A stretch of DNA of 64,000 nucleotides from Falsiroseomonas frigidaquae. GTDB lineage: Bacteria; Pseudomonadota; Alphaproteobacteria; Acetobacterales; Acetobacteraceae. This document shows positions 1-64,000 of the stretch, piece by piece. The position numbers were made by a program, and so were the translations under genes. The notes beneath the pieces were generated by a model, which was not told where the DNA came from, ran no database searches, and saw only the letters and a program-made list of their open reading frames with translations. The DNA lies in contig NZ_JAAVTX010000003.1 of the NCBI RefSeq assembly GCF_012163145.1, positions 186,001 through 250,000 of the forward strand. The letters are read 5' to 3'. Within the stretch, counting starts at the first letter, position 1; the number at the start of each line of letters is the position of its first letter.

Positions 1-424
1 CACCACCCTCACCGACTACGCCCTCCGCATGCTGGTCCACCTGGCGGTCGCGCCGGAGGGGCGGGCGACCATCGCGGCGGTGGCGGAAGCCTTCGGCATT
101 TCCGAGAACCACCTGATGAAGGTGGCACATCAGCTCGGCCAGTCCGGCCATATCCTGACCCTGCGCGGCCGTGGCGGCGGGCTGGCGCTGGCCCGGCCGG
201 CGGAGGCGATCACGGTGGGGGATGTGGTGCGGCGGATGGAGCCGGACCTGGCGCTGGTGCCCTGCATGGGCGGCGGCGCCTGCGCCATCCTGCCCGCCTG
301 CCGCCTGAAACAGGCGCTGCATCAGGCCAGGGCGGCCTTCCTGGCGGTGCTGGATGGCACCACCCTGGCCGATATCGCGCAGCCCCAGGCGGAACTGCGC
401 GAATTGCTCGGCCTGCCCGCCTGA
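1..424 (+). CDS. Rrf2-family iron-sulfur regulator, NsrR-like (5' partial)
   Basis: This is a transcription factor of the Rrf2 family, probably an Fe-S cluster sensor of nitric oxide or redox stress. The first complete codon is at position 2 and the start codon lies before the window, so about 140 residues are visible. They begin in helix 1 of the winged helix (TLTDYALRML), pass the recognition helix (ENHLMKVAHQL) and the wing (RGRGGGLAL), and end with three cysteines spaced C-x5-C-x5-C followed by RLKQAL. That is the cluster-binding pattern of NsrR proteins. The target is not visible because the upstream side is missing. IscR or RirA would have a different cysteine spacing, so NsrR-like is preferred. 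The stop codon abuts a hairpin-rich repeat. Confidence 0.85.
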   Translation, partial: TTLTDYALRMLVHLAVAPEGRATIAAVAEAFGISENHLMKVAHQLGQSGHILTLRGRGGGLALARPAEAITVGDVVRRMEPDLALVPCMGGGACAILPACRLKQALHQARAAFLAVLDGTTLADIAQPQAELRELLGLPA

Positions 425-557
425 TACTAAATCCCATTGATGGGAACCTGCGCCCGCCGAAAGGCGGGCGAGCGGCCGAATGGCCGCCGCGCCAAGTGGC
501 GCGTAGCCAAGCCGGCGATTGAGGCTGTGATCGGTCACGATCAACGGGATTTGGTAT
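424..557. repeat. Modular hairpin element, copy 1
   Basis: This 134-bp element fills the gap between two stop codons. Its ends are 17-bp imperfect inverted repeats: ATACTAAATCCCATTGA at 424-440 and its near complement at 541-557, with 2 mismatches. Inside are consecutive perfect hairpins: 451-470 (8-bp stem, GAAA loop), 472-487 (GCGGCC, loop GAAT) and 488-503 (CGCGCC, loop AAGT). These are followed by TAGCCAAGC at 504-512 and a short GTGA/TCAC stem at 527-538. Copies at 21505 and 57376 share the GAAT loop and the AGCCAAGC linker but have different stem sequences. Confidence 0.85.
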
Positions 558-560
558 GAC

Positions 561-1328
561 TCAGCTCATGCTGGCGGTCACGCCGCCATCGACGAACAGC
601 AGCTGCCCCGAGACGAAGTCCGACGCCGGCGAGGCCAGGAACACCGCGGTCCCGGCGATCTCCTCCGGGTCCGCATAGCGCCCGGCCGGGCAGCGGCGCT
701 GCACCATGGCAAGCCATTCCGGGTTGGTCAGCAGTGCCTTGTTCATCTCCGTGTCGAACCAGCCCGGCCCGATCGCATTGCACTGGATGTTCCAGGGCCC
801 GAGTTCCACCGCCAGCGCCCGGATGAACATCTTCAAGCCCCCCTTGGCCGAGGCATAGGGCGTGATGGTGGCGCGGCCGAGGTCGCTGGCCAGGCTGCCG
901 GTGGCGATCACCTTGCCACGGCGGCGTTCCTTCATCCCCGGCACGATCAGGCGGGACAGCCGCCACAGCGCCGTCAGATGCGTGTCGATCACGCTGTGCC
1001 AGCCTTCCTCCGTCGTCTCCTCGATCGGCGCGCGGTGCTGGTTGCCGGCGTTGTGCAGCAGGATGTCGATCGGCCCGAGGCCAGCCACCGCCGCCTCCAC
1101 CGCGCGCCCATCCGTCACGTCGAAGGCGCTGATCCGGCAGGCGAGGCCCTCGGCCCGAAGCGACTCGGCCTGCGCCTCCAGCGTCGCGGCATTGCGGCCG
1201 TTCAGGATCACCTCCGCCCCCGCCTGGGCCAGCCCGCGCGACATGGCGGCGCCGAGGCCGCGGGACGCGCCCGTGACCAGCGCGACCCGTCCGGTCAGGT
1301 CGAAGCGTTGCATATGAACCTGGTGCAT
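561..1328 (-). CDS. SDR-family NAD(P)-dependent oxidoreductase
   Basis: This is a classical short-chain dehydrogenase/reductase of 255 residues, the usual length for the family. The cofactor loop TGASRGLG lies near residue 19, the NAG motif near residue 93, a catalytic Ser sits in TGSLAS, and the YxxxK pair is in YASAKGG. The layout resembles gluconate 5-dehydrogenase or 2-deoxygluconate dehydrogenase, but substrate cannot be read from sequence. The start was taken at 1328, where an AAGGGGGAAA sequence precedes the ATG; an internal ATG five codons later is possible. It converges with the NsrR-like gene across the repeat, and it is divergent from the MpaB-type oxygenase. It is probably cytoplasmic. 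Confidence 0.8.
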   Translation of the reverse strand: MHQVHMQRFDLTGRVALVTGASRGLGAAMSRGLAQAGAEVILNGRNAATLEAQAESLRAEGLACRISAFDVTDGRAVEAAVAGLGPIDILLHNAGNQHRAPIEETTEEGWHSVIDTHLTALWRLSRLIVPGMKERRRGKVIATGSLASDLGRATITPYASAKGGLKMFIRALAVELGPWNIQCNAIGPGWFDTEMNKALLTNPEWLAMVQRRCPAGRYADPEEIAGTAVFLASPASDFVSGQLLFVDGGVTASMS

Positions 1329-1408
1329 GACTTTCGTTTCCCCCTTGCGCGCCGCAGTCTGGCGGCTGACACCGCGACGGTCCAGGAGCCCCCCCGAGAG
1401 CCACGAGG

Positions 1409-2581
1409 ATGTTCGCCCGCATGATCCCGCATGACTACGAAGCCGGCTTCGCCAAGGCGCGGCTGCGTGACCCGGAGATGGCGGAGACCTATCTGCGGCA
1501 CACCAGGCTGGGCGATCCGCTGGCCGATGCGGCGCTGGCCGCGATGGCGGAAAGCGGGCGGCGGGACTGGATCAGCCTCGGCATCGAGCAGGGGCCGGCC
1601 GCGCTGGCCGAGGCACCGGAGGCGGTGCGCGCCTTCTTCAACGAAGCCGAGCGTGTGCCGGACTGGTTCGACCCGGCCGCCACGCTGGCCGGCTGCCGCG
1701 CCTTCCACGGCAATTCGGAGATGCTGCTGGGCGCCTTCGTCGGGGCCGTGCTGATCGAGGGTTTCTCGACCCTCATCAGCAAATCCTTCGCCATCACCGG
1801 GCGGGTGACGGACCAGGGCGTGCGCAGGCTGAAGCAGAACAACCGGCATCTGGTGGAGATCTTCATGCCGGGCGGCCTCGACCGGCAGGGCGACGGCTGG
1901 AAACTCTCGGTCCGCATCCGGCTGATGCACGCCCGGGTCCGCCAGCTTCTATCCGCCTCCGAGGAATGGGACGAGGCCGCCTGGGGCACGCCGCTGCACG
2001 CCGCGCATATCGGCCTGGGCACCGCCACCTTCTCCGGACTTCTGCTGCACCGCGCCCGCCAGCTCGGCGTGCGGTTCACGGCGGAGGAGGCAGAAAGCTT
2101 CATGCTGGTCTGGCGCTATGCCGGGCACCTGATGGGCGTGCCGCCGGCGCTGCAGGCGGCGACGGAGGCGGAGGCGATGCGCCTGGCCAGCATCGCCCGG
2201 ATCTGCGAGCCGCCGCCGGAGATGGAGGCGATCCTGATGGCCAACAGCCTGATCAACTCCGCACCCCTGGTCGCCGGGAAGTCCGAGCCGGCCGAACGGC
2301 GCGCGCTGGCGCGCTACATCTACCGTGTCTCGCGCGCGCTGATCGGGGATGAGCTGGCGGACCAGCTTCACTATCCAAAGACATCCCGCTTCGGCGTGCT
2401 GCCGCTGCTGCGGCTGCGCAACCGCGCCGACCAGCTGATGCGCCGGCTGCCATGGATGGACCAGTACCGCCGCGCCGGGCAGTTCACCCTGATGCTCGAC
2501 GTGTCCTTCGCCGAGCAGGGGCAGATCAACTACCGCCTGCCCGGCGCGCTGCATGCCGAGAAGGATGGACCAATCGGATGA
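1409..2581 (+). CDS. MpaB/Lcp-type oxygenase family protein (DUF2236)
   Basis: This 390-residue protein matches the DUF2236 family, which contains the fungal MpaB oxygenase and the rubber oxygenase Lcp, both heme b proteins. Visible family features are the N-terminal region with DPLADA, a central helix GAVLIEGF, the RLMHARVR segment that carries the proposed heme-ligand histidine, and the later YAGHLMGVP motif. There is no signal peptide, so it is likely cytoplasmic or membrane-associated. The substrate is unknown; some relatives cleave polyisoprene or act on lipids. The family assignment is fairly confident and the activity is not. It ends just before a strong hairpin shared with the convergent pckA. 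Confidence 0.75.
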   Translation: MFARMIPHDYEAGFAKARLRDPEMAETYLRHTRLGDPLADAALAAMAESGRRDWISLGIEQGPAALAEAPEAVRAFFNEAERVPDWFDPAATLAGCRAFHGNSEMLLGAFVGAVLIEGFSTLISKSFAITGRVTDQGVRRLKQNNRHLVEIFMPGGLDRQGDGWKLSVRIRLMHARVRQLLSASEEWDEAAWGTPLHAAHIGLGTATFSGLLLHRARQLGVRFTAEEAESFMLVWRYAGHLMGVPPALQAATEAEAMRLASIARICEPPPEMEAILMANSLINSAPLVAGKSEPAERRALARYIYRVSRALIGDELADQLHYPKTSRFGVLPLLRLRNRADQLMRRLPWMDQYRRAGQFTLMLDVSFAEQGQINYRLPGALHAEKDGPIG

Positions 2582-2607
2582 CGCGGCGCGCCGGACGGCG
2601 CGCCGCG
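2582..2607. terminator. Bidirectional terminator-like hairpin
   Basis: A perfect 11-bp GC stem (CGCGGCGCGCC, loop GGAC, then its complement) sits between the convergent ends of the MpaB-type oxygenase and pckA. There is only a weak pyrimidine tail (CCCTTC) on the plus strand, so it is a plausible but not textbook intrinsic terminator. Confidence 0.6.
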
Positions 2608-2617
2608 CCCTTCAGCC

Positions 2618-4213
<1,596 letters not shown>

Positions 4214-4347
4214 CGCTAGCCTCCAAAAGAGTGCGTCAGGACAGCGAACGCGCCAGCCGCACCATGCGTCCCATGATGGGCGCCCGTGGCGGCCAAATTA
4301 GGGCGGGTAAGCTGCCATAATCAACGCGAACCGGCTGGTTACTTTGT

Positions 4348-5076
4348 TCAACCTTCGCTGTTTAGCCGATTCATCTCCCGTGCCCGCCGCGTCGCGGCCA
4401 CAAGCTCCACGCGAACTCCGCCGGCATCCGCAACCGGCGCGGGCCAATCGAGACGGGCCACAACCTCCCCCGCCACCAGGTCGCAGCCGTCCGGGTCCAC
4501 GCCTGTCATCCGCCATTCGCCCGGCTGCTGGCCGAGCAGCCCGGTGGCGATGGCGGCCAGCGCATCTGCATGGTCCTCGTTCACATGGCCGATGATGCCG
4601 GCCTCCGCCGCCGCCAGGGCCGCGACGGCGGCGGCATCGGGCAGCAGATCGGCCTGGCGCAGCCGGGTGGCGCGGGCGAAGCCGGCCACCAGCAGGGCCG
4701 CGGCGGGGCGGATGCGCCACAGGCGGAAATCGCCGAAATCGGCGTAGAAGGCCGCATAGGGGTGGCGCGCCAGCCAGCGCGGCTTGAGTTCCGCCGGCGC
4801 CGGCTCCGCCAGGCCCGTGATGGTCACGCGCGGCGCGGTCTGCGGGTTGGCATTCTCCGGCACCCCCTGGGCCAGCAGCGAACAGCGTGGCTCCGCCTTC
4901 AGGTGGCGGGTATGCTCGGACAGGTCGGACAGCAGCAGCAGCACGGTCAGGTCGGGCAGCACCGCGGGTGTCACCAGGCTGGCGAAGGGCTGGCCCTCGG
5001 CGGCGGTCGCCAGCGTGGCGGAGGAAGCCCCGCGCAGCAGGCGCCGGGCGATGAATCCGTGGTCATCCTCGGTCAT
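4348..5076 (-). CDS. HugZ-like heme/FMN-binding split-barrel protein
   Basis: This is a 242-residue protein of the HugZ/HutZ group. The N-terminal two thirds resemble the pyridoxamine 5'-phosphate oxidase split barrel (ATLATA near residue 20, [13 protein letters not shown] near residue 48). The C-terminus carries the DUF2470 domain ([13 protein letters not shown]). Family members bind heme and take part in heme utilization or degradation; some bind FMN. The start at 5076 was chosen because the similarity begins there, although the frame stays open upstream. It sits on the pckA strand and is divergent from chvI across about 115 bp. Whether it degrades heme cannot be told from the sequence. Confidence 0.8.
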
Positions 5077-5179
5077 TTCGTCGTCAGCCCTTTGCGTGAC
5101 CCGGCTTTGCCACAATCTGCGGTTACAGAGAATCGCAGCGGCGCGTCCGCGCCCACCGTATCGGCGCCCTTGCGCCATG

Positions 5180-5184
5180 AGGAG
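5180..5184 (+). promoter_or_regulatory. Ribosome binding site deciding the chvI start
   Basis: AGGAG lies 7 nt before a GTG at 5192. An in-frame ATG at 5177 lies upstream and overlaps this site. ChvI proteins begin directly with the QTIALVDDD-type strand, so the GTG start fits both the spacing and the family length better than the ATG. Confidence 0.7.
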
Positions 5185-5191
5185 CACCCCC

Positions 5192-5893
5192 GTGCCGCAC
5201 ACCATTGCCCTGGTGGATGACGACCGCAACATCCTGACCAGCGTCTCCATGACCCTGGAGCAGGAGGGTTTCACCGTCCGCACCTTCACCGATGGGGAAA
5301 GCGCGTTGCAGGGGCTGATGGCCCGGCCGGCGGACCTCGCGGTGCTCGACATCAAGATGCCGCGCATGGATGGGATGGAGCTGCTGCAGCGGCTGCGCCA
5401 GCGCAGCGCCATGCCGGTGATCTTCCTGACCAGCAAGGATGACGAGCTGGATGAGCTGATGGGCCTGCGCCTCGGCGCCGATGACTACATCACCAAGCCC
5501 TTCAGCCAGCGCCTGCTGCTGGAGCGCATCCGCGCCCTGCTGCGCCGGAACGAGGCCGGCCGCGCCGAGGGCAGCGGCACCCCCGCCGGCGGCATCATCG
5601 CCCGCGGCGACCTGGTGCTGGACGAGACCAAGCACACCTGCATGTGGAAGGGAAAGCAGGTGCAGCTGACGGTCACGGAATTCCTGCTGGTGAAGGCGCT
5701 GGCCGTCCGCCCGGGCATGGTGAAGAACCGCGACCAGCTGATCGACGGCGCCTATGGCGAGAACATCTATGTCGATGACCGGACCATCGACAGCCATGTG
5801 AAGCGCGTGCGGAAGAAGTTCCGGCAGGTGGATGACGAGTTTGCGCAGATCGAGACGCTGTACGGGCTGGGCTACCGCTACAAGGAAGCCTGA
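5192..5893 (+). CDS. chvI: Response regulator ChvI (OmpR/PhoB type)
   Basis: This is the DNA-binding response regulator of the ChvG-ChvI system, which controls envelope, acid and host-association responses in alphaproteobacteria. It has 233 residues. The receiver domain shows the acidic triad VDDD at residues 8-11, phospho-acceptor Asp53 in [11 protein letters not shown], and the conserved Lys in ITKPFS. A C-terminal winged helix ends with the [15 protein letters not shown] and GLGYRY motifs. The opening residues are nearly those of Agrobacterium ChvI. A GTG start at 5192 is preferred. Its kinase partner chvG usually follows directly, but here it lies 3.4 kb downstream. The stop is 1 nt from the convergent patatin stop. 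Confidence 0.93.
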
Positions 5894-5894
5894 C

Positions 5895-6827
5895 TCACAG
5901 GTAGCGCCGCAGCGCCGGCAGCGCCTGTTCGGCGCAGGCGCGACCTTCCAGGATCGCCTCCCGCCCCCGATGGAAATCCATCAGCGCCAGGTTGCGTAGC
6001 CGGGGCAGCATCAGCACATGCGGCGGCTCCGCGGCTAGCCGGGTGCGGGTGATCTGGTCCTGCATGATGTTGATCGAATTCGCCAGCACGTCGAAATAGC
6101 CGGGGCTGGCGGGGCCGTTCCGCCCGGCTGCGGGTGGGAACAGCCGGGCGCCCAGCGCCGCCGCCTGCACCCGCAGCGCCGCCGGAAGCTGGCCGAGGGC
6201 GCGGGCCAACCCCTCCCCGCTCGGGGCTGGCGTGGCGGGGGGCGCAGGCGGGGTGGCCTCGAAGCGCCGTCCCACCAGATCGCCGTTCAAATTGACGGCG
6301 ATGATCACATCCGCCCCCAGTGCCCGGCAGACCGAGACCGGCACAGGATTGCACAGCCCGCCATCCACCAGCCATTTGCCGTCCCGCAGCGCCGGGCTGA
6401 ACAGGCCCGGCAGGGCGGCCGAGGCGCGCACCGCCGCATGCATCGGCCCGCTCTGCAGCCAGACCTCCCGCCCGGTGGCAAGCTCCGTCGCCACGGCAGC
6501 GTAGCGGACGGGCTGGCTCTCGATCGGGCCGGCAAGGCCGAGCCCGTTCAGGAAGGCCAGCAGCTCCTTCCCATCGATCAGCCCGCCGCCGGTCAGCCGC
6601 ACATCCAGCAGGCCGACGATCTCCCGCCAGGTCGCCGCTTCCACCCATTCGCGCAATTGCGGCAGGCGGCCGGCGACATGCGCGGCGCCGACCAGCGCGC
6701 CGATCGAGGTGCCGCAGACGATGTCGGGCACGATCCCCGCTTCCGCCAGCGCATCCAGCACCCCGATATGCGCCCAGCCCCGGGCCGAGCCGCTGCCGAG
6801 GGCAATGCCGAGGCGGGGCCGTGTCAT
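5895..6827 (-). CDS. Patatin-like phospholipase, RssA/NTE family
   Basis: This is a 310-residue serine lipase-like protein with a Ser/Asp dyad. The oxyanion segment GSGSARGWAHIG is near the start, the nucleophile lies in GTSIG, and the catalytic Asp is in DGGLCNPVPV. It has no signal peptide or obvious membrane span, so it should act on the cytoplasmic face as an acyl hydrolase. Its ATG at 6827 is separated by one base from the SDR stop (TGA-C-ATG), which indicates translational coupling. It is the last gene of the operon with the SDR and the acyl-CoA ligase, which suggests release and activation of fatty acids. Confidence 0.85.
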   Translation of the reverse strand: MTRPRLGIALGSGSARGWAHIGVLDALAEAGIVPDIVCGTSIGALVGAAHVAGRLPQLREWVEAATWREIVGLLDVRLTGGGLIDGKELLAFLNGLGLAGPIESQPVRYAAVATELATGREVWLQSGPMHAAVRASAALPGLFSPALRDGKWLVDGGLCNPVPVSVCRALGADVIIAVNLNGDLVGRRFEATPPAPPATPAPSGEGLARALGQLPAALRVQAAALGARLFPPAAGRNGPASPGYFDVLANSINIMQDQITRTRLAAEPPHVLMLPRLRNLALMDFHRGREAILEGRACAEQALPALRRYL

Positions 6828-6828
6828 G

Positions 6829-7560
6829 TCACGCTGTGGCGCCGCCATCGACGGTGAAGCGGGCTCCGGTGACGTAGCTGGCCTCGGGGCTGGCGAGCCA
6901 GGCGACCATCGCCGCCAGCTCCTCCGGCCTGCCATAGCGGCCGAGCGCGATGCCGGCGCGCTGCGCTTCCGCCTGCGGGCCGCCGGCGGGGTTCAGCTCG
7001 GTATCGGTGGAGCCGGGATCGACCAGGTTCACGGTGATGCCGCGCGCCCCGAGATCCCGCGCCAGCCCCTGCGTGAAGCCGACCAGCGCCGCCTTGCTCA
7101 TGGCATAGAGCGTCAGCCCCGGCGTGCCGACCTGGTGCGCGATGGTGGAGCCGATGCTGATGATCCGCCCGCCTTCGGTCATGTGGTGCAGCGCCTGCTG
7201 CGCGCCGATGAAGGCGGCCTTGACGTTCACCGCCAGCACCCGCTCCAGCTCGGCCTCCGTCACCGCCTCGGGCGGCCCATAGGGGAACAGGCCGGCGCTG
7301 TTCACCAGCACGCGCAGACCGCCCCATTCGCCCGCCGCGCGGTCCACCGCCGCACGGATCGCGGCGGGGTCGGCGCTGTCGGCCTGGATCGCCAGGCCGC
7401 GGCGGCCCTGGGCGGCGAGTGCCGCCACCACGCGCTCCGCCGCCGCCGCGTTGGACTGGTAGGTGATCGCGACGTCATGCCCCGACGCGCCGAGGCGCAG
7501 CGCGATGGCCGCGCCGATTCCGCGGCTGCCGCCGGTCACCAGGGCCGTGCCCGTCATCAT
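6829..7560 (-). CDS. SDR-family oxidoreductase, FabG-like
   Basis: This 243-residue classical SDR has TGGSRGIG at residues 10-17, NSAG in place of the usual NNAG, a catalytic Ser in SIGS, and Y-x3-K in LYAMSKAA. The C-terminal [11 protein letters not shown] closing motif is typical of 3-oxoacyl reductases. AAGGG lies 6 nt before the first of two adjacent ATGs. It sits between an acyl-CoA ligase (39-nt gap) and a patatin (coupled), so a role on acyl chains is plausible. The actual substrate is unknown. Confidence 0.82.
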
Positions 7561-7599
7561 CCGAATCCCTTGTCGTGCTGGCGGCAGGCTAGCGCGGCG

Positions 7600-9216
7600 T
7601 CAGGGCACGCCGAAATACCCGGCGAACCGCTCCCGCAGCTTCGTCTTCAGGATCTTGCCGGTGGCGGTGTGCGGGATTTCCTCCACCACCACGACATCAT
7701 CCGGCAGCCACCACTTCGCGACATGCGGGGCGAGGTGCGCCACCATCGCCTCCCGCGTCACCTCCCGCCCCGGCTTGGGCACGACGACCAGCAGCGGACG
7801 TTCGTCCCATTTCGGGTGGCGGGCGGCGACGACCGCGGCCTCCGCCACATCGGGGTGGCCCATCGCCAGGTTCTCCAGCGCGATGGAGGAGATCCACTCG
7901 CCGCCGGACTTGATCACGTCCTTGGTGCGGTCGGTGATGTGCATGTAGCCGGCGGGGTCGATGGTCGCGACATCGCCCGTCTCGAACCAGCCGTCTTCCG
8001 TCAGTGCGTCGCCGGTCCGAAAGTAGCCGCGCGTCACGGTCGGGCCGCGCACCTGCAGGTTGCCGAAGGTCACCCCGTCCCAAGGCTTCTCCACGCCGTC
8101 ATCGCCGACGATCCGCATATCCACGGTGAAGGGCGGAAAACCCTGGGTCTCCTGCAAATCCAGCACGCCCTCCGCATCCCGCCCGGCCACTTCCGGCTTC
8201 ACGCCGCAGATGGTGCCGATCGGGCTGGTCTCGGTCATGCCCCAGGCGTGCACCACATGGATGCCGCGCTGCTCGAAGGCGGCGGTCAGCGCGCGCGGGC
8301 AGGCGGAACCGCCGATCACCACCCGCTTCAGCGTGGTCAGCGCCGCCCCCGTCGCCTCCATGTGCTGCAGCAGGCCGAGCCAGACGGTGGGCACCGCGGC
8401 GGTGAAGGTGACGCCCTCCGCCTGCATCAGGCCGTGCAGCGAGGGCCCGTCCAGCTTCGGCCCTGGCAGCACCAGCCCGGCGCCGGTCAGCGGTGCGACG
8501 AAGGGCAGGCACCAGCCATTGGCATGGAACATCGGCACCACCGGCATCACCCGGTCCATCGCCGACAGCCCCATCATGTCCGGCGCCGCGACGGCCAGGG
8601 CGTGCAGCACGTTGGAGCGGTGCGAATACAGCACGCCCTTGGGTTCGCCCGTGGTGCCGGAGGTGTAGCAGAGGCCGGCGGCGGCATTCTCCTCGCCCTC
8701 CAGCCAGCTGAAGTCGCCATCCGCCTCCGCCAGCCAGGATTCGTAATCCACCGCGCCGGGCAGGCTGGTTTCCGGCATATGCGCCGCATCGGTCAGCACG
8801 ACGTAGCGCGTGATCTGCGGCAGCTTGGCCGCGATCCCCTCCGCCAGGGCGATGAAGGAAAGGTCCAAAAGCATCAGCCGGCTTTCGGCGTGGTTCAGGA
8901 TCCAGGCGATCTGGTCCGGGAACAGGCGGGGATTCAGCGTGTGATAGACCGCACCGGCGCCGGTGATGCCGTACCAGGCCTCGATGTGGCGCCAGGTGTT
9001 CCAGGCCAGCGTGGCCACCCGGTCACCGGGTCGCACCCCCTCCCGCACCAGCCGCTGCGCCAGGGCCAGCGACCGGCGGCGCAGCGTGGCATAGTCGGTG
9101 CGGTGGATCGGCCCCTCCACGCTGCGGCTGGCAACGGTCCGGCCGCCATGATGGCGGGCGGCGTGGTCGATCAGCCGGTGGATCCGAAGCGGCCAGTCCT
9201 GCATCAGCCCGAGCAT
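7600..9216 (-). CDS. Fatty acyl-CoA ligase (AMP-forming)
   Basis: This 538-residue adenylate-forming enzyme joins a carboxylic acid to CoA with ATP. The P-loop-like [11 protein letters not shown] motif lies near residue 175, the ATP/Mg motif WGMTETSP follows, the hinge region is TGDVATID...[13 protein letters not shown], and the C-terminal catalytic Lys is in TGKILKTKL. It resembles the medium/long-chain acyl-CoA ligases of the AlkK/FadD3 type. The start at 9216 agrees with the family N-terminus; the frame extends further upstream without support. It heads the operon with the SDR and patatin and lies divergent from chvG. Confidence 0.88.
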
Positions 9217-9344
9217 CGTGGCGTGTTCCCCCTGGTTTCTTGCCCGCAAGTCTTGGCCCTTCGCGGCCGCCACGCAACCGCCATGGCCTTGAGGCAGGAT
9301 GCCGCGTTACCTTCCCGCAAGCAGCCACAGGAAACCGCAGACCC

Positions 9345-11036
9345 ATGCCCGATGCGGGCGGCGCCCCCCCTCCCCCCGTCACGGAAAAGCGGCGCCGGCG
9401 CTGGCTGTCGCCACTGCTGCGCCGCATCCTACTGATGAACGCGCTGCCGCCGGCCCTGCTGGCGGCCACCCTGCTGTACCTGGACCAGTACCAGAACGGC
9501 CTGCTGGCGGCGGAGGTCGAGTCGCTGCGCACCCAGGCGCGCATCTATGCCGCCGCGATCGGCGAGGCCGCGGCCCGCCCGCGCGACGACCGCACCATCC
9601 TGGTGCCGGAAGCCGCCCGCCCGCTGCTGCGCCGCCTGGTGGAGCCATCGCCGAACACCCAGGCCAGGCTGTTCGACAATACCGGCCTGCTGGTGGCCGA
9701 CAGCCGCGTGCGCGAAGGCCCCGGCGGCGCCATCGTCACGGAACCGCTTCCCCCGCCGGAGCCGCGCGGCGCCTTCGCCGGCACCATCGCCGGCATCTAC
9801 GAGCGGATTCTGGCCGTGCTGCCGCGTGGCGCGCAGGACGATGTGCTGGTGGATGTGAACCCCAACGCACCCTCCTTTGACTGGCAGCCAGAATTCGGCG
9901 GCACCACCGGCACCGACCGCAGCGGCACCGATCGGCGGGAGGAGCTGCGCCTGGCGCTGGAGGGCGGCGTCCGCCCCTATATCCGCCGCACGGCGGAGGG
10001 CCGCCTGCTGGTTTCGGTCGCCGAGCCGGCCCGCCGCGGCGCCGCCACCGTCGGCATCGTGCTGCTGACGCGGGAGGCGCGGGAGGTGGATGCCCGGCTC
10101 CTCGACATCCGCGTTTCCGTCCTGGCGCTGTTCCTGCTGGCGCTGGTGCTGACGGTGCTGCTTTCGATGTACCTGTCCCGCACCCTGGCGACGCCGATCC
10201 TGCAGCTCGCCAAGGCCGCCGCCGCGATGCGAGAGGGCGAGGGCCGTGGCGGCAGCGTCCCCGCGCCCCTGCTGCGGCGGGAGGATGAGATCGGCGTGCT
10301 GGCGCGCGACCTGCAGACCGCGGCCCGCGCGCTATGGGCGCGGATCGACGCCAATGAACGCTTCGCGGCCGATGTGGCGCATGAGCTGCGCAACCCGCTG
10401 ACCAGCGTGCGCAGCGCCATCGAGACGCTGCGCCGCATCGAGGACCCGGTGAAGCAGCGCCGGCTGCTCGCCATCATCTCCGACGACGCGGTGCGGATGG
10501 ACCGGCTGATCAACGACATCGCCGATAGTTCGCGGGTGGATGCCGAGCTGTCGCGCACCATCGCGACGCCGGTCGATGTCGCCCCCATCCTCGGCGCGCT
10601 GGGTGAATTGCACGCCGCGACGCGGGCTGAGGAGGACCCGACGCTGGAGATCGAGGCGCCGGCCGAAGGGCTGGTTGTGCGGGGGGTGGAGGGGCGGCTG
10701 GTGCAGGTGTTCCGCAACCTGATCGGCAACGCCATCTCCTTCAGCCCGAAGGACGGCCATGTTGTGGTGCGGGCCCGCAATGTGGGGCAGATGGTGGAAT
10801 TCATCGTCGAGGACCAGGGGCCTGGCATTCCGGACGCCAAGCTGGAATCGATCTTCGACCGGTTCTACAGCGAGCGCCCGACCGGCGAGGTGTTCGGCCA
10901 GCATTCCGGCCTCGGCCTGTCGATCTCGAAGCAGATCGTGGAAGGGCTGCGCGGCCGCATCGCGGCGGAGAACCGGCGGGATGCGAATGGCGCCATCCTC
11001 GGCGCCCGCTTCATCGTGCGGCTGCCGGCGAAGTAG
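9345..11036 (+). CDS. chvG: Sensor histidine kinase ChvG
   Basis: This is the membrane sensor kinase that phosphorylates ChvI. It has 563 residues. The first transmembrane segment is at about residues 25-45. A periplasmic sensor with the SLRTQARIYAAAIGEAA helix and a DVNPNAPSFDW motif follows. A second transmembrane segment precedes the HAMP domain. The phospho-acceptor is His346 in FAADVAHELRNPL, followed by N-box RNLIGNAISFS, G1 DQGPGIP and G2 SGLGLSIS. These are all canonical for an active kinase. It is separated from chvI by an opposite-strand operon, so it must have its own promoter in 9217-9344. HprK/PTS genes, which commonly follow chvG, are absent here. Confidence 0.92.
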   Translation: MPDAGGAPPPPVTEKRRRRWLSPLLRRILLMNALPPALLAATLLYLDQYQNGLLAAEVESLRTQARIYAAAIGEAAARPRDDRTILVPEAARPLLRRLVEPSPNTQARLFDNTGLLVADSRVREGPGGAIVTEPLPPPEPRGAFAGTIAGIYERILAVLPRGAQDDVLVDVNPNAPSFDWQPEFGGTTGTDRSGTDRREELRLALEGGVRPYIRRTAEGRLLVSVAEPARRGAATVGIVLLTREAREVDARLLDIRVSVLALFLLALVLTVLLSMYLSRTLATPILQLAKAAAAMREGEGRGGSVPAPLLRREDEIGVLARDLQTAARALWARIDANERFAADVAHELRNPLTSVRSAIETLRRIEDPVKQRRLLAIISDDAVRMDRLINDIADSSRVDAELSRTIATPVDVAPILGALGELHAATRAEEDPTLEIEAPAEGLVVRGVEGRLVQVFRNLIGNAISFSPKDGHVVVRARNVGQMVEFIVEDQGPGIPDAKLESIFDRFYSERPTGEVFGQHSGLGLSISKQIVEGLRGRIAAENRRDANGAILGARFIVRLPAK

Positions 11037-11155
11037 TCCACGCCCTATGCGGTCCATAGCTTCTGACGATTTGCATGGACATCTCGACCACGGGAAGGTG
11101 GCGGCAACGATGCCGGCGCGTAACGCCTCACCCCCGGCGAGATAGGAAACACACC

Positions 11156-11728
11156 ATGCCCCTGGAAACCGGTGACATCATCTACATGGATGGGGGGGCC
11201 TTCGGCCATATCGGCATGGCCTATGATGCCAATACGGTGATCCACGCGCAGATGCAGGGAAACTTCCACAAGGACCCGAACCAGACGATGGAGGGCGGCC
11301 GCATCAGCTACATGGTGGATGGCCCCAATACGCGGGTCTTCCGGCCGCCCTGGGCCAAATGCGCCAACGCCGATGCGCGAAAGCTGGAGTTGAAGCAAGT
11401 GGCGGATGCCATCGCGGCCGGTGCCGTTTATGGCGCCTATCGCGCCGTGCGGCTGCTGATCGGCTCGTCGGATTTCGGCCCCGGCGCCTATGGTCGCTTC
11501 ATGAAATACCGGGACCGCTACAACGCCAACAAGGGCACGCCCGCGCGCTTCGCCGAGGCGGGGCGGGAGGTCATCAAGACCGTGACCTGCTCCGAGGCGG
11601 TGATCGTCACCTACCAACTGTCCTTCCCCCTGGGCGAGAAGCCGTTCTTCATCGGGCTGGACGGCGCCCACGCCATGCCGCGCACGCTGCGAACCTGGCT
11701 TGCCGCCAATGGCTGGACCACGGTTTGA
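11156..11728 (+). CDS. YiiX/NlpC-P60-like permuted cysteine hydrolase, putative
   Basis: This is a 190-residue protein with the features of YaeF/YiiX-type permuted papain folds. It opens with GDIIYM and GHIGMAYD, giving the putative catalytic His at about residue 18, then VIHA. A later TCSEAVIVTY segment would supply the nucleophilic Cys. Relatives hydrolyse amide or thioester bonds, but functions are mostly unproven. There is no signal peptide. AGGA precedes the ATG by about 9 nt. It follows chvG by 119 bp and converges with the HExxH protein. The call rests on motif order only, so moderate confidence. Confidence 0.55.
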   Translation: MPLETGDIIYMDGGAFGHIGMAYDANTVIHAQMQGNFHKDPNQTMEGGRISYMVDGPNTRVFRPPWAKCANADARKLELKQVADAIAAGAVYGAYRAVRLLIGSSDFGPGAYGRFMKYRDRYNANKGTPARFAEAGREVIKTVTCSEAVIVTYQLSFPLGEKPFFIGLDGAHAMPRTLRTWLAANGWTTV

Positions 11729-11745
11729 TCGCGCGGCCTGGTCCG

Positions 11746-12171
11746 TTATGCGGACAGCAGAACCGGCCGCGCCCGTGGGTTCCAGGAGATACCGGCCGCG
11801 GCCAGTGAGGCTGCCAGCATGTCCCGGTCCAGCCGCGCATGGCGCACCAGCAGGCCCACATACAGGCCGACGAAATCCGGGCCATGGTCGCCCGGGGTAC
11901 CATCGTCCCGATCGGCCAGCGCATGGGCGATCTCGTGCAGCAGCACCCAGCTCGGCAATTCAGCCGGCGCCTCGATCGCCAGGCGGCTGCCGGTGGCGAT
12001 CGTGGCGCGGGTGGCCTTGCGGGGGCGGATGCGGGGCGGCCAGCGCAGGCCTTCCGCCGCCCAGACATGGTCGATGATCGCCTGCATCTGCGCGAAGGGC
12101 ACGCGCGAGCGATCCAGCGGGGCCACCACCCGGTCCTCCCAGGCATAGACCCGGCGGGCATCGGCCTTCAT
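11746..12171 (-). CDS. Small HExxH metalloprotein of unknown function
   Basis: A 141-residue protein with the zinc-protease signature HEIAHAL near residue 79, followed after about 14 residues by HGPDF. That arrangement suggests three zinc ligands, as in SprT-like and other small gluzincin-type proteins. There is no signal peptide or membrane span. The start at 12171 lies 7 nt after the stop of the DUF2786 gene, so the two are probably cotranslated; the frame could extend to 12276 but that would overlap the partner. No substrate or named family can be assigned with confidence. Confidence 0.6.
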   Translation of the reverse strand: MKADARRVYAWEDRVVAPLDRSRVPFAQMQAIIDHVWAAEGLRWPPRIRPRKATRATIATGSRLAIEAPAELPSWVLLHEIAHALADRDDGTPGDHGPDFVGLYVGLLVRHARLDRDMLAASLAAAGISWNPRARPVLLSA

Positions 12172-12178
12172 GGCGCCC

Positions 12179-12916
12179 TCAGCCGCGCGGCAGCACGCGC
12201 CGCCCAGCGCCGGCGCCCACCGGCCGCTCCAGGCTGACCCGCCCGCCCGCCTGCTGCCCCTGCCGATAGGCGCCACGGTCGGAGACGCGGCGGGTGGTGG
12301 AGCGTGACCGCAGGCGGATGCCGAGGTCGCGGAAAGCCTCCTCGATCCGCCGCTCCTTCACCACCACCAGTGCGGTACTCGTTGAACCGGGCTGTTGCGC
12401 GGCGGCCTCCGCCGCCTCCCGGTGCGCGGCGATCTCCTCCATCCGGGCGGAGACGCGCTCGGCGAAGCCGTAGCGGAAGCTGCGGAGACGTTGCTGCGGC
12501 GCCTGGCGACTGCGGCTGTAGGCCTCGCTGGCCCGGAAGACCGCTTCCTCATGGTCCACGGCGCCGGCCACCAAGTGCAGAAGGTATTCGCCCATCAGCA
12601 CATCCGGCTCCAGCCCGAACAGAACCAGGTTGCCGCGGCCATTGGTCCAGCCGCGGGTGCCGGTCAGGCGGATGACGGCCATGAAGATGATGGAAACCGC
12701 CTGCAGCCGCGGCCCGGTCATGGTCACCTGGCGCTGCAGGCAGGTCTCCTGCCGCAGCTCCACCTCGGACATGGTGAGGCCATAGACCTCCAGCAGCTCG
12801 CCCACCTTGCGGGCGGCGATCAGCGCCTCGGCCTCCGAGCAGCCGCGGTCGATGGTCTTGGCGGCGAGGGCGCGGATGCGGCCCTTCACCTTCTCCAGTT
12901 CCGACTGCTGGCTCAT
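12179..12916 (-). CDS. DUF2786 domain protein
   Basis: This is a 245-residue protein. Its N-terminal 50 residues (KGRIRALAAKT...SEAEALIAARKVGELLEVYGL) match the DUF2786 domain, a short helical module found in phage and bacterial proteins of unknown role. A middle domain (residues 60-150, LTGTRGW...FGLEPDV) resembles the companion domain common in this family. The C-terminus is basic and repetitive (IRLRSRSTTRR). It is the upstream partner of the HExxH gene. The pairing implies joint function, which could be nucleic-acid associated given the basic tail. Function is unknown. Confidence 0.72.
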   Translation of the reverse strand: MSQQSELEKVKGRIRALAAKTIDRGCSEAEALIAARKVGELLEVYGLTMSEVELRQETCLQRQVTMTGPRLQAVSIIFMAVIRLTGTRGWTNGRGNLVLFGLEPDVLMGEYLLHLVAGAVDHEEAVFRASEAYSRSRQAPQQRLRSFRYGFAERVSARMEEIAAHREAAEAAAQQPGSTSTALVVVKERRIEEAFRDLGIRLRSRSTTRRVSDRGAYRQGQQAGGRVSLERPVGAGAGRRVLPRG

Positions 12917-12976
12917 CCGCGCTGTCCCATCGGCGGGGACATAGCGCGGCGAGGGCCAGGCCGGGAAGCGGGTGCC

Positions 12977-14212
12977 TTAGAGGGCGCCGCCCTTGCGCCC
13001 CGCCATGGCACCGAGCCGCAGCCGCAGCGCGTTCAGCTTGATGAAGCCCTGGGCATCGAACTGGTCGTAGGCGCCCTGGTCGTCCTCGAAGGTGACGTGC
13101 TTCATCGAATACAGGCTGTTTTCCGAGCGCCGGCCATCCACGATGGTGTTGCCCTTGTACAGCTTCAGGCGAACCGTGCCCGACACGCTGTGCTGGCTCT
13201 CATCGATCAAGGCCTGCAGCATCCGCCGTTCCGGGCTGAACCAGAAGCCGTTGTAGATGATCTCCGCATAGCGCGGCATCAGGCTGTCCTTGAGGTGGCA
13301 GGCCTCGCGGTCCAGCGTGATGGATTCCATCGCCCGGTGCGCCGTGTGCAGGATGGTGCCGCCCGGCGTCTCGTAGCAGCCGCGGGACTTCATGCCGACG
13401 AAGCGGTTCTCCACCAGGTCGAGCCGTCCGATGCCGTTCTCCTTGCCCAGCGCGTTGAGCTTGGTCAGCAGGGTGGCCGGGGACATGCGCTCCCCATTGA
13501 TGCCGACCGCGTCGCCGCGCTCGAACTCGATGGTGATCTCGGTGACCTTGTCGGGGGCGTCCACCGGGCTGACGGTGCGCTGCCAGACCATCTCATCCGG
13601 CGCGTCCCAGGGCTCCTCGAGGATCTTGCCCTCGGAGCTGCTGTGCAGCAGGTTCGCGTCGACGCTGAACGGGCTCTCGCCGCGCTTGTCCTTGGCGATC
13701 GGGATCTGGTGCTGCTCGGCGAAGGCGATCAGCGCGGTGCGGCTGGTCAGCTCCCACTCGCGCCAGGGGGCGATGATCTTGATGTCCGGCTTCAGCGCGT
13801 AATAGCTGAGCTCGAAGCGCACCTGGTCATTGCCCTTGCCGGTGGCGCCATGCGCCACGGCATCGGCGCCGACCTGCTCCGCGATCTCGATCTGGCGCTG
13901 CGAGATCAACGGCCGGGCGATCGAGGTGCCGAGAAGGTACATCCCCTCATACAGCGCATTGGCGCGGAACATCGGGAAGACGAAATCCTTCACGAAGGTC
14001 TCGCGCAGGTCGTCGACGAAGATGTTCTCGGGCTTGATGCCGAGCAGCAGCGCCTTGTCGCGTGCCGGGCCCAACTCCTCGCCCTGGCCGAGGTCGGCGG
14101 TGAAGGTCACCACCTCGCAATTATAGGTGGTCTGCAACCACTTCAGGATCACGCTGGTGTCGAGCCCGCCGGAATAGGCGAGCACGACCTTCTTCACGTC
14201 CTTGACGCGCAT
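12977..14212 (-). CDS. argG: Argininosuccinate synthase
   Basis: This enzyme joins citrulline and aspartate using ATP, the penultimate step of arginine synthesis, in the cytoplasm. The 411-residue protein has the PP-loop YSGGLDTS at residues 13-20, the [13 protein letters not shown] segment near residue 120, and the C-terminal RSENSLYSM region. The start at 14212 gives the standard [15 protein letters not shown]-terminus. A longer open frame to 14482 runs through a repeat array and is not coding. A long GC-rich leader with 27-bp repeats lies upstream. Confidence 0.97.
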
Positions 14213-14303
14213 CGGGGGTCCCCTGGTCGGCCGGGGCCAGCGGCTTGCACCACCCCCCGGGAAAGGGGGCGGAACATGCCGGTCCTGCCGCTCCGGGGCA
14301 AGG

Positions 14304-14436
14304 GAGCTTCTGCCGCTCCGCGGCGGGGGGGAGCTTCTGCCGCTCCGCGGCGGGGGGGAGCTTCTGCCGCTCCGCGGCGGGGGGGAGCTTCTGCCGCTCC
14401 GCGGCGGGGGAGCTTCTGCCGCTCCGCCGCGGGGGC
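14304..14436. repeat. 27-bp minisatellite upstream of argG
   Basis: Five tandem copies begin at 14304, 14331, 14358, 14385 and 14410, with periods 27, 27, 27 and 25. The unit is GAGCTTCTGCCGCTCC followed by GCGGC and a G run. A degenerate copy lies just before, at about 14278-14303. Each unit contains GGAGC...GCTCC and CCGCGG complementarities, so the array can fold extensively. It lies in the 281-bp divergent gap between argG and the secreted hydrolase. Confidence 0.92.
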
Positions 14437-14493
14437 CGCGGCATGAATCTCGCTGGACAGACCGGCTGCGGTCTGGTTCCATCGGTTCACGGC

Positions 14494-15558
14494 ATGTTGA
14501 AGATAGTTCACTCCTTCGTGCTAAGCCTTTTCACCCTGTGCGCCGCCGGGGTGGCGGGACACGCCCAGTCACCAGCGCCGAATCCGCCTTCCGTGATGCC
14601 CCCTCTGCTGGATTCGCAACGGGTTCCGCATGTCGGCGAAGGCGGCCGGGCCGACTACCGGCAGTTCCTGATGCAGCCCACCCCGCGCGCCTACGCCCTG
14701 GCCCGCAACGGCGCCTGGGGCTGGGCCGCGGCCATCGACAACGATGCGCAGGCCACCGCGAACCGGGCGCTGGAAAATTGTGCTGCCTATGGCGGCAGCG
14801 ATTGCCGGATCTACGCGCAGGACCTGGCGGTTGTGTGGCCTGGCGCCGCGACGCCCGCGCCCGTCGCCCCCACCGCACCGCTCGCCGGCGGCGCGGGCTG
14901 GTCGCTGGTGCCGGATGACCGCTTCCTGTGGCAGGGCGCCGGGGCGGCTCGCGGCGCCTATCTCTGGGCGCATGGCCGCGCCGCCGGCGGTGCCGATAGC
15001 CGCGGCAGCCAGCCGCAGCCGCATGCCCGCGCCTTCAACAATGCCGGCTACGACGTGCTGCGCCTGGACCGGGACCCGGAGACGGATGAGACGGAGGCCG
15101 GCGCCCGGCGCATGCGTCTGGCGCTGGCCGCCCTCCGCGCCCGTGGCTACGACCGTGTGATCGCCGCGGGCCAGTCCCGCGGCGCCTGGGACGCGCTGTC
15201 CGCACTGGATGCGCCCGGCCGCGCCGATGCGGTCATCGCCATCGCCCCCGCGGCGCATGGCCCCACCGGCAGCCCGGCGCATGCCTGGGCGCTGGATGAC
15301 CTGTCCCGCATCGTCGCCGCGGCGCGGGCGCCGACCACGCGGGTGGCGGTGGCGACCTTCGCCGGCGATGAATACGCCCCCGACCCGCCCGGCCGCGCCG
15401 CCGCCTTCGCCCGGCTGGCGCCCCGCACCGGCGCGTTGCTGTTGCTGGACCGGCCGACGGGGCTGCAGGGCCACGGCGCCGGCGGCGACGCCCGCTTCAC
15501 CCTGCGCTATGCGGCCTGCCTGCTGGAATTCGCGGAGGGGCGGCGCCAGGGCTGCTGA
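14494..15558 (+). CDS. Secreted alpha/beta hydrolase-like protein with DUF4189-like N-domain
   Basis: This is a 354-residue exported protein. A signal peptide ([20 protein letters not shown]) covers residues 6-25. Residues about 65-115 ([13 protein letters not shown]...[14 protein letters not shown]) resemble the cysteine-containing DUF4189 repeat. The remainder looks like an alpha/beta hydrolase with a nucleophile elbow [10 protein letters not shown], an acidic residue in GDEYAPD and a His in QGHGAGGD. The combination suggests a periplasmic serine hydrolase with a binding module; substrate unknown. The start at 14494 was chosen for the signal peptide; the frame upstream only translates the minisatellite. 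The stop lies inside a 16-bp tandem repeat. Confidence 0.65.
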
Positions 15559-15590
15559 GAACCAGGGCTGCTGAGAACCAGGGCTGCTGG
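15547..15590. repeat. 16-bp tandem repeat across a stop codon
   Basis: The unit CAGGGCTGCTGAGAAC occurs at 15547-15562 and 15563-15578, with a partial third copy at 15579-15590. The first copy contains the TGA stop of the secreted hydrolase, and the second duplicates that stop. Confidence 0.9.
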
Positions 15591-15621
15591 CGAAGCGGGC
15601 CGGCTTCAGGCCGCCCCGATT

Positions 15622-17127
15622 TCAGGCAGGGCGCCGCCGGAACACCCCCACCACCCGCGGCACCAGGCCCGGAATCGCCCAGGCCACCGCCAGCAGCGTC
15701 AGCACGCAAAGCGCCATGCTGATCGGCCGGGTGAAGAAGGGCGAGATGTCGCCGCCGGTCAGCACCAGGCCGCGCAGCAGGTTCTTGTCCAGCAACTCGC
15801 CGAGCACGATGCCCAGCACCAGCGGCGCCATCGGGAAGCGCAGCTCGCGCAGGATGAAGCCGACCAGGCCCGCGCCCAGCATCACCCAGATATCGAACAG
15901 GCGGGAGGTGATGGCGAAGGCGCCCACCGTGCACAGCGTGAAGACGATGGGCATGAGGCGCGAGCGCGGGATCAGCAGCACCCAGAGCAGCGGCTTCACC
16001 AGAACCAGCCCGTAGACCAGCTTCACCATATCCGCCACCACCAGCATGGCGACGATCTGGTAGATGAATTCCGGCGCGGTGATCGCCAGCATCGGCCCGG
16101 GGTTCAGCCCGTGGATCATCATCGCCGCCATCAGCACCGCCGCCGGCGCGGAACCCGGCACCGCCAGGGTCAGCACCGGGATGATGGCGCCGGGCACGCA
16201 GGCGCTTTCGCCCGTCTCCGCCGCCATCAGCCCCTCGACGCTGCCCTTGCCGAACAGGTCCCTTTCCTTCGAGGCCCGCTTGGCCGCGGCGTAGCTGGTC
16301 CAGGCGGCGATATCCTCGCCCAGCCCCGGCATGGCGCCGATGAAGGTGCCGAGCGCGCCGGAGCGCAGGATGGTGCGCCAGTACTGCGTCACGTCGCGGA
16401 TGCGCGGGATGACGCTGTCGATCTTGGCCGAGACGGCCTTCACGGCCGGCCCGCGCATGGCATTCAGCACCTCCGCCACGCCGAACACGCCGACCAGCAC
16501 CGGCAGCAGCCCAAGCCCGCCGGCGAGGTCCGCGTTGCCGAAGGCAAATCGAGGAAATGCGTGGTTGGTCTCCTGCCCCACCGTCGCCGCCAGCAGGCCG
16601 ATGAAGCCGGCGATGTAGCCCTTCAGCGGATCGCCGCCCGAAAGACTGCCGGCGATGACGATGCCGAACAGCGCCACCCAGAACATCTCGTAGCTGCCGA
16701 ACTGCAGCGCGAATTCGCCGAAGCTGGGCGCGAACATCGCCAGGATCAGCGTGCCGAACAGCGTGCCGAACCAGGACCCCAGCGTCGAGATACCCATCGC
16801 CCGCCCGGCCAGCCCCTGCTTCGCCAGCGGAAACCCATCCAGCGTCGAGGCTGCGGATGCCGGCGTACCGGGGATGTTGAGCAGGATGGCGGATCGGCTA
16901 CCGCCATAGATCGCGCCCACATAGACGCAGACCAGCACCAGCATGGCCACCTGCGGCCCCATGGTGAAGGTCAGCGTGGTCAGCAGCGCCACGCCCATGG
17001 TCGCCGTCAGCCCCGGCAGCGCGCCGACGACGATGCCGATCAGCACCGCCCAGAAGGCATGGAAGATGGCGCCGCCGGACAGGACATGGGCGAAGCCGTC
17101 GCCCAGCATGGTGATGGGGTTGTTCAA
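15622..17127 (-). CDS. tctA: Tripartite tricarboxylate transporter, large membrane subunit TctA
   Basis: This is the 12-helix-type channel subunit of a TTT secondary importer for carboxylates. It has 501 residues and many hydrophobic spans. Family motifs are GALPGLTATMGVALL near residue 37 and GGSRSAILLNIPGTPASAAS around residues 75-94. The second half repeats the pattern (GAMPGLGEDIAAW; TLAVPGSAPAAVL). The annotated start is a TTG at 17127; an ATG six codons downstream is an alternative. It is the last gene of tctC-tctB-tctA, 24 nt after tctB. The solute is set by TctC and is probably a sugar acid or other carboxylate. Confidence 0.93.
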   Translation of the reverse strand: MNNPITMLGDGFAHVLSGGAIFHAFWAVLIGIVVGALPGLTATMGVALLTTLTFTMGPQVAMLVLVCVYVGAIYGGSRSAILLNIPGTPASAASTLDGFPLAKQGLAGRAMGISTLGSWFGTLFGTLILAMFAPSFGEFALQFGSYEMFWVALFGIVIAGSLSGGDPLKGYIAGFIGLLAATVGQETNHAFPRFAFGNADLAGGLGLLPVLVGVFGVAEVLNAMRGPAVKAVSAKIDSVIPRIRDVTQYWRTILRSGALGTFIGAMPGLGEDIAAWTSYAAAKRASKERDLFGKGSVEGLMAAETGESACVPGAIIPVLTLAVPGSAPAAVLMAAMMIHGLNPGPMLAITAPEFIYQIVAMLVVADMVKLVYGLVLVKPLLWVLLIPRSRLMPIVFTLCTVGAFAITSRLFDIWVMLGAGLVGFILRELRFPMAPLVLGIVLGELLDKNLLRGLVLTGGDISPFFTRPISMALCVLTLLAVAWAIPGLVPRVVGVFRRRPA

Positions 17128-17151
17128 GGACCTGCGCTCACCTTGCCGGGA

Positions 17152-17691
17152 TTACGGTAGCCGCACCAGGAAGATGCGCTCGAAGACCAGCGTCACGATG
17201 CCGCCGGTGGCCAGCCCCAGCACCGCCGCCTCCACCAGCCGCCGCACCCGCCCGACCGGCCCGGCCGGCCATTCGAAGGCGGCGGTGAAGGCGAAGACGA
17301 AGAGTGAGGTCGCCATCCAGAACGGCACACGCCCGACCAGCACGCCGGCATACAGCACGCCGAGCAGGGCGGCGGTGCCGAGCTGGCGCGCATCCTCCCG
17401 GCTCCAGGCGCGGGACTGCGATGCGCCCGGCTTCAGCGCGCCGCGGCGGATGGCGCGCAGGCCGAGCAGCACGGACAGCACCGCCAGCACCGTCGCATGA
17501 AAACCCGGCACGATGCCGGGCGCGGTCAGGCCGGTGCCGGATTGCTCGACGAAGGTCGGCATGCGCCAGGCCAGCGCCATCACGCCAAGCCCAAGCGCCA
17601 GCAGCACTGCCGCCGTCGCGAGGTCCACCCGCGGCGGCAGAGGCTCGCGGTCGCTGCTCCCACTCAAAGCCGGGCACTCAAAGCCGGGCAC
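17152..17691 (-). CDS. tctB: Tripartite tricarboxylate transporter, small membrane subunit TctB
   Basis: This is the four-helix accessory subunit of the TTT importer, up to 179 residues long. Hydrophobic spans are LATAAVLLALGLGVMALAW, VLAVLSVLLGL, LGTAALLGVLYAGVLVG and AAVLGLATGGIVTLVF. The GTG at 17691 immediately follows the tctC TGA, and the first 14 residues are encoded by a 14-bp tandem repeat that copies this junction. A GTG near 17628 (VDLATAAV) would remove the repeat and is a serious alternative start. It lies in one operon with tctC and tctA. Confidence 0.85.
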   Translation of the reverse strand: MPGFECPALSGSSDREPLPPRVDLATAAVLLALGLGVMALAWRMPTFVEQSGTGLTAPGIVPGFHATVLAVLSVLLGLRAIRRGALKPGASQSRAWSREDARQLGTAALLGVLYAGVLVGRVPFWMATSLFVFAFTAAFEWPAGPVGRVRRLVEAAVLGLATGGIVTLVFERIFLVRLP

Positions 17692-17704
17692 TCAAAGCCG
17701 GGCG
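17663..17704. repeat. 14-bp triplication of the tctC stop/tctB start junction
   Basis: CTCAAAGCCGGGCA (plus strand) occurs at 17663, 17677 and 17691, the last copy ending in G. On the coding strand each copy carries a TTTGA followed by GTG, so the stop-start junction is present three times. Fourteen is not a multiple of three, so changes in copy number would shift the reading frame of a tctB start located in the first copy. Confidence 0.92.
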
Positions 17705-18723
17705 ATGCCCAGCGTGTCGGGGCTGACGCGGGCCTTGCCGCCGTCGAAGTACAGCCAGGCGGTCTGCCGGACCATCTTCCACGCCTCGTCATAGGCGTTC
17801 TGGCCGGACAGCGGCGCGAAGACGGCGGCGCGCTGGTTGGCGTAGTCCTTCAGCCGCTGGCTGTTGGCGATCTTTTCCGACCAGACCTGGTTCATCGTGG
17901 CGATGACATTGTCCGGCACGCCCTTCGGCGTCCAGATGCCGAAATAGTTCAGCGGCGCGGGCACGTTCGGCAGCCAGCGGCGGATCGAGGGAATCTCCCC
18001 CACGCCCTGCAGCGTCACCGCCTGTTCGGATTGCACGGCCAGCGGCACCAGGCGGCGGGCGCGGATCATCTCGGCGGCCTCCACCAGCAGCACGGCGCCC
18101 ATCGGCGTCTCGCCGCTGACGGTCGCGATCATCGCCGGGTTGCCGCCATCATAGGTGGCGTGGCGGTACTGCACCTGGGATGCGGCGCGGATCGCCTCCA
18201 TCATGTTGTGCCCGGCGGAGGACACGCCGGCGGTGGCCACCGAAACCCCCTGCCCACGCGCCTTCAGCGCCTCCATCGCCGCGCCGAAATCGCGGAAGCC
18301 GGCGGAGGGGTTGGCGACCAGCACATTCACATTGGCCACCGCGAAATACAGGTTCCAGTCCTTCAGCTCGGTATCGAGCAGGCCCAGCACCTTGTAGCAG
18401 CCGACATCGACGGCGGCGCCGGCGGCCCAGGTCATGCCATCCTTCGCCGCTTCCAGCGCGTTGCGCGTGCCGATGGAGCCGGAGGCGCCGGGCTGGTTCA
18501 CCACCACGAAGCGCTGGCCCAGCGCGGCCTCGAGCTCCGTCGCCACGATGCGCGCCATCTGGTCGGTGGACCCGCCGGCAGCCCAGGGGACGATGACCGT
18601 GACCGGCCGGTCCGGCCGCCAGCCGCCCTGCGCCTGGACGATGGACGGCGCCGCCAGGCCTGCGCCGGTCGCCGCCAGCCCCGTGGTCGCCAGCAGCGTC
18701 CTGCGTGTGATCGAGATGGTCAT
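17692..18723 (-). CDS. tctC: Bug-family periplasmic substrate-binding protein TctC
   Basis: This is the solute receptor of the TTT importer, 343 residues. The N-terminus has a twin-arginine-like signal (ITRRTLLATTGLAATGAGLAAP) ending near residue 31. The Bug-family signature VTVIVPWAAGGSTDQMAR follows, then QPGASGSIGT. Ligand specificity cannot be assigned; Bug proteins usually bind carboxylates. GGGAGG lies 6 nt before the ATG at 18723. A perfect palindrome at 18744-18761 lies just upstream, matching one before the aldolase operon at 30.2 kb. It is the first gene of the tctCBA operon. Confidence 0.92.
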   Translation of the reverse strand: MTISITRRTLLATTGLAATGAGLAAPSIVQAQGGWRPDRPVTVIVPWAAGGSTDQMARIVATELEAALGQRFVVVNQPGASGSIGTRNALEAAKDGMTWAAGAAVDVGCYKVLGLLDTELKDWNLYFAVANVNVLVANPSAGFRDFGAAMEALKARGQGVSVATAGVSSAGHNMMEAIRAASQVQYRHATYDGGNPAMIATVSGETPMGAVLLVEAAEMIRARRLVPLAVQSEQAVTLQGVGEIPSIRRWLPNVPAPLNYFGIWTPKGVPDNVIATMNQVWSEKIANSQRLKDYANQRAAVFAPLSGQNAYDEAWKMVRQTAWLYFDGGKARVSPDTLGIARL

Positions 18724-18743
18724 GCCTGCCTCCCCTGGATGGT

Positions 18744-18761
18744 GGTAACCCACCGGTTACC
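18744..18761. promoter_or_regulatory. Putative TetR operator before tctC
   Basis: GGTAACC-CACC-GGTTACC is a perfect 7-bp inverted repeat with a 4-bp centre, 20 bp upstream of the tctC start. The same half-site and spacing occur at 30221-30238, 19 bp before the aldolase gene and next to tetR. Operator identity is inferred from the pair. Confidence 0.65.
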
Positions 18762-18790
18762 TGGATGGTGTGACGCAGCAGCGGGTGCCG

Positions 18791-19612
18791 TCAACCGAAC
18801 TCCGGCCCGGCCAGCACAAAGTTTTGGACGGCCTGCCCATCGGGCAGGTCCAGCGCGCCAATCGCCATCCGGGTGAACGGCCGCTGCGGCGCGCCACCCG
18901 CAGCGGCGAGGCCCTTGCGGAATGCCGCGGCCTCGTCCGGCACGTCCAGCACGACGGGCCCGCCCAGCGCGGCCTGCGCGGCGGCCAGTAGCGCCAGGGC
19001 GGTGGCCGCATCGGGTGCCACCAGCGGGCCGATCTGCGGCGCGCGAAGCCCGTCCCGCGCCAGCACGAAGCCGCCGGGCGCGACCAGCGCGGCCTGCGGC
19101 AGGCGCCGGGCGAAGCTGTGCAGCAAGGCCGGGCGCGGCGCGCCGAAGGCGGCTTCATCGAGCGCCAGCACCCCCGGCCAATCAGCCTCCTGCATCGGCC
19201 GCACCGGGACCGCGCCCGGCGGCAGGGCTGCGGGCAACAGCCAGCGGGCGAAGCCGAAGACGTCGGTGAAGCCGATCGGGCCATAGACCTCCCGCCCCGC
19301 CGGCGTCGCATCCAGCGCGAGCGTCAGCCCCGGCCGCGCATCCATCGCCCAGCGCAGCAGCGCGCTCGCCAGGCCGCGGCGCCGCTGGTCCGGCCGCACC
19401 AGCACCATGGAGATCCAGGCGAGGCGCGGGCCATGCGGCAGCAGCGCGGCGCTGGCGGCCAGCGCATCCCCCGCGCCATCCTCCAGCACCCGCACCAGGC
19501 CATGCTCCAGGAAGAAGGCCCAATCGGCCTGCACCTGGTTCCAGCCGATGGCGGCGGATAGCGCGGCGGCGCGTGGCAGGTCCTCGGGCACCGCGGCACG
19601 GAAATCGAACAT
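18791..19612 (-). CDS. GNAT-family N-acetyltransferase (two-domain)
   Basis: This 273-residue protein has an N-terminal GNAT fold with acetyl-CoA loop RPDQRRRGLASALL near residue 80 and the downstream DATPAGREVYGPIGF segment (beta-bulge region). The C-terminal half (from about residue 140, VRPMQEADWPGVLALDEAAFG) looks like a second, YitH-type acetyltransferase domain. The acceptor is unknown. The start at 19612 is supported by the family N-terminus (FDFRAAVPEDLPRAAAL). It is divergent from the Gfo/Idh gene across 73 bp and lies upstream of tctC on the same strand. Confidence 0.82.
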   Translation of the reverse strand: MFDFRAAVPEDLPRAAALSAAIGWNQVQADWAFFLEHGLVRVLEDGAGDALAASAALLPHGPRLAWISMVLVRPDQRRRGLASALLRWAMDARPGLTLALDATPAGREVYGPIGFTDVFGFARWLLPAALPPGAVPVRPMQEADWPGVLALDEAAFGAPRPALLHSFARRLPQAALVAPGGFVLARDGLRAPQIGPLVAPDAATALALLAAAQAALGGPVVLDVPDEAAAFRKGLAAAGGAPQRPFTRMAIGALDLPDGQAVQNFVLAGPEFG

Positions 19613-19685
19613 GGCGGAAGGCTCGCGCGGGTCCCGCGCAGGGTCAAGCGCTTGACCGGACGCAAGCGGCTTGCGGAGATGGTGC

Positions 19686-20687
19686 ATGACCCGCCTGCTC
19701 CTCATCGGCTGCGGCGCCTTCGGGCGCGTTCATCTCGCGGCGTTGGCGCGCCTCGGGCAGGACGTGTCGGTGCTGGAGCCCGACCCGGCGATGCGCGCGG
19801 CCGCCCCGCCCGGCACGCGCTTCGTGGAGGGGCTGGAGGCCGCGCTGCGCGACTGCGAGGCCGCGATCCTCGCCACGCCGCCCGCCACCCATGCGCCCCT
19901 GGCGGAGGCGGTGCTGCGCGCCGGGCGCGACCTGTTCCTGGAAAAGCCGGCCACGGAAACCGCCGCGCAATCCGCCGCCCTGCATGCGCTGGCCGGGGGG
20001 CGCATCGTGCAGCTCGGCCTGTATTTCCGCTTCCATCCGAAGGCGCAGGCCATCCACCGTCTCGCCCGCGCTGGCGGCTTCGGGCGCATCCACCACCTCT
20101 CCGCGCGCATGTCCGGGCTGAAGCGCGCCCGCGGCGATTCCGGTGCGTTGCTGAACGACGCCGTGCATTTCGCCGACCTGCTGCCCTGGATCGCCGGCGA
20201 GGCGCCTTCGCATGTCTTCGCCACGCTGTCGGACCCGTTGCACCGGGGGCGGGAGGATCTGGCGGTGATCCAGCTTCGCTTCCCCTCCGGCGCCACCGCG
20301 CTGATCGAGGCCGGCTGCGTGCTGCCCGGCGAGCACGCCGATGCGGTGGTGCCGGGCGCCGAGACGCGCAAGCTGCTCGCGGTGGCCGGTGACGCCGCGC
20401 TGGCGGAGGTGGATTTCATGGCGGAGACGCTGCGCCTGCGCCGCGGCGCGCATCACCCGGCGCAAGGCGGTGCCTGGCTGCCGGACCACGCGCCGGCCGA
20501 GGATCTCGGCGCCGCGGCACTGGACCCGGTGGGCGTGGTGGCGGCGCAGCTCGCTGCCTTTCTGCAGGCGGTACGAAGCCGCGTGAAGCAGGGGCCCGAT
20601 CTTCACGAAGGCGGGGTGCTGCCGCTGCGCATACTGGACGCCGCCCGGCGATCCGCGCATGAGATGCGGGTGGAGGAACTGCCCTGA
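19686..20687 (+). CDS. Gfo/Idh/MocA-family oxidoreductase
   Basis: This 333-residue NAD(P)-dependent sugar or cyclitol oxidoreductase has the Rossmann motif GCGAFGRVHLAAL at residues 8-20, the family signature LEKPATETA around residues 87-95, and the catalytic-region segment DAVHFADLLPW. It is shorter than average but appears complete. It is followed after 2 nt by an isomerase-like gene and then by an enolase-superfamily enzyme and an M20 hydrolase, a layout expected for a sugar-acid pathway. The substrate is not known. Confidence 0.85.
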   Translation: MTRLLLIGCGAFGRVHLAALARLGQDVSVLEPDPAMRAAAPPGTRFVEGLEAALRDCEAAILATPPATHAPLAEAVLRAGRDLFLEKPATETAAQSAALHALAGGRIVQLGLYFRFHPKAQAIHRLARAGGFGRIHHLSARMSGLKRARGDSGALLNDAVHFADLLPWIAGEAPSHVFATLSDPLHRGREDLAVIQLRFPSGATALIEAGCVLPGEHADAVVPGAETRKLLAVAGDAALAEVDFMAETLRLRRGAHHPAQGGAWLPDHAPAEDLGAAALDPVGVVAAQLAAFLQAVRSRVKQGPDLHEGGVLPLRILDAARRSAHEMRVEELP

Positions 20688-20689
20688 AC

Positions 20690-21505
20690 ATGCGAATTTC
20701 ATTGTGCAACGAAGTCGTTGCGTCCCTGCCCTTCGCCCAGCAGACGAAGCTCGCCGCTGCGCTTGGCTATGACGGGCTGGAAGTGGCGCCCTTCACGCTG
20801 GATGCCGAAGCCCCGCATCTGCTGCCGGCCGCACGGCGCGCGGAGCTGCGACGCATCGCGGCGGAGGAAGGCGCGCCCATCACCTCCCTGCATTGGCTGC
20901 TGGTGGCGCCGGCGGGCCTGTCCATCACCACCGCCGATGCCGCGACCCGCACACGCACGCTGGATGTGATGCAGCGCCTGGTCGGCCTCGCCGCCGATCT
21001 CGGCGCGACGCTGCTGGTGCATGGATCGCCGAAGCAGCGCCAGGTCACGGCAGATGGCGATGCGCAGCGGGCGGAGGAGGCGATGGCGCAGGCCGGCGCC
21101 TGGGCCGCGCAGCATGGCCTCACCTATTGCCTGGAACCGCTCGATGCCGGCCAGACCAACTGGGCGCGGACAGTGGCGGAGGCGGTGGAGATCGTCACCC
21201 GGCTGGATGTGCCGGGGCTGGCCACGATGCTCGATGTCAGCGCCGCCGGAAATGGCGAACAGGACAGCGCCGCCGCGCTGCTGCGCCGCTTCATCCCCGG
21301 GGGGCGCATCGCCCATGTGCATCTGAACGATCGCAATCGCCGCGGCCCGGGCCAGGGCAGCGATGCGTTCCGCCCCGTCCTCGATGCGCTGATCGATACG
21401 CGTTATTCCGGCTTCTGTGCGGTGGAACCTTTCGACTACCATCCGGATGGCGCCACCAGCGCCGCACGCGCCATCGGCTATCTGCGGGGAATTCTCGAGG
21501 AATGA
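20690..21505 (+). CDS. Sugar phosphate isomerase/epimerase-like TIM barrel
   Basis: This 271-residue member of the xylose isomerase-like TIM-barrel superfamily carries the usual metal ligands: Glu in CLEPLD, Asp in MLDVSA, His in HVHLNDRN and Glu in CAVEPFDY. Relatives isomerise or epimerise keto-sugars or act as inosose dehydratases. The ATG lies 2 nt after the Gfo/Idh stop, so translation is coupled. Its TGA at 21503-21505 coincides with the left boundary of the second hairpin element. Confidence 0.85.
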   Translation: MRISLCNEVVASLPFAQQTKLAAALGYDGLEVAPFTLDAEAPHLLPAARRAELRRIAAEEGAPITSLHWLLVAPAGLSITTADAATRTRTLDVMQRLVGLAADLGATLLVHGSPKQRQVTADGDAQRAEEAMAQAGAWAAQHGLTYCLEPLDAGQTNWARTVAEAVEIVTRLDVPGLATMLDVSAAGNGEQDSAAALLRRFIPGGRIAHVHLNDRNRRGPGQGSDAFRPVLDALIDTRYSGFCAVEPFDYHPDGATSAARAIGYLRGILEE

Positions 21506-21631
21506 AGCCAAATCCTGCGGATCGTGACCAATCCGCCCTCGATCGGCGGCGCGCGCATTCGCGCGCTTGGCTGCGCGCCCCCGGGCGCAGCGCCCATTCG
21601 GGCGCAGGTCGCAGCCTGCAGGATCTGGCAT
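21505..21631. repeat. Modular hairpin element, copy 2
   Basis: This element is inverted relative to copy 1. The terminal repeats are GCCAAATCCTGC at 21507-21518 and, reversed, GCCAGATCCTGC at 21618-21629. Hairpins lie at 21551-21566 (GCGCGC, loop ATTC), 21571-21590 (CTGCGC...GCGCAG) and 21590-21605 (GCGCCC, loop ATTC), with GCTTGGCT between the first two. On the minus strand the shared motifs read CGAATG and AGCCAAGC, as in copies 1 and 3. The right end supplies the AGGA ribosome binding site (21620-21623) and overlaps the ATG of the next gene. Confidence 0.85.
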
Positions 21632-23057
21632 GAGCCTCCGCTTCACGCTGCTCGAAACCCAGCGCTTCGAATGGCCCTTCACCCTGCGCCTGCCTTTCCG
21701 CTTCGGCGTCATCACGGTGACGCAGGGACGGCAGGCGGTGATCCGCGCGCGGATCCGGCTGGAGGATGGCAGCGAGGCCTGGGGCGTGGCGGCGGAGACG
21801 CTGGCGGCGAAGTGGTTCGACAAGGACCCGAAGCTGTCCGACTCGCAGAACGAACAGCAATTGCGCCGCGCGCTGGAACTGGCGACGGAGGCCAGCCTGG
21901 CCGCCGGCGCGGACACCGCCTTCGGTCATTTCGCCAATAGCTATGCGGCGGTGACGCAGGCGGCGGCGGCGGAAGCGCTGAACCCGCTGGTCGCAAGCTA
22001 CGGCCGCGCGCTGCTCGACCGCGCCATGCTGGATGCGGCTTTGAAGGCGAAGCGCGTGTCCTTCTGGGCCGGCATGCGCGGCAATATCGGTGGCATGGCG
22101 CCGCATGACGTGGCGCCCGACCTCGCCGGCTTCGATTTCGCCGCGATGCTCGCCGGGCAGTCGCCGCTTGCCCGCCTGCATGCGCGGCATACGGTGGGGC
22201 TGGTCGATCCCATCACGGCGGCGGACCAGGACAGCCGGGTGAATGACGGGCTGCCGGAAACGCTGGAGGAAGTGGCGACCGGCTACGGCCATCGCTACTG
22301 GAAGCTGAAGGTGGGCGGCAATATCGCGGCCGATGTTGACCGGCTGTGCCGCATCGCCGCCGTGCTGGACCGCGCCCATGGCGGCTACCACGCCAGCCTG
22401 GACGGCAACGAACAATACGAGGATGCGGAGGGCGCGCTGGCGCTGTGGCGCGCCATGCAGGCGGAGCCGCGGCTGGCGCGGCTGTGCCGGTCCATCCTGT
22501 ATATCGAACAGCCGGTGAAGCGCGCCCGCGCGCTGGAGACCGGCATGGCGGCGCTGGCCGCCGAACGCCCCGTCATCATCGACGAAAGCGACGGCCCGCT
22601 GGACGCCTTCGTCACCGGCCGCGCCCTGGGCTATGCGGGCGTGTCCTCCAAGGCCTGCAAGGGCGTCTGGCGGTCCCTCATCAACCTGGCGCGCTGCCGC
22701 GCCTGGAATGCGGAGGAGAAGCGCGAGCGCTACTTCATGTCGGCGGAGGACCTGACCACGCTCGCCGGTGTCTGCGTGCAGCAGGATCTGGCGCTGGTCG
22801 CCCTCCTCGGCCTGCCGCATGTCGAGCGCAACGGGCACCATTTCATCGATGGCTTCTCCGGCCGCCCGAAGGCGGAGGCCTATGCCTTCCTGGAGGCGCA
22901 TCCGGCGCTCTACGCCGACACCGCGCATGGCCCGAGGCTGGCCATCCGCGACGGGATGCTGGATATCGCGAGCCTGGACACGCCCGGCCTGGGCGCGACG
23001 CTGGAGCCTGATTTCACCGCGATGGCGCCGATGCCCAAGGCCGCCTGGCCCAATTGA
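21630..23057 (+). CDS. Enolase-superfamily protein (mandelate racemase/sugar-acid dehydratase type)
   Basis: This 475-residue protein has an enolase-type C-terminal barrel. Catalytic elements are visible in order: the KxK motif in YWKLKVGG, metal ligand Asp in SLDGNEQY, Glu in YIEQP, an acidic pair in PVIIDESDGP and a Lys in SSKACKG. This set fits abstraction of the alpha proton of a carboxylate, as in sugar-acid dehydratases or racemases. The protein is longer than typical mandelate racemases. Its ribosome binding site and start codon are built from the end of the adjacent repeat. An M20 hydrolase follows after 13 nt. Confidence 0.8.
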   Translation: MSLRFTLLETQRFEWPFTLRLPFRFGVITVTQGRQAVIRARIRLEDGSEAWGVAAETLAAKWFDKDPKLSDSQNEQQLRRALELATEASLAAGADTAFGHFANSYAAVTQAAAAEALNPLVASYGRALLDRAMLDAALKAKRVSFWAGMRGNIGGMAPHDVAPDLAGFDFAAMLAGQSPLARLHARHTVGLVDPITAADQDSRVNDGLPETLEEVATGYGHRYWKLKVGGNIAADVDRLCRIAAVLDRAHGGYHASLDGNEQYEDAEGALALWRAMQAEPRLARLCRSILYIEQPVKRARALETGMAALAAERPVIIDESDGPLDAFVTGRALGYAGVSSKACKGVWRSLINLARCRAWNAEEKRERYFMSAEDLTTLAGVCVQQDLALVALLGLPHVERNGHHFIDGFSGRPKAEAYAFLEAHPALYADTAHGPRLAIRDGMLDIASLDTPGLGATLEPDFTAMAPMPKAAWPN

Positions 23058-23070
23058 GACGGAGAGAGTG

Positions 23071-24267
23071 ATGCGCCAGGAAATCCTCGACGCGATCCGC
23101 GCCTACGAGCCCGAATTGAAGGAAATCCGCCAGGACATCCACCGCCACCCGGAAACCCGCTTCGAGGAGCACCGCACCGCCGCCCTGGTCGCCACCAAGC
23201 TGCGCGAATGGGGCATCGAGGTGACGGAGGGCATCGGCGGCACCGGCGTGGTCGGCACGCTGAAGGGCAGCCGCCCGGGCCAGCGCGCCATCGGCCTGCG
23301 CGCCGACATGGATGCGCTGTTCATCCAGGAGGAAAACGACTTCGCGCACGCCTCCACCGTGCCCGGCAAGATGCATGCCTGTGGGCATGACGGCCACACC
23401 ACCATGCTGCTCGGCGCCGCGCGCTATCTGGCCGGCAAGCCGGATTTCGCCGGCACCGTGAACTTCATCTTCCAGCCGGCGGAGGAGGCCGGCACCGGCG
23501 CGCCGGCGATGATCAAGGACGGTCTGTTCGATCGCTTCCCGGTCGATGCCGTCTATGGCCTGCACAATTCGCCGGGCCTGGCGGTCGGCAGCTTCGCGAC
23601 GCGGCCGGGGCCGATGCTGGCGGGCGCCGATTTCTGGGGCGTGGAATTCCACGGCACCGGCGGCCATGGCGGCGCCGCGCCACACCTGGCGACCGATGCG
23701 ACGGTGGCGCTCGGGCAGTTCCTGCTGGCGGTGCACACCATCCTGCCGCGCAACCTGAAGCCCACTGCCAGCGCCGCGCTGTCCGTCGGCCATGTCTCGG
23801 GCGGCAGCTTCGACTCGCCGAATGTGATGCCGGCCAAGGTCGTGGTGCGCGGCACGGCGCGGTATTTCGAGAAGGGCGACCAGGGGATCATCCGCAGCCG
23901 GCTGCAGGCGCTGGCGGAAACGCTGGCGGCGGCGCAGGGCTGCACCGCGACCTTCACCTATGTGCCGCTCTGCCCGCCCACGGTGAATGCGGCCGAGAAG
24001 CTGCCGACCGCCATCGCGGCCGCCGCGGCGGTGGTCGGCGCGGACAAGGTGGGCGAGGTCGGCCTCAGCACGGGCGGCGAGGATTTCGCCTTCATGCTGC
24101 AGGAAAAGCCCGGCGTGTTCATGCGGATCGGCAATGGCATGAATGCCGATGGCAGCTTCCACAACGTCCACACGCCGCAATACGACTTCAACGACGGGAT
24201 CCTCGCCCTCGGCGCCGCCTATTGGGCGAGCCTGGTGGCGGAGGAGTTGAACTGGGCGGAGCAGTAG
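23071..24267 (+). CDS. M20-family metallo-amidohydrolase
   Basis: This 398-residue zinc/manganese amidohydrolase is close to hippurate hydrolases and N-acyl amino acid deacylases. It has RRADMDAL-type metal site 1 (LRADMDALFIQE), HACGHDGHT with the metal-binding Cys/His, the catalytic Glu pair in PAEEAGTG, and the dimerisation-domain HGTGGHGGAAPH motif. It is complete and lacks a signal peptide, so it acts in the cytoplasm. It belongs to the Gfo/Idh-isomerase-enolase operon, suggesting that the substrate is an amide conjugate or is processed to one. It abuts the convergent DUF2585 gene with no spacer. Confidence 0.88.
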   Translation: MRQEILDAIRAYEPELKEIRQDIHRHPETRFEEHRTAALVATKLREWGIEVTEGIGGTGVVGTLKGSRPGQRAIGLRADMDALFIQEENDFAHASTVPGKMHACGHDGHTTMLLGAARYLAGKPDFAGTVNFIFQPAEEAGTGAPAMIKDGLFDRFPVDAVYGLHNSPGLAVGSFATRPGPMLAGADFWGVEFHGTGGHGGAAPHLATDATVALGQFLLAVHTILPRNLKPTASAALSVGHVSGGSFDSPNVMPAKVVVRGTARYFEKGDQGIIRSRLQALAETLAAAQGCTATFTYVPLCPPTVNAAEKLPTAIAAAAAVVGADKVGEVGLSTGGEDFAFMLQEKPGVFMRIGNGMNADGSFHNVHTPQYDFNDGILALGAAYWASLVAEELNWAEQ

Positions 24268-24834
24268 TCACCGCGCCGCCTGCCATTCCTTCACGGCATC
24301 CAGTGGCCAGAGCAGCATCAACACGTTGAGGGTGAGGTTGTCGCGGATCACCAGCGCGACACCTACCTCCATCGCCAGCAGCAGCGCGACGCTGGCCCAG
24401 ACCGGCAGCCGCGCGGCCAGCGCGAAGCCAAGCCACATGGCGACGATGTCCATGGTCGAGTTCAGGACGCTGTCGCCGAAATAATCCAGCGCGATCGTCG
24501 CCTCGCGGTAGCGCTGGATCACCGCATCGGTGTTCTCCAGGATCTCCCACCCCGCCTCCACCACCGTCGCGATCACGGCGCGCGGCAGCAGGCCGAGGCG
24601 CCGCGCCACCAGATGCAGGGCCGCGTAGAAGATCAGCCCATGCGCCACATGGGATGGCGTGTACCAGTCCGTGATGTGCTGGGAGTTCTCGGCGCTGATG
24701 ACCTCGCCATGCCACAGCTTGATGCTGCCGCATTTGCAGATCGGCTCCCGCCCCATGGCCAGCAGGATCGCCGCGGTGACGGCCAGCAGGCCGAGCAGGA
24801 TGGCAAACCAGGCCCAACGGGGCAGCGAACGCAT
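24268..24834 (-). CDS. DUF2585 (UPF0314) membrane protein
   Basis: This 188-residue integral membrane protein matches the DUF2585 family, found mainly in alphaproteobacteria. Hydrophobic spans include WFAILLGLLAVTAAILL near the N-terminus and three or four later helices. Conserved elements are CKCGSIKLWHGEV, QHITDWYTPSH and EILENTDAVI. No biochemical role is known for the family. It is convergent with the M20 gene. Confidence 0.88.
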   Translation of the reverse strand: MRSLPRWAWFAILLGLLAVTAAILLAMGREPICKCGSIKLWHGEVISAENSQHITDWYTPSHVAHGLIFYAALHLVARRLGLLPRAVIATVVEAGWEILENTDAVIQRYREATIALDYFGDSVLNSTMDIVAMWLGFALAARLPVWASVALLLAMEVGVALVIRDNLTLNVLMLLWPLDAVKEWQAAR

Positions 24835-24898
24835 GCGGCGAGGCCTTGAAAGGTGCGGCCGCAGGGTGGCGATGCTGCGGCCGCCGTCAAGCCAGGCG

Positions 24899-25870
24899 TC
24901 AGTTCACGGTGATCCGCGCCTCCCGTACCACGCGGCCCCATTTCGCCGTCTCCTCCCGCATCGTGGCGGCGAGCTCGGCAGGGGTGGAGGTCACGGCCTC
25001 CGCGCCGGCAGCGCGCAGCCGCTGCTGCACGCCGGGCTCGGCCAGCACGTCCCGCAGCACGGCGGAGAGGCGTTCCGTCGTCGCGGCCGGCAGGCCGGCG
25101 GGGGCCATCACGGCGCCCCAGGAGGTGGCCTGCGCATCGGCCAGCCCGGCCTCGGCGAAGGTTGGCAGGTCCGGCAGCAGGGTGGAGCGCTTCGGGCCGG
25201 TGACCGCCAGCGCCCGCACGCGGCCGCCCTGCACCTGGGCGAGGGCGGAGGGAAGCTGGTCCAGCATCACCTGCACATTGCCGGCCACCGTGTCGTTCAG
25301 CGCCGGCGCGCTGCCGCGATAGGGCACATGCTGCATCTCGACCCGCGCCACCAGCTTGAACAGCTCCGGCACCAGGTGCGTGGAGGATCCATTGCCGCCG
25401 GAGCCATAGGACAGCGCATTGGGCCGCGCCCGCAGCAGCGCCAGGAACTCCGCCAGATTCTGCGCGGGGACGGAGGGATGCACGATCAGCACATGGTCGG
25501 TGGCAAACGCCATGCCGATCGGCGCCAGGTCGGAGGCCGGGTTGAAGCCCATATTGGTGTAGAGATGCGGGTTGATGGTCAGCGTGCCGGTGGTGCCCAT
25601 CAGCAGCGCGTATCCATCCGCCGCGCTGCGCACCACATTCTCCACGCCCACATTGCCGCCGGCGCCGGTGCGGTTTTCCACCGTCACGGGCTGGCCCAGC
25701 TTCTCCTGCATCCGGTCGGCCAGCACGCGCGCCACCACATCGGTGGCGCCGCCCGGCGGGAAGGGCACGACGAAGCGCAGCGGCCGCGTCGGCGCCCAGC
25801 CCTGCGCGAGCGCAGGGGTCGCGAGCGCCGTGCCGAGCAGGGCGCGGCGCGTGAGGCGGAAACCGTTCAT
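24899..25870 (-). CDS. Bug-family substrate-binding protein (orphan TctC-like)
   Basis: This 323-residue periplasmic receptor has a twin-arginine-like signal (LTRRALLGTALATPALAQ). The Bug signature RFVVPFPPGGATDVVAR and NRTGAGGNVG follow. No TctA/TctB genes adjoin it; it is the last gene of the aldolase operon, 28 nt after the isomerase. It probably feeds a solute to membrane subunits encoded elsewhere, possibly the tctBA pair 7 kb away. GGGAGAG precedes the ATG. Confidence 0.9.
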   Translation of the reverse strand: MNGFRLTRRALLGTALATPALAQGWAPTRPLRFVVPFPPGGATDVVARVLADRMQEKLGQPVTVENRTGAGGNVGVENVVRSAADGYALLMGTTGTLTINPHLYTNMGFNPASDLAPIGMAFATDHVLIVHPSVPAQNLAEFLALLRARPNALSYGSGGNGSSTHLVPELFKLVARVEMQHVPYRGSAPALNDTVAGNVQVMLDQLPSALAQVQGGRVRALAVTGPKRSTLLPDLPTFAEAGLADAQATSWGAVMAPAGLPAATTERLSAVLRDVLAEPGVQQRLRAAGAEAVTSTPAELAATMREETAKWGRVVREARITVN

Positions 25871-25898
25871 TCTTGTCTCTCCCGTTCTTCTTGTTGGA

Positions 25899-26705
25899 TC
25901 AGACGGCGGAGGCGTGGCGTTCCTTCAGCAGCGGCAGCACCATCTCGGGGTCCTGCTGCCACCAATGCTTCGACAGGATCTCGACTTCCGCGAAGCTGTC
26001 ATAGCCCTGCACCTCCACCATGCGGCGGATGGCGGGGATGTCGATGCAGCCTTCACCGGGGATGCCGCGGTCGAACACCGTGTCCGTCGTCGGCACCTTC
26101 CAGTCGCAGACATGGAAGGCGGCGATGCGCGACCCGGCGCGCTGGATCAGCGCGGCGAGCTGCGGGTCCCACCAGACATGATAGACATCGAGCGCGATGC
26201 CCATGCCCGCGCCGAACTCGTCGCAAAGATCCAGCGCTTGGCCGAGCGTGGACAACACGGAGCGATCCGCGCAGGTCATCGGGTGCAGCGGTTCCAGCGC
26301 CAGCGTCACGCCGGCCGCACGCGCATCCGGCAGGATTTTCGCCAGCCCCTCGCGCATCATCTCGCGCGCGCCGGGCAGGTCCTTGGAGCCGGGCGGCAGG
26401 CCGCCGCCGAGCACCACCAGGCATTTCGCGCCGATCGCATGCGCCTCCGCGATGGCGCGGCGGTTGTCCTCGATGGCGGCATCGCGGCCGGTCTGGTCAT
26501 TGGCCGGGAACATGCCGCCGCGGCAGAGGCCGGTGACGGTCAGCCCCGCATCGCGAATCTGCTTCGCGGCACGTTCGACCCCCATGGCGCCGAGCACGTC
26601 GCGCCAGGGGGAGATTCCCGGAATGCCGTGGCGGGCGCAGCCCTCGATCAGCTCGGGCAGGCCCCATTTCTCCTTCACGGTGACGGAATTAAGCGAGATC
26701 TGCAT
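25899..26705 (-). CDS. Sugar phosphate isomerase/epimerase-like TIM barrel
   Basis: This 268-residue xylose isomerase-like barrel carries metal-site residues in ALEPLHP, ALDVYHVWW, FHVCDWK and AEVEIL. It is paralogous in type to the protein at 20690 but clearly diverged. The start at 26705 (MQISLNSVT) fits the family; an ATG at 26717 is also in frame. It is separated from the DUF993 gene upstream by an intergenic palindromic repeat, yet lies on the same strand and is probably in the same transcript. Confidence 0.85.
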   Translation of the reverse strand: MQISLNSVTVKEKWGLPELIEGCARHGIPGISPWRDVLGAMGVERAAKQIRDAGLTVTGLCRGGMFPANDQTGRDAAIEDNRRAIAEAHAIGAKCLVVLGGGLPPGSKDLPGAREMMREGLAKILPDARAAGVTLALEPLHPMTCADRSVLSTLGQALDLCDEFGAGMGIALDVYHVWWDPQLAALIQRAGSRIAAFHVCDWKVPTTDTVFDRGIPGEGCIDIPAIRRMVEVQGYDSFAEVEILSKHWWQQDPEMVLPLLKERHASAV

Positions 26706-26743
26706 GGGGCGATTCATCCTCTGCCGCCCGGCGGGCGTGGCCT

Positions 26744-26835
26744 CCTCTCCCGCAGGGCGGGAGAGGGTCGGGGTGAGGGTGGGAAGGTACGCGCCCCCTC
26801 ACCCAACCCTCTCCCCCCCGTTGCGGGGAGAGGGC
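26744..26835. repeat. Palindromic intergenic repeat (CCCTCTCCC...GGGGTGAGGG type)
   Basis: A hairpin at 26744-26766 (CCTCTCCCGC, loop AGG) is followed by a G-rich strand with GGGGTGAGGGT. A complementary CCCTCACCCAACCCTC strand comes next, and a second hairpin of the same sequence ends at 26835. The elements can pair with each other over most of the length. Very similar C-rich/G-rich palindromes are widespread between genes in high-GC proteobacteria. It lies inside the operon, between the DUF993 gene and the isomerase. Confidence 0.85.
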
Positions 26836-26843
26836 TTTCGAGG

Positions 26844-27989
26844 TCAGGCGGCACCGTGCAAGGCGAGCAGGGTCTTCATGCGCGCCACCGCCATATCCGG
26901 GTCGCGCAGCAGCCCGGCCTTGTCGGCCAGGCGGAACAGCTCGGAGAAATGCCGGATGCTACGGGTGGATTGCTGGCCGCCGACCATGACGAAATGGTCC
27001 TGGTGGCCGTTCAGCCAGGCCATGAAGACCACGCCGGTCTTGTAGAAGCGCGTCGGCGCCTTGAAGATGTGGCGCGACAACGGCACCGTCGGCGCCATGA
27101 TCGCGTCATAGGTCGCGCGGTCGTTATGCGACAGCGCCGCGAGGGCACCGCCGACGGCGGGCGCGATCGGGTCGAAGATGCCGAGCAGCGCGTCCGAATA
27201 GCCTTGCGCGTCGCCGGCGATCAATTCGGGATAATTGAAGTCGTCGCCGGTGTACATGCGCACGCGCTGCGGCAGGCGCCGGCGCATGGCGATCTCCTTC
27301 TGGTCGTCCAGCAGGGAGACCTTCACGCCATCCACCTTGTCCGCATGGGCGTGGATCACGGACAGCGCCGTCTCCATCGCCGCCATGTGGTCGTGGTTGC
27401 CCCAGTAGCCTTCCAGCGCGGGGTCGAACATCTCGCCCAGCCAATGGATGATGACGGGCTGCTTCACCTGGGACAGGATGCGGTCATAGACTCGCTCGTA
27501 ATCCGCCGGCGACTTCGCGGCTTTCGCCAGGGCGCGGGAGGCCATCAGGATGATGCGGCCGCCCATCGCCTCCACGGCGGAGCACTGCTCCTCATAGGCG
27601 CGGATCACGTCATCCACGGTGACGTCGGGGCCGGGGGCCAGGTGGTCCGTGCCGGCGCCGCTCGCCATCACCGCGCCGGGATGGTCCTGCATCGCGTCGA
27701 GCGAACGGCGGATGAGTTCCTGCGCCGCGGTCCAATCCAGCCCCATGCCGCGCTGGGCCGTATCCATCGCCTCCGCCACGCCGAGGCCAAGCGACCACAG
27801 GTATTTGCGGAAGGCGATGGTGCGGTCCCAGTCGATCTTGGCGTCGAGCCAGGGGTCCTGCTCGGCCAGCGTATCCGCCACCACATGTGCGGCGGCCAGC
27901 GCCAGGCGGGGGAAGGGCGGCGTCGCCTTCGGGAAGTCGCGCGGGCCCTGCAGCGCGTAGTCGCCTTCCGGCAGCTTGATGCTCGGCAT
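26844..27989 (-). CDS. DUF993 aldolase-like protein (dihydrodipicolinate synthase superfamily)
   Basis: This 381-residue protein of the DUF993 family is related to the dihydrodipicolinate synthase aldolase barrel. A likely Schiff-base Lys is in VDGVKVSLLDD. Other conserved stretches are RTIAFRKYLWSLG and MYTGDDFNYPELI. The function is unproven; the family recurs next to Gfo/Idh oxidoreductases and sugar isomerases. The ATG is 2 nt from the upstream Gfo/Idh stop, showing tight coupling. It may act on the product of that oxidoreductase. Confidence 0.82.
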   Translation of the reverse strand: MPSIKLPEGDYALQGPRDFPKATPPFPRLALAAAHVVADTLAEQDPWLDAKIDWDRTIAFRKYLWSLGLGVAEAMDTAQRGMGLDWTAAQELIRRSLDAMQDHPGAVMASGAGTDHLAPGPDVTVDDVIRAYEEQCSAVEAMGGRIILMASRALAKAAKSPADYERVYDRILSQVKQPVIIHWLGEMFDPALEGYWGNHDHMAAMETALSVIHAHADKVDGVKVSLLDDQKEIAMRRRLPQRVRMYTGDDFNYPELIAGDAQGYSDALLGIFDPIAPAVGGALAALSHNDRATYDAIMAPTVPLSRHIFKAPTRFYKTGVVFMAWLNGHQDHFVMVGGQQSTRSIRHFSELFRLADKAGLLRDPDMAVARMKTLLALHGAA

Positions 27990-27991
27990 GG

Positions 27992-29146
27992 TCAAACCTC
28001 CAGCTTCGGCAGGTCGATCCAGCGGCGCTCCGCCCAGCTCTGCAGCCCGGCCTCCGCAAGCTGCACGCCTTTGGCGCCGGCCAGCAGATCCCACGGATAC
28101 TCCGCGACATCGCCTGCCAGGTATTTGAAGAACAGCTCCCACTGCACCCGGAAGCCGTTCGGCATGGGCTCGGTGTCAGGAATTTCCTGCCAGCCCTCGA
28201 AGAAGTTGATCGGCTGCGGCGTGTCCGGGCTCCAGACCGGCTTCGGCGTGTTCACGCGGGACTGCGTCCAGCATTTTTGCAGGCCGGCCACGGCGCTGCC
28301 ATGCGTGCCATCGACATGGAAGGTCACCAGGTCGTCGCGCCGCACGCGCGTCACCCAGCTCGAATTGATGTGCGCGATCACCCCGCCTTCCAGCTGGAAG
28401 GTCGCATAGGCCGCGTCATCCGCATCGGCCTTGTAGGGCTTGCCCGATTCATCGATGCGCTGCGGGATATGCGTCGCACCCAGGCAGGACACGCTCTCGA
28501 CATTGCCGAAGAGGTTGTCCAGCACGTAGCGCCAGTGGCAGAGCATATCGAGGATGATGCCGCCGCCCTCATCCTTCTTGTAGTTCCAGGAGGGGCGCTG
28601 GGCGGGCTGCAGGTCGCCCTCGAAGACCCAGTAGCCGAATTCGCCCTTCACGCTGAGGATCTTGCCGAAGAAGCCGCTGTCGATTGCCATCTTCAGTTTG
28701 CGCAGCCCGGGCAGGAACAGCTTGTCCTGCACCACGCCGGCCTTGATGCCCTTCTGCTTCGCCAGCTTCGCGACGGCCAGCGCATCCGCCAGATTGTCGG
28801 CGGTCGGCTTCTCGCAATAGATGTCCTTGCCGGCCTCGATCGCCCTGGTCAGCAGCCCGGCGCGCATCTGCGTCGTCGCCGCATCGAAGAACAGCGTATC
28901 GTTCGGATCGGCCAGGCAGGCATCGAGGTCCGTGGAGACGCGGGCGATGCCATGCGCGCGCGCCAGCGCCTCCAGCTTCTCCCGGTTCCGGCCGACCAGG
29001 ATCGGGTCCGGCATCACCCGGTCGCCATTTGCCAGCACCACGCCGCCATCCTTGCGGATCGCGGCGATGGAGCGGATCAGGTGCTGGTTCATGCCCATGC
29101 GCCCGGTGACGCCGTTCATGATGAGGCCGATGCGGCGTTCCGCCAT
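27992..29146 (-). CDS. Gfo/Idh/MocA-family oxidoreductase
   Basis: This 384-residue oxidoreductase has an N-terminal segment LIMNGVTGRMGMNQHL in place of the plain glycine-rich loop, and the signature CEKPTADN near residue 113. Typical later elements are GGGIILDMLCHWRYVL and SSWVTRVRRDDL. It is longer than the paralogue at 19686 and belongs to a different subgroup. It lies between two aldolase-like genes with gaps of 14 and 2 nt. Oxidation or reduction of a keto-sugar acid is a reasonable guess. Confidence 0.86.
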   Translation of the reverse strand: MAERRIGLIMNGVTGRMGMNQHLIRSIAAIRKDGGVVLANGDRVMPDPILVGRNREKLEALARAHGIARVSTDLDACLADPNDTLFFDAATTQMRAGLLTRAIEAGKDIYCEKPTADNLADALAVAKLAKQKGIKAGVVQDKLFLPGLRKLKMAIDSGFFGKILSVKGEFGYWVFEGDLQPAQRPSWNYKKDEGGGIILDMLCHWRYVLDNLFGNVESVSCLGATHIPQRIDESGKPYKADADDAAYATFQLEGGVIAHINSSWVTRVRRDDLVTFHVDGTHGSAVAGLQKCWTQSRVNTPKPVWSPDTPQPINFFEGWQEIPDTEPMPNGFRVQWELFFKYLAGDVAEYPWDLLAGAKGVQLAEAGLQSWAERRWIDLPKLEV

Positions 29147-29160
29147 TTCGCAAAAATCCT

Positions 29161-30201
29161 TCAGGAGAGCCAGGTGTTGAGATTGGCGCGGACGAAGGCG
29201 TCGTCCGTCAGATGCGGGTAGCGCTCGGCGACCGCGGTCAGAAGCGCCGCCTGGCCGGGGGACAGGCCTTCATCCGGGTCCAGGCACCAGATGCCGTCCA
29301 GCAGGCCCTGGCGGCGGAGGATTTCGTGGCAGCCGGCGATCACGCCGTGGAAGTTGTGCGCCACGTCGAAGACGGCGGCGTTCATCTCCGTCACCTGCGC
29401 ATCCAGCGCCAGCAATTCGGGCGTCGCATCGGCGCCGCGGCAGCGCGCATGCAGATCCACCGCCGCCTTGGTCCAGACGCTCCAATGCCCCAGCAGCCCG
29501 CCCAGGATGCGCAGCGGCTTCTCCGCCCCCGCCAGGGCGAAGGGCGTCAGCAGGTCCGCCACGATGTGGTCGTCATTGCCGGTGTAGAGCGCGATCCGGT
29601 CCTGCGCGCCGGCCTCCAGCACGCCGCGCAGCACATCCAGCGTCGCGTAGCGGTCGAAGGGCGCCATCTTGATGGCCACCACATTCTCGATCGCGGCGAA
29701 GCGGCGCCAGAAAGTCAGCGGAAGCGGCACGCCGCCCACCGCCGGCTGCAGGTAGAAGCCGAAGACCGGCATCTCCGCCGCCACCGCCTGGCAATGGGCG
29801 ATGATCTCGTCCTCCGAGGCGCCCTTCCAGGCGGCGAGGCTCAGCAGCACGGCGTGATAGCCGAGGCCACGCGCGATCCGCGCCTCCCGCACCGCCTGTT
29901 CCGTGCGCCCGATGGCGCCGGCGATGAGGATGGGCGCCTCGTCCCGCTCCGCCGCCGCTTCGGCGGCCAGCGACAGCACCGTCTCGAACAGCCTGACCTG
30001 GCGGATGGCGAATTGCGTGGTGTGGACGCCAACGGCGAGACCGCCCGCGCCGGCCGCCAGATAGTAGCGGGACAGCGCCCGCTGGCGCAGCGGGTCCAAC
30101 TCCCGCCGCGCATTCAGCGCCAGCGGGTGCGCCGGGATGGCGCAACCTTGCCGCAGACGCGCGAGCACGCTCTCCGGCCAATCCTGCCAGCGCAGACCCA
30201 C
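29161..30201 (-). CDS. Dihydrodipicolinate synthase-family aldolase
   Basis: This 346-residue DapA-superfamily barrel is probably a pyruvate-dependent aldolase or dehydratase rather than lysine-biosynthetic DapA. The Schiff-base Lys is in VVAIKMAPFD. The usual YNxP tyrosine motif is changed to FYLQPA, and the GxxG-type carboxylate-binding turn is GAGGLAVG. The start is a GTG at 30201. It is the first gene of the operon that follows the palindrome at 30221-30238, and tetR lies immediately upstream on the same strand. A keto-deoxy sugar acid is the most likely substrate class. Confidence 0.8.
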   Translation of the reverse strand: MGLRWQDWPESVLARLRQGCAIPAHPLALNARRELDPLRQRALSRYYLAAGAGGLAVGVHTTQFAIRQVRLFETVLSLAAEAAAERDEAPILIAGAIGRTEQAVREARIARGLGYHAVLLSLAAWKGASEDEIIAHCQAVAAEMPVFGFYLQPAVGGVPLPLTFWRRFAAIENVVAIKMAPFDRYATLDVLRGVLEAGAQDRIALYTGNDDHIVADLLTPFALAGAEKPLRILGGLLGHWSVWTKAAVDLHARCRGADATPELLALDAQVTEMNAAVFDVAHNFHGVIAGCHEILRRQGLLDGIWCLDPDEGLSPGQAALLTAVAERYPHLTDDAFVRANLNTWLS

Positions 30202-30220
30202 TTGCCTTTCCCCCCAAACC

Positions 30221-30238
30221 GGTAACCAGACGGTTACT
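30221..30238. promoter_or_regulatory. Putative TetR operator before the aldolase operon
   Basis: GGTAACC-AGAC-GGTTACT matches the palindrome at 18744-18761 in half-site sequence, in the 4-bp centre length and in distance to the following start codon. It lies between the tetR stop and the aldolase GTG, where a promoter would be. Confidence 0.65.
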
Positions 30239-30260
30239 TTGTCGCGGGTGGACGATCAGG

Positions 30261-30938
30261 TCAAGGCCGCAGATAGCCCAGCACCACCTCCGCGATATGC
30301 GCCTCCCGCGCCGCGATGGCGGCTTCGGTGTCCAGTGCGGCGCCGAAGATGGTGGACAGGGTGTGGCGGTTGGCGACGTAGAAATGGCCCAGCGCCAGGA
30401 TCGAGATGTAGAGCTGCATCGCATCCACCCCACCCCGGAACACGCCGGCCGCCGCGCCGCGCTCCAGCACCGCGGTCAGTGCCGCCAGCATCGGCGAATA
30501 CAGCGCCGGCACCTGCTCGGACCGGCTGAGATAGGCGGCGCGGTGCAGGTTTTCCTGGTTCAGCAAGGCCACGAATTCGGGGTGGCGGCTGGTGTAGCGC
30601 AGGTTGAAGGCCACCAGCCGCGCCATCGCCTCCAGCGGCGGCAGGCTGTCCACCGAAAGCTCCCGCTCCTCCTCCCGCTTCGCGGCATAGGCGCGTTCCA
30701 GCACCGTCAGCCACAGCTCCTCCTTGCTGCCGAAATAGGCGTAGAGCATGCGCTTGTTGGCACCGGCCCGCGCCGCGATCTCATCCACCCGGCTGCCGGC
30801 CATGCCCTTCTCGGCAAATTCCACCAGGGCGGCGTCCAGGATGCGCTGGCGCGTGGCGCGGGCGCGGCTCGAGAGCTGGTCCTCCGCGCGGAGCGCCATG
30901 GTGGTCGTGCCGCGGGGGGCGGCGCTAGAAGCGGCCAT
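30261..30938 (-). CDS. TetR-family transcriptional regulator
   Basis: This regulator is about 225 residues long. The N-terminal helix-turn-helix is RQRILDAALVEFAEKG...VDEIAARAGANKRMLYAYFGSKEELW. The C-terminal ligand domain resembles the group whose members include RutR-like proteins. The start at 30938 has a GAGG 6 nt upstream and overlaps the stop of the epimerase gene; an ATG at 30899 is the shorter alternative. The palindromes at 30221 and 18744 are candidate operators, giving a regulon of the aldolase operon and tctCBA. The inducer is unknown. Confidence 0.88.
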   Translation of the reverse strand: MAASSAAPRGTTTMALRAEDQLSSRARATRQRILDAALVEFAEKGMAGSRVDEIAARAGANKRMLYAYFGSKEELWLTVLERAYAAKREEERELSVDSLPPLEAMARLVAFNLRYTSRHPEFVALLNQENLHRAAYLSRSEQVPALYSPMLAALTAVLERGAAAGVFRGGVDAMQLYISILALGHFYVANRHTLSTIFGAALDTEAAIAAREAHIAEVVLGYLRP

Positions 30939-31950
30939 CCCGAACCTCGAACTTGGTCGCCTTGCCGAGTGCGCGGCCGCCACCCGCCACCCAATCCGCC
31001 ACCCAATCCACCAGGGTCAGCAGCGGCACCGTGGGGTAGCCGAAGGCCTGGAAGGCGCGGGCGGCGTTGGAGAGCAGGGCGGTGGGCGCCTCCGTCCCGG
31101 TGAATTCCGCGGTGCGGTCCATCCGGCGGGCCAGTTGCTCGGCCAGCCAGCGGACCGAGACCATCTCCGGCCCCGTCACGTTCAGGATCGGGCAGGTCGC
31201 GTCGGCTCGGGATAGGGCGCGCAGCGTCCAGGCATTGGCGTCGCCCTGCCAGATGACATTGGCATGGCCCATCGCCAGCGGCACCGGCGTGCCGGAGGCG
31301 ACTTTCGTCGCGATGTCGTGCAGCACGCCGTAGCGCAGGTCGATCGCGTAGTTCAGGCGGATGCCGAAGCAGCGCGTGCCGCGCGTGGCCGCCGCATGCT
31401 GGAAGGCGCGTTCCCGGCCGAGGCAGCTTGCCGCGTAGTCGCCGATCGGCGACGGCGTGGCGTCTTCATCCGGGGCCGGCCCGTTCACCGGCCACATCGG
31501 CTGCACATTGCCGGTGGAGAAGAACACGATGCGCGATGCAGCCCAGCGTGCCGCGACCCGGGCCGGAAGCTGGACGTTCATCGCCCAGGTCAGCGCCTCA
31601 TTCCCCGTGCTGCCGAATTTCATCGCCGCCATGAACACCACGTTTTCCGAATCGGGCAGCGCGGCGAGGGCGGCGTCATCCATCAGGTCGGCGGCCAGGC
31701 ATTCGATGCCCCAGGATTCCATGCGGTCCCGCAGCCCGGCCTCGGACCAGCGCGCCACCGCGATGACGCGCCGCGCCGGGTCCGCCCGCTTGGCCAGGCG
31801 GCACAGCGTCGGCCCCATCTTGCCGGCGGCGCCGAGTACCAGCAGGTCCCCCGGCACAAGGGCGAGGTCGGCCAGCAGCGCCGGGTCGGGCCGCGACATC
31901 ACCTCCTCCAGCGTCGCTTCATCCGCGATACGCCGTGGCAGATCGCCCAT
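30925..31950 (-). CDS. NAD(P)-dependent epimerase/dehydratase-family protein
   Basis: This 341-residue extended SDR-like protein has the cofactor loop VLGAAGKMGPTL near residue 39, DLMDDAAL for the acidic site, and a VFFSTGNVQPMWP segment. The Tyr of the usual YxxxK is in IGDYAASCLG, where the Lys position is not Lys, so catalysis may differ. GGAGGG is 5 nt before the ATG. It is divergent from the SMP-30 gene and overlaps tetR by 14 nt. It is likely part of the sugar-processing cluster. Confidence 0.8.
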   Translation of the reverse strand: MGDLPRRIADEATLEEVMSRPDPALLADLALVPGDLLVLGAAGKMGPTLCRLAKRADPARRVIAVARWSEAGLRDRMESWGIECLAADLMDDAALAALPDSENVVFMAAMKFGSTGNEALTWAMNVQLPARVAARWAASRIVFFSTGNVQPMWPVNGPAPDEDATPSPIGDYAASCLGRERAFQHAAATRGTRCFGIRLNYAIDLRYGVLHDIATKVASGTPVPLAMGHANVIWQGDANAWTLRALSRADATCPILNVTGPEMVSVRWLAEQLARRMDRTAEFTGTEAPTALLSNAARAFQAFGYPTVPLLTLVDWVADWVAGGGRALGKATKFEVRDGRF

Positions 31951-32055
31951 GGTTTCCCTCCCGCCCATATCGGGCCAGCATCGCGGCTGGCCGCGTCTGG
32001 CAGCATGGCGAGGACACCGCCCGGCGCCAAGACCGCCCCATTGAGGAGACACGCC

Positions 32056-32997
32056 ATGACCTGGCAGGAAAGCCTGCGCTACCCCGACCCCGCCATCCGC
32101 ACCCTGGACCCGGCCTTCAACAAGCTGCGCCTGCCGCTGAGCTCCGTCGAGCGGCTGTGGACCGGCAGCCGCTGGGGTGAGGGCCCCGTCTGGCTCGGCG
32201 ACCAGCGCTGCCTGCTGTGGTCGGACATCCCCAACAACCGCGTGCTGCGCTGGGATGAGGAAACCGGCCAGGTCAGCCATTTCCGCAAGCCATCCGGCAA
32301 TGCCAACGGCCATACGCGGGACCGCCAGGGCCGCATCATCGCCTGCGAACATGGCGGGCGGCGCATCATCCGCCACGAATACGACGGCGCTATCACCGTG
32401 ATCGCGGATAGTTTCGAGGGCAAGCGGCTCAACAGCCCGAACGACGTGGTGGTGAAGTCGGACGGCAGCATCTGGTTCACCGACCCGCCCTTCGGCATCG
32501 GCGGCTTCTATGAAGGCGAGAAAGCCACCCCCGAGCTGCCGCACACCAACGTCTACCGCGTGGATGGCGATTCGGGAAAAATCACGCTGGTGGCGGATGA
32601 TGTGGACCACCCGAACGGCCTGGCCTTCAGCCCCGACGAATCCATCCTCTACATCATCGAGAGCCGGTCGGAGCCGCGCAACATCCTGGCCTATGACTGC
32701 GCCGGCACCACGCTCCGCAACCGCCGCGTCTTCGTGGCCTGCGCCCCGGGCGAGACGCCGGACGGCTTCCGCGTGGATGTGGACGGCAACCTGTGGTGCG
32801 GCTGGGGCATGGGTGGGCCGGGCATGGACGGCGTGAAGGTGTTCAACGCCGCCGGCACGCCGATCGGCTTCATCGACCTGCCGGAACGCTGCGCCAATGT
32901 CTGCTTCGGCGGGCGGCACCGGAACCGGCTGTTCATGGCGGCGGCGCATTCGCTCTACAGCCTGTACGTCAACACCCAGGGTGCGCCGGGCGGATGA
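32056..32997 (+). CDS. SMP-30/gluconolactonase-family lactonase
   Basis: This 313-residue six-bladed beta-propeller lactonase hydrolyses sugar lactones to aldonic acids. Metal-ligand regions are GEGPVW near residue 40, NSPNDVVVKSDG around 130, and HPNGLAFSPDE around 190. GAGGAG precedes the ATG by 7 nt. There is no signal peptide, so the substrate is internal. It stands divergent from the epimerase gene and would link a sugar dehydrogenase to the enolase-type dehydratase. Its stop overlaps the next start (ATGA). Confidence 0.88.
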   Translation: MTWQESLRYPDPAIRTLDPAFNKLRLPLSSVERLWTGSRWGEGPVWLGDQRCLLWSDIPNNRVLRWDEETGQVSHFRKPSGNANGHTRDRQGRIIACEHGGRRIIRHEYDGAITVIADSFEGKRLNSPNDVVVKSDGSIWFTDPPFGIGGFYEGEKATPELPHTNVYRVDGDSGKITLVADDVDHPNGLAFSPDESILYIIESRSEPRNILAYDCAGTTLRNRRVFVACAPGETPDGFRVDVDGNLWCGWGMGGPGMDGVKVFNAAGTPIGFIDLPERCANVCFGGRHRNRLFMAAAHSLYSLYVNTQGAPGG

Positions 32998-33218
32998 GAG
33001 CGGCGCTGGCCTTCGTGCTGGTGGCGCTGGGCTTCGCGCTGGCGGCCACCGGCGGGCTGGCGCTGTTCAGCATCGCGACGGGGTGGGAGATCCGCACCCG
33101 CGGCACCGGCGGCACGCCGGGCCTGGCGGTGCCGACGGATCTGGACTTCGCCCTGGTCTTCGGCGGCATCGGCCTGGTGCTGCTCGGGCTGGGCTGGCTT
33201 GTCGGACGGCAGCGCTAA
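32994..33218 (+). CDS. Small two-helix membrane protein
   Basis: This is a 74-residue hydrophobic protein. Two membrane spans are visible: ALAFVLVALGFALAATGGLALF at residues 3-24 (shown here in full) and LVFGGIGLVLLGLGWLVG near the end. Between them is a short polar, Gly-rich loop. The ATG overlaps the lactonase stop, indicating coupled translation. No family recognised. Its stop codon overlaps that of the convergent next gene. Confidence 0.6.
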   Translation: MRAALAFVLVALGFALAATGGLALFSIATGWEIRTRGTGGTPGLAVPTDLDFALVFGGIGLVLLGLGWLVGRQR

Positions 33219-33643
33219 GGTTCCTGCTGCCAGGCCGGCGGCCAATCCTCCAGTTCATCCACCGCCTGGTCGGCGGCCAGGACGGAAAATTGCAGGTCGG
33301 GCAGGTACGGGTTGAGCCGCAGCCGCAGGGGCTGGCCCTCCTGCTCCGCCTGCCACGGGAACAGCGCATCGCCGGTCGGCATCCAGCGAATCGGCAGCGC
33401 CCGGCGCCGCATCGCCAGGCGGTGCCGCCAGGCCGCCACCAGTTCGAGGAAGGCGGCGCGGTCCAGCTCATCGAGGTCCGCAGCCCCTTCGCGCAGCCGG
33501 GCGTAAAGGGCGAAGCTGGGCAGGAAGGCTCCGGTGGCGGGATGCATCTCCCGCACGCCCAGCGCGCCTTCGGCATTCCGCACCTGCATCACCGGCCGGC
33601 CCGCCAGGGCGAAATAGCGATCCGGCACCCATTCCTGCGCCAT
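33215..33643 (-). CDS. Hypothetical protein, 142 aa
   Basis: This is a soluble-looking 142-residue protein without a signal peptide or membrane span. It has a basic, Arg-rich middle (AAWRHRLAMRRRAL) and an acidic C-terminus (VDELEDWPPAW). I do not recognise the family. Coding is supported by GC-rich third positions and by the compact fit between the small membrane protein and the next gene. Function unknown. Confidence 0.55.
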   Translation of the reverse strand: MAQEWVPDRYFALAGRPVMQVRNAEGALGVREMHPATGAFLPSFALYARLREGAADLDELDRAAFLELVAAWRHRLAMRRRALPIRWMPTGDALFPWQAEQEGQPLRLRLNPYLPDLQFSVLAADQAVDELEDWPPAWQQEP

Positions 33644-33753
33644 GGCGCCAGCCTGCCGGGGCGGCGACGGGCCGGCAAGCGGGGCGACACGGAACGCAAC
33701 ACGCGGACAACGACCGGCGGCTAGGCTGCGCCGGATGCTAAGGGGCTTTCGGC

Positions 33754-34524
33754 ATGGTGGGGATGGTGCTGGCGACGGCCGGTGGCGTGGCGCTGGTCTA
33801 TCTCGCCATGATCCACCGCGCCGCGGCGCGGCAACGGGCGCGGCGGCGGCGGGGTGCGACGGAACATCTGGCCGCCCGCATCTTCGCGCCGCATGCGCAG
33901 GCCACGCTGGCCCAGGACGCCACGAACTGGTTGCGTGGGCTGGTGGATGACCAGCCGCGCGCCCTGCCGCTGCTGGCCGCCATCCTGGCCGGCGCCCTGC
34001 TGCTCATCCTGGCGCTGGACCCGATCCTGGACGACCCGATGTTCTTCCCCGCCCCCCTGCCTTTGCCGGGCTGGGTGAAGGGGATCTGGGCCGGTGGCGT
34101 GGCGCTGCTGGTGGTGGGGCATGCCGTCTGGGTGTTCCTGCACGCGCCGCGCTGCCTCAGCCGGCACTGGCTGCTGCTGCATCCGGATGGCGCGATCACG
34201 GCCCGAGGAAACGAAGGCGGCGCCGCCCTGCCCCGCATCGACCCCACCCGCCCGGTCCAGGTGTTCGATGGCATCACCATGCCGGCGCGGGACAACCAGC
34301 CGGAAGGCTGGGCGGAGGGGGCGGTGCTGGCGCAGGGCGATGTGGTCGCCGCCTTCGTCACCCAGCCGCACCCGCCCGGCGCCGGCGACCTGCGGCGCCT
34401 GGCCCGCACCGCGCCCGGCTGGTGGAGGGTGGAGCTCGCGCCCGATCCGGCCCGGTTCGATCGCTTCCTGCGCCGCCACTACCCGCCCTCAACCCGCGCC
34501 CTGGCGCCGGGCTGGCCGCCTTGA
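33754..34524 (+). CDS. Hypothetical membrane protein, 256 aa
   Basis: This is a 256-residue protein with an N-terminal span (VGMVLATAGGVALVYLAMI), an arginine-rich cytoplasmic stretch (RARRRRG), and two further helices around residues 70-88 and 110-128. The C-terminal half is soluble and ends in a Trp-rich segment (TAPGWWRVEL). I do not recognise the family. It precedes the DUF4139 protein by about 70 bp on the same strand, so they may be cotranscribed. Confidence 0.6.
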   Translation: MVGMVLATAGGVALVYLAMIHRAAARQRARRRRGATEHLAARIFAPHAQATLAQDATNWLRGLVDDQPRALPLLAAILAGALLLILALDPILDDPMFFPAPLPLPGWVKGIWAGGVALLVVGHAVWVFLHAPRCLSRHWLLLHPDGAITARGNEGGAALPRIDPTRPVQVFDGITMPARDNQPEGWAEGAVLAQGDVVAAFVTQPHPPGAGDLRRLARTAPGWWRVELAPDPARFDRFLRRHYPPSTRALAPGWPP

Positions 34525-34592
34525 TGCGGCCCCGGCCTCCGTCCAGGCTGCCTGCAACCATCAGGCCCGCAACAAACAGGAACATCCGCCAC

Positions 34593-36632
34593 ATGATGCC
34601 TTTCCGCGGCCTCCTCGCCCTGCTGCTCGCCACCAGCGCCCTTGTCGCGCCAAGGGCGGCCGAACTGCCGGTGCGCGGGGTCACGCTGTCCTCCGCCGGG
34701 CTGGCGCAGATCGACCGCGCCGGGCCGGTGGCGCCCGATGATCCGGCGCTGAGCTTCCGCGTCCCGCTGGCCGATGTGGACGACATCCTGCGCTCCCTGG
34801 TCGTCGCCGATCCGGCCGGGCGGGTGGAGGGGCTGCGCCTGCCGGCCCAGGACCTCGCCGCCGAGGCCTTTCGCGGCCTGCCCGTGAAGGCCGAGGATTT
34901 CACCAGCCGCGCCAGCCTGCTCAGCGCACTGCGCGGTCAGCGCGTCGCGGTCGGCGAATCGGAGGGCCGCATCGCCGAGGCCTCGGAGGGCAAGGACGCC
35001 CTGCGCCTGACCCTGCTCACCCCCACCGGCCTGCGCAGCCTGATGCTGCGGGAACATGAGGAGGTGCGCCTGCTGGATGGCGACCTCGCCGCCCGCATCG
35101 CCCGCGCGGCGGAGGCGCTGGCCGAGATGCGCGGCACCGAGACCCGCCGCCTGTCCGTCGCGCTGCGGCCCGGTGCCGCCGAGGCGCGGGAGGTGACGCT
35201 GAGCTACGTCGCCGGCGCGCCGCTATGGAAGCCATCCTGGCGCCTGGTGGTGCCGGGGGTGGGGGAGGAAGGCGCCGAGGCGCGGCTGATGGGCTGGGCG
35301 GTGGTGGAGAACCACAGCGGCTCGGACTGGGACGGCATCCGCCTGTCGCTGGTCTCCGGCGAGGCGGCGTCCTTCCGCCAGGCGCTGTACACGCCGGTGC
35401 TGCTGCCGCGGCCGGAGCTGCCCATCCTCGGCAGCGGCCAGGTGGTGGTGCGGCCGGATAGCGGTGGCCGGCCGGTGCCGCCGCCGCCCCCCATGGCCCT
35501 GCCAAGCCCGGCCCCCGCCGCCGAAAGCCGGATGTTCCGTGCCGCGCCCGCCGGCGGCGCCCAATCCGCGATCGCCGATGCGGCGCCGGCGGCGGCCCAG
35601 GCGGTGGCCGCAGCCTCGCTCGGCCGGGTCGCCTTCAATCTGGCGGAACCGGTGACGATTCGCGCGGGGGAGACGGCGAACCTGCCCTTCCTCGATGCAA
35701 GGCTGGCGGCGGAGCGGGTCTGGTGGGTGCAGGAGCTTGGCGGGCGCCACCCGTTGCAGGCGGTGCAGGTCATCAACGACACCAACAACCCGCTGCCGGC
35801 CGGCCTCGCCACCGTCTACGGCCGCAGCGGGCCGGAGGCGGGCGGCTTCCTCGGCGATGCGGAACTGCCGGCGACGCCGCCGGGCGAGACCCGCCTGGTC
35901 GCCTTCGCGCGGGACCGGGACGTGCAGTACACGGTGGCGCGGCGGGATGCCGGCGCCCCCGTCTCGGTCGCGCTGCGCCGCGGCCAGGTGGCGGTGACGC
36001 TGCGCCAGCTCCACACGGTGACGCTGGCGGTGGATGCCGGCACCACGCGCGGCCGCATGGTGGTGGATCTGCCGGCGCGGCGCGGCGAGACGCCACGCTT
36101 CACGCCGCTGGCGGAAGGCGATTTCGGCCTGCGCGTCGCGGCCCATCTGCCGGGCCGGCCGACCACGCTCGAATGGGAATGGGAACGCAGCCAGGCGCAG
36201 ACCATTCCGCTGTGGGATGCGGCGCTGGCGGAGCCCTTGCCGCCGGTGTGGCGGGAACTGGCTCTGGACCGCGACATCGCCCGCCTGCCCGGCGGCACGG
36301 ACCGGCTGCAGGCGCTGCGCGGCGTGCTGGAACGCCTGCCGGCGGAGGCACCGGGCCGTGCCGACCTCGCCGCGCTGATCGAGGATTTCGCCGCGGCCCG
36401 GCAGCTCATGGACGGCTTCCGCAGCGCCGCCCGCGCGCATGCCGCCGCCGAGGCGGCGCTCGGGCGCGCGCGCCAGGCGGTGGAGGATCGCAGCGGCGCA
36501 GCGCGGGAGCAGGCACGGGTGGCGCTCAACGCCGCCTCCGTCGCCGCCGGCCGGACGGGAGCGGAGGCCGATCGCGCCTGGGCGGCGTGGCGGGAAGCGG
36601 CGCAGCGCGTGGTGACGCGGGGTGGAGGCTGA
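34593..36632 (+). CDS. DUF4139 domain secreted protein
   Basis: This is a 679-residue exported protein with signal peptide FRGLLALLLATSALVAPRA. The central and C-terminal regions match the DUF4139 family, related to MuiA-type mucoidy inhibitors, with the WKPSWRLVV segment near residue 210 and the DTNNPLPAG motif near residue 395. A Pro/Ala-rich linker covers about residues 290-340. The C-terminal 100 residues are Ala/Arg-rich helices, probably coiled coil. The periplasmic role of the family is unclear. The frame is open further upstream but the signal peptide fixes the start at 34593 (or the adjacent ATG). Confidence 0.8.
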   Translation: MMPFRGLLALLLATSALVAPRAAELPVRGVTLSSAGLAQIDRAGPVAPDDPALSFRVPLADVDDILRSLVVADPAGRVEGLRLPAQDLAAEAFRGLPVKAEDFTSRASLLSALRGQRVAVGESEGRIAEASEGKDALRLTLLTPTGLRSLMLREHEEVRLLDGDLAARIARAAEALAEMRGTETRRLSVALRPGAAEAREVTLSYVAGAPLWKPSWRLVVPGVGEEGAEARLMGWAVVENHSGSDWDGIRLSLVSGEAASFRQALYTPVLLPRPELPILGSGQVVVRPDSGGRPVPPPPPMALPSPAPAAESRMFRAAPAGGAQSAIADAAPAAAQAVAAASLGRVAFNLAEPVTIRAGETANLPFLDARLAAERVWWVQELGGRHPLQAVQVINDTNNPLPAGLATVYGRSGPEAGGFLGDAELPATPPGETRLVAFARDRDVQYTVARRDAGAPVSVALRRGQVAVTLRQLHTVTLAVDAGTTRGRMVVDLPARRGETPRFTPLAEGDFGLRVAAHLPGRPTTLEWEWERSQAQTIPLWDAALAEPLPPVWRELALDRDIARLPGGTDRLQALRGVLERLPAEAPGRADLAALIEDFAAARQLMDGFRSAARAHAAAEAALGRARQAVEDRSGAAREQARVALNAASVAAGRTGAEADRAWAAWREAAQRVVTRGGG

Positions 36633-36657
36633 GGCGGGGCCGGGCTAGCCTGCCGCC

Positions 36658-37833
36658 ATGGCCCATCTGCTCCTCATCGTCTCCGGCAGCGTCGCCGCCT
36701 ATAAGGCGCTGGAACTGGTGCGTCTGGCGCGCCGCGCCGGCCATGCCGTGACGCCCATCCTGACCGCCGGCGGCGCCCGCTTCGTGACGAAGGAGGCGAT
36801 GGCCGGCATCTCGGGCGCCCGGGTGCATGACGATCTGTGGGCGGCGGAGGCCGAGATCGGCCATATCCGCCTGGCCCGCGCGCCGGACCTGGTGGTGGCG
36901 GCGCCGGCCTCGGCCGACCTGCTGGCGAAGATGGCAGCGGGGCTGGCCGATGATTTGGCGACAACGGTGCTGCTGGCGACGCGCGCGCCGGTGCTGGTGG
37001 CGCCGGCGATGAATCCGGCGATGTGGGCGCATCCGGCGACGGTGGCCAATATGAAGACCCTGGCCGCGCGCGGCGTCGCCGTGGTCGGGCCGGAGGATGG
37101 GCCGATGGCCGAGCCGGAAAGCGGGCCGGGCCGGCTGGCGGAACCGGCTACCATCCTGGCTGCCATCCAGGGCCTGCTCGCCAGCGGGCCACTTTCCGGG
37201 CGCCATGTGGTGGTGACCAGCGGCCCGACGCAGGAAGCGATCGACCCGGTGCGCTACATCGCCAACCGCAGCAGCGGCCGGCAGGGCCATGCCATCGCCG
37301 CGGCGCTGGCCGCCCTCGGCGCGCGCGTCACGCTGGTCTCCGGCCCCGTCGCGGTGCCGGACCCGGCGGGGGTGACGGTGGTGCGGATCGAAAGCGCACG
37401 GGACATGCTGGCGGCGGTGGAAGCCGCACTGCCGGCGGATGCCGCGGTCTTCGCCGCCGCGGTGGCGGATTTCCGCCCGGCCGATGTCGGCACGCAGAAG
37501 ATCAAGAAGGTGCCCGGCGCGCCGCCGCCCGGAATCACGCTGACGCTGAACCCGGACATCCTGGCCACCATCGCGCAGCGCCAGGTGCAGCGCCCGGCGC
37601 TGGTGGTGGGCTTCGCGGCGGAGACGGAAAACGTGGTGCCGCATGCGCAGGACAAGCGCCGACGCAAGGGCTGCGACTGGATCGTGGCGAATGACGTCTC
37701 CGGCGACGTGATGGGCGGCGTGGAGAATACCGTGCACCTGGTCACGGAAGCCGGGGTGGAGGATTGGCCTCGCCTGCCAAAGGATGAGGTGGCTCGGCGA
37801 CTGGCGGCGCGGATTGCGGAGAGTCTGGACTGA
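36658..37833 (+). CDS. coaBC: Bifunctional phosphopantothenoylcysteine decarboxylase/synthetase
   Basis: This enzyme makes 4'-phosphopantetheine precursors in CoA synthesis: CoaB joins cysteine to phosphopantothenate and CoaC decarboxylates the product. The 391-residue protein has the flavoprotein [12 protein letters not shown] start, the [17 protein letters not shown] segment and the PAMNPAMW motif of CoaC. The CoaB half begins at [15 protein letters not shown] and includes [12 protein letters not shown] and KIKK near residue 281. It lies 1 nt before dut, a pairing common in proteobacteria. Confidence 0.96.
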
Positions 37834-37834
37834 A

Positions 37835-38281
37835 ATGGTCGAAATCCTGGTCACCCGCCTGCCACATGCCAAGGGCCTGCCGCTGCCCGAATACGCGACG
37901 CCCGGCGCCGCCGGGATGGACCTGCTGGCGGCCGTCGCGGCGCCGCTGGTGATAGCGCCCGGCGCCCGGGTGCTGGTGCCGACCGGCCTCTGCATCGCGC
38001 TGCCGCCCGACCATGAATTGCAGGTGCGGCCACGTTCCGGCCTGGCGCTGAAGCACGGCATCACCCTGCCCAACAGCCCCGGCACGGTGGATGAGGATTA
38101 TCGCGGCGAGCTGCAGGTGATCGTGATGAATGCCGGCACCGAGCCGTTCACGGTGGAGCGCGGCATGCGCATCGCGCAGGCGGTGGTGGCGCCGGTGGTG
38201 CGGGCGCGCTTCCGCGAGGTGGAGGTGCTGCCGGAAACGGCACGCGGCGTCGGCGGCTTCGGGTCGACCGGCACGCGGTAA
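37835..38281 (+). CDS. dut: dUTP diphosphatase
   Basis: This enzyme hydrolyses dUTP to dUMP, limiting uracil incorporation into DNA. It is a 148-residue trimeric-type dUTPase with all five motifs: GAAGMDLLA (1), [11 protein letters not shown] (2), [11 protein letters not shown] (3), RGMRIAQAV (4) and [10 protein letters not shown] (5). The ATG at 37835 lies 1 nt after the coaBC stop, so the genes are translationally coupled. Confidence 0.97.
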
Positions 38282-38309
38282 ACGTCGCTGCGGCGACCCT
38301 GGGACCAGC

Positions 38310-38352
38310 TTGGCATACTATTTCTATATCGTTATGGTTCTGATCCATAACG
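38310..38352 (+). promoter_or_regulatory. AT-rich promoter with operator-like palindrome
   Basis: TTGGCA at 38310-38315 and TTATGG at 38332-38337 (16-bp spacing) lie in an unusually AT-rich stretch. The perfect inverted repeat CGTTATGG-TTCTGAT-CCATAACG (38330-38352) covers the -10 position and ends at the GGAG ribosome binding site of the lipoprotein gene. Repressor binding here, or a leader hairpin hiding the ribosome site, is possible. Confidence 0.55.
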
Positions 38353-38364
38353 GAGACGTCCTGC

Positions 38365-38961
38365 ATGCCTCGCCTTCTGCGCCTGGTGGCGCTGCTGTCC
38401 ATCGCCCTGCTGCCGGCCTGCGCGACCGTCACCTCCGGCACGAGCCAAAGCCTCGCAATCCAGACGGAACCGACCGGGGCCGCCTGCACCGTCTCCCGCC
38501 AGGGGGCCGTGATCGGTACTGTCGGCGCCACGCCGGGCAGCGTGGAGATCTCGAAGTCGCGGCAGGATCTGGCGGTGGCCTGCACCCGCCGCGATTTCCT
38601 GCCTGCCTCGCAGGTCGTGGTCGCGGAAGCGCAGGTGATGACGGCCGGAAACATCCTGCTCGGCGGCGTGATCGGCCTGGCAGTGGATGCCGCGACGGGC
38701 GCCATGACCCGCTATCCCACCAGCGTGTCCCTGATCCTGCCACCCTCGCGCTTCGCCTCGGAAGCGGAGCGGGACGGCTTCTTCGCAGGCCGCGCCGCGG
38801 AGACGCGCCGCCGCCATGCTGAGCGCCTTCAGGCGCTGACATCCCAATGCGCGGTCATCGGACCAGACGCCTGCGACACCCAGACCCGCGCCCTGGAAGC
38901 CGAGCGCGATGCGGCGCTGGTGGAGCTGGAGCGGCAGCGCGGCGTCACGACCACCGGGTAA
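38365..38961 (+). CDS. Putative lipoprotein, 198 aa
   Basis: This is a 198-residue protein with a lipoprotein signal (LLRLVALLSIALLPAC, lipobox LPAC, Cys near residue 19). The mature part starts with a PEGA-like beta region (IQTEPTGAACTVSRQG). A short hydrophobic stretch (NILLGGVIGLAVDAATG) follows, then a charged helix. Similar small lipoproteins occur in proteobacteria without known role. It is the only gene in this part with an AT-rich, palindrome-bearing promoter. Confidence 0.75.
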   Translation: MPRLLRLVALLSIALLPACATVTSGTSQSLAIQTEPTGAACTVSRQGAVIGTVGATPGSVEISKSRQDLAVACTRRDFLPASQVVVAEAQVMTAGNILLGGVIGLAVDAATGAMTRYPTSVSLILPPSRFASEAERDGFFAGRAAETRRRHAERLQALTSQCAVIGPDACDTQTRALEAERDAALVELERQRGVTTTG

Positions 38962-39004
38962 GCGCCGGCCCCAGGGTCTCCCCACGGGGGCTGGCAGGCC
39001 CAAC

Positions 39005-39030
39005 GGCGCCGCGGGTTGCCCCGCGGCGCC
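39005..39030. terminator. Bidirectional terminator-like hairpin
   Basis: An 11-bp perfect stem (GGCGCCGCGGG, loop TTGC, complement) lies between the convergent ends of the lipoprotein and doxX-like genes. It is followed by CCATTGC with no true T run. Confidence 0.6.
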
Positions 39031-39042
39031 CCATTGCAGGCT

Positions 39043-39480
39043 TCAGGCCCGCGCCACCTCGGCGCCACGGCCGGACAGGCGGCCCAGATCCACCGCATGC
39101 GCCCCGGCGCCCAGCCCCGCCTGCACCAGCAGCAGCACGGTCCAGAAGGCCGGGAATTCCCAGCCGCCGCCCGGCGCGCTGAAGATCCAGGGGTTGCCCA
39201 TGTGCTGGATGGTGGCGCCGATCATGATCGGCAGCAGCAGCAGGCTGACCGGCCGGACCCAGATGCCGAGGATCAGCGCGATGCCGGCCAGCGTCTCCGC
39301 CACCGCCACCACGGCACCTAGCACGGGCGGGTAACCGAGCGAGCCGAAGAAGCCCATCGTGCCGGCGAAGCCGAAGGTCATGATCTTCAGCAGCAGGCCA
39401 TGGGCCAGGAACAGGACACCCATGCTCACGCGCAGCAGCAGCGCGGCATAGGGGGTGGTGGTGCGGGGGTCGAGGTTCAT
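39043..39480 (-). CDS. DoxX-family membrane protein
   Basis: This is a 145-residue four-helix membrane protein. It has the family opening LLLRVSMGVLFLAHGLLLK, then FFGSLGYPPVLGAVVAVAETLAGIALI and two more hydrophobic segments. DoxX proteins are linked to thiosulfate:quinone reductase and to detoxification membrane complexes, but the role of stand-alone copies is unclear. It is divergent from the LysR regulator at 39596, which is the likely controller. Confidence 0.87.
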   Translation of the reverse strand: MNLDPRTTTPYAALLLRVSMGVLFLAHGLLLKIMTFGFAGTMGFFGSLGYPPVLGAVVAVAETLAGIALILGIWVRPVSLLLLPIMIGATIQHMGNPWIFSAPGGGWEFPAFWTVLLLVQAGLGAGAHAVDLGRLSGRGAEVARA

Positions 39481-39579
39481 ATCCGTGGCTCCGTCAGGAA
39501 GGGGCGCGGTTCGCGTCCCGGTGTGGCCCGGTTATGGGGTCGCAACGGTGGGTGCTTCCGACGCGGGGATGGAACACCC

Positions 39580-39600
39580 ATCATCACGACCACAAATGAT
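39580..39600. promoter_or_regulatory. LysR-type T-N11-A inverted repeat
   Basis: ATCAT-N11-ATGAT lies in the divergent gap between the DoxX-type gene and the lysR gene. It fits the T-N11-A consensus of LysR boxes. It overlaps the chosen lysR start, so either the start is further upstream (39569) or the match is coincidental. Confidence 0.4.
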
Positions 39601-40564
39601 GCGCCCTCGACGCATCCGGGATGCCCCGACCTTGGCCGACCTGCAGACCCTCGACTTGAACCTGCTGCGCGTCTTCGACGCGGTGGCGCGCGAACGCCAT
39701 GTGACGCATGCGGCGGAGAAGCTGAACCTGTCGCAGCCCGCCGTCTCCAACGCCCTGGCGCGGCTGCGCGCGGCGCTGAACGACGAGTTGTTCCTGCGCC
39801 GGCCCGGCGGCGTGGAGCCCACCGCCCTTGCCCTGTCGCTCGCCGGCCCGGTGGCGGAGGTGCTGGACCGGCTGCGGACCACGCTGGCCGACCACGCACC
39901 CTTCGAGCCGGCCAGCACGGATCGCGTCTTCACTGTGGCGCTGTCCGAATATGCCGAAAGCGTGCTGGTGCCGCCGCTGCTGGAACAGATGCACCAGGAC
40001 GCGCCGCGCGCCCTGCTGGCGGTGCGCCACGCCGACCGCACCAATGCGCTGGACCTGCTGGCGAAGGGGGAGGCGGAGCTGGCGGTGGCCGTGCTGCCGG
40101 ACCCGCCGGCGCTCTACACCCGGGTGCGGCTGCTGCCGGAGAACTTTCTCACCCTGGTCCGCAAGGGGCATCCGCTGGCGGAGGGGCCGCTGACGCTGGA
40201 ACGCTTCACCGCCTTCCCGCACCTGCTGCATTCCCCGAACGGGTCGCGCGACGGCGCGCTGGACGGGCCGCTGCGGGATGCGGGCTTCCCCCGCCGGCTT
40301 GGCGCCGTGGTCGCCCATCTCGGTGCGGTGCCCGAGATCCTGGCGCGGACGGACATGGTGATGTCGCTATCGGCCCGGCTGGCACAGCGCATGGCGGAGA
40401 CCTATGGCCTGGCGCTGCGACCCTGCCCGGTGGAGTTCCGGCACACCCGCCTGTCCATGATCTTCCACCGCCGATTCGAGGCCGACCCCGGCCACGCCTG
40501 GCTGCGTCGTTCGCTGCTGGCGGTGGCGCGGGAAGTGGGACCGGTGCCGGGAGTGGGCGCCTAG
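39596..40564 (+). CDS. LysR-family transcriptional regulator
   Basis: This is a 322-residue LysR regulator. The winged helix-turn-helix (LDLNLLRVFDAVARERHVTHAAEKLNLSQPAVSNALARLR) starts near residue 20. The C-terminal periplasmic-binding-like sensor domain covers the rest. The VSNALARLR type and sensor resemble NodD/LinR/NahR-group regulators. The start is uncertain: ATGs at 39569, 39596 and 39599 are all in frame and lack clear ribosome sites. It likely regulates itself and the divergent DoxX gene. Confidence 0.82.
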   Translation: MMRPRRIRDAPTLADLQTLDLNLLRVFDAVARERHVTHAAEKLNLSQPAVSNALARLRAALNDELFLRRPGGVEPTALALSLAGPVAEVLDRLRTTLADHAPFEPASTDRVFTVALSEYAESVLVPPLLEQMHQDAPRALLAVRHADRTNALDLLAKGEAELAVAVLPDPPALYTRVRLLPENFLTLVRKGHPLAEGPLTLERFTAFPHLLHSPNGSRDGALDGPLRDAGFPRRLGAVVAHLGAVPEILARTDMVMSLSARLAQRMAETYGLALRPCPVEFRHTRLSMIFHRRFEADPGHAWLRRSLLAVAREVGPVPGVGA

Positions 40565-40655
40565 GGCGAATCATTCACCCCCGGCTTTGTAATCAAGGGT
40601 TTCGCGCCCAGGATTTGCGTTCCCTGGCAGGGGTTTTGCGCTAAGCCTGCCGCCG

Positions 40656-42590
40656 ATGGCCCGCACCGCCCGCCCCCGCACCGCTGCCCCACGCCCACGG
40701 CCCGCCGCTCCGGCCGCCGCGCCGGCACGTCCGGGGCCAGGGCGCGCCGCGGTGGCAGGGTCCGCGCCGGCGCGGGCCGGGGTGGGGCGACGGCGTGCCT
40801 GGTTCTGGCTGCGGCTGCTGGTGCTGGTCACCATCTGGGGCAGCCTGGCGCTGGCGGCCGTGCTGCTGGTGCTGGTCTGGGACCTGCCACGCACCGATCT
40901 GGCGCTGAGCCAGACCCGCCGGGCCGGCGTCACCCTGGAAGCCGCCAATGGCGCCATCATCGCCACCTCCGGCGATGTGCACGGCCAGATCGTGCGCCTG
41001 CCGGCGCTGCCGGCGCATCTGCCCGCGGCGCTGCTGGCGATCGAGGACCGGCGCTTCTACCAGCATCTCGGGCTGGACCCGATCGGCATCGCCCGCGCCG
41101 CCTGGGTGAACTGGTCCACCGGCCAGATCTCGCAGGGCGGCTCGACCCTGACGCAGCAGCTCGCAAAGAACCTGTTCCTGACGCCGGAGCGCAGTTTCCG
41201 GCGCAAGGCGCAGGAAGCGGTGATGGCGCTGTGGCTGGAATGGCGCTTCAGCAAGGATGAGCTGCTGGAGATCTACCTGAACCGGGTCTACCTCGGCGCT
41301 GGCGCCTTCGGCATGGATGCCGCCGCGCGGCTGTATTTCGGCATCCCCGCCACGCGGCTGAACCTGTGGCAATCGGCCGTGCTGGCCGGGCTGCCCAAGG
41401 CGCCCTCCCGCCTCAACCCCCGCACCGCGCCGGAGGCCGCCGCCGGGCGCGCGGCGGAGGTACTGGGCGCGATGGTGGAGGTCGGCACCATCACCCAGCG
41501 CGAGGCGACCCTGGCGGCGGAGAGCATCCGCATCCCGCCACGCCCGTCCCGCGATTCGGGATGGTTCGCGGATTGGGCGCTGGATGACCTGGGCGCGCGC
41601 TTCCCGGGCAATGCGGATCTGGTGCTGCGGACCTCGCTGGACCTGCGCATCCAGGCGGTGGTGGAACAGCGGCTGGAGGCGCTGCTGGCCGGCCCCGGCG
41701 CGCGGGCCGGCGTCGGCCAGGGTGCCGTGGTGGTGATGCAGGCGGAAACCGGCCATGTGCGGGCCATGGCGGGCGGGCGGGATTACCGCCAGAGCCAGTT
41801 CAACCGCGCCACCCAGGCGCGCCGGCAGCCGGGTTCCGCCTTCAAGCCCTTCGTCTTCCTCACCGCGCTGGAAGCCGGGATGGGGCCGGGGGACGGCGTG
41901 GCGGACGGGCCGATCAACCTCGGTGGCTGGCGTCCCGGCAACGGCGCCTGGCGCAGCCAGGGCCAGATCACGCTGGAGGAAGCGCTCACCCATTCGGTGA
42001 ACACCGCCGCGGTACGCGTGCTGGCGCGTGGCGGTGGGGCGCGGGCGGCCAATGCCACGGCGCAGCGCTTCGGCCTGCCCGGCCCGTTTCCGCGCGATGC
42101 GACGCTGGCGCTCGGCACCGGGGAGGTGACGCTGCTCGACCTGGTGGCCGCCTATGCACCCTTCGCCAATGGCGGGCTGCTGCCGGAACCGCGCGGCCTG
42201 GTCTCCGCCCGCGCCGATGGCCAGGCGGTAGCGGCCGGGCGGCCAACCCTGCTGCGGGTGACCACGCCCGAATATGCGGCGGCGATGCGGCAGATGCTGG
42301 AATCGGTGGTGACGCGCGGCACCGGCCGCGCCGCGCAGCCACCCGGCGGGCGCCAGGTGGCGGGCAAGACCGGCACGACGCAGGATTTCCGCGACGCCTG
42401 GTTCATCGGCTTCACCGCCGCGCCACCCGGGACTGGCGGCGGCACGCTGGTGCTGGGCGTCTGGCTCGGCAATGACGATGCCACGCCGATGGCGGATGTG
42501 CGCGGCGGCACCCTGCCGGCACGGCTGTTCCGCGACATTCTCGAAACCCTCGTCCGGCCGTCGCCGGGCGCCGCCTCCCTGTCCCGATGA
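40656..42590 (+). CDS. Penicillin-binding protein 1A-type transglycosylase/transpeptidase
   Basis: This is a class A peptidoglycan synthase of 644 residues. A Pro/Ala/Arg-rich cytoplasmic tail of about 47 residues precedes one membrane span (residues 48-74). The GT51 glycosyltransferase has catalytic Glu130 in AIEDRRFYQH and the QGGSTLTQQLAKNL motif at 160-173. The transpeptidase has nucleophile Ser394 in GSAFKPF, SVN at 447-449 and KTGT at 571-574. It is shorter than E. coli PBP1a and closer to the PbpC/PBP1c-like or alphaproteobacterial short forms. It overlaps the next gene by the ATGA arrangement. Confidence 0.93.
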   Translation: MARTARPRTAAPRPRPAAPAAAPARPGPGRAAVAGSAPARAGVGRRRAWFWLRLLVLVTIWGSLALAAVLLVLVWDLPRTDLALSQTRRAGVTLEAANGAIIATSGDVHGQIVRLPALPAHLPAALLAIEDRRFYQHLGLDPIGIARAAWVNWSTGQISQGGSTLTQQLAKNLFLTPERSFRRKAQEAVMALWLEWRFSKDELLEIYLNRVYLGAGAFGMDAAARLYFGIPATRLNLWQSAVLAGLPKAPSRLNPRTAPEAAAGRAAEVLGAMVEVGTITQREATLAAESIRIPPRPSRDSGWFADWALDDLGARFPGNADLVLRTSLDLRIQAVVEQRLEALLAGPGARAGVGQGAVVVMQAETGHVRAMAGGRDYRQSQFNRATQARRQPGSAFKPFVFLTALEAGMGPGDGVADGPINLGGWRPGNGAWRSQGQITLEEALTHSVNTAAVRVLARGGGARAANATAQRFGLPGPFPRDATLALGTGEVTLLDLVAAYAPFANGGLLPEPRGLVSARADGQAVAAGRPTLLRVTTPEYAAAMRQMLESVVTRGTGRAAQPPGGRQVAGKTGTTQDFRDAWFIGFTAAPPGTGGGTLVLGVWLGNDDATPMADVRGGTLPARLFRDILETLVRPSPGAASLSR

Positions 42591-43231
42591 AGGAGAATTC
42601 CGGCTTGGCGGATGACCCGACCCTGTCCCCACCCCAGGATGCGCCGCATCCGGGGCCGGAACGCCTGGACCGCCTGCGCCGCGTGGCGCCGGCGGTGCAG
42701 CATGACATCAACAACGCCATGATGGTGCTGGCCGCCAATCTGGACCTGCTGGCCCGCAGCGTCGGGGATGCGGAGGGTGCGCCGCGGCGACAGCTCGACC
42801 GCGCCGTTCAGGCCAGCCGGCGGCTGGAGGAGACGATGCGCGGCTTCCTCGACTGCGCGCGCCGGGCGGCGGAGGAGCCGGCGAAGGTCTCGCCCGCCAC
42901 CGTGCTGCGCCAGGTGCTGCCGCTGCTGCGCGTGGCGCTTGGCGCGCGGCTGAAGGTGGAGGCGACGATGCCGGAGCGGCTGGTCGAGGTGCGAATGGAC
43001 CGTGCAGCGCTGGAACTGGCGCTGCTGGCCCTGGCCCAGGACGCCGCCGCCCGCATGCCACAGGGCAGCCGCCTGCTGGTCGAGGTGCGGGAGGCGGCGG
43101 CAGAGGTGGAACTGGCACTGACCCTGCCGCAGGGCGCGGGCGAGGCCGCGCTGATCCTGCTGCGCGGCTGCTGCACGCGGCTGGAGGTGCTTCCGGATGG
43201 CTGCGTGCTGGCGTGGCGGAAGGAAGGCTGA
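42587..43231 (+). CDS. Degenerate histidine-kinase/phosphotransferase-like protein
   Basis: This 214-residue soluble protein has a histidine-kinase dimerisation helix (VQHDINNAMMVLAANLDLL, His near residue 39) and a second helix (SRRLEETMRGFLDCARR). The ATPase part is reduced: the expected N-box reads ALAQDAAARMPQGSRL, in which the key Asn is replaced, and the G1 and G2 glycine boxes are absent. That is the pattern of ChpT-like phosphotransferases or pseudo-kinases. The ATG overlaps the PBP stop, so it may serve a cell-wall signalling role. Confidence 0.65.
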   Translation: MKENSGLADDPTLSPPQDAPHPGPERLDRLRRVAPAVQHDINNAMMVLAANLDLLARSVGDAEGAPRRQLDRAVQASRRLEETMRGFLDCARRAAEEPAKVSPATVLRQVLPLLRVALGARLKVEATMPERLVEVRMDRAALELALLALAQDAAARMPQGSRLLVEVREAAAEVELALTLPQGAGEAALILLRGCCTRLEVLPDGCVLAWRKEG

Positions 43232-43330
43232 GGACCCGCGCGCACCAGCCTCAGTCTCGGACGCCTCGGCGGCGGCCCTCCGGCCGGGCCGAAGGCCGCG
43301 GCCTCAGGCGGGCAACGCAGGAGGGTGATC

Positions 43331-43882
43331 TCAGATCAGGCCCTTGAGGCGCAGCAGGCCGAAGCTGGCGACGGTGGTCGCGTCCAGGATGCAGCCATCG
43401 CGAAGCATGGCCTCGAACTCGGCCAGCGTCACCGCGCGGGTGACCAGGTCCTGCTCCTCCACCTCCGGCATCGCCGCCCCCTGCGTCAGGCCGCGGGCCA
43501 CGAAGATGTCGTAGCCCTGGCGCATGGTGCCCTGGGCCAGGTTGAGGAAGCCGCCATGCAGCCATTCGGCCGCTTCCATCCCGGTTTCCTCCAGCAATTC
43601 GTGGCGCGCCGCCTCCAGCGGGTCCGTCCCCGGCGGGCCCCACATGCCCTGGACGAATTCCCAGTGCCGCTGCCCGACCGGGTAGCGGAATTGCTGGACG
43701 AGCTGGATCGATCCATCCGGATGCACCGGCACGACGGTGACGAAATCCACCTTCTCCACCACGCCATAGATGCCGGTGGAGCCATCGCGCCGCCGCACCT
43801 GATCCTCCCGCACCGTCATCCAGGCGTTGCGGTAGATCTCGCGGCTGGCGAGGGTCTCGATATCCGGTCGCGTGTCACTCAA
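43331..43882 (-). CDS. Nudix hydrolase, ADP-ribose pyrophosphatase-like
   Basis: This 183-residue hydrolase cleaves nucleoside diphosphates linked to another moiety. Its Nudix box runs from GTDPLEAA to HELLEETGM near residue 95. The upstream QFRYPVGQRHWEF segment is typical of ADP-ribose/GDP-mannose pyrophosphatases. It overlaps the paiB-like gene by 8 nt, so both are cotranscribed. It converges with the pseudo-kinase gene across about 100 bp of GC-rich palindromic sequence. Confidence 0.88.
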   Translation of the reverse strand: MSDTRPDIETLASREIYRNAWMTVREDQVRRRDGSTGIYGVVEKVDFVTVVPVHPDGSIQLVQQFRYPVGQRHWEFVQGMWGPPGTDPLEAARHELLEETGMEAAEWLHGGFLNLAQGTMRQGYDIFVARGLTQGAAMPEVEEQDLVTRAVTLAEFEAMLRDGCILDATTVASFGLLRLKGLI

Positions 43883-44489
43883 TGCCGTTGGCCTCGCGCA
43901 ATGCCGCGGCGGCCGCGTGTTCGCCGCGCGCCTCGAGTGCCGCGGCGACGCTGGTGCGGTCCGCCTGCGGGCGATTCTGGCTCTGCTTGCGCTTGCCCGT
44001 CCAGTGCCGCACCGAAATGCTCACCCCGACCAGCGCCTTGAACATGCCGTCCATGTATTTCGCCGGCTGCGCGTCCATGTCGAAGCCCGGGGTGGGCTCA
44101 TAGGCGGCGGCCATGGCACGCATCTGCAGCGCGATCTCAGCCGGGTCCTCGATCAGCGTGGCGATGCCCTCGGCCTGCACCACATCGTAGTTCCAGGTCG
44201 GTACGCTGGGGTGCTGGCCGTACCAGGTCGGCGAGATATAGGCGTGCGGGCCGCGGAACACGGCCAGCGCCTCCTCGCCCGCGCCGGCGAAGGCCTGCCA
44301 ATGCGGGTTGGCGCGGGCCAGGTGGCAGACCAGCCTTGCGGGTTTGTCGCCTGCCGGGCGGACAAGCTGAAACGGCAGGTGGCTGACCATCAGCGGCGTG
44401 GCGCTGACCAGCATGCCGAAATCATGCCGCTCGACATGGGCGAAGATCCAGGCCGGGTCGTCCACCCGGAAGGCGGCTGGCGTGTACAT
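43875..44489 (-). CDS. FMN-binding negative regulator, PaiB family
   Basis: This 204-residue split-barrel protein matches the PaiB family: MYTPAAFRVDD start, ATPLMVSHLPF near residue 30, GPHAYISPTWYG near residue 80 and WNYDVVQAEG. Bacillus PaiB represses sporulation and degradative-enzyme genes; elsewhere the role is uncertain and FMN or heme binding is likely. It is the upstream gene of a two-gene unit with the Nudix hydrolase. Confidence 0.87.
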   Translation of the reverse strand: MYTPAAFRVDDPAWIFAHVERHDFGMLVSATPLMVSHLPFQLVRPAGDKPARLVCHLARANPHWQAFAGAGEEALAVFRGPHAYISPTWYGQHPSVPTWNYDVVQAEGIATLIEDPAEIALQMRAMAAAYEPTPGFDMDAQPAKYMDGMFKALVGVSISVRHWTGKRKQSQNRPQADRTSVAAALEARGEHAAAAALREANGIE

Positions 44490-44628
44490 GGGGGGTATCC
44501 TGCAGGCGAACGGGCGTGGCGGCCAGGAGGCCGGCTGAGTTCAGAAGCTGATGGGTGCTCGTCGTCGCGCTTGCATGCCCGCATCCTGCATCGAAACCCC
44601 GGCGGCGCAGCATTGCATTGCCGGAAGA

Positions 44629-45504
44629 TCAGCCCCGCGACCGCGCATGCACCAGCAGCGCCAGCCCGCCCAGCGTCAGCACGCCACCCATGATGTCGCT
44701 GGCATAGAGCCGCTCGCTCAGCAGCGCCCAGCCGAACACCGCGGCTAGCGGCGGCGCCAGCAATTGCAGGGCGGCGGCGGTGGAGGCCGGCACGCGGCGC
44801 ATCATGGCGAAGTTCAGCGCATAGGCGCCGATGCCCACCACCACCATCGACCAGCCCATCGCCGCGACCGTCGGCAAGCTGGCGGAAGTGGGCGGCGCAC
44901 CCTCCAGCGCCAGGGCCAGCACCAGGCACAGCGCGGCGGAAACCGCGGTCTGGCCGAAGCTCGCGAACCAGATATCGACGCGCCCCTTGGCCGGCGCATA
45001 GACCAGCAGCCCCACCGCCTGGCTGATCGCGGCGCCCAGCGCGAAGACGAAGCCCAGCGCCTCTGCCGCCGCCAGCCCGTCGACCGCGCGGAGAAAGCCC
45101 AGCAGCGCGACGCCGGACCAGCCGATGGCGAGCCCGACCCAGGCGAGGCCCGGCAGCGGCCGGCGCAGGAACAGGCTTTCCCCGGCGGCGACCATCAGCG
45201 GCGTCGTGGCGCAGATCAGCGCCACCAGCCCGGTCGGGATGCGCGCCATGGCGAGCCAGGCGAAGGCGAGGTACCCGCCCATGCCGCACAGCCCCAGTAC
45301 CGCGACCCGCCCGATATCGCCCGGCCGCGGCAGGCGGGACCGCATGATGAGCAGGATCGCCAGCAGCAGCGGCACGGTCAGCCCGAAGCGGATGCCGAGC
45401 GCCCAGAGCGGCGGCCATTCCTTCACCACCACCCCGGCCACCGTGAAGGCGGAGGCCCAGATGGCAACGAATGTGCCCGCGATCAGCAGCCCGCTGCCCT
45501 GCAT
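44629..45504 (-). CDS. EamA-family (drug/metabolite) transporter
   Basis: This 291-residue inner-membrane protein has about ten helices in two EamA repeats. It shows the family patterns LLIAGTFVAIWASAFTV at the start and LQLLAPPLAAVFGWALLSE near the C-terminus. Substrates of this family are varied metabolites, often amino acids, exported or imported. It stands alone; a 163-bp inverted-repeat element lies upstream. Confidence 0.88.
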   Translation of the reverse strand: MQGSGLLIAGTFVAIWASAFTVAGVVVKEWPPLWALGIRFGLTVPLLLAILLIMRSRLPRPGDIGRVAVLGLCGMGGYLAFAWLAMARIPTGLVALICATTPLMVAAGESLFLRRPLPGLAWVGLAIGWSGVALLGFLRAVDGLAAAEALGFVFALGAAISQAVGLLVYAPAKGRVDIWFASFGQTAVSAALCLVLALALEGAPPTSASLPTVAAMGWSMVVVGIGAYALNFAMMRRVPASTAAALQLLAPPLAAVFGWALLSERLYASDIMGGVLTLGGLALLVHARSRG

Positions 45505-45563
45505 GGGAAAGCCCTTCGGTCGAGGCGCCTCAGTAGCGCGGGCGCGCCACCGCGGGCACCCTC

Positions 45564-45726
45564 AGAGCCTGACCCAAAAGCTCGGCGGATCAGTCCTGTG
45601 CAGCTTTTCCGCCCTGGCGGCGTCCGACAACTTGCCGATGCAGTTAGCATCGGCGGCGTTGCCGTCCTGGCCAGGACGAAAAATCCGCGACTGGCCCTCA
45701 GCCGCCGACCTTATGGGTCAGGCTCT
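45564..45726. mobile_element. MITE-like element with 25-bp terminal inverted repeats
   Basis: AGAGCCTGACCCAAAAG starts at 45564, and its near complement ends at 45726. The arms match for about 25 bp with 3-4 mismatches (left AGCTCGGCGG, right AGGTCGGCGG after the shared part). TCA flanks both sides and may be a target duplication. There is no coding capacity. An internal hairpin, CCGATGC-AGTTA-GCATCGG, lies at about 45634-45652. The right end overlaps the folD stop codon. It is likely mobilised by a transposase encoded elsewhere. Confidence 0.75.
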
Positions 45727-46568
45727 CAGCCGCGGCGGGCCAGGGCCGCGTCCAGCGTGTTCTCCAGCAGGCAGGCGATGGTCATCGGGCCGACGCCGCC
45801 GGGCACCGGGGTGATGGCGCCGCAATGCGCCGCGACCTCGGCGAAGGCGACATCGCCCACCAGCCGCCCATCGGCCCGGCGGTTGATGCCGACATCGATC
45901 ACGGTGGCGCCTTCCGCCACCCAGTCGCCGCGCACCATCTCGGGCCGCCCGACCGCCGCCACCAGGATCTCCGCCCGCCGGCACTCGGCGGGCAGGTCGC
46001 GGGTGCGGGAATGCACGATGGTGACGGTGCAATCGGCTGCAAGCAGCAGCTGCGCCATCGGCCGGCCGACGATGTTGCTGCGCCCCAGCACCACCGCCCG
46101 CGCCCCCGGCAGCGCCGCGCCAGCCGCCTTCAGCAGATGCATGACGCCCTTCGGCGTGCAGGGCACCAGGCCCGGCTGCCCGCTGGCCAGCCGCCCGGCA
46201 TTCAGGGGATGAAAACCATCCACGTCCTTCTCCGGCGCGACGGCAGCGATCACGCGGTCGGCGCGGATCTGCGGCGGCAGGGGAAGCTGCACCAGGATGC
46301 CATCCACCGCCGGGTCGGCATTCAGCCGCGCCACCTCGGCCAGCAGCGCATCTTCCGTCGTGTCCTCGGGCAGGGCGATGGTGGCGCTGTCGAAGCCCAC
46401 CTCCTTCGCCGCCTTGTCCTTGTTGCGGACATAGACGCCAGATGCCGGATCCTGCCCCACCCGCACCACGCGCAGGCCGGGCCGGAAGTCGAGCCCGGCC
46501 ACGCGCGCGGCGATGTCCTGGCGCAGCGTGGCGGCAACCGCCTTGCCGTCGATGATTGTGGCGCTCAT
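45726..46568 (-). CDS. folD: Methylenetetrahydrofolate dehydrogenase/cyclohydrolase
   Basis: This bifunctional enzyme interconverts 5,10-methylene- and 10-formyl-tetrahydrofolate with NADP. It has 280 residues. The substrate/catalytic region has the Lys in [13 protein letters not shown] near residue 54, VQLPLPPQI near 98, and the NADP-binding [16 protein letters not shown] near 165. [10 protein letters not shown] near 257 is the closing signature. The start at 46568 overlaps the DUF167 stop. The stop codon lies in the terminal repeat of the upstream-facing MITE. Confidence 0.96.
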
Positions 46569-46864
46569 GCGATCAGCTTTTCCAGGATGGGCGCCAGCGA
46601 AGCCGGGTCGCCGGTCACGCGCAGGGTTTTCTGGCGGGCGCCGGCGCCGTGCAGCACCGCCACCGCGGAATTGGGCAGGTGCAGGGCACGGGCCACCGCC
46701 TCGCACACCGCACGGTTGGCGCGGCCATCCTCCGGCACCTCCGCCACCGCGATGCGCAGCGCGGCGCCATCCGGGGACAGGCCGCCGAGCGCCGGGCGCC
46801 TGGCGCGCGGCTGCACCTTCACCGCCAGGTCCAGCCCATCCGCCCGCAGGCGCCAGGGGGGCAT
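46565..46864 (-). CDS. DUF167/YggU-family protein
   Basis: This is a 99-residue small protein with the DUF167 pattern [14 protein letters not shown]...[18 protein letters not shown]. Function of the family is unknown; it is widely found next to yggT, as here. It overlaps folD by 4 nt (ATGA) and follows the YggT gene by about 30 nt, forming yggT-yggU-folD. Confidence 0.9.
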
Positions 46865-46894
46865 GGCGGCTTCAGAGGTACCGGACGTCCCACA

Positions 46895-47206
46895 TCAGAA
46901 ATACAGGCCGCTCCGCAGCAGGTAGCCCTGCACGGCGGTCACCGCGATGCTTGCCGCGGTGATCAGCAGCAGCACGATCAGCGGGGAAAGGTCGATGCCG
47001 CCCATGTTCGGCAGCAGCCCGCGCACCCGCCGCAGGGCCGGTTCCGTCACGCGATACAGGAAGTCCGCGATGGTCCAGACGATGCGGTTGCGGCCGTCCA
47101 GCACGTTGAAGGACAGCAGGGTCTGCATGATCGCGGCCAGCAGCACGGCCCACCAGAACAGGTCGAGACCAGCCCGGACCAGAAAGAAAACGGCATCGAG
47201 CAGCAT
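46895..47206 (-). CDS. YggT-family membrane protein
   Basis: This is a 103-residue membrane protein with two hydrophobic repeats (LFWWAVLLAAIMQTLLSF; LIVLLLITAASIAVTAV) and the conserved YRVTEPALRRVRGLLP segment. The family is linked to osmotic protection and cell-division-associated loci, without a defined biochemical role. The start at 47206 matches the family; the open frame upstream runs into antisense of the tRNA leader. Confidence 0.9.
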   Translation of the reverse strand: MLLDAVFFLVRAGLDLFWWAVLLAAIMQTLLSFNVLDGRNRIVWTIADFLYRVTEPALRRVRGLLPNMGGIDLSPLIVLLLITAASIAVTAVQGYLLRSGLYF

Positions 47207-47310
47207 CTGCGACCCCTGGGCGTTGCGCCCGGAACCTAGTGGCGGGCCGCGCGCGGAACAAGGCTTGGTACAGGGCTTGGACGGGCCGCGGAGAACTTGT
47301 GCCCCCCGCC

Positions 47311-47339
47311 TTGACACCCGCCCCCGCCGCTTTCATAAG
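47311..47339 (+). promoter_or_regulatory. Sigma-70-type promoter of tRNA-Ala
   Basis: A consensus -35 TTGACA (47311-47316) is followed after 17 bp by CATAAG (47334-47339). The mature tRNA 5' end lies 33 nt further on, a normal leader length. It is the clearest -35/-10 pair in the window. Confidence 0.75.
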
Positions 47340-47372
47340 CCACGCCCTGCGGTGGACCCACGCTTGGCGTGT

Positions 47373-47448
47373 GGGGGTGTAGCTCAGTTGGTAGAGCGCG
47401 TCGTTCGCAATGACGAGGTCAGCGGTTCGATCCCGCTCACCTCCACCA
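47373..47448 (+). tRNA. tRNA-Ala (anticodon CGC)
   Basis: A full 76-nt cloverleaf with encoded CCA. The acceptor stem is GGGGGTG with CACCTCC and has the G3:U70 pair that defines alanine tRNAs. The D-arm is GCTC...GAGC, the anticodon loop TTCGCAA with anticodon CGC at 47406-47408, and the T-arm AGCGG-TTCGATC-CCGCT. It reads GCG codons, frequent in this GC-rich genome. The lower anticodon stem ends with a G-T pair. Confidence 0.96.
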
Positions 47449-47574
47449 CCGTCCTCATCCCGTTTTCCTGGCGTGCCATTCGCTGAGATGCAGGCTTCCT
47501 GGCCTGCCCGCCTGCGCGTAACCCTTGGCGGGCGCGCGGCGAAGCAGTGGCGCCCGCGCCATGGAGCACACCGG

Positions 47575-48423
47575 ATGACCACCCGCCTGCCGCGCCGCCT
47601 CCTGCTGGCCGCCGCCGCCACTCTCGCCAGCCCCGCGCTGGCCCAGGCGGCGCCGCTGCGTTTCGCGGTCGGCCCCTTCCAGCCCACGCCGGGCGATACG
47701 CGGCGTGCCTTCGAGCCCTTCTTCGCCCACCTCGCCGCGCGGCTGGAGCGCCGCTACGAACTCGCCGTCACCAGCGACTGGGCCGGCATTGCCGTGGCAC
47801 TCGGCAGCGGCCAGTCGGATTGCGCCTGGATGGGCCCCTGGGGCTATGTGCTGGCCCGGGCCCGGGCCGGGGCGGAACCTGTCGCCAGCGTGCTGTGGCG
47901 CGGCAGCCCGACCTACCACGCCATCATCCTGGCCCGCCCGGACCTGGCCATCGCCCGCTTCCCCGAGGATGCGCGCGGCCTGTCCATCTCCTTCGCCGAT
48001 GCCGGGTCCACCAGCGGCTGGCTGGTGCCGCATCACTGGTTCCTGCGGCAGGGCATCGATCCGCGCAGCTTCTTCCGCTACCGCGACGGCGCCAGCCATG
48101 CGGCCAATGTCATCGCCGTGGCGAACGGGCAGGTGGACCTCGCCACGGATTACGACCGCAACCTGGCCGCGATGATCGCCAGCGGCAGGGTGCGGGCGGA
48201 CCAGGTGAAGGTGGTCTGGCGCAGCGCGCCGCTGCCGAATGACGCGCTGGCGGTGCGCCGGGACCTGCCGGCGGAGACCAGGGCGGCGCTGGCCGCCGCC
48301 GCCCTGGCCAGCACCGCCGCCATGCTGCCGCCCGACTACACCGGCTGGGTGACCGCGACACCGGAGACCTATGCCGGCATCGAGGAAGCCGGCCGCGCGC
48401 TCGGCCGGTTGCGCAACGCGTGA
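47575..48423 (+). CDS. PhnD-like ABC substrate-binding protein
   Basis: This 282-residue periplasmic protein has a signal peptide (RRLLLAAAATLASPALAQA). The mature part resembles PhnD/phosphonate- or phosphite-binding proteins: FAVGPFQPTPGDTRRAFEPFF, ALGSGQSDCAWMGPWGYVLA and FADAGSTSGWLVPHHW. Ligand could be phosphonate, phosphite or another oxyanion or amine. It is followed by a PhnE-like permease, but no ATPase gene is adjacent. It lies downstream of tRNA-Ala. Confidence 0.85.
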   Translation: MTTRLPRRLLLAAAATLASPALAQAAPLRFAVGPFQPTPGDTRRAFEPFFAHLAARLERRYELAVTSDWAGIAVALGSGQSDCAWMGPWGYVLARARAGAEPVASVLWRGSPTYHAIILARPDLAIARFPEDARGLSISFADAGSTSGWLVPHHWFLRQGIDPRSFFRYRDGASHAANVIAVANGQVDLATDYDRNLAAMIASGRVRADQVKVVWRSAPLPNDALAVRRDLPAETRAALAAAALASTAAMLPPDYTGWVTATPETYAGIEEAGRALGRLRNA

Positions 48424-48433
48424 GGCTGCCGGC

Positions 48434-49180
48434 TTGTTGAAGCTTGGCGGCTGGGCCGCCTTCCTGGCCCTGGTCGCGGCCTCCGTCTGGGTGGTGGGGC
48501 CGGACCCGGCGCGGCTTGCGGCCGGGCTGCCGCGGCTGGCCGGCTGGCTCGCCACCGCCTGGCCGCCGGACTTCTCCAACCCGGGCGACATCGCCCGCCG
48601 CGCGGCGGAAACGGTGGGCATCGCCACCCTCGGCACGCTGCTCGCCGCCATCCTGGCCGCGCCCATCGCGCTGCTGGCGGCGCGGCCGGTCACGCGCGCG
48701 GCCCTGCTGCGCCAGCCGGCACGGGGCGCGCTGGATGCGCTGCGCGGGGTGGATGGCTTCGTCTTCGCGCTGATCTTCGTCGCCGCCGTGGGCCTCGGCC
48801 CCTTCGCGGGGATGATCGGCGTGGCGCTGCATTCGGCCGGCTCCCTCGGCAAGCTGTGGTCGGAGGCCTTCGAGGCGGCGGATCCTCGCACGGCGGAGGC
48901 GATCCTGGCCGTCGGCGGCACGCGCCTGCAGGTGGCCCGCCTGGCGCTGATCCCGCAGACCCTGCCGGAGACGGCGGGCGCGCTGTTCTATGTGTGGGAA
49001 TTCAACATCCGCGCTTCCACCGTGCTCGGCCTGGTGGGCGCCGGCGGCATCGGGCAGGAGTTGAAGAACGCGGTGGACCTGCTCGACTTCAACCGGCTTT
49101 TCGCCATCCTGCTGGTGGTCGTCGGGCTGACCCTGGCGGCGGACCGGATCAGCGCGGCGCTCAGGCGAAGCCTGGCTTGA
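48434..49180 (+). CDS. PhnE-like ABC transporter permease
   Basis: This inner-membrane permease is about 248 residues long, with roughly six helices. The EAA-type cytoplasmic loop SEAFEAADPRTAEAILAVGGTRLQ lies near residues 140-163, and GLVGAGGIGQELKNAV is typical of PhnE. No ATG fits after the PhnD stop; the TTG at 48434 has GAGG 8 nt upstream and is preferred, while an ATG at 48371 would overlap PhnD by 53 nt. An ATPase must be supplied from elsewhere. Confidence 0.8.
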   Translation: MLKLGGWAAFLALVAASVWVVGPDPARLAAGLPRLAGWLATAWPPDFSNPGDIARRAAETVGIATLGTLLAAILAAPIALLAARPVTRAALLRQPARGALDALRGVDGFVFALIFVAAVGLGPFAGMIGVALHSAGSLGKLWSEAFEAADPRTAEAILAVGGTRLQVARLALIPQTLPETAGALFYVWEFNIRASTVLGLVGAGGIGQELKNAVDLLDFNRLFAILLVVVGLTLAADRISAALRRSLA

Positions 49181-49202
49181 GACGCACTCGGAGACGCCTG
49201 GC

Positions 49203-50030
49203 ATGATGATCGCGCTCGACGGCCCGCTGCTCGCCTTCGGCGGCCCCTACTCCAACCTGCAGGCCACCACGGCGCTGCTGGCGGAGGCGGCGCGGCGGCA
49301 TATTCCGCCATCCCATGTCCTCTGCACCGGCGATGTCGTCGCCTATGGCGCGGATGCCGCGGCGACCACGTCGCTGGTGATGGACAGCGGCATCGCGGTG
49401 CTGGCCGGCAATTGCGAGGAACAGCTGGCGGACGCCGCGGAGGATTGTGGCTGCGGCTTCGAGGAGGGCACCGCCTGCGACCTGCTCAGCCGGAGCTGGT
49501 ACGCGCATGCCAATGCCGAGGTGACGCCGGCGCAGCGCGAATGGATGCGCGGCCTGCCCAGGCGCATCGAGCTGGCGCTGCCGGATGGAAGGCGCCTCGC
49601 CGTGCTGCATGGCGGCGCCGAGGAGACCAGCCGTTTCCTGTTCGCCTCGACACCCGAGGAGGTGCTGGCGGCGGAGATCGCGGCCACCGGCTGCGACGGC
49701 GTCGTCGCCGGCCATTGCGGCATTCCCTTCGCGCGGCGGGTTGGCGACGGGCTTTGGCTGAATGCGGGCGCGGTGGGCATGCCGGCCGATGACGGCACCC
49801 CGCGCAGCTGGTTCGCCCTGCTGACGCCCGAGCGGACCGGCCTGCGCGTCGAGATCCTGCCGCTGCACTACGACCACGCGGCGGCCGCCGCGGCGATGCG
49901 CGCCGCCCGCCTGCCGGAGGGATATGCGGAGGCATTGTCCACCGGCATCTGGCCGTCCTGCGACGTGCTGCCGGCGGCGGAACGCGCGCGGCGCGGCCAG
50001 GCGCTGGCCCCGATCTCGCTGATGTGGTGA
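49203..50030 (+). CDS. Metallophosphatase-like protein with altered first metal motif
   Basis: This 275-residue protein belongs to the calcineurin-like phosphoesterase fold. Motif 2 (TGDVVAYG), motif 3 (AGNCEEQ), motif 4 (LHGGAEE) and motif 5 (GHCGIPF) are present in order. The first motif, normally D-x-H-x-N, reads FGGPYSNLQA, losing the Asp and His. Motif 3 has Cys where His is usual. Catalysis may be weakened or metal-shifted. It follows the PhnE-like gene by about 20 bp and could process the imported compound. Confidence 0.75.
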   Translation: MMIALDGPLLAFGGPYSNLQATTALLAEAARRHIPPSHVLCTGDVVAYGADAAATTSLVMDSGIAVLAGNCEEQLADAAEDCGCGFEEGTACDLLSRSWYAHANAEVTPAQREWMRGLPRRIELALPDGRRLAVLHGGAEETSRFLFASTPEEVLAAEIAATGCDGVVAGHCGIPFARRVGDGLWLNAGAVGMPADDGTPRSWFALLTPERTGLRVEILPLHYDHAAAAAAMRAARLPEGYAEALSTGIWPSCDVLPAAERARRGQALAPISLMW

Positions 50031-50084
50031 GGCGCCACCGTGGGTTGCGGTGCAGCCTGAGACGAAGGGACAGGGAGGCGCATC

Positions 50085-50885
50085 GTGGCGGGTGAGATTC
50101 GCGTCGGCATCGGCGGCTGGACCTTCGAGCCCTGGCGGGACAATTTCTATCCCAAGGGCCTGCCGCAGAAGCAGGAGCTGCATTTCGCCAGCCGCCACGT
50201 CACCACCATCGAGATCAACGGCACCTATTACGGCGCCCAGAAGCCCGAGAGCTTCGCCCGCTGGCATGACGAGGTGCCGGAGGATTTCGTCTTCGCCCTG
50301 AAGGCCAGCCGCTTCACCACCAACCGCAAGGTGCTGGCCGAATCGGGCACCTCCATCACGCGCTTCCTGTCCAGCGGGCTGGTCGAGCTGAAGGCGAAGC
50401 TCGGCCCGATCAACTGGCAGTTCCTGCCAACCAAGACCTTCGAGCCGGAGGATTTCGAGGCCTTCCTGCAATTGCTGCCGAAGACCCAGGACGGCGTGGC
50501 GCTGCGCCATGTGGTGGAGGTGCGGCACCCCAGCTTCGCCGTGCCGGAGTTTCCCGAATTGCTGCGCCGCTACGGCATCGGCGTGGTCCTGGCGGATAGC
50601 GAGAAGCACCCCGCCATCCATGATGTGACCGCACCCTTCGTCTATGCCCGGCTGCAGGCGGCGGCGGAGGAGGAGGCGCTGGGCTACCCCGCCGCGGCGC
50701 TCGATCGCTGGGCGGCGCGGGCACGGGAATGGGCCGGCGGCGGCACGCCGGAGGATCTTCCCCTGCTCGCGCCTGCGCAGCAGAAGCCCGCGAAATCGCG
50801 TGAAGTCTTCATCTTCATGATCAACGGCTACAAGCCCAAGGCGCCGAAGGCCGCGATGGCGCTGATCGAAAGGTTGCGCGGGTAA
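50085..50885 (+). CDS. DUF72 protein (YecE-like)
   Basis: This 266-residue TIM-barrel protein of the DUF72 family has GIGGWTFEPWRDNFYP near the N-terminus, TIEINGTYYG, FALKASRFTTN and HVVEVRHPSF in order. No activity is established for the family. It starts with a GTG at 50085 preceded by GGAGG 7 nt upstream. It is a single gene between the phosphatase-like gene and a lipoprotein. Confidence 0.88.
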   Translation: MAGEIRVGIGGWTFEPWRDNFYPKGLPQKQELHFASRHVTTIEINGTYYGAQKPESFARWHDEVPEDFVFALKASRFTTNRKVLAESGTSITRFLSSGLVELKAKLGPINWQFLPTKTFEPEDFEAFLQLLPKTQDGVALRHVVEVRHPSFAVPEFPELLRRYGIGVVLADSEKHPAIHDVTAPFVYARLQAAAEEEALGYPAAALDRWAARAREWAGGGTPEDLPLLAPAQQKPAKSREVFIFMINGYKPKAPKAAMALIERLRG

Positions 50886-50952
50886 CCCGGCCTTGGTTGA
50901 CGCTGTGTCGGCGGCACCGCAACTCTGCCGCCCGGGACGAGGAAAAGCCGAT

Positions 50953-51798
50953 ATGCGACGAGCCGGACTGATGAATGCCGCGCTGGGTGCCGCGCTGCTG
51001 GCACTGGGTGCCTGCGCCGTGCCCCAGGGTGGCCCCTCGGCGACCGGAGTGGCGGCAAACCGGGCGGCGGCTGACCCGCAGGATAGCTGCGGACCGCAGG
51101 TGGTGGTCTTCGTCAATGCCGGGGACCTGTTCGGCAGCCCGCCCCGCCGCAGCGGCCCGCCCTCCGTCGCCGAGCTGGAGGCGGAGCTGGAGCGGGAGAA
51201 TGCGGCGCTGGAACGCCTGCAGATCGCCTTCGACGCGCTGCTGTATTGCCGCTGGACGGAGGTGCGGGTGATCCGCGCCGAAACCCCGCCCGCCGCCCTG
51301 CCCGCCCGGCTGCAGGAAGCCCAGGGCCGCATGCGGCGGGACCTGGACCAGGCCGAGCGCACCCGCGCCGCCATCGCCGCCCGCGCCGCACGCATCGAAC
51401 AATCGGTGGAAGCCGTCGCCCCCGGCACCCGCGCGGCGATCTCGGCGCGGCGGGCGGCGGATGCGGCGCTGCCACGCGGCGTCGCCTCCGCCGGCGTGCC
51501 GCTGCGGGTGCGGCCGGAGGCCAATGCCCCGGTGGTCGGGCGGCTGACTGCGGGGGCGGAGGTCACCCTGCGCCCGGCGGCCGGCGGCTTCGCCTATGCC
51601 GATGGCGGCCCCGCGCTGCGCGGCTACGCCCCCGGCAACGCCTTCACCCTGCAACCCGCCACCGAGGCGGCGCCCAGCGGCGGCCCGGGCCGGCTGCGAA
51701 CCCTGGCGGCCACCAACATCGCCCGGCGGGATGCCTTCGCGCAGAGCCTGGAACTGGCCGGGCGGCCTGGCGCGGGCGGCTTCGAGGCGGCTTCGTAG
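50953..51798 (+). CDS. Lipoprotein with coiled coil and SH3-like domain
   Basis: This 281-residue protein has lipoprotein signal GAALLALGAC (lipobox LGAC, Cys near residue 21). A predicted coiled coil runs from ELEAELERENAALERLQ (about residue 75) through QAERTRAAIAARAARIEQ. A bacterial SH3-type domain follows near residue 180 (PLRVRPEANAPVVGRLTAGAEV). Such proteins often contact peptidoglycan. Precise role unknown. It converges with the TVP38 gene. Confidence 0.75.
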   Translation: MRRAGLMNAALGAALLALGACAVPQGGPSATGVAANRAAADPQDSCGPQVVVFVNAGDLFGSPPRRSGPPSVAELEAELERENAALERLQIAFDALLYCRWTEVRVIRAETPPAALPARLQEAQGRMRRDLDQAERTRAAIAARAARIEQSVEAVAPGTRAAISARRAADAALPRGVASAGVPLRVRPEANAPVVGRLTAGAEVTLRPAAGGFAYADGGPALRGYAPGNAFTLQPATEAAPSGGPGRLRTLAATNIARRDAFAQSLELAGRPGAGGFEAAS

Positions 51799-51803
51799 AG
51801 GCA

Positions 51804-52529
51804 TCAGCCCTTGGCGAAGCGCGCCTTCAGCGGGATGGCGGCGAGCGACAGCGCCGCCAGCCCGAGCAATGCGCCCAGGATCTGCGGCGTCAGCACGCGG
51901 CCGACATCGAAGCTGCCGCCGGCCTCCAGCACCTCCCCCAGCCCGGCGCCGGCCAGGCTGAACACGGCGGTGGCCGGCAGGATGCCGAAGAAGGTGGTCA
52001 GCACATAGACCGGCAGCCGCACCCCGGCGAAGGCCGGCACCAGGTTGACCAGGAAGAAGGGGAACAGCGGCACCAGCCGCAGCACCAGCAGGTAGGACGC
52101 CGCGTTGCGCCTTATGCCCTCGGCCAGCTTCTGCGCCGTGGGGCCGAGGCGGTCCAGCGCATCCGGCCCGAAGATGCGGCGCGCCAGCAGGAAGACCAGC
52201 GTGGCCCCGATGGTGGCCCCCAGCACCGTCAGCGCCGTGCCCAGCACCGCGCCGAACAGGAAGCCGCCGGCCAACGTCAGGAACACCGCGCCGGGCACGG
52301 AAAGCGCCACCGCGGCGGCATAGGCGGCGACGAAGGCCAGCCCCGCCAGCAGCGCATTGGCCTCCACCAGCGCCGTCAGGCTCACCCGATGGCGGGCGAG
52401 CGTTTCGAGCGACAGGTGCTCCGTCAGCCCGGTCAGCCGCAGCGCCAGGATGACGGCGAGGATCGCCAGCACGATCCACAGCCGGCGGTCGCGCATCCAG
52501 TTGGGCAGGGTCATGGTCGCGGTCCTCAT
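51804..52529 (-). CDS. TVP38/TMEM64 (DedA-like) membrane protein
   Basis: This 241-residue membrane protein of the VTT/SNARE-associated superfamily shows LSVPGAVFLTLAGGFLFG (re-entrant loop) near residue 75, ATLVFLLARRIFG and LRLVPLFPFFLVNLVPAFAG. Family members are lipid scramblase-like. The ATG at 52529 overlaps the stop of the upstream oxidoreductase; a second ATG at 52514 has AGGA 9 nt before it and could be the start. The frequent pairing with a mercuric-reductase-like flavoprotein is seen here too. Confidence 0.88.
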   Translation of the reverse strand: MRTATMTLPNWMRDRRLWIVLAILAVILALRLTGLTEHLSLETLARHRVSLTALVEANALLAGLAFVAAYAAAVALSVPGAVFLTLAGGFLFGAVLGTALTVLGATIGATLVFLLARRIFGPDALDRLGPTAQKLAEGIRRNAASYLLVLRLVPLFPFFLVNLVPAFAGVRLPVYVLTTFFGILPATAVFSLAGAGLGEVLEAGGSFDVGRVLTPQILGALLGLAALSLAAIPLKARFAKG

Positions 52530-54019
52530 GGCAGCAGGCGCTGGACCAGCCCGACGATGCGCCGGGTGCCCGCGCCGAACAGGCGGGGCGTGTAGAAGCC
52601 GCCCGCGGCGCGCTTCGAGATCTCGGACAGGGTGGGGTAGGGCGCAAGGGAGGATGCGATGGCGCCGATGCCCAGCCTGCGCTGGATCGCCAGCCCCCAA
52701 AGCCCGATCATCTCCCCGGCGCGCGGCGCCAGGATGGTCGCGCCCAGGATGCGCCCGCGCGGGCCGAGCACCACCTTGATCAGCCCCTCCGTCGCCGCCT
52801 CGGCCTGGGCGCGGTCATTGCCGGACAGTTTCTGCGTCAGCAGCGAGACCTGGTGCCCGGCCTCCCGCGCCGCGGCCTCGGTCAGGCCGACATGGGCGAG
52901 TTCGGGGTCGGCATAGGTGACCCAGGGCAGCGCCGCGTAATCCACCTTCACCGGCAGGCCGAACAGCGCGGCGCGGATCACCAGCCCGGCATGGTAGCCG
53001 GCGATATGGGTGAATTGCGGGCCACCGGCGACATCGCCGATGGCGAAGACGCGGCGGTTGGCTGTGCGCAGGCCCGCATCCACCGTGATGCCGCGCGGCG
53101 TGGCGGCGATGCCGGCCAGGTCCAGCCCCAGCCCTTCCGTGTTCGGCCTTCGCCCGGCGGCGACCAGCAGATGGCTGCCGCGGATCAGGCGCAGCGCGGC
53201 GGGCGCCTCCAGTTCCAGCTCCACGCCGTTGCCGGCGCGGCGGATGGCGGTGACGGATGCGTTCTCCACCACCGCGATCCCTTCGCGCCGCAGCGCATCG
53301 CGCAGGATCGCCACCGCCTCGGGCTCATCCTTCGGCAGGATTTCGGCGCGTTCCACCAGGGTGACGACGGCGCCGAGGCGGCGGAAGGCCTGCGCCATCT
53401 CCACCCCGATCGGCCCGCCGCCCAGCACCACAAGATGCGCCGGCCGTTCCGTCAGATCGAAGATCGATTCGTTGGTGAGGAAGGGCGTCTCCGCCAGGCC
53501 CGGCACCGGCGGCACGGCGGGGGCGGAGCCGGTGGCGAGGACGAAGCGGCGCGCACGGATCCGCTCGCCGCCCGCCTCCATTTCCTCCGGCCCGGTGAAG
53601 CGGGCGGCGGCTTGCAGCACGGTGACGCCGAGCCCGGTGAAGCGTTCCACCGAATCATGCGGCGCGATGGCGGCGATGACGCCCTGCACATGCGCCCGCA
53701 CGGCGGCGAAATCGATTTCCGGTTCATGCCCGTTCACGCCGAAGCGTGCGCCACCCCGCACCACCGCCGCCGCATGGGCCGCAGCCAGCAGGGCCTTGGA
53801 GGGAACGCAGCCGGTGTTCAGGCAGTCGCCGCCCATCAGGTGCTTCTCGACCAGCACGACGGAAGCGCCCATCTGCGCCGCGCCTGCGGCGACCGACAGG
53901 CCGCCGGAGCCTGCGCCGACGATGCAGAGATCGGCATGCAGCGCGCCGTCGCGCCGAACCGGGCGACGGCCCGCGGGGTGAACCGGGCGGCGGCCCGGTG
54001 ATTGGGCAGGGTGCATCAT
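52526..54019 (-). CDS. FAD-dependent pyridine nucleotide-disulfide oxidoreductase (MerA/LpdA-like)
   Basis: This 497-residue flavoenzyme has FAD loop IVGAGSGGLSVAAGAA near residue 32, the redox-active disulfide GGDCLNTGCVPSKAL near residue 64, NAD-binding LGGGPIGVEMAQAF near residue 200 and the second FAD site IGDVAGG. The C-terminal dimerisation part includes APYPTLSEISKRAA. It lacks the heavy-metal domain of true MerA, so its electron acceptor is unknown. AGGAG 7 nt upstream supports the ATG at 54019. It is translationally coupled to the TVP38 gene. Confidence 0.88.
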   Translation of the reverse strand: MMHPAQSPGRRPVHPAGRRPVRRDGALHADLCIVGAGSGGLSVAAGAAQMGASVVLVEKHLMGGDCLNTGCVPSKALLAAAHAAAVVRGGARFGVNGHEPEIDFAAVRAHVQGVIAAIAPHDSVERFTGLGVTVLQAAARFTGPEEMEAGGERIRARRFVLATGSAPAVPPVPGLAETPFLTNESIFDLTERPAHLVVLGGGPIGVEMAQAFRRLGAVVTLVERAEILPKDEPEAVAILRDALRREGIAVVENASVTAIRRAGNGVELELEAPAALRLIRGSHLLVAAGRRPNTEGLGLDLAGIAATPRGITVDAGLRTANRRVFAIGDVAGGPQFTHIAGYHAGLVIRAALFGLPVKVDYAALPWVTYADPELAHVGLTEAAAREAGHQVSLLTQKLSGNDRAQAEAATEGLIKVVLGPRGRILGATILAPRAGEMIGLWGLAIQRRLGIGAIASSLAPYPTLSEISKRAAGGFYTPRLFGAGTRRIVGLVQRLLP

Positions 54020-54135
54020 CCGTCCGCTCCTCATGGCCCCCACGCTTCGCGCGCCGGCCAATGAGGGTTACGGCGGGCATTGACGCGCCGCGCCGGCGGG
54101 GTTCCCCTGCGCGCTTCATGCGAAGGAGACGGAAG

Positions 54136-55155
54136 ATGTCCGCACCGACCACCACGCGCCGCGCCGCGCTTGCCCTGGGCGGCGCAGCGATGCTGTCCCT
54201 CACCTTGCGCGATGCCCGTTCGCAATCACCGCGCAGCATGACCTTCGTCACGCCCTTCTCCTACATCCTGGCCTTCGCCGATGTGCTGAACGCCAAGGGC
54301 GGCGGCTTCTTCGAGCGGGAGGGGCTGGACGTCACCATCCAGCAGGGTCGCGGTTCCGCCATGGCGGTGCAGCAGATCGTCGGCGGCGGCGCGCTGCTGT
54401 CGCGCACCGGCGTGGGCGACCACATCCGCGCTTCCTCCCGCCCCGGCGGCGACGATCTCATCGCGGTCGGCACCATCAGCCAGGGCTCGCCCTTCTACGT
54501 CATCAGCGCGCCGGACAAGCCGGTGCGCACGCCGGCGGATATGGCGGGCAAGACCATTGGCGTGCTGTCGGTCGGCGGCGCGACGGAGATCGTGCTGGAT
54601 GTGATGCTGCAGGAACGCGGCGTGGAGCGGGCGCGCGTGGCACGCCAGGTGGCGCCGAATTCGCCGGCCGGGCTGCAGCTGATCGCCCAGGGGCGGATCG
54701 ATGCCTATATCGTCTCCGCCGGCGTGCCGGTGGCGCTGCAGGCATCCAATACGCCGCATGTGAGCTGGAACACGGATGACGTCGCGCCGATCCCCGGCCA
54801 GTGCTACATCGCGCGGCGCTCCACCCTGGAGCAGAACGGCGACATCGTGGTGCGCTTCCTGCGCGCGGTGAAACTCTCGCTGGATGCCATGCTGGCGGAT
54901 ACCGACCTGTCGAAGACGCTGGCCAATCTGCGCGGCTTCGAGATCGCCGAGATGCGCAACGCCACCACCGCGCCGCTGATCCTGCGCAACGAGATGCAGT
55001 TCTGGCTGACCGCCGGCCGCCAGAACATGCTGCGCAACGTGCCGGAACGCTGGCAGCGCGGCTACGACCTGATGGCGGCGGCGGGCTTCGCGCCGGCCGG
55101 GGTGAAGGCGGAGACGCTCTACACCAACGCCTATGTCGAGCGCGCGCTGGCCTGA
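54136..55155 (+). CDS. NitT/TauT-family ABC substrate-binding protein
   Basis: This 339-residue periplasmic receptor of the NMT1/THI5-like family has a twin-arginine-like signal (TTTRRAALALGGAAM). The mature protein shows YILAFADVLNAKGGGFFEREGLDV and the GKTIGVLSVGGATE segment. Ligands of this group include sulfonates, nitrate, pyrimidines and aromatic acids. AAGGAG precedes the ATG by about 9 nt. It heads an operon whose later genes encode a matching ATPase and permease plus catabolic enzymes. Confidence 0.88.
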   Translation: MSAPTTTRRAALALGGAAMLSLTLRDARSQSPRSMTFVTPFSYILAFADVLNAKGGGFFEREGLDVTIQQGRGSAMAVQQIVGGGALLSRTGVGDHIRASSRPGGDDLIAVGTISQGSPFYVISAPDKPVRTPADMAGKTIGVLSVGGATEIVLDVMLQERGVERARVARQVAPNSPAGLQLIAQGRIDAYIVSAGVPVALQASNTPHVSWNTDDVAPIPGQCYIARRSTLEQNGDIVVRFLRAVKLSLDAMLADTDLSKTLANLRGFEIAEMRNATTAPLILRNEMQFWLTAGRQNMLRNVPERWQRGYDLMAAAGFAPAGVKAETLYTNAYVERALA

Positions 55156-55781
55156 TGCGATTCCATCGCGCGGAAGCCGCGCTGCTGCTGGTGGACTACC
55201 AGCGCGGCTTCCTGCATCCGGAAGGCTTCGTCGCCGCGCAGGGGCGCGACGTTTCCGCCTGCGCGGCGGCCGCGCAGCAGGGTTACGCGCTGGCGCGGGC
55301 GGCGCGGGCTGCCGGCATGAAGGTGATCTGGACCCGGCATGTGCTGCGTGCCGATCATGCCGATGGCGGGCTGCTGACGACGGAGCTGCGGCCGCGCCTC
55401 GGGCAGATCGGCGCGCTGGCGGCCGGCAGCGCCGATGTGGCGATTCCGGAGGAGGCGGGGGTCGATCCCGCCGATGTGGTGCTGGACAAGCCACGCTATT
55501 CCGCCTTCTTCGGCACGGCGCTGGATGTGGTGCTGGCGAGTGCCGGCATCCGCGCGCTGATGGTGGGCGGCGTCACCACGTCGATGTGCGTGGAAAGCAG
55601 CGTGCGTGATGCGGCGCAGCGCGACATCCGCACCTTCGTGGTGCGCGATGCGGTGGCGGATTTCGACGCGGCGCGGCATGCGGCATCGCTGGACGCCATG
55701 GAATTCGGCTTCGCCCGCATCCTCGGCGCCAACCAGGCGCTGGACGCCATCGCGGCCGGACAGGCGGATTTCGCACCATGA
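55155..55781 (+). CDS. Isochorismatase-like cysteine hydrolase
   Basis: This 208-residue hydrolase carries the triad Asp (LLLVDYQRGF), Lys (LDKPRYSAFFG) and Cys (VTTSMCVESSVRDA). Relatives cleave amides such as N-carbamoylsarcosine, nicotinamide, biuret or ureidoacrylate. The start overlaps the receptor stop (TGATG), and the stop overlaps the ATPase start. This places an amide-type hydrolysis inside the import operon. Confidence 0.9.
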   Translation: MRFHRAEAALLLVDYQRGFLHPEGFVAAQGRDVSACAAAAQQGYALARAARAAGMKVIWTRHVLRADHADGGLLTTELRPRLGQIGALAAGSADVAIPEEAGVDPADVVLDKPRYSAFFGTALDVVLASAGIRALMVGGVTTSMCVESSVRDAAQRDIRTFVVRDAVADFDAARHAASLDAMEFGFARILGANQALDAIAAGQADFAP

Positions 55782-56563
55782 CGCATCCCGCCATCGCCTT
55801 CGACGCGGTCGAGAAATGGTACGGCACGCGGGACGAGCCGGTGCATGCGCTGGCGGCGACCGACCTTGCCGTGGCGGAGGCCGAGTTCCTGGTGCTGCTC
55901 GGGCCTTCCGGCTGCGGCAAGACCACGCTGCTGCGGATGATCGGCGGGCTGATCGCGCCGACCTCCGGCGCCATCGCCATCGAGGGCAAGGGGCTGTGGC
56001 AGAACGGCCAGCGCCAGGCGGAGGCGCTGTCCGACCTCGGCATGGTGTTCCAGGAAGCCAACCTGTTCCCCTGGCTGTCGATCGAGCAGAACATCGCCCT
56101 GCCGCTGGAGCTGAAGGGCGTGCCCAGGGCGCAGCGCGCGGCGCGGGCGCAGGAGCTGGCGCGGCTGGTCGGCATCCAGGGCTTCGAGAAGCGCTGGCCG
56201 CGCGAGCTCTCGGGCGGCATGCGGCAGCGCGCCGCCATCGCACGCGCTTTGTCCTACGACCCGCGCATCCTGCTGATGGACGAGCCCTTCGGCGCGCTGG
56301 ACGCAATGACGCGGGAGGCGATGAACCTGGAGCTGCAACGCATCTGGCTCGCCACCCGGAAAACCATCGTGCTGGTGACGCATTCAATTGCGGAGGCGGT
56401 GTTCCTCGGCGACCGCATCCTGCTGCTGTCGCCGCGTCCGGGGCGCATCGACATGGTGGTGGACGTGCCCTTCGCCCGGCCGCGCGTACCGGACCTGCAA
56501 TCGACCGTGGAGTTCCAGGAAATCGTGCGCAAGCTGCGGCATCGCCTGGCGGAGATCAGCTGA
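55778..56563 (+). CDS. NitT/TauT-type ABC transporter ATPase
   Basis: This 261-residue ATP-binding subunit drives uptake of the ligand bound by the preceding receptor. It has Walker A GPSGCGKTTLL near residue 44, Q-loop VFQEANLFPW, signature LSGGMRQRAAIARAL, Walker B LLMDEPFGALD and switch His in VTHSIAEA. It overlaps both neighbours by 1-4 nt, so the four-gene block is tightly coupled. Confidence 0.95.
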   Translation: MTHPAIAFDAVEKWYGTRDEPVHALAATDLAVAEAEFLVLLGPSGCGKTTLLRMIGGLIAPTSGAIAIEGKGLWQNGQRQAEALSDLGMVFQEANLFPWLSIEQNIALPLELKGVPRAQRAARAQELARLVGIQGFEKRWPRELSGGMRQRAAIARALSYDPRILLMDEPFGALDAMTREAMNLELQRIWLATRKTIVLVTHSIAEAVFLGDRILLLSPRPGRIDMVVDVPFARPRVPDLQSTVEFQEIVRKLRHRLAEIS

Positions 56564-57378
56564 TGGCCGAGGCCGCCCCCGCGCAATTCCGCAAACGCCT
56601 GGTGACCCTGCAGGGCGCGCTGCCCTGGATCACCACGCCCATCCTGCTGGCCGTCTTCGTGCTGATCTGGGACAGCTATGTGCGCTTCTCCGGCATCTCC
56701 CCGCTGATCCTGCCGCGGCCGGTCGCTGTGTGGTCCGCCTGGCTGGAATTGCTGGCCGATCCGCGCGCCTGGCACCATACCTGGATGACGGTCTATGCGA
56801 CGCTGACCGGCTTCGCCTATGCCACGGTGATCGGCGTGACGCTTGGCGTGCTGATCGCGCGCATCCGCTGGCTGGAGCAGACGCTGAACCCCTTCATCGT
56901 GGCGACGCAGGTGATCCCGAAGGTCGCGCTGGTGCCGCTGTTCGTGCTGTGGTTCGGCTTCGGCGTGACGTCCAAGGTGATCGTCGCCGCGGTGCTCGCC
57001 TTCTTCCCGATCCTGACCAATACGGCGATGGGGGTGAAGTCGATCGATGAGGGGCACCGGGATGTCATGGTGTCGCTGAATGCGACGCGCTGGCAGGTAT
57101 TCCGGCGCCTGGAACTGCCCTCCGCCCTGCCCTTCATCATCACGGGGCTGGAGATCGGCATCGTGCTGGCGATCATCGGCGCGGTGGTCGGCGAATACCT
57201 CGGTGGCAATGCGGGGCTGGGGCATCTGCTGATCGCGCGGCTGAACGCCTTCGAGACGGATCAGATGTTCGCGGTGCTGATCCACATGTCGCTGCTCGGC
57301 TTCCTGTTCTACTTCGCCATCGGCGCGCTGCGGCGGATGCTGGTGCCGTGGCATGCCTCCGCGCGGCTGCGGGTATGA
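56563..57378 (+). CDS. NitT/TauT-type ABC transporter permease
   Basis: This 271-residue inner-membrane permease has about six helices. The conserved loop DVMVSLNATRWQVFRRLELPSALP lies near residues 165-188 (EAA-type, shown in part by SLNATRWQVFRRLELP), and AIIGAVVGEYLGGNAGLG is characteristic of SsuC/TauC-type permeases. The ATG shares one base with the ATPase stop. Its TGA stop begins the third hairpin element. Confidence 0.93.
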   Translation: MAEAAPAQFRKRLVTLQGALPWITTPILLAVFVLIWDSYVRFSGISPLILPRPVAVWSAWLELLADPRAWHHTWMTVYATLTGFAYATVIGVTLGVLIARIRWLEQTLNPFIVATQVIPKVALVPLFVLWFGFGVTSKVIVAAVLAFFPILTNTAMGVKSIDEGHRDVMVSLNATRWQVFRRLELPSALPFIITGLEIGIVLAIIGAVVGEYLGGNAGLGHLLIARLNAFETDQMFAVLIHMSLLGFLFYFAIGALRRMLVPWHASARLRV

Positions 57379-57513
57379 TGGGAAGTCGGCGCCCTTCCGC
57401 CCTGCGGCCCGCAGGGCCGAGCGCCCGAATGGGCGCCGCCGCTTTTGCGGCGAAGCCAAGCGGCCGGAGGCCGCGCCCGGCGTTTGAGGGGCATGGAAGC
57501 GAAGCCTTCATGC
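57376..57513. repeat. Modular hairpin element, copy 3
   Basis: This is in the same orientation as copy 1 and spans the permease stop to 2 nt before the dehydrogenase ATG. Perfect hairpins: 57399-57417 (GCCCTGCG, loop GCC), 57421-57436 (GCGCCC, loop GAAT), 57437-57452 (CGCCGC, loop TTTT) and 57460-57474 (GCGGCC, loop GGA). AAGCCAAGC lies at 57453-57461. GGCGTTTGAGG matches GGCGATTGAGG of copy 1. A terminal imperfect hairpin covers 57491-57513. The terminal CCAAATCC repeats of copies 1 and 2 are not clear here. Confidence 0.8.
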
Positions 57514-57514
57514 A

Positions 57515-58669
57515 ATGCAAGTGACCCCGGAGCAAACGCAGATCCTGGCGAGCGTCGAGACATTCCTCGCCCGCCGCCTGCCGCCGGCGGAAATCCGCCG
57601 GCGCGATGCGGCGCATGTGCCGCCCTACGACCTGCTGCCGGAGATGGGGGCGCTTGGCCTCTTCGCACTGGCGGTGCCGGTGCCGGAAGGCGGCCTCGGC
57701 GGGGATTGGGCGACGGTGGCGCTGGTGCAGGATGCGCTGGGCCGGCACGCCTATATGGCCGCTTCCATCTTCAACCGCGTCGTCGGCTTCGGCCTGGCCA
57801 CCATCCGCGCCCATGGCAGCGCCGCCCAGCGGGCGGAGCTGCTGCCGTTGCTGATGGCGGGGGAGGCGTTCTGCGCCCTGGCGCTGACCGAACCGCAGGC
57901 CGGCAGCGATGCCGCGGCGATCCGCACCCGCGCCGTGCGCCACGAAGGCGGCTGGCGCATCAATGGCCGCAAGACCTGGATCAGCGATGCGGAAGGCGCG
58001 CGCTGGCTGATCCTGCCCGCCCGCACGGGGCCGGAGCCTGCGGGCGCGCGCGGCATTTCCCTGTTCCTGGTACCGACCGCGACGCCCGGCCTCGCAATGA
58101 CCCGGCTGCCCAAGGTGGGCAACAACTGCATGCCCTCCTTCGACATCGGGCTGCAGGATGTGGATGTGCCGGAGGATGCGCTGCTGGGCGAGGAAGGCCG
58201 CGGCTTCCCGCATATGATGTCCACGCTGCATTTCTCCCGCGCCTCCATGGCCGCCACGGTGACGGGGGCTGCGGAAGCCGCGCTGCGGATCGCGCTGGCG
58301 CATGCGCAGGAGCGGGAGCAGTTCGGCCAGCCGATCGGCCGCTTCCAGGCCATCGCGCACCGGCTGGTGGATATGCGGATGCGGGTGGATCAGTCCCGCC
58401 TGATGGTGCGGCACCTGGCGCAGCTGATCGACCAGGGCGCGCCCTGCCGGCGGGAAGCGGCGCAGGCCAAGATCATCGCGACGGAGACGCTGCGCGATGT
58501 CGCCGATGCCGGCATGCAGATCCTGGCCAGCGCGGGCTATGCGGCGGAAAGCGACATGCAGCGGCTGTGGCGGGATTCGCGCCTCTACACCTTCGGCGAG
58601 GGCGCGAATGAGGTGCTGCGCGATTCCATCGCGCGGGAGATGGGTCTGACGACAAGGGGAATGGCGTGA
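57515..58669 (+). CDS. Acyl-CoA dehydrogenase
   Basis: This 384-residue flavoenzyme desaturates acyl-CoA thioesters. It shows ALTEPQAGSDAAAI near residue 128, GRKTWISDA near 152, FSRASMAATVTGAAEAAL near 248 and the C-terminal FGEGANEVLRD segment that carries the usual catalytic Glu. It is likely cytoplasmic and passes electrons to ETF. The ribosome site is weak; the start lies immediately after the hairpin element. It is coupled to the amidohydrolase downstream (GTGA). Confidence 0.92.
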   Translation: MQVTPEQTQILASVETFLARRLPPAEIRRRDAAHVPPYDLLPEMGALGLFALAVPVPEGGLGGDWATVALVQDALGRHAYMAASIFNRVVGFGLATIRAHGSAAQRAELLPLLMAGEAFCALALTEPQAGSDAAAIRTRAVRHEGGWRINGRKTWISDAEGARWLILPARTGPEPAGARGISLFLVPTATPGLAMTRLPKVGNNCMPSFDIGLQDVDVPEDALLGEEGRGFPHMMSTLHFSRASMAATVTGAAEAALRIALAHAQEREQFGQPIGRFQAIAHRLVDMRMRVDQSRLMVRHLAQLIDQGAPCRREAAQAKIIATETLRDVADAGMQILASAGYAAESDMQRLWRDSRLYTFGEGANEVLRDSIAREMGLTTRGMA

Positions 58670-59535
58670 CGGGCATCCGGGCGATCGACGCGGTGGTGAA
58701 CATCTGGACGCCGGAGGCGCTGGCCGGAAGGCCGGACCGCACCGGCTTCTACACCAGCAAGATGCGCGTGAAGCGCGAGATTTTCGAAGGCATGAGCCTG
58801 AAGGACATGATCGCCCGCATGGATGCGGCGGGCATCGAGAAGGCCTTCCTGATCGCCGCCAAGGTCGGACGACTCGGCCACCCCGCCTGCTATCATGTGG
58901 ACTACAGGCTCGTGGCGGATGCGGTGCAGGCGCATCCAGACCGCTTCTACGGCCTGGCGGGCCTGGACCCGACCGAGGGCATGCGCGGCGTGCGCGAATT
59001 GTCCCGGGCTGTCACCGAATACGGCTTCATCGGCGCGCATTTCTATCCGCATTGGTTCGAGCTGCCGCCGGACCATGCCAAGTGGTACCCGTTCTACGCC
59101 AAATGCGCGGAGCTGGACGTGCCGGTGCAGCTGCAGGTCGGGCAATCCATGGTCTATGACCCGAGCTACCCGCTGCGCTCCGTCGGCCGCCCGATCGCGC
59201 TGGATGCGGTGGCCTGCGACTTCCCGGAGCTGAAGATCATCGGCATCCATGTCGGCATCCCCTGGACCGAGGAGATGATCGCGATGGCCTGGAAACACGC
59301 CAATGTCTTCATCGGCTCCGACGCGCACAGCCCGCGCTACTGGCCCGAGAGCTTCAAGCACTACATCCGCAGCTACGGCCAGGACAAGGTGATCTTCGGC
59401 ACGGATTTCCCGGTGCTGGATTTCGGCCGTACCATGGCGGAGATCGCCGAGCTGAACCTGCCCGAGGCAGTGCTGGCGAAATTCCTCCGCACGAATGCCG
59501 AACGAATCTACAAACTGGACGGCGCCAGCCAATGA
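58666..59535 (+). CDS. Amidohydrolase-2 family protein (TIM-barrel)
   Basis: This 289-residue protein of the amidohydrolase-related family includes decarboxylases such as ACMSD and gamma-resorcylate decarboxylase. HFYPHWFE, GIHVGIPW and FGTDFPVLDF are recognisable metal or active-site strands. The N-terminal metal motif, usually DxHxH or ExHxH, reads IDAVVNIW, so metal binding at site 1 looks lost or altered. It starts with GTG overlapping the dehydrogenase stop and overlaps the ligase start by 4 nt. Confidence 0.82.
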   Translation: MTGIRAIDAVVNIWTPEALAGRPDRTGFYTSKMRVKREIFEGMSLKDMIARMDAAGIEKAFLIAAKVGRLGHPACYHVDYRLVADAVQAHPDRFYGLAGLDPTEGMRGVRELSRAVTEYGFIGAHFYPHWFELPPDHAKWYPFYAKCAELDVPVQLQVGQSMVYDPSYPLRSVGRPIALDAVACDFPELKIIGIHVGIPWTEEMIAMAWKHANVFIGSDAHSPRYWPESFKHYIRSYGQDKVIFGTDFPVLDFGRTMAEIAELNLPEAVLAKFLRTNAERIYKLDGASQ

Positions 59536-60971
59536 ACCTCGCCGATGCGCTGGACATCCACGCCAAGGCGCGGCCCGGCCACATCGCGCTGATCGATGGC
59601 GAGCTGGTGCTGACGCACGCGGCATTCGCCACCCGGGTTCGGCGCATGGCGGCCTGGCTGCTGGGTCTCGGCCTGCCGGGCGACCAGCCCGTCGGCATCT
59701 GCCTGCGTGACACGGCGCAGCATGTGGTGGCGCTGTACGCGGTGGCGCGCGCCGGGCTGCCGATCCTGCCCATGGATGTCCGCTGGACGGCGGAGGAACA
59801 GCGCAACGTCGCCACCCATTTCGGCGCCGCCCTGGTGCTGCTGGAGGCCGGCACGCCCGCCTTGCCGGGCCTGCGCTGCGACCAGCCGGGGGAGTCCGAG
59901 GCGGAAGGCATGGTCTTCGCCAGCGATGCCGAGGCACCCTTCGTGCTGTCCCTGTCCTCCGGCACCACAGGGCGGCCGAAGGGGCCGCTGATCGCACACC
60001 GGCATTTCCTGGCGCGCTTCCGCACGCATTGGATCAATCTCGGCCTGAACGGCCGCGACCGCTTCATCTGCGCCACGCCGCTGTATTTCGGCGGCGGCCG
60101 CACCTTCGCCATGTCCGTGCTGTTCTCCGGCGGCACGCTGATCCTGAAGCCGCCGCCCTGCACGCCGGAGGATCTGGTAGCCTGCGTGGCGCAGCATGAG
60201 GCCACCAGCCTGTTCCTGGTGCCGACGCAGTTCCGCCGGCTGCTGGCACTCGACGATGCCGCGCTGGCGCCGCTGCGCGGGCTGCATCTGCTGTTCTCCT
60301 CCGGCGCGCCGCTGTCGCCCGAGGAACGGCTGGCGATCCGCGACCGGCTCTGCCCGAACTTCTTCGAATACTATGCGAGCACCGAGGGTGGCGGCGTGTC
60401 CCTGCTCACCCCCGGCGACCTCGCCACGCATGGCGAGACGGTGGGCCGCCCGGTCTTCGGGGTGGAGGTGGAGGTCGTGGATGATGCTGACCAGCCCCTG
60501 CCGCCGGGCGAGACCGGCCTGCTGCGCTACCGCGGACCCGCCTGCGCCACCGGCTACCACCGCGACCCCGAGGCCTCCGCCGAGGCGTTCCGCGCGGGCT
60601 GGTTCTACCCGGGCGACCTCGCCTCCCTGGACGCGGAAGGCTTCGTCACGCTGCGCGGGCGGCGCAAGGACATGATCATCCGCGCCGGCATCAACATCCA
60701 CCCGGCCGATATCGAAGCCGCGCTGAACGCGCACCCGGCCGTCGCGGAATGCGCCGTGCTGGGCTGGCCCTCGGCCGAGTTCGGCGAGGAGATCGCGGCC
60801 TTCGTGAAGCTGGCCGCGCCCTGCGACCCGGCCACGCTGCTGGAATTCGCGCGCGCCCGGCTGCCCCGGCCGAAATGGCCGCGCCAGGTCTTCGTGGTGG
60901 CCGACCTGCCGCGCAACAGCGCGGGCAAGGTTCTCAAGCGCGAACTGGCGTTGCAACTGCCGGCAAGCTGA
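59532..60971 (+). CDS. AMP-dependent acyl-CoA synthetase
   Basis: This 479-residue adenylate-forming ligase activates a carboxylate to a CoA ester. It has LSLSSGTTGRPKGPLIAH near residue 142, YYASTEGGG near 278, hinge LRGRRKDMIIRAGINIHP near 375 and the catalytic Lys in NSAGKVLKREL near the C-terminus. In this operon it would produce the substrate of the acyl-CoA dehydrogenase. A small aromatic or branched acid is plausible. Confidence 0.9.
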   Translation: MNLADALDIHAKARPGHIALIDGELVLTHAAFATRVRRMAAWLLGLGLPGDQPVGICLRDTAQHVVALYAVARAGLPILPMDVRWTAEEQRNVATHFGAALVLLEAGTPALPGLRCDQPGESEAEGMVFASDAEAPFVLSLSSGTTGRPKGPLIAHRHFLARFRTHWINLGLNGRDRFICATPLYFGGGRTFAMSVLFSGGTLILKPPPCTPEDLVACVAQHEATSLFLVPTQFRRLLALDDAALAPLRGLHLLFSSGAPLSPEERLAIRDRLCPNFFEYYASTEGGGVSLLTPGDLATHGETVGRPVFGVEVEVVDDADQPLPPGETGLLRYRGPACATGYHRDPEASAEAFRAGWFYPGDLASLDAEGFVTLRGRRKDMIIRAGINIHPADIEAALNAHPAVAECAVLGWPSAEFGEEIAAFVKLAAPCDPATLLEFARARLPRPKWPRQVFVVADLPRNSAGKVLKRELALQLPAS

Positions 60972-61005
60972 TCGTCACGACTGTTTACATTTCGACAACC
61001 TCCGG

Positions 61006-61035
61006 TTGAGTGATTCGGCGAATTCGCGCTATAGG
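61006..61035 (+). promoter_or_regulatory. Candidate promoter of the hybrid kinase
   Basis: TTGAGT (61006-61011) and TATAGG (61030-61035) are 18 bp apart, with the palindrome GCGAATTCGC between them. They lie 45 bp before the TTG start. Consensus match is moderate. Confidence 0.45.
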
Positions 61036-61080
61036 GCAGCGCGACAGCAAAAGGCGTCCTGTTGAGGGGGCGGAACTGCA

Positions 61081-63054
61081 TTGCCGGACATCCACCTGCC
61101 GACAGTCTTTGTTTTTTCAGCGATACTTGGCGGCTTCCTCGGGTTTGCCATGCTCTGGCTGTGGTCCCTCGACCGCCGGGAAACCGCCCTCGCATCCTGG
61201 GGCACGGCCCGGCTGCTCGGCGCCGGTGGCACCATCCTGCTGGGCATGCGCGGCCTGGTGCCGGACTGGGTTTCGATCGACGTCGCGAACCTGCTGATCT
61301 GCATCGGCTACGGCCTGCACTGGACCGGCGCACGCCAGTTCGAGGACCGGCGACCGATGCCGTGGCTGCTGCTGCTGGGCGCCGCCGCATGGCTGCTGGC
61401 AAACCGGATACCGGCCTTCCACGACAGCGTCGATTCCAGGGTGGCGCTGATGGGGCTCGTGCTGCTGGGCTACAACGGCCTGGCGATCATGGAATTCCTG
61501 CGCGGCCAGAAGGTCAATCCGCTGCCGACGCGGCCCCTGTTCATCATCCTGCTGGCCGGCGTTTCCGTCACCTACCTCGCGATCGCGGGGGTGACGCTGG
61601 CCTTTGCGCCGCGGCCGGTCAGCAACGAGCTTCCGCAAGGCTTCATGTTCGGCGCGCTGGTGGTGCTCAACGTGGTCTTCCTGGCCGGCGGCACGCTGCT
61701 TCTCGTCGCGCTGACCAAGGAGAAGGCGGAGCGGCGATCCACCGCCGCGCTCGCCGCCGCCCGTGATGCCGCCGACCGCGCCAGCGCCCACAAGACCCGC
61801 TTCCTGTCGCGCATGAGCCATGAATTGCGGACCTCGCTGAATGGCGTGCTCGGCCTGGGGCAGGCGCTGGCGCATGATCGGAGCCTCGGCGCGCCGCAGC
61901 GGCGCCAGGCGGAGACGTTGGAGCAGGCGGGCCGGCACCTGCTGGCCATCGTCAACGACGTGCTCGACATCTCCCGCATCGAGGCGGGGCGCTTCGTCGC
62001 CCTTCCGCGGCCCTTGCAGCTGGGCGGCTTCCTGCGCGAGACCCTGGCCCTGGTGGAGGAGGCGGCGGCGGCCAGGGGCGTGGCGCTGGAACTGCGCCTG
62101 GACCCGGCGGTGCCGGAGGCCATGCTGGGGGATGCCCTGCGAATCCGGCAGGTCCTGCTCAACCTGCTGGCCAACGCCATCCGATTCACGCCGCATGGCG
62201 GGACCGTGACGCTGGAGGTTGCGCTGGATGGGGAGCCGGTTGGGGCGGCGATCCGCTTCGCCGTGATCGACACCGGCAGCGGGGTGCCGGCAGCATTGCG
62301 GCCGCGACTATTCGAGGAATTCGTCCAGGCGACCGACTACGATTCGCAGAATGGCAGCGGCCTGGGCCTCGCCATCAGCGCGGCCCTGGCACGCGCCCTG
62401 GGCGGCAGCCTGGACCACGCCGATGGGCCACAGGGGCTGGGCAGTTGCTTCACCCTGGCGCTGCCCTTGCTCCCCTGCGCGGCCGAGGCGCCGCCGGCAG
62501 CCGACCCGGCGGTTGCCCCTGCGGACGCCCCCACGGGCACCCCCACGGGCACCCCCACGGGCACCCCCTGGGACGCCCCGCCTGCCCTGCCCGCGCCGGA
62601 GGCCCCGCAGCCTGTGCCCCCTGGCCCTCAGCGGGCCGGGTTGCACATCCTGGTGGTGGATGACGTGGCCGCCAACCGCTTCGTCGCCGCAGCCCTGCTG
62701 GAGCCCGCCGGGCACCGGGTGGTCGGCGTGAAGAGCGGGCAGGAGGCACTGGACCTGCTGGCGACCGGCGACCTGCCGGACCTGATCCTGATGGATGAGC
62801 AGATGCCCGGCCTGAGCGGCAGCGCCACCGTCCAGCGCATCCGCGCCCTGCCCGGGCCGGCCGCCGCCCTGCCGGTCCTGGCGCTGACCGCGGATGCGCT
62901 GCCGGAGCAGGTGGAGGCGATGCTGCAGGCGGGCTTCGATGCGCATCTGTCGAAGCCGGTGGAACGCCATGCGCTGATGGCCGCCGTGGCCCGCGCCGCG
63001 GAGACGCCGACGCCGCGACCCTGGCAGAGGCTGGAGACAGGGGCGGCCGCCTGA
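61081..63054 (+). CDS. Hybrid sensor histidine kinase/response regulator
   Basis: This is a 657-residue membrane kinase with about seven N-terminal helices (residues 5-225) as its sensor. The phospho-acceptor is His247 in MSHELRTSLNG, where Ser replaces the usual Pro of HELRTPL. N-box NLLANAIRF, G1 DTGSGVP and G2 GSGLGLAIS follow. A Pro/Thr-rich linker with TPTG repeats leads to a receiver with Asp572 in ILMDEQMPG. The start is a TTG at 61081. No regulator gene is adjacent, so it may feed a separate phosphorelay. Confidence 0.88.
   Translation: MPDIHLPTVFVFSAILGGFLGFAMLWLWSLDRRETALASWGTARLLGAGGTILLGMRGLVPDWVSIDVANLLICIGYGLHWTGARQFEDRRPMPWLLLLGAAAWLLANRIPAFHDSVDSRVALMGLVLLGYNGLAIMEFLRGQKVNPLPTRPLFIILLAGVSVTYLAIAGVTLAFAPRPVSNELPQGFMFGALVVLNVVFLAGGTLLLVALTKEKAERRSTAALAAARDAADRASAHKTRFLSRMSHELRTSLNGVLGLGQALAHDRSLGAPQRRQAETLEQAGRHLLAIVNDVLDISRIEAGRFVALPRPLQLGGFLRETLALVEEAAAARGVALELRLDPAVPEAMLGDALRIRQVLLNLLANAIRFTPHGGTVTLEVALDGEPVGAAIRFAVIDTGSGVPAALRPRLFEEFVQATDYDSQNGSGLGLAISAALARALGGSLDHADGPQGLGSCFTLALPLLPCAAEAPPAADPAVAPADAPTGTPTGTPTGTPWDAPPALPAPEAPQPVPPGPQRAGLHILVVDDVAANRFVAAALLEPAGHRVVGVKSGQEALDLLATGDLPDLILMDEQMPGLSGSATVQRIRALPGPAAALPVLALTADALPEQVEAMLQAGFDAHLSKPVERHALMAAVARAAETPTPRPWQRLETGAAA
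62528..62563. repeat. 12-bp tandem repeat in kinase linker
   Basis: Three copies of CCCCCACGGGCA encode the TPTG repeat in the linker between the ATPase and receiver domains of the hybrid kinase. The unit is a multiple of three, so copy changes would alter linker length only. Confidence 0.88.
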
Positions 63055-63292
<238 letters not shown>

Positions 63293-63424
63293 GGACGAAG
63301 TAGTCAGGTTACGTGGGTCTCCGTCGGTCTGCGCAGTGCTACGCTGATCTATCGTAATACGGTGATTTTGCACGCTTTATAGCCCCGGCAGCCCCCGCAT
63401 CTTTCCGCTTGCTTCCGCAGCCGA

Positions 63425-63444
63425 TGTCCGGTCATTGTCCGGTC
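63425..63444. repeat. Direct repeats TGTCCGGTC between att site and integrase
   Basis: Two perfect 9-bp copies at 63425-63433 and 63436-63444 are 11 bp apart, about one helical turn. Their position between the attachment site and the integrase start suits arm-type integrase or excisionase binding; this is inference. Confidence 0.55.
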
Positions 63445-63471
63445 TGGTTCAGGCGGCGAAGGAGGCGAGCG

Positions 63472-64000
63472 GTGACGGAGAGTGCGGCCAAGCTGAAGAT
63501 CATCCGCGAGGCCCCGAAGCGCCTGCGAACCAGCGACGCGGACCGCTACTGGCGGCAGCGGGCGCCTGGCCAACGGTTGGTGGTGGCGCACCCGGAGTGC
63601 CCCGGCCTGGCGCTCGTCATCCACGCCAAGACCTGGGCTTGGGTCCTTTCCTTCAAGCCGCGTGGGCGAGACAGCGTGACAGGAAAGCGCTTCCCCTCGA
63701 CATCCATGACGCTCGGCAGCCCGGAGCAGCTGAGCCCGGAGGACGCGAAGGATAAGGCGAACGCCTACAAGGGGCAGCAGAAGTCCGGCGTGGATCTGGC
63801 TGGCGAGCGACGCTCGAAGCTCGAAGCCGATGCCAAGGCGCGCAGCCAGACCGTCGAGCGGCTGCTCGATCGCTACAAGGTCTACCTGCCAACGCGGGAG
63901 AAGAGGAAAGGCGGGGGCACGCTGAAGTCCGCCTACGTGACCGAAGACCTCGCCTGCGTGGAAGCGGCGTTCCAGGCGATCAACGCCCTGTCGCGACCAG
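63472..64000 (+). CDS. Tyrosine-recombinase integrase, N-terminal part (3' partial)
   Basis: A reading frame from the GTG at 63472 stays open to the window end (176 codons). GGAGG lies 7 nt upstream. The N-terminal region (LRTSDADRYWRQRAPGQRLVVAH...WAWVLSFKPRGRD) resembles the arm-binding/DUF4102-type domain of tRNA-targeting phage integrases, with SMTLGSPEQLSPEDAKDKANAYK as the following helix. A SAM-like core-binding domain begins near residue 130 (TVERLLDRYKVYL). The catalytic domain is outside the window. Base composition is less GC-rich than upstream genes, consistent with horizontal origin. Confidence 0.82.
   Translation, partial: MTESAAKLKIIREAPKRLRTSDADRYWRQRAPGQRLVVAHPECPGLALVIHAKTWAWVLSFKPRGRDSVTGKRFPSTSMTLGSPEQLSPEDAKDKANAYKGQQKSGVDLAGERRSKLEADAKARSQTVERLLDRYKVYLPTREKRKGGGTLKSAYVTEDLACVEAAFQAINALSRP

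Follow-up and report, generated by a model that had tools for sequence, protein, structure and literature searches.

Multi-hairpin MITE-like mobile elements, often positioned on stop codons, in Falsiroseomonas frigidaquae and other Alphaproteobacteria

Three look-alike hairpin clusters, reported in a first-pass annotation of a 64,000-nucleotide stretch of the Falsiroseomonas frigidaquae genome, are real, and every piece named there was found in the sequence. We show that they belong to a family of mobile, non-coding, MITE-like DNA. The stretch, hereafter the window, is C13:186001-250000 of a 6.08 Mb genome (G000). In our main reading, to which we assign a probability of about two in three, an enzyme inserts these units, often at stop codons, with a 3-bp target duplication and their stems are afterwards kept as DNA. 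The elements are non-coding mobile units of up to five hairpins and constant linkers, and their insertion duplicates 3 bp that are mostly TNA where they can be read, often a gene's stop codon. After landing, at the orthologous sites scored, the stems stay nearly perfect while the loops drift, and selection for binding or for hairpin extrusion would keep the stems as DNA palindromes.

The coordinates of the three copies are collected in Table 1. The shared plan that had been proposed for them, of hairpins, a linker and optional further hairpins, is present: all three contain hairpin B with its GAAT loop, followed by hairpin C, the AGCCAA linker and a tail whose last letters are TTGAGG or TCGAGG, with hairpin D in two of the three and hairpin A ahead in copies 1 and 3. 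Read on the plus strand, copy 1 passes from hairpins B and C to AGCCAAGC and CGGCGATTGAGG, and copy 3 from hairpins B and C to AGCCAAGC, the extra hairpin D and CGGCGTTTGAGG; copy 2, on the minus strand, has hairpin B, AGCCAAGC, an extra hairpin D and CCGATCGAGG. In copy 2 the 'GGCGNTTGAGG' end is approximate only and the second hairpin is less regular. The limits of each copy were set from empty sites in relatives, and TGA flanks each copy.

Table 1. Features of the three window copies (window coordinates; G002, G003, G008, G009 and G012 are genomes of relatives)
Positions	Strand	Feature	Evidence or remark
422-424	+	TGA, ends the Rrf2-type gene (29-424) as its stop codon; also the left target duplication, copy 1	Empty site with one TGA in G003
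425-556	+	Copy 1, 132 bp, two convergent genes around it	G003 lacks exactly these bases and one TGA
425-435	+	Left terminal inverted repeat TACTAAATCCC, copy 1	Pairs with 546-556
451-470	+	Hairpin A, CGCCCGCC-GAAA-GGCGGGCG, copy 1	
472-487	+	Hairpin B, GCGGCC-GAAT-GGCCGC, copy 1	
488-503	+	Hairpin C, CGCGCC-AAGT-GGCGCG, copy 1	
505-512	+	Linker AGCCAAGC, copy 1	
513-524	+	Tail CGGCGATTGAGG, copy 1 (no hairpin D in this copy)	
546-556	+	Right terminal inverted repeat GGGATTTGGTA, copy 1	
557-559	+	TGA, right target duplication of copy 1	
21503-21505	+	TGA, ends gene 20690-21505 as its stop codon; also target duplication, copy 2	
21506-21630	-	Copy 2, 125 bp, ends TGCCAGATCC / GGATTTGGCT, inside a former ATGA stop/start overlap	Empty in G003 and G008
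21590-21605	-	Hairpin B, GCGCCC-GAAT-GGGCGC, copy 2	
21574-21589	-	Hairpin C region, copy 2	
21567-21572	-	Linker AGCCAA, copy 2	
21551-21566	-	Hairpin D, GCGCGC-GAAT-GCGCGC, copy 2	
21631-21633	+	TGA, second target copy, copy 2; the element's final A restores the next gene's ATG start	
57376-57378	+	TGA, permease gene stop codon and target duplication of copy 3	
57379-57521	+	Copy 3, 143 bp, inside a former ATGA overlap of permease and acyl-CoA dehydrogenase genes; terminal inverted repeat not seen	Absent in G002, G003, G009 and G012; junction exact in G002
57421-57436	+	Hairpin B, GCGCCC-GAAT-GGGCGC, copy 3	
57437-57452	+	Hairpin C, CGCCGC-TTTT-GCGGCG, copy 3	
57453-57459	+	Linker AAGCCAA, copy 3; GCC able to pair with tail GGC	C-G 55, G-C 4, C-C 1 of 60
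57460-57474	+	Hairpin D, GCGGCC-GGA-GGCCGC, copy 3	
57475-57490	+	Tail GCCCGGCGTTTGAGGG, copy 3	
57491-57513	+	Optional hairpin E, GCATGGAAG...CTTCATGC, copy 3	
57522-57524	+	TGA, second target copy, copy 3	

All three window copies have an empty site in relatives; the duplicated triplet is TGA each time, and at all three this TGA ends the upstream gene as its stop codon. Where G003 reads CCTGA-CTCAG, the window holds 132 bp and a second TGA (copy 1), and where G003 and G008 read ATGA-G it holds 125 bp and a second TGA (copy 2). At the site of copy 3, the permease and acyl-CoA dehydrogenase genes of G002 share GGTATGAC, and the window has 143 bp and a second TGA between them. Copies 2 and 3 had an ATGA stop/start overlap as their target and left both frames readable, an ATG start being restored at copy 2 and a GTG start, or an upstream ATG within the element, being left at copy 3. 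Both neighbouring frames stay usable after the duplication, so that insertions survive in same-direction as well as in convergent gene pairs. At the junction of copy 2 (21506-21630), G001 carries a different insert of about 60 bp with inverted ends GTCCGGATCCCC / GGGGATCTGACC (L370), which may mark a hot spot or be a shrunken relative of the element.

A wider search for element ends started from 369 items in overlapping sets, which a script rule reduced to 70 distinct candidates, 41 of them with recognisable ends of the TACC/GGTA type. Terminal inverted repeats are clear in copies 1 and 2 and not recognisable in copy 3 and many others. Identical triplets flank 21 of the 41 elements (TCA 7, TGA 6, TTA 6, TAA 1, TTG 1), and 20 of these 21 triplets have the form TNA; in 20 of the 41 the flanking triplets are non-identical, several differing in the middle base alone. 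With genes called by a simple codon-usage script, 17 of the 41 lie exactly on a called stop codon, as do 13 of the 21 with identical triplets. The stop-codon position may be a chosen target or may merely mark the insertions that survived, since a TNA triplet is a stop codon in one of the two strand readings. Across 164 loci the gene context is same-direction at 61 (++) and 45 (--), convergent at 53, divergent at 3 and unassigned at 2; divergent pairs thus hold 3 of 164 element loci, versus 10 of 64 adjacent gene pairs in the window.

The three copies had been taken for members of one family, and further members are plentiful. In the genome, CGAATG-N8-38-AGCCAAGC occurs 14 times and its reversed control pattern never; 12 of the 14 are elements by sequence, including the three window copies and array units, and two (L003, L011) are not. 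Of the 65 matches that a covariance model built from eight copies found at E<=1, 58 pass E<=0.001, each array unit being counted singly, and relatives carry the family as well. Elements measure about 105-170 bp, with up to five hairpins and constant linkers, and individual hairpins are present in some copies and absent in others, as expected of the modular design suggested earlier. By eye, we distinguished several sub-types: some copies have terminal inverted repeats (TACCAAATCCC..GGGATYTGGTA) and some lack them, others have a long hairpin C, and others form tandem arrays (units of 104 and 105 bp, at C13:10680-11070 and C16:397680-398073). The long hairpin C sub-type, CGCGCCCAG..CCAGTGCAC.GGCGCG, was seen at L039, L056, L062, L064, L065, L071 and L077; in L056, L064, L065 and L077 linker GGC goes with tail GCC, another instance of the linker-tail covariation described below. 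Three loci in G219 (L445-L447) have a hairpin C reading CCGAGC-TTAT-GCGAGG or CCGAGT-TAAT-ACGAGG, with G opposite A at two adjacent steps, possibly tandem G.A pairs; Erythrobacter elements are similar. At C13:137807 in the F. frigidaquae genome (L118), both element ends are kept and hairpins B-D deleted.

All 15 other genomes of our genus sample carry the family, with 39-113 matches each. Near-identical copies occur in G034. Outside the genus, the covariance search was positive in none of eight other genera of the host family and in three of 16 genomes of other families. The sequence-only pattern AGCCAAGC N9-15 GCGCCCGGCGTYTGAGG yielded at least 119 stretches in named genomes; among the 80 pattern matches listed are Falsiroseomonas, Neoroseomonas, Roseococcus, Roseicella, Azospirillum, Niveispirillum, Nitrospirillum, Erythrobacter, Croceicoccus and Blastomonas, so that further genera of the host family are carriers. 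A second model scored 17 of 250 alphaproteobacterial genomes as positive, our own included, and 16 of 209 genera, counts that are floors, since the filters were strict and no more than 22 candidates were scored in any genome. Viral contigs contributed 16 stretches to the sequence-only set and three to model R2, and the loci from relatives comprise 28 from the search and 80 further stretches, of about 150 matches listed. Among plasmids, nine records (Azospirillum 8, Niveispirillum 1) match copy 3, none of them along more than 43% of it, and no record matches copy 1. Such patchy and high-copy occurrence is typical of mobile DNA.

In 60 distinct 79-nt cores, 97.8% of stem cells are paired versus 76.0% in shuffles, with slid registers far below, and 187 cells are changed on both sides versus 66.4 in shuffles; the number of pairs with any both-sided change is less telling (11 versus 9.6, with 51 of 500 shuffles reaching at least that). 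The rows are 79-nt matches, further array units and one identical core having been left out. Position C45 of the linker and G70 of the tail covary across these cores (counts in Table 1). The 60 cores came from the structure model, and hairpin D therefore serves as the independent test, in 138 elements from genomes and viral contigs that were picked on the sequence either side of D. By length class, its Watson-Crick fraction is 0.957, 0.958, 0.923 and 0.985 (47, 36, 13 and 41 elements) against shuffle means of 0.602, 0.570, 0.688 and 0.606, and in no class does any of 1000 shuffles reach the observed value; a single remaining element of different length is at the null value. A perfect hairpin of at least 5 bp stands ahead of the linker in 78 of the 138 elements versus 66 of 1380 random positions. 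Compensatory change beyond chance, as claimed from the three copies, and additional copies were thus both found; the first-pass annotation had named the lack of either as grounds for abandoning the idea.

Differences between dispersed copies do not alone show selection, and orthologous sites are the better evidence; the step from compensatory change to structural selection, taken earlier on the former, rests better on the latter. Filled orthologous sites form 15 sets among the 164 loci, of which 11 were scored as 17 pairs; the stem counts omit the other four (L108/L225, L033/L085, L049/L107, L065/L171), which have a long hairpin C or weak flanks. Stems differ at 5 of 204 positions in hairpin B (2.5%) and 10 of 204 in hairpin C (4.9%), and loops at 14 of 68 (21%) and 25 of 68 (37%), respectively; in the same comparison, coding differences amount to 1737 of 8990 synonymous third positions (19%) and 842 of 19204 first and second positions. 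At the orthologous sites scored, the stems are therefore kept nearly perfect while the loops drift. The relatives' copies are best-scoring model matches, which favours intact stems, and our own copies, accepted down to about 22 bits, escape most of this bias. In eight own elements at orthologous sites, 138 of 140 scored B-D pairs are intact versus about 27 disruptions expected under neutrality, a rough estimate in which each lineage is given half of the pairwise synonymous divergence. Lost parts outside the 140 pairs are the linker, hairpin D and tail of L072 and hairpin A of L037. Genome-wide, some copies have decayed: hairpin B is perfect in 39 and hairpin C (short register) in 43 of 63 own matches; a 6-of-6 hairpin occurs at 10 of 1260 random positions.

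Stems could also be upheld without any function, through template switching during replication that rewrites one arm from its partner, or through gene conversion among the copies. We consider this reading, whose chief neutral mechanism is template-switch correction, possible, if rather improbable; it concerns upkeep and is compatible with mobility. The changes are almost all two-sided swaps of G-C to C-G with few intermediates, and at orthologous sites 25 both-sided paired changes stand against 12 one-sided ones, in pairwise comparisons that are non-independent, all of which would fit such copying. However, symmetric correction predicts roughly neutral change of pairs, and the change seen in stems B and C is 4-8 times below that of synonymous sites (subject to the bias towards intact stems among the relatives' copies); gene conversion, for its part, should homogenise the loops too, yet the loops differ most.

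Selection on a transcript, with the element a structured RNA (a 3'-UTR or intercistronic element, or an sRNA) that is incidentally mobile, seems unlikely, and the RNA option offered by the first-pass annotation is disfavoured accordingly. Strong covariation, the linker-tail pair and the location of most loci downstream of genes would suit such an RNA, as would the low folding energy of copies 1 and 2 (z from -5.7 to -6.8; -6.8 and -6.5 for the strands of copy 1) and that in G034, where one copy has z -8.0 on one strand and -10.5 on the other. Against it, both strands fold well in the two elements so folded, and copy 3 reaches a z of only -1.35. RNA tolerates G.U on its own strand, and an A.C mismatch is a G.U on the opposite strand. 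After arms with more than two non-Watson-Crick positions were dropped (genus set 16 B, 27 C, 2 D; pattern set 1 D), the stems hold 19 G.T and 16 A.C, without a shift with the transcribed strand (G.T and A.C, 4 and 5 at ++ loci, 6 and 5 at --, 3 and 3 at +-). Orientation relative to same-direction genes shows only a weak strand preference (61 versus 45). Neither strand shows an excess of G.T over A.C, so the pairing is probably maintained in the DNA, as palindromes, and not in a single RNA; the counts are small, however, and the very strong GC stems may mask a weak RNA signal. No Rfam release 15 family matches an element, either in the window (gathering thresholds) or at the eight loci searched at E<=1, consistent with its not having been recognised earlier as a named family. 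A CC2171-like Rfam hit in L321 adjoins the element and does not lie inside it.

Bidirectional intrinsic terminators copied around the genome are a much less probable explanation. Although 53 of the 164 loci lie between convergent genes and copy 1 holds one weak terminator-like match (minus strand, 445-432), same-direction gene pairs hold 106 of 164, twice the convergent count, and copies 2 and 3 have no match (shuffle means 0.7, 0.4 and 0.3). For the three window copies we rejected a stem followed by a T run on this basis, the copy 1 match being at about shuffle level.

REP elements of the GTAG and CGTC super-families are described as palindromes of 20-40 bp that stand alone or as dimers and bear a GTAG or CGTC tag, the CGTC type being also common in Alphaproteobacteria and without a known transposase (PMC3733652). 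Both they and the present elements are palindromic, downstream of genes, patchy and numerous; unlike REPs as described there, ours measure about 105-170 bp, have several different hairpins and other constant sequences, vary in a base at tag-like places and show TNA duplications (PMC3733652). Inspection against this description found no 20-40 bp palindrome accompanied by a constant tag of either kind, and by these features REP membership was rejected (PMC3733652). That these are REP/BIME-type repeats mobilised by a RAYT (Y1) transposase is the least probable reading of all: the intergenic downstream position, palindromes and patchy occurrence (compare PMC3733652), CGTC letters in tails reading GGCGTCTGAGG and GTAG in copies with linker GTAGCC speak for it, but the tag letters vary (CGTT, CGCC, CGAC; AAGCC, CAGCC) and are not beside a stem beginning with AT, target duplications are of 3 bp, the source states that CGTC REPs are missing in Acetobacteraceae (PMC3733652), and the genome has no Y1_Tnp match. 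The Y1_Tnp profile (PF01797) was positive in 5 of 14 control genomes and gave no match in our genome (97.9% complete), on which ground RAYT was rejected as the mobiliser.

Returning to insertion by an enzyme with a TNA duplication, the TNA target and 3-bp duplication may recall the IS1031 group of the IS5 family, and this is only a lead. As described in PMC12016507, that group prefers TNA targets and makes a 3-bp direct repeat, TGA in the case given; our elements likewise show 3-bp TNA duplications, TGA in the window, whereas the 17-bp end of the member described there (starting GAACCTGT) is unlike the element ends (PMC12016507). No IS1031-like enzyme linked to the elements was found here, and an IS5-type search of the genome gave one PF13340 fragment, at which no matching ends were seen. 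The first-pass annotation had also proposed a transposase-like enzyme; mobility is borne out by empty sites and target duplications, and recognition of the hairpins by a transposase is a proposal.

A longer parent copy was absent among the 14 matches of one 3' end type in our genome, 11 of which adjoin model matches by coordinates, one being the internally deleted L118 and two (L121, L122) lying in genes. In G034 (77% complete) no longer element was present among the 22 end matches inspected, of 23: 20 lie in core-bearing copies, of which contig ends truncate some, and the remaining two are a solo hairpin and a copy without its 5' part. The solo palindrome, TACCAGGTCTCG..CGAGACCTGGTA (L453), consists of the last hairpin and ends only. 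In L473, without the 5' part, the element directly follows a coding sequence whose frame, by eye, seems to continue through it to TAA.

Bacterial MITEs are short, non-coding and multi-copy, with target duplication, empty sites and, in some, terminal inverted repeats. The elements resemble them in size, non-coding content, copy number, target duplication and empty sites, and some bear terminal inverted repeats; they differ in that their internal hairpins and linkers are conserved between families of the class while the ends vary, in that the stems are kept after insertion, and in that no parent transposon was found (one 3' end type, own genome and G034). The family was not recognised in the best-listed titles and abstract beginnings of open-licence PubMed Central articles, which is weak evidence of absence; it looks like an apparently undescribed variant of bacterial short mobile repeats.

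More tentatively, the elements might be a class-wide form of mobile DNA made of interchangeable hairpin modules that targets stop codons, with hairpins selected as DNA and an undescribed enzyme behind it. If this were true, the element would slip harmlessly between genes, and its hairpins, as cruciforms or single strands, would serve the host or transposition. Among the small mobile repeats of Alphaproteobacteria, the family is a widespread and apparently undescribed addition, one whose internal anatomy is shared between orders and whose empty sites are exact. Because so many copies lie at orthologous and empty sites, the upkeep of bacterial palindromic repeats after insertion becomes testable. 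It also provides a case of an element landing on stop codons, even in ATGA overlaps, with both frames left open.

The window contains two other repeats: head-to-tail repeats of a 27-bp unit, GGGAGCTTCTGCCGCTCCGCGGCGGGG, at 14302-14461, and an inverted repeat with 33-nt arms, 85% complementary and 103 nt apart, at 45561-45593 and 45697-45729.
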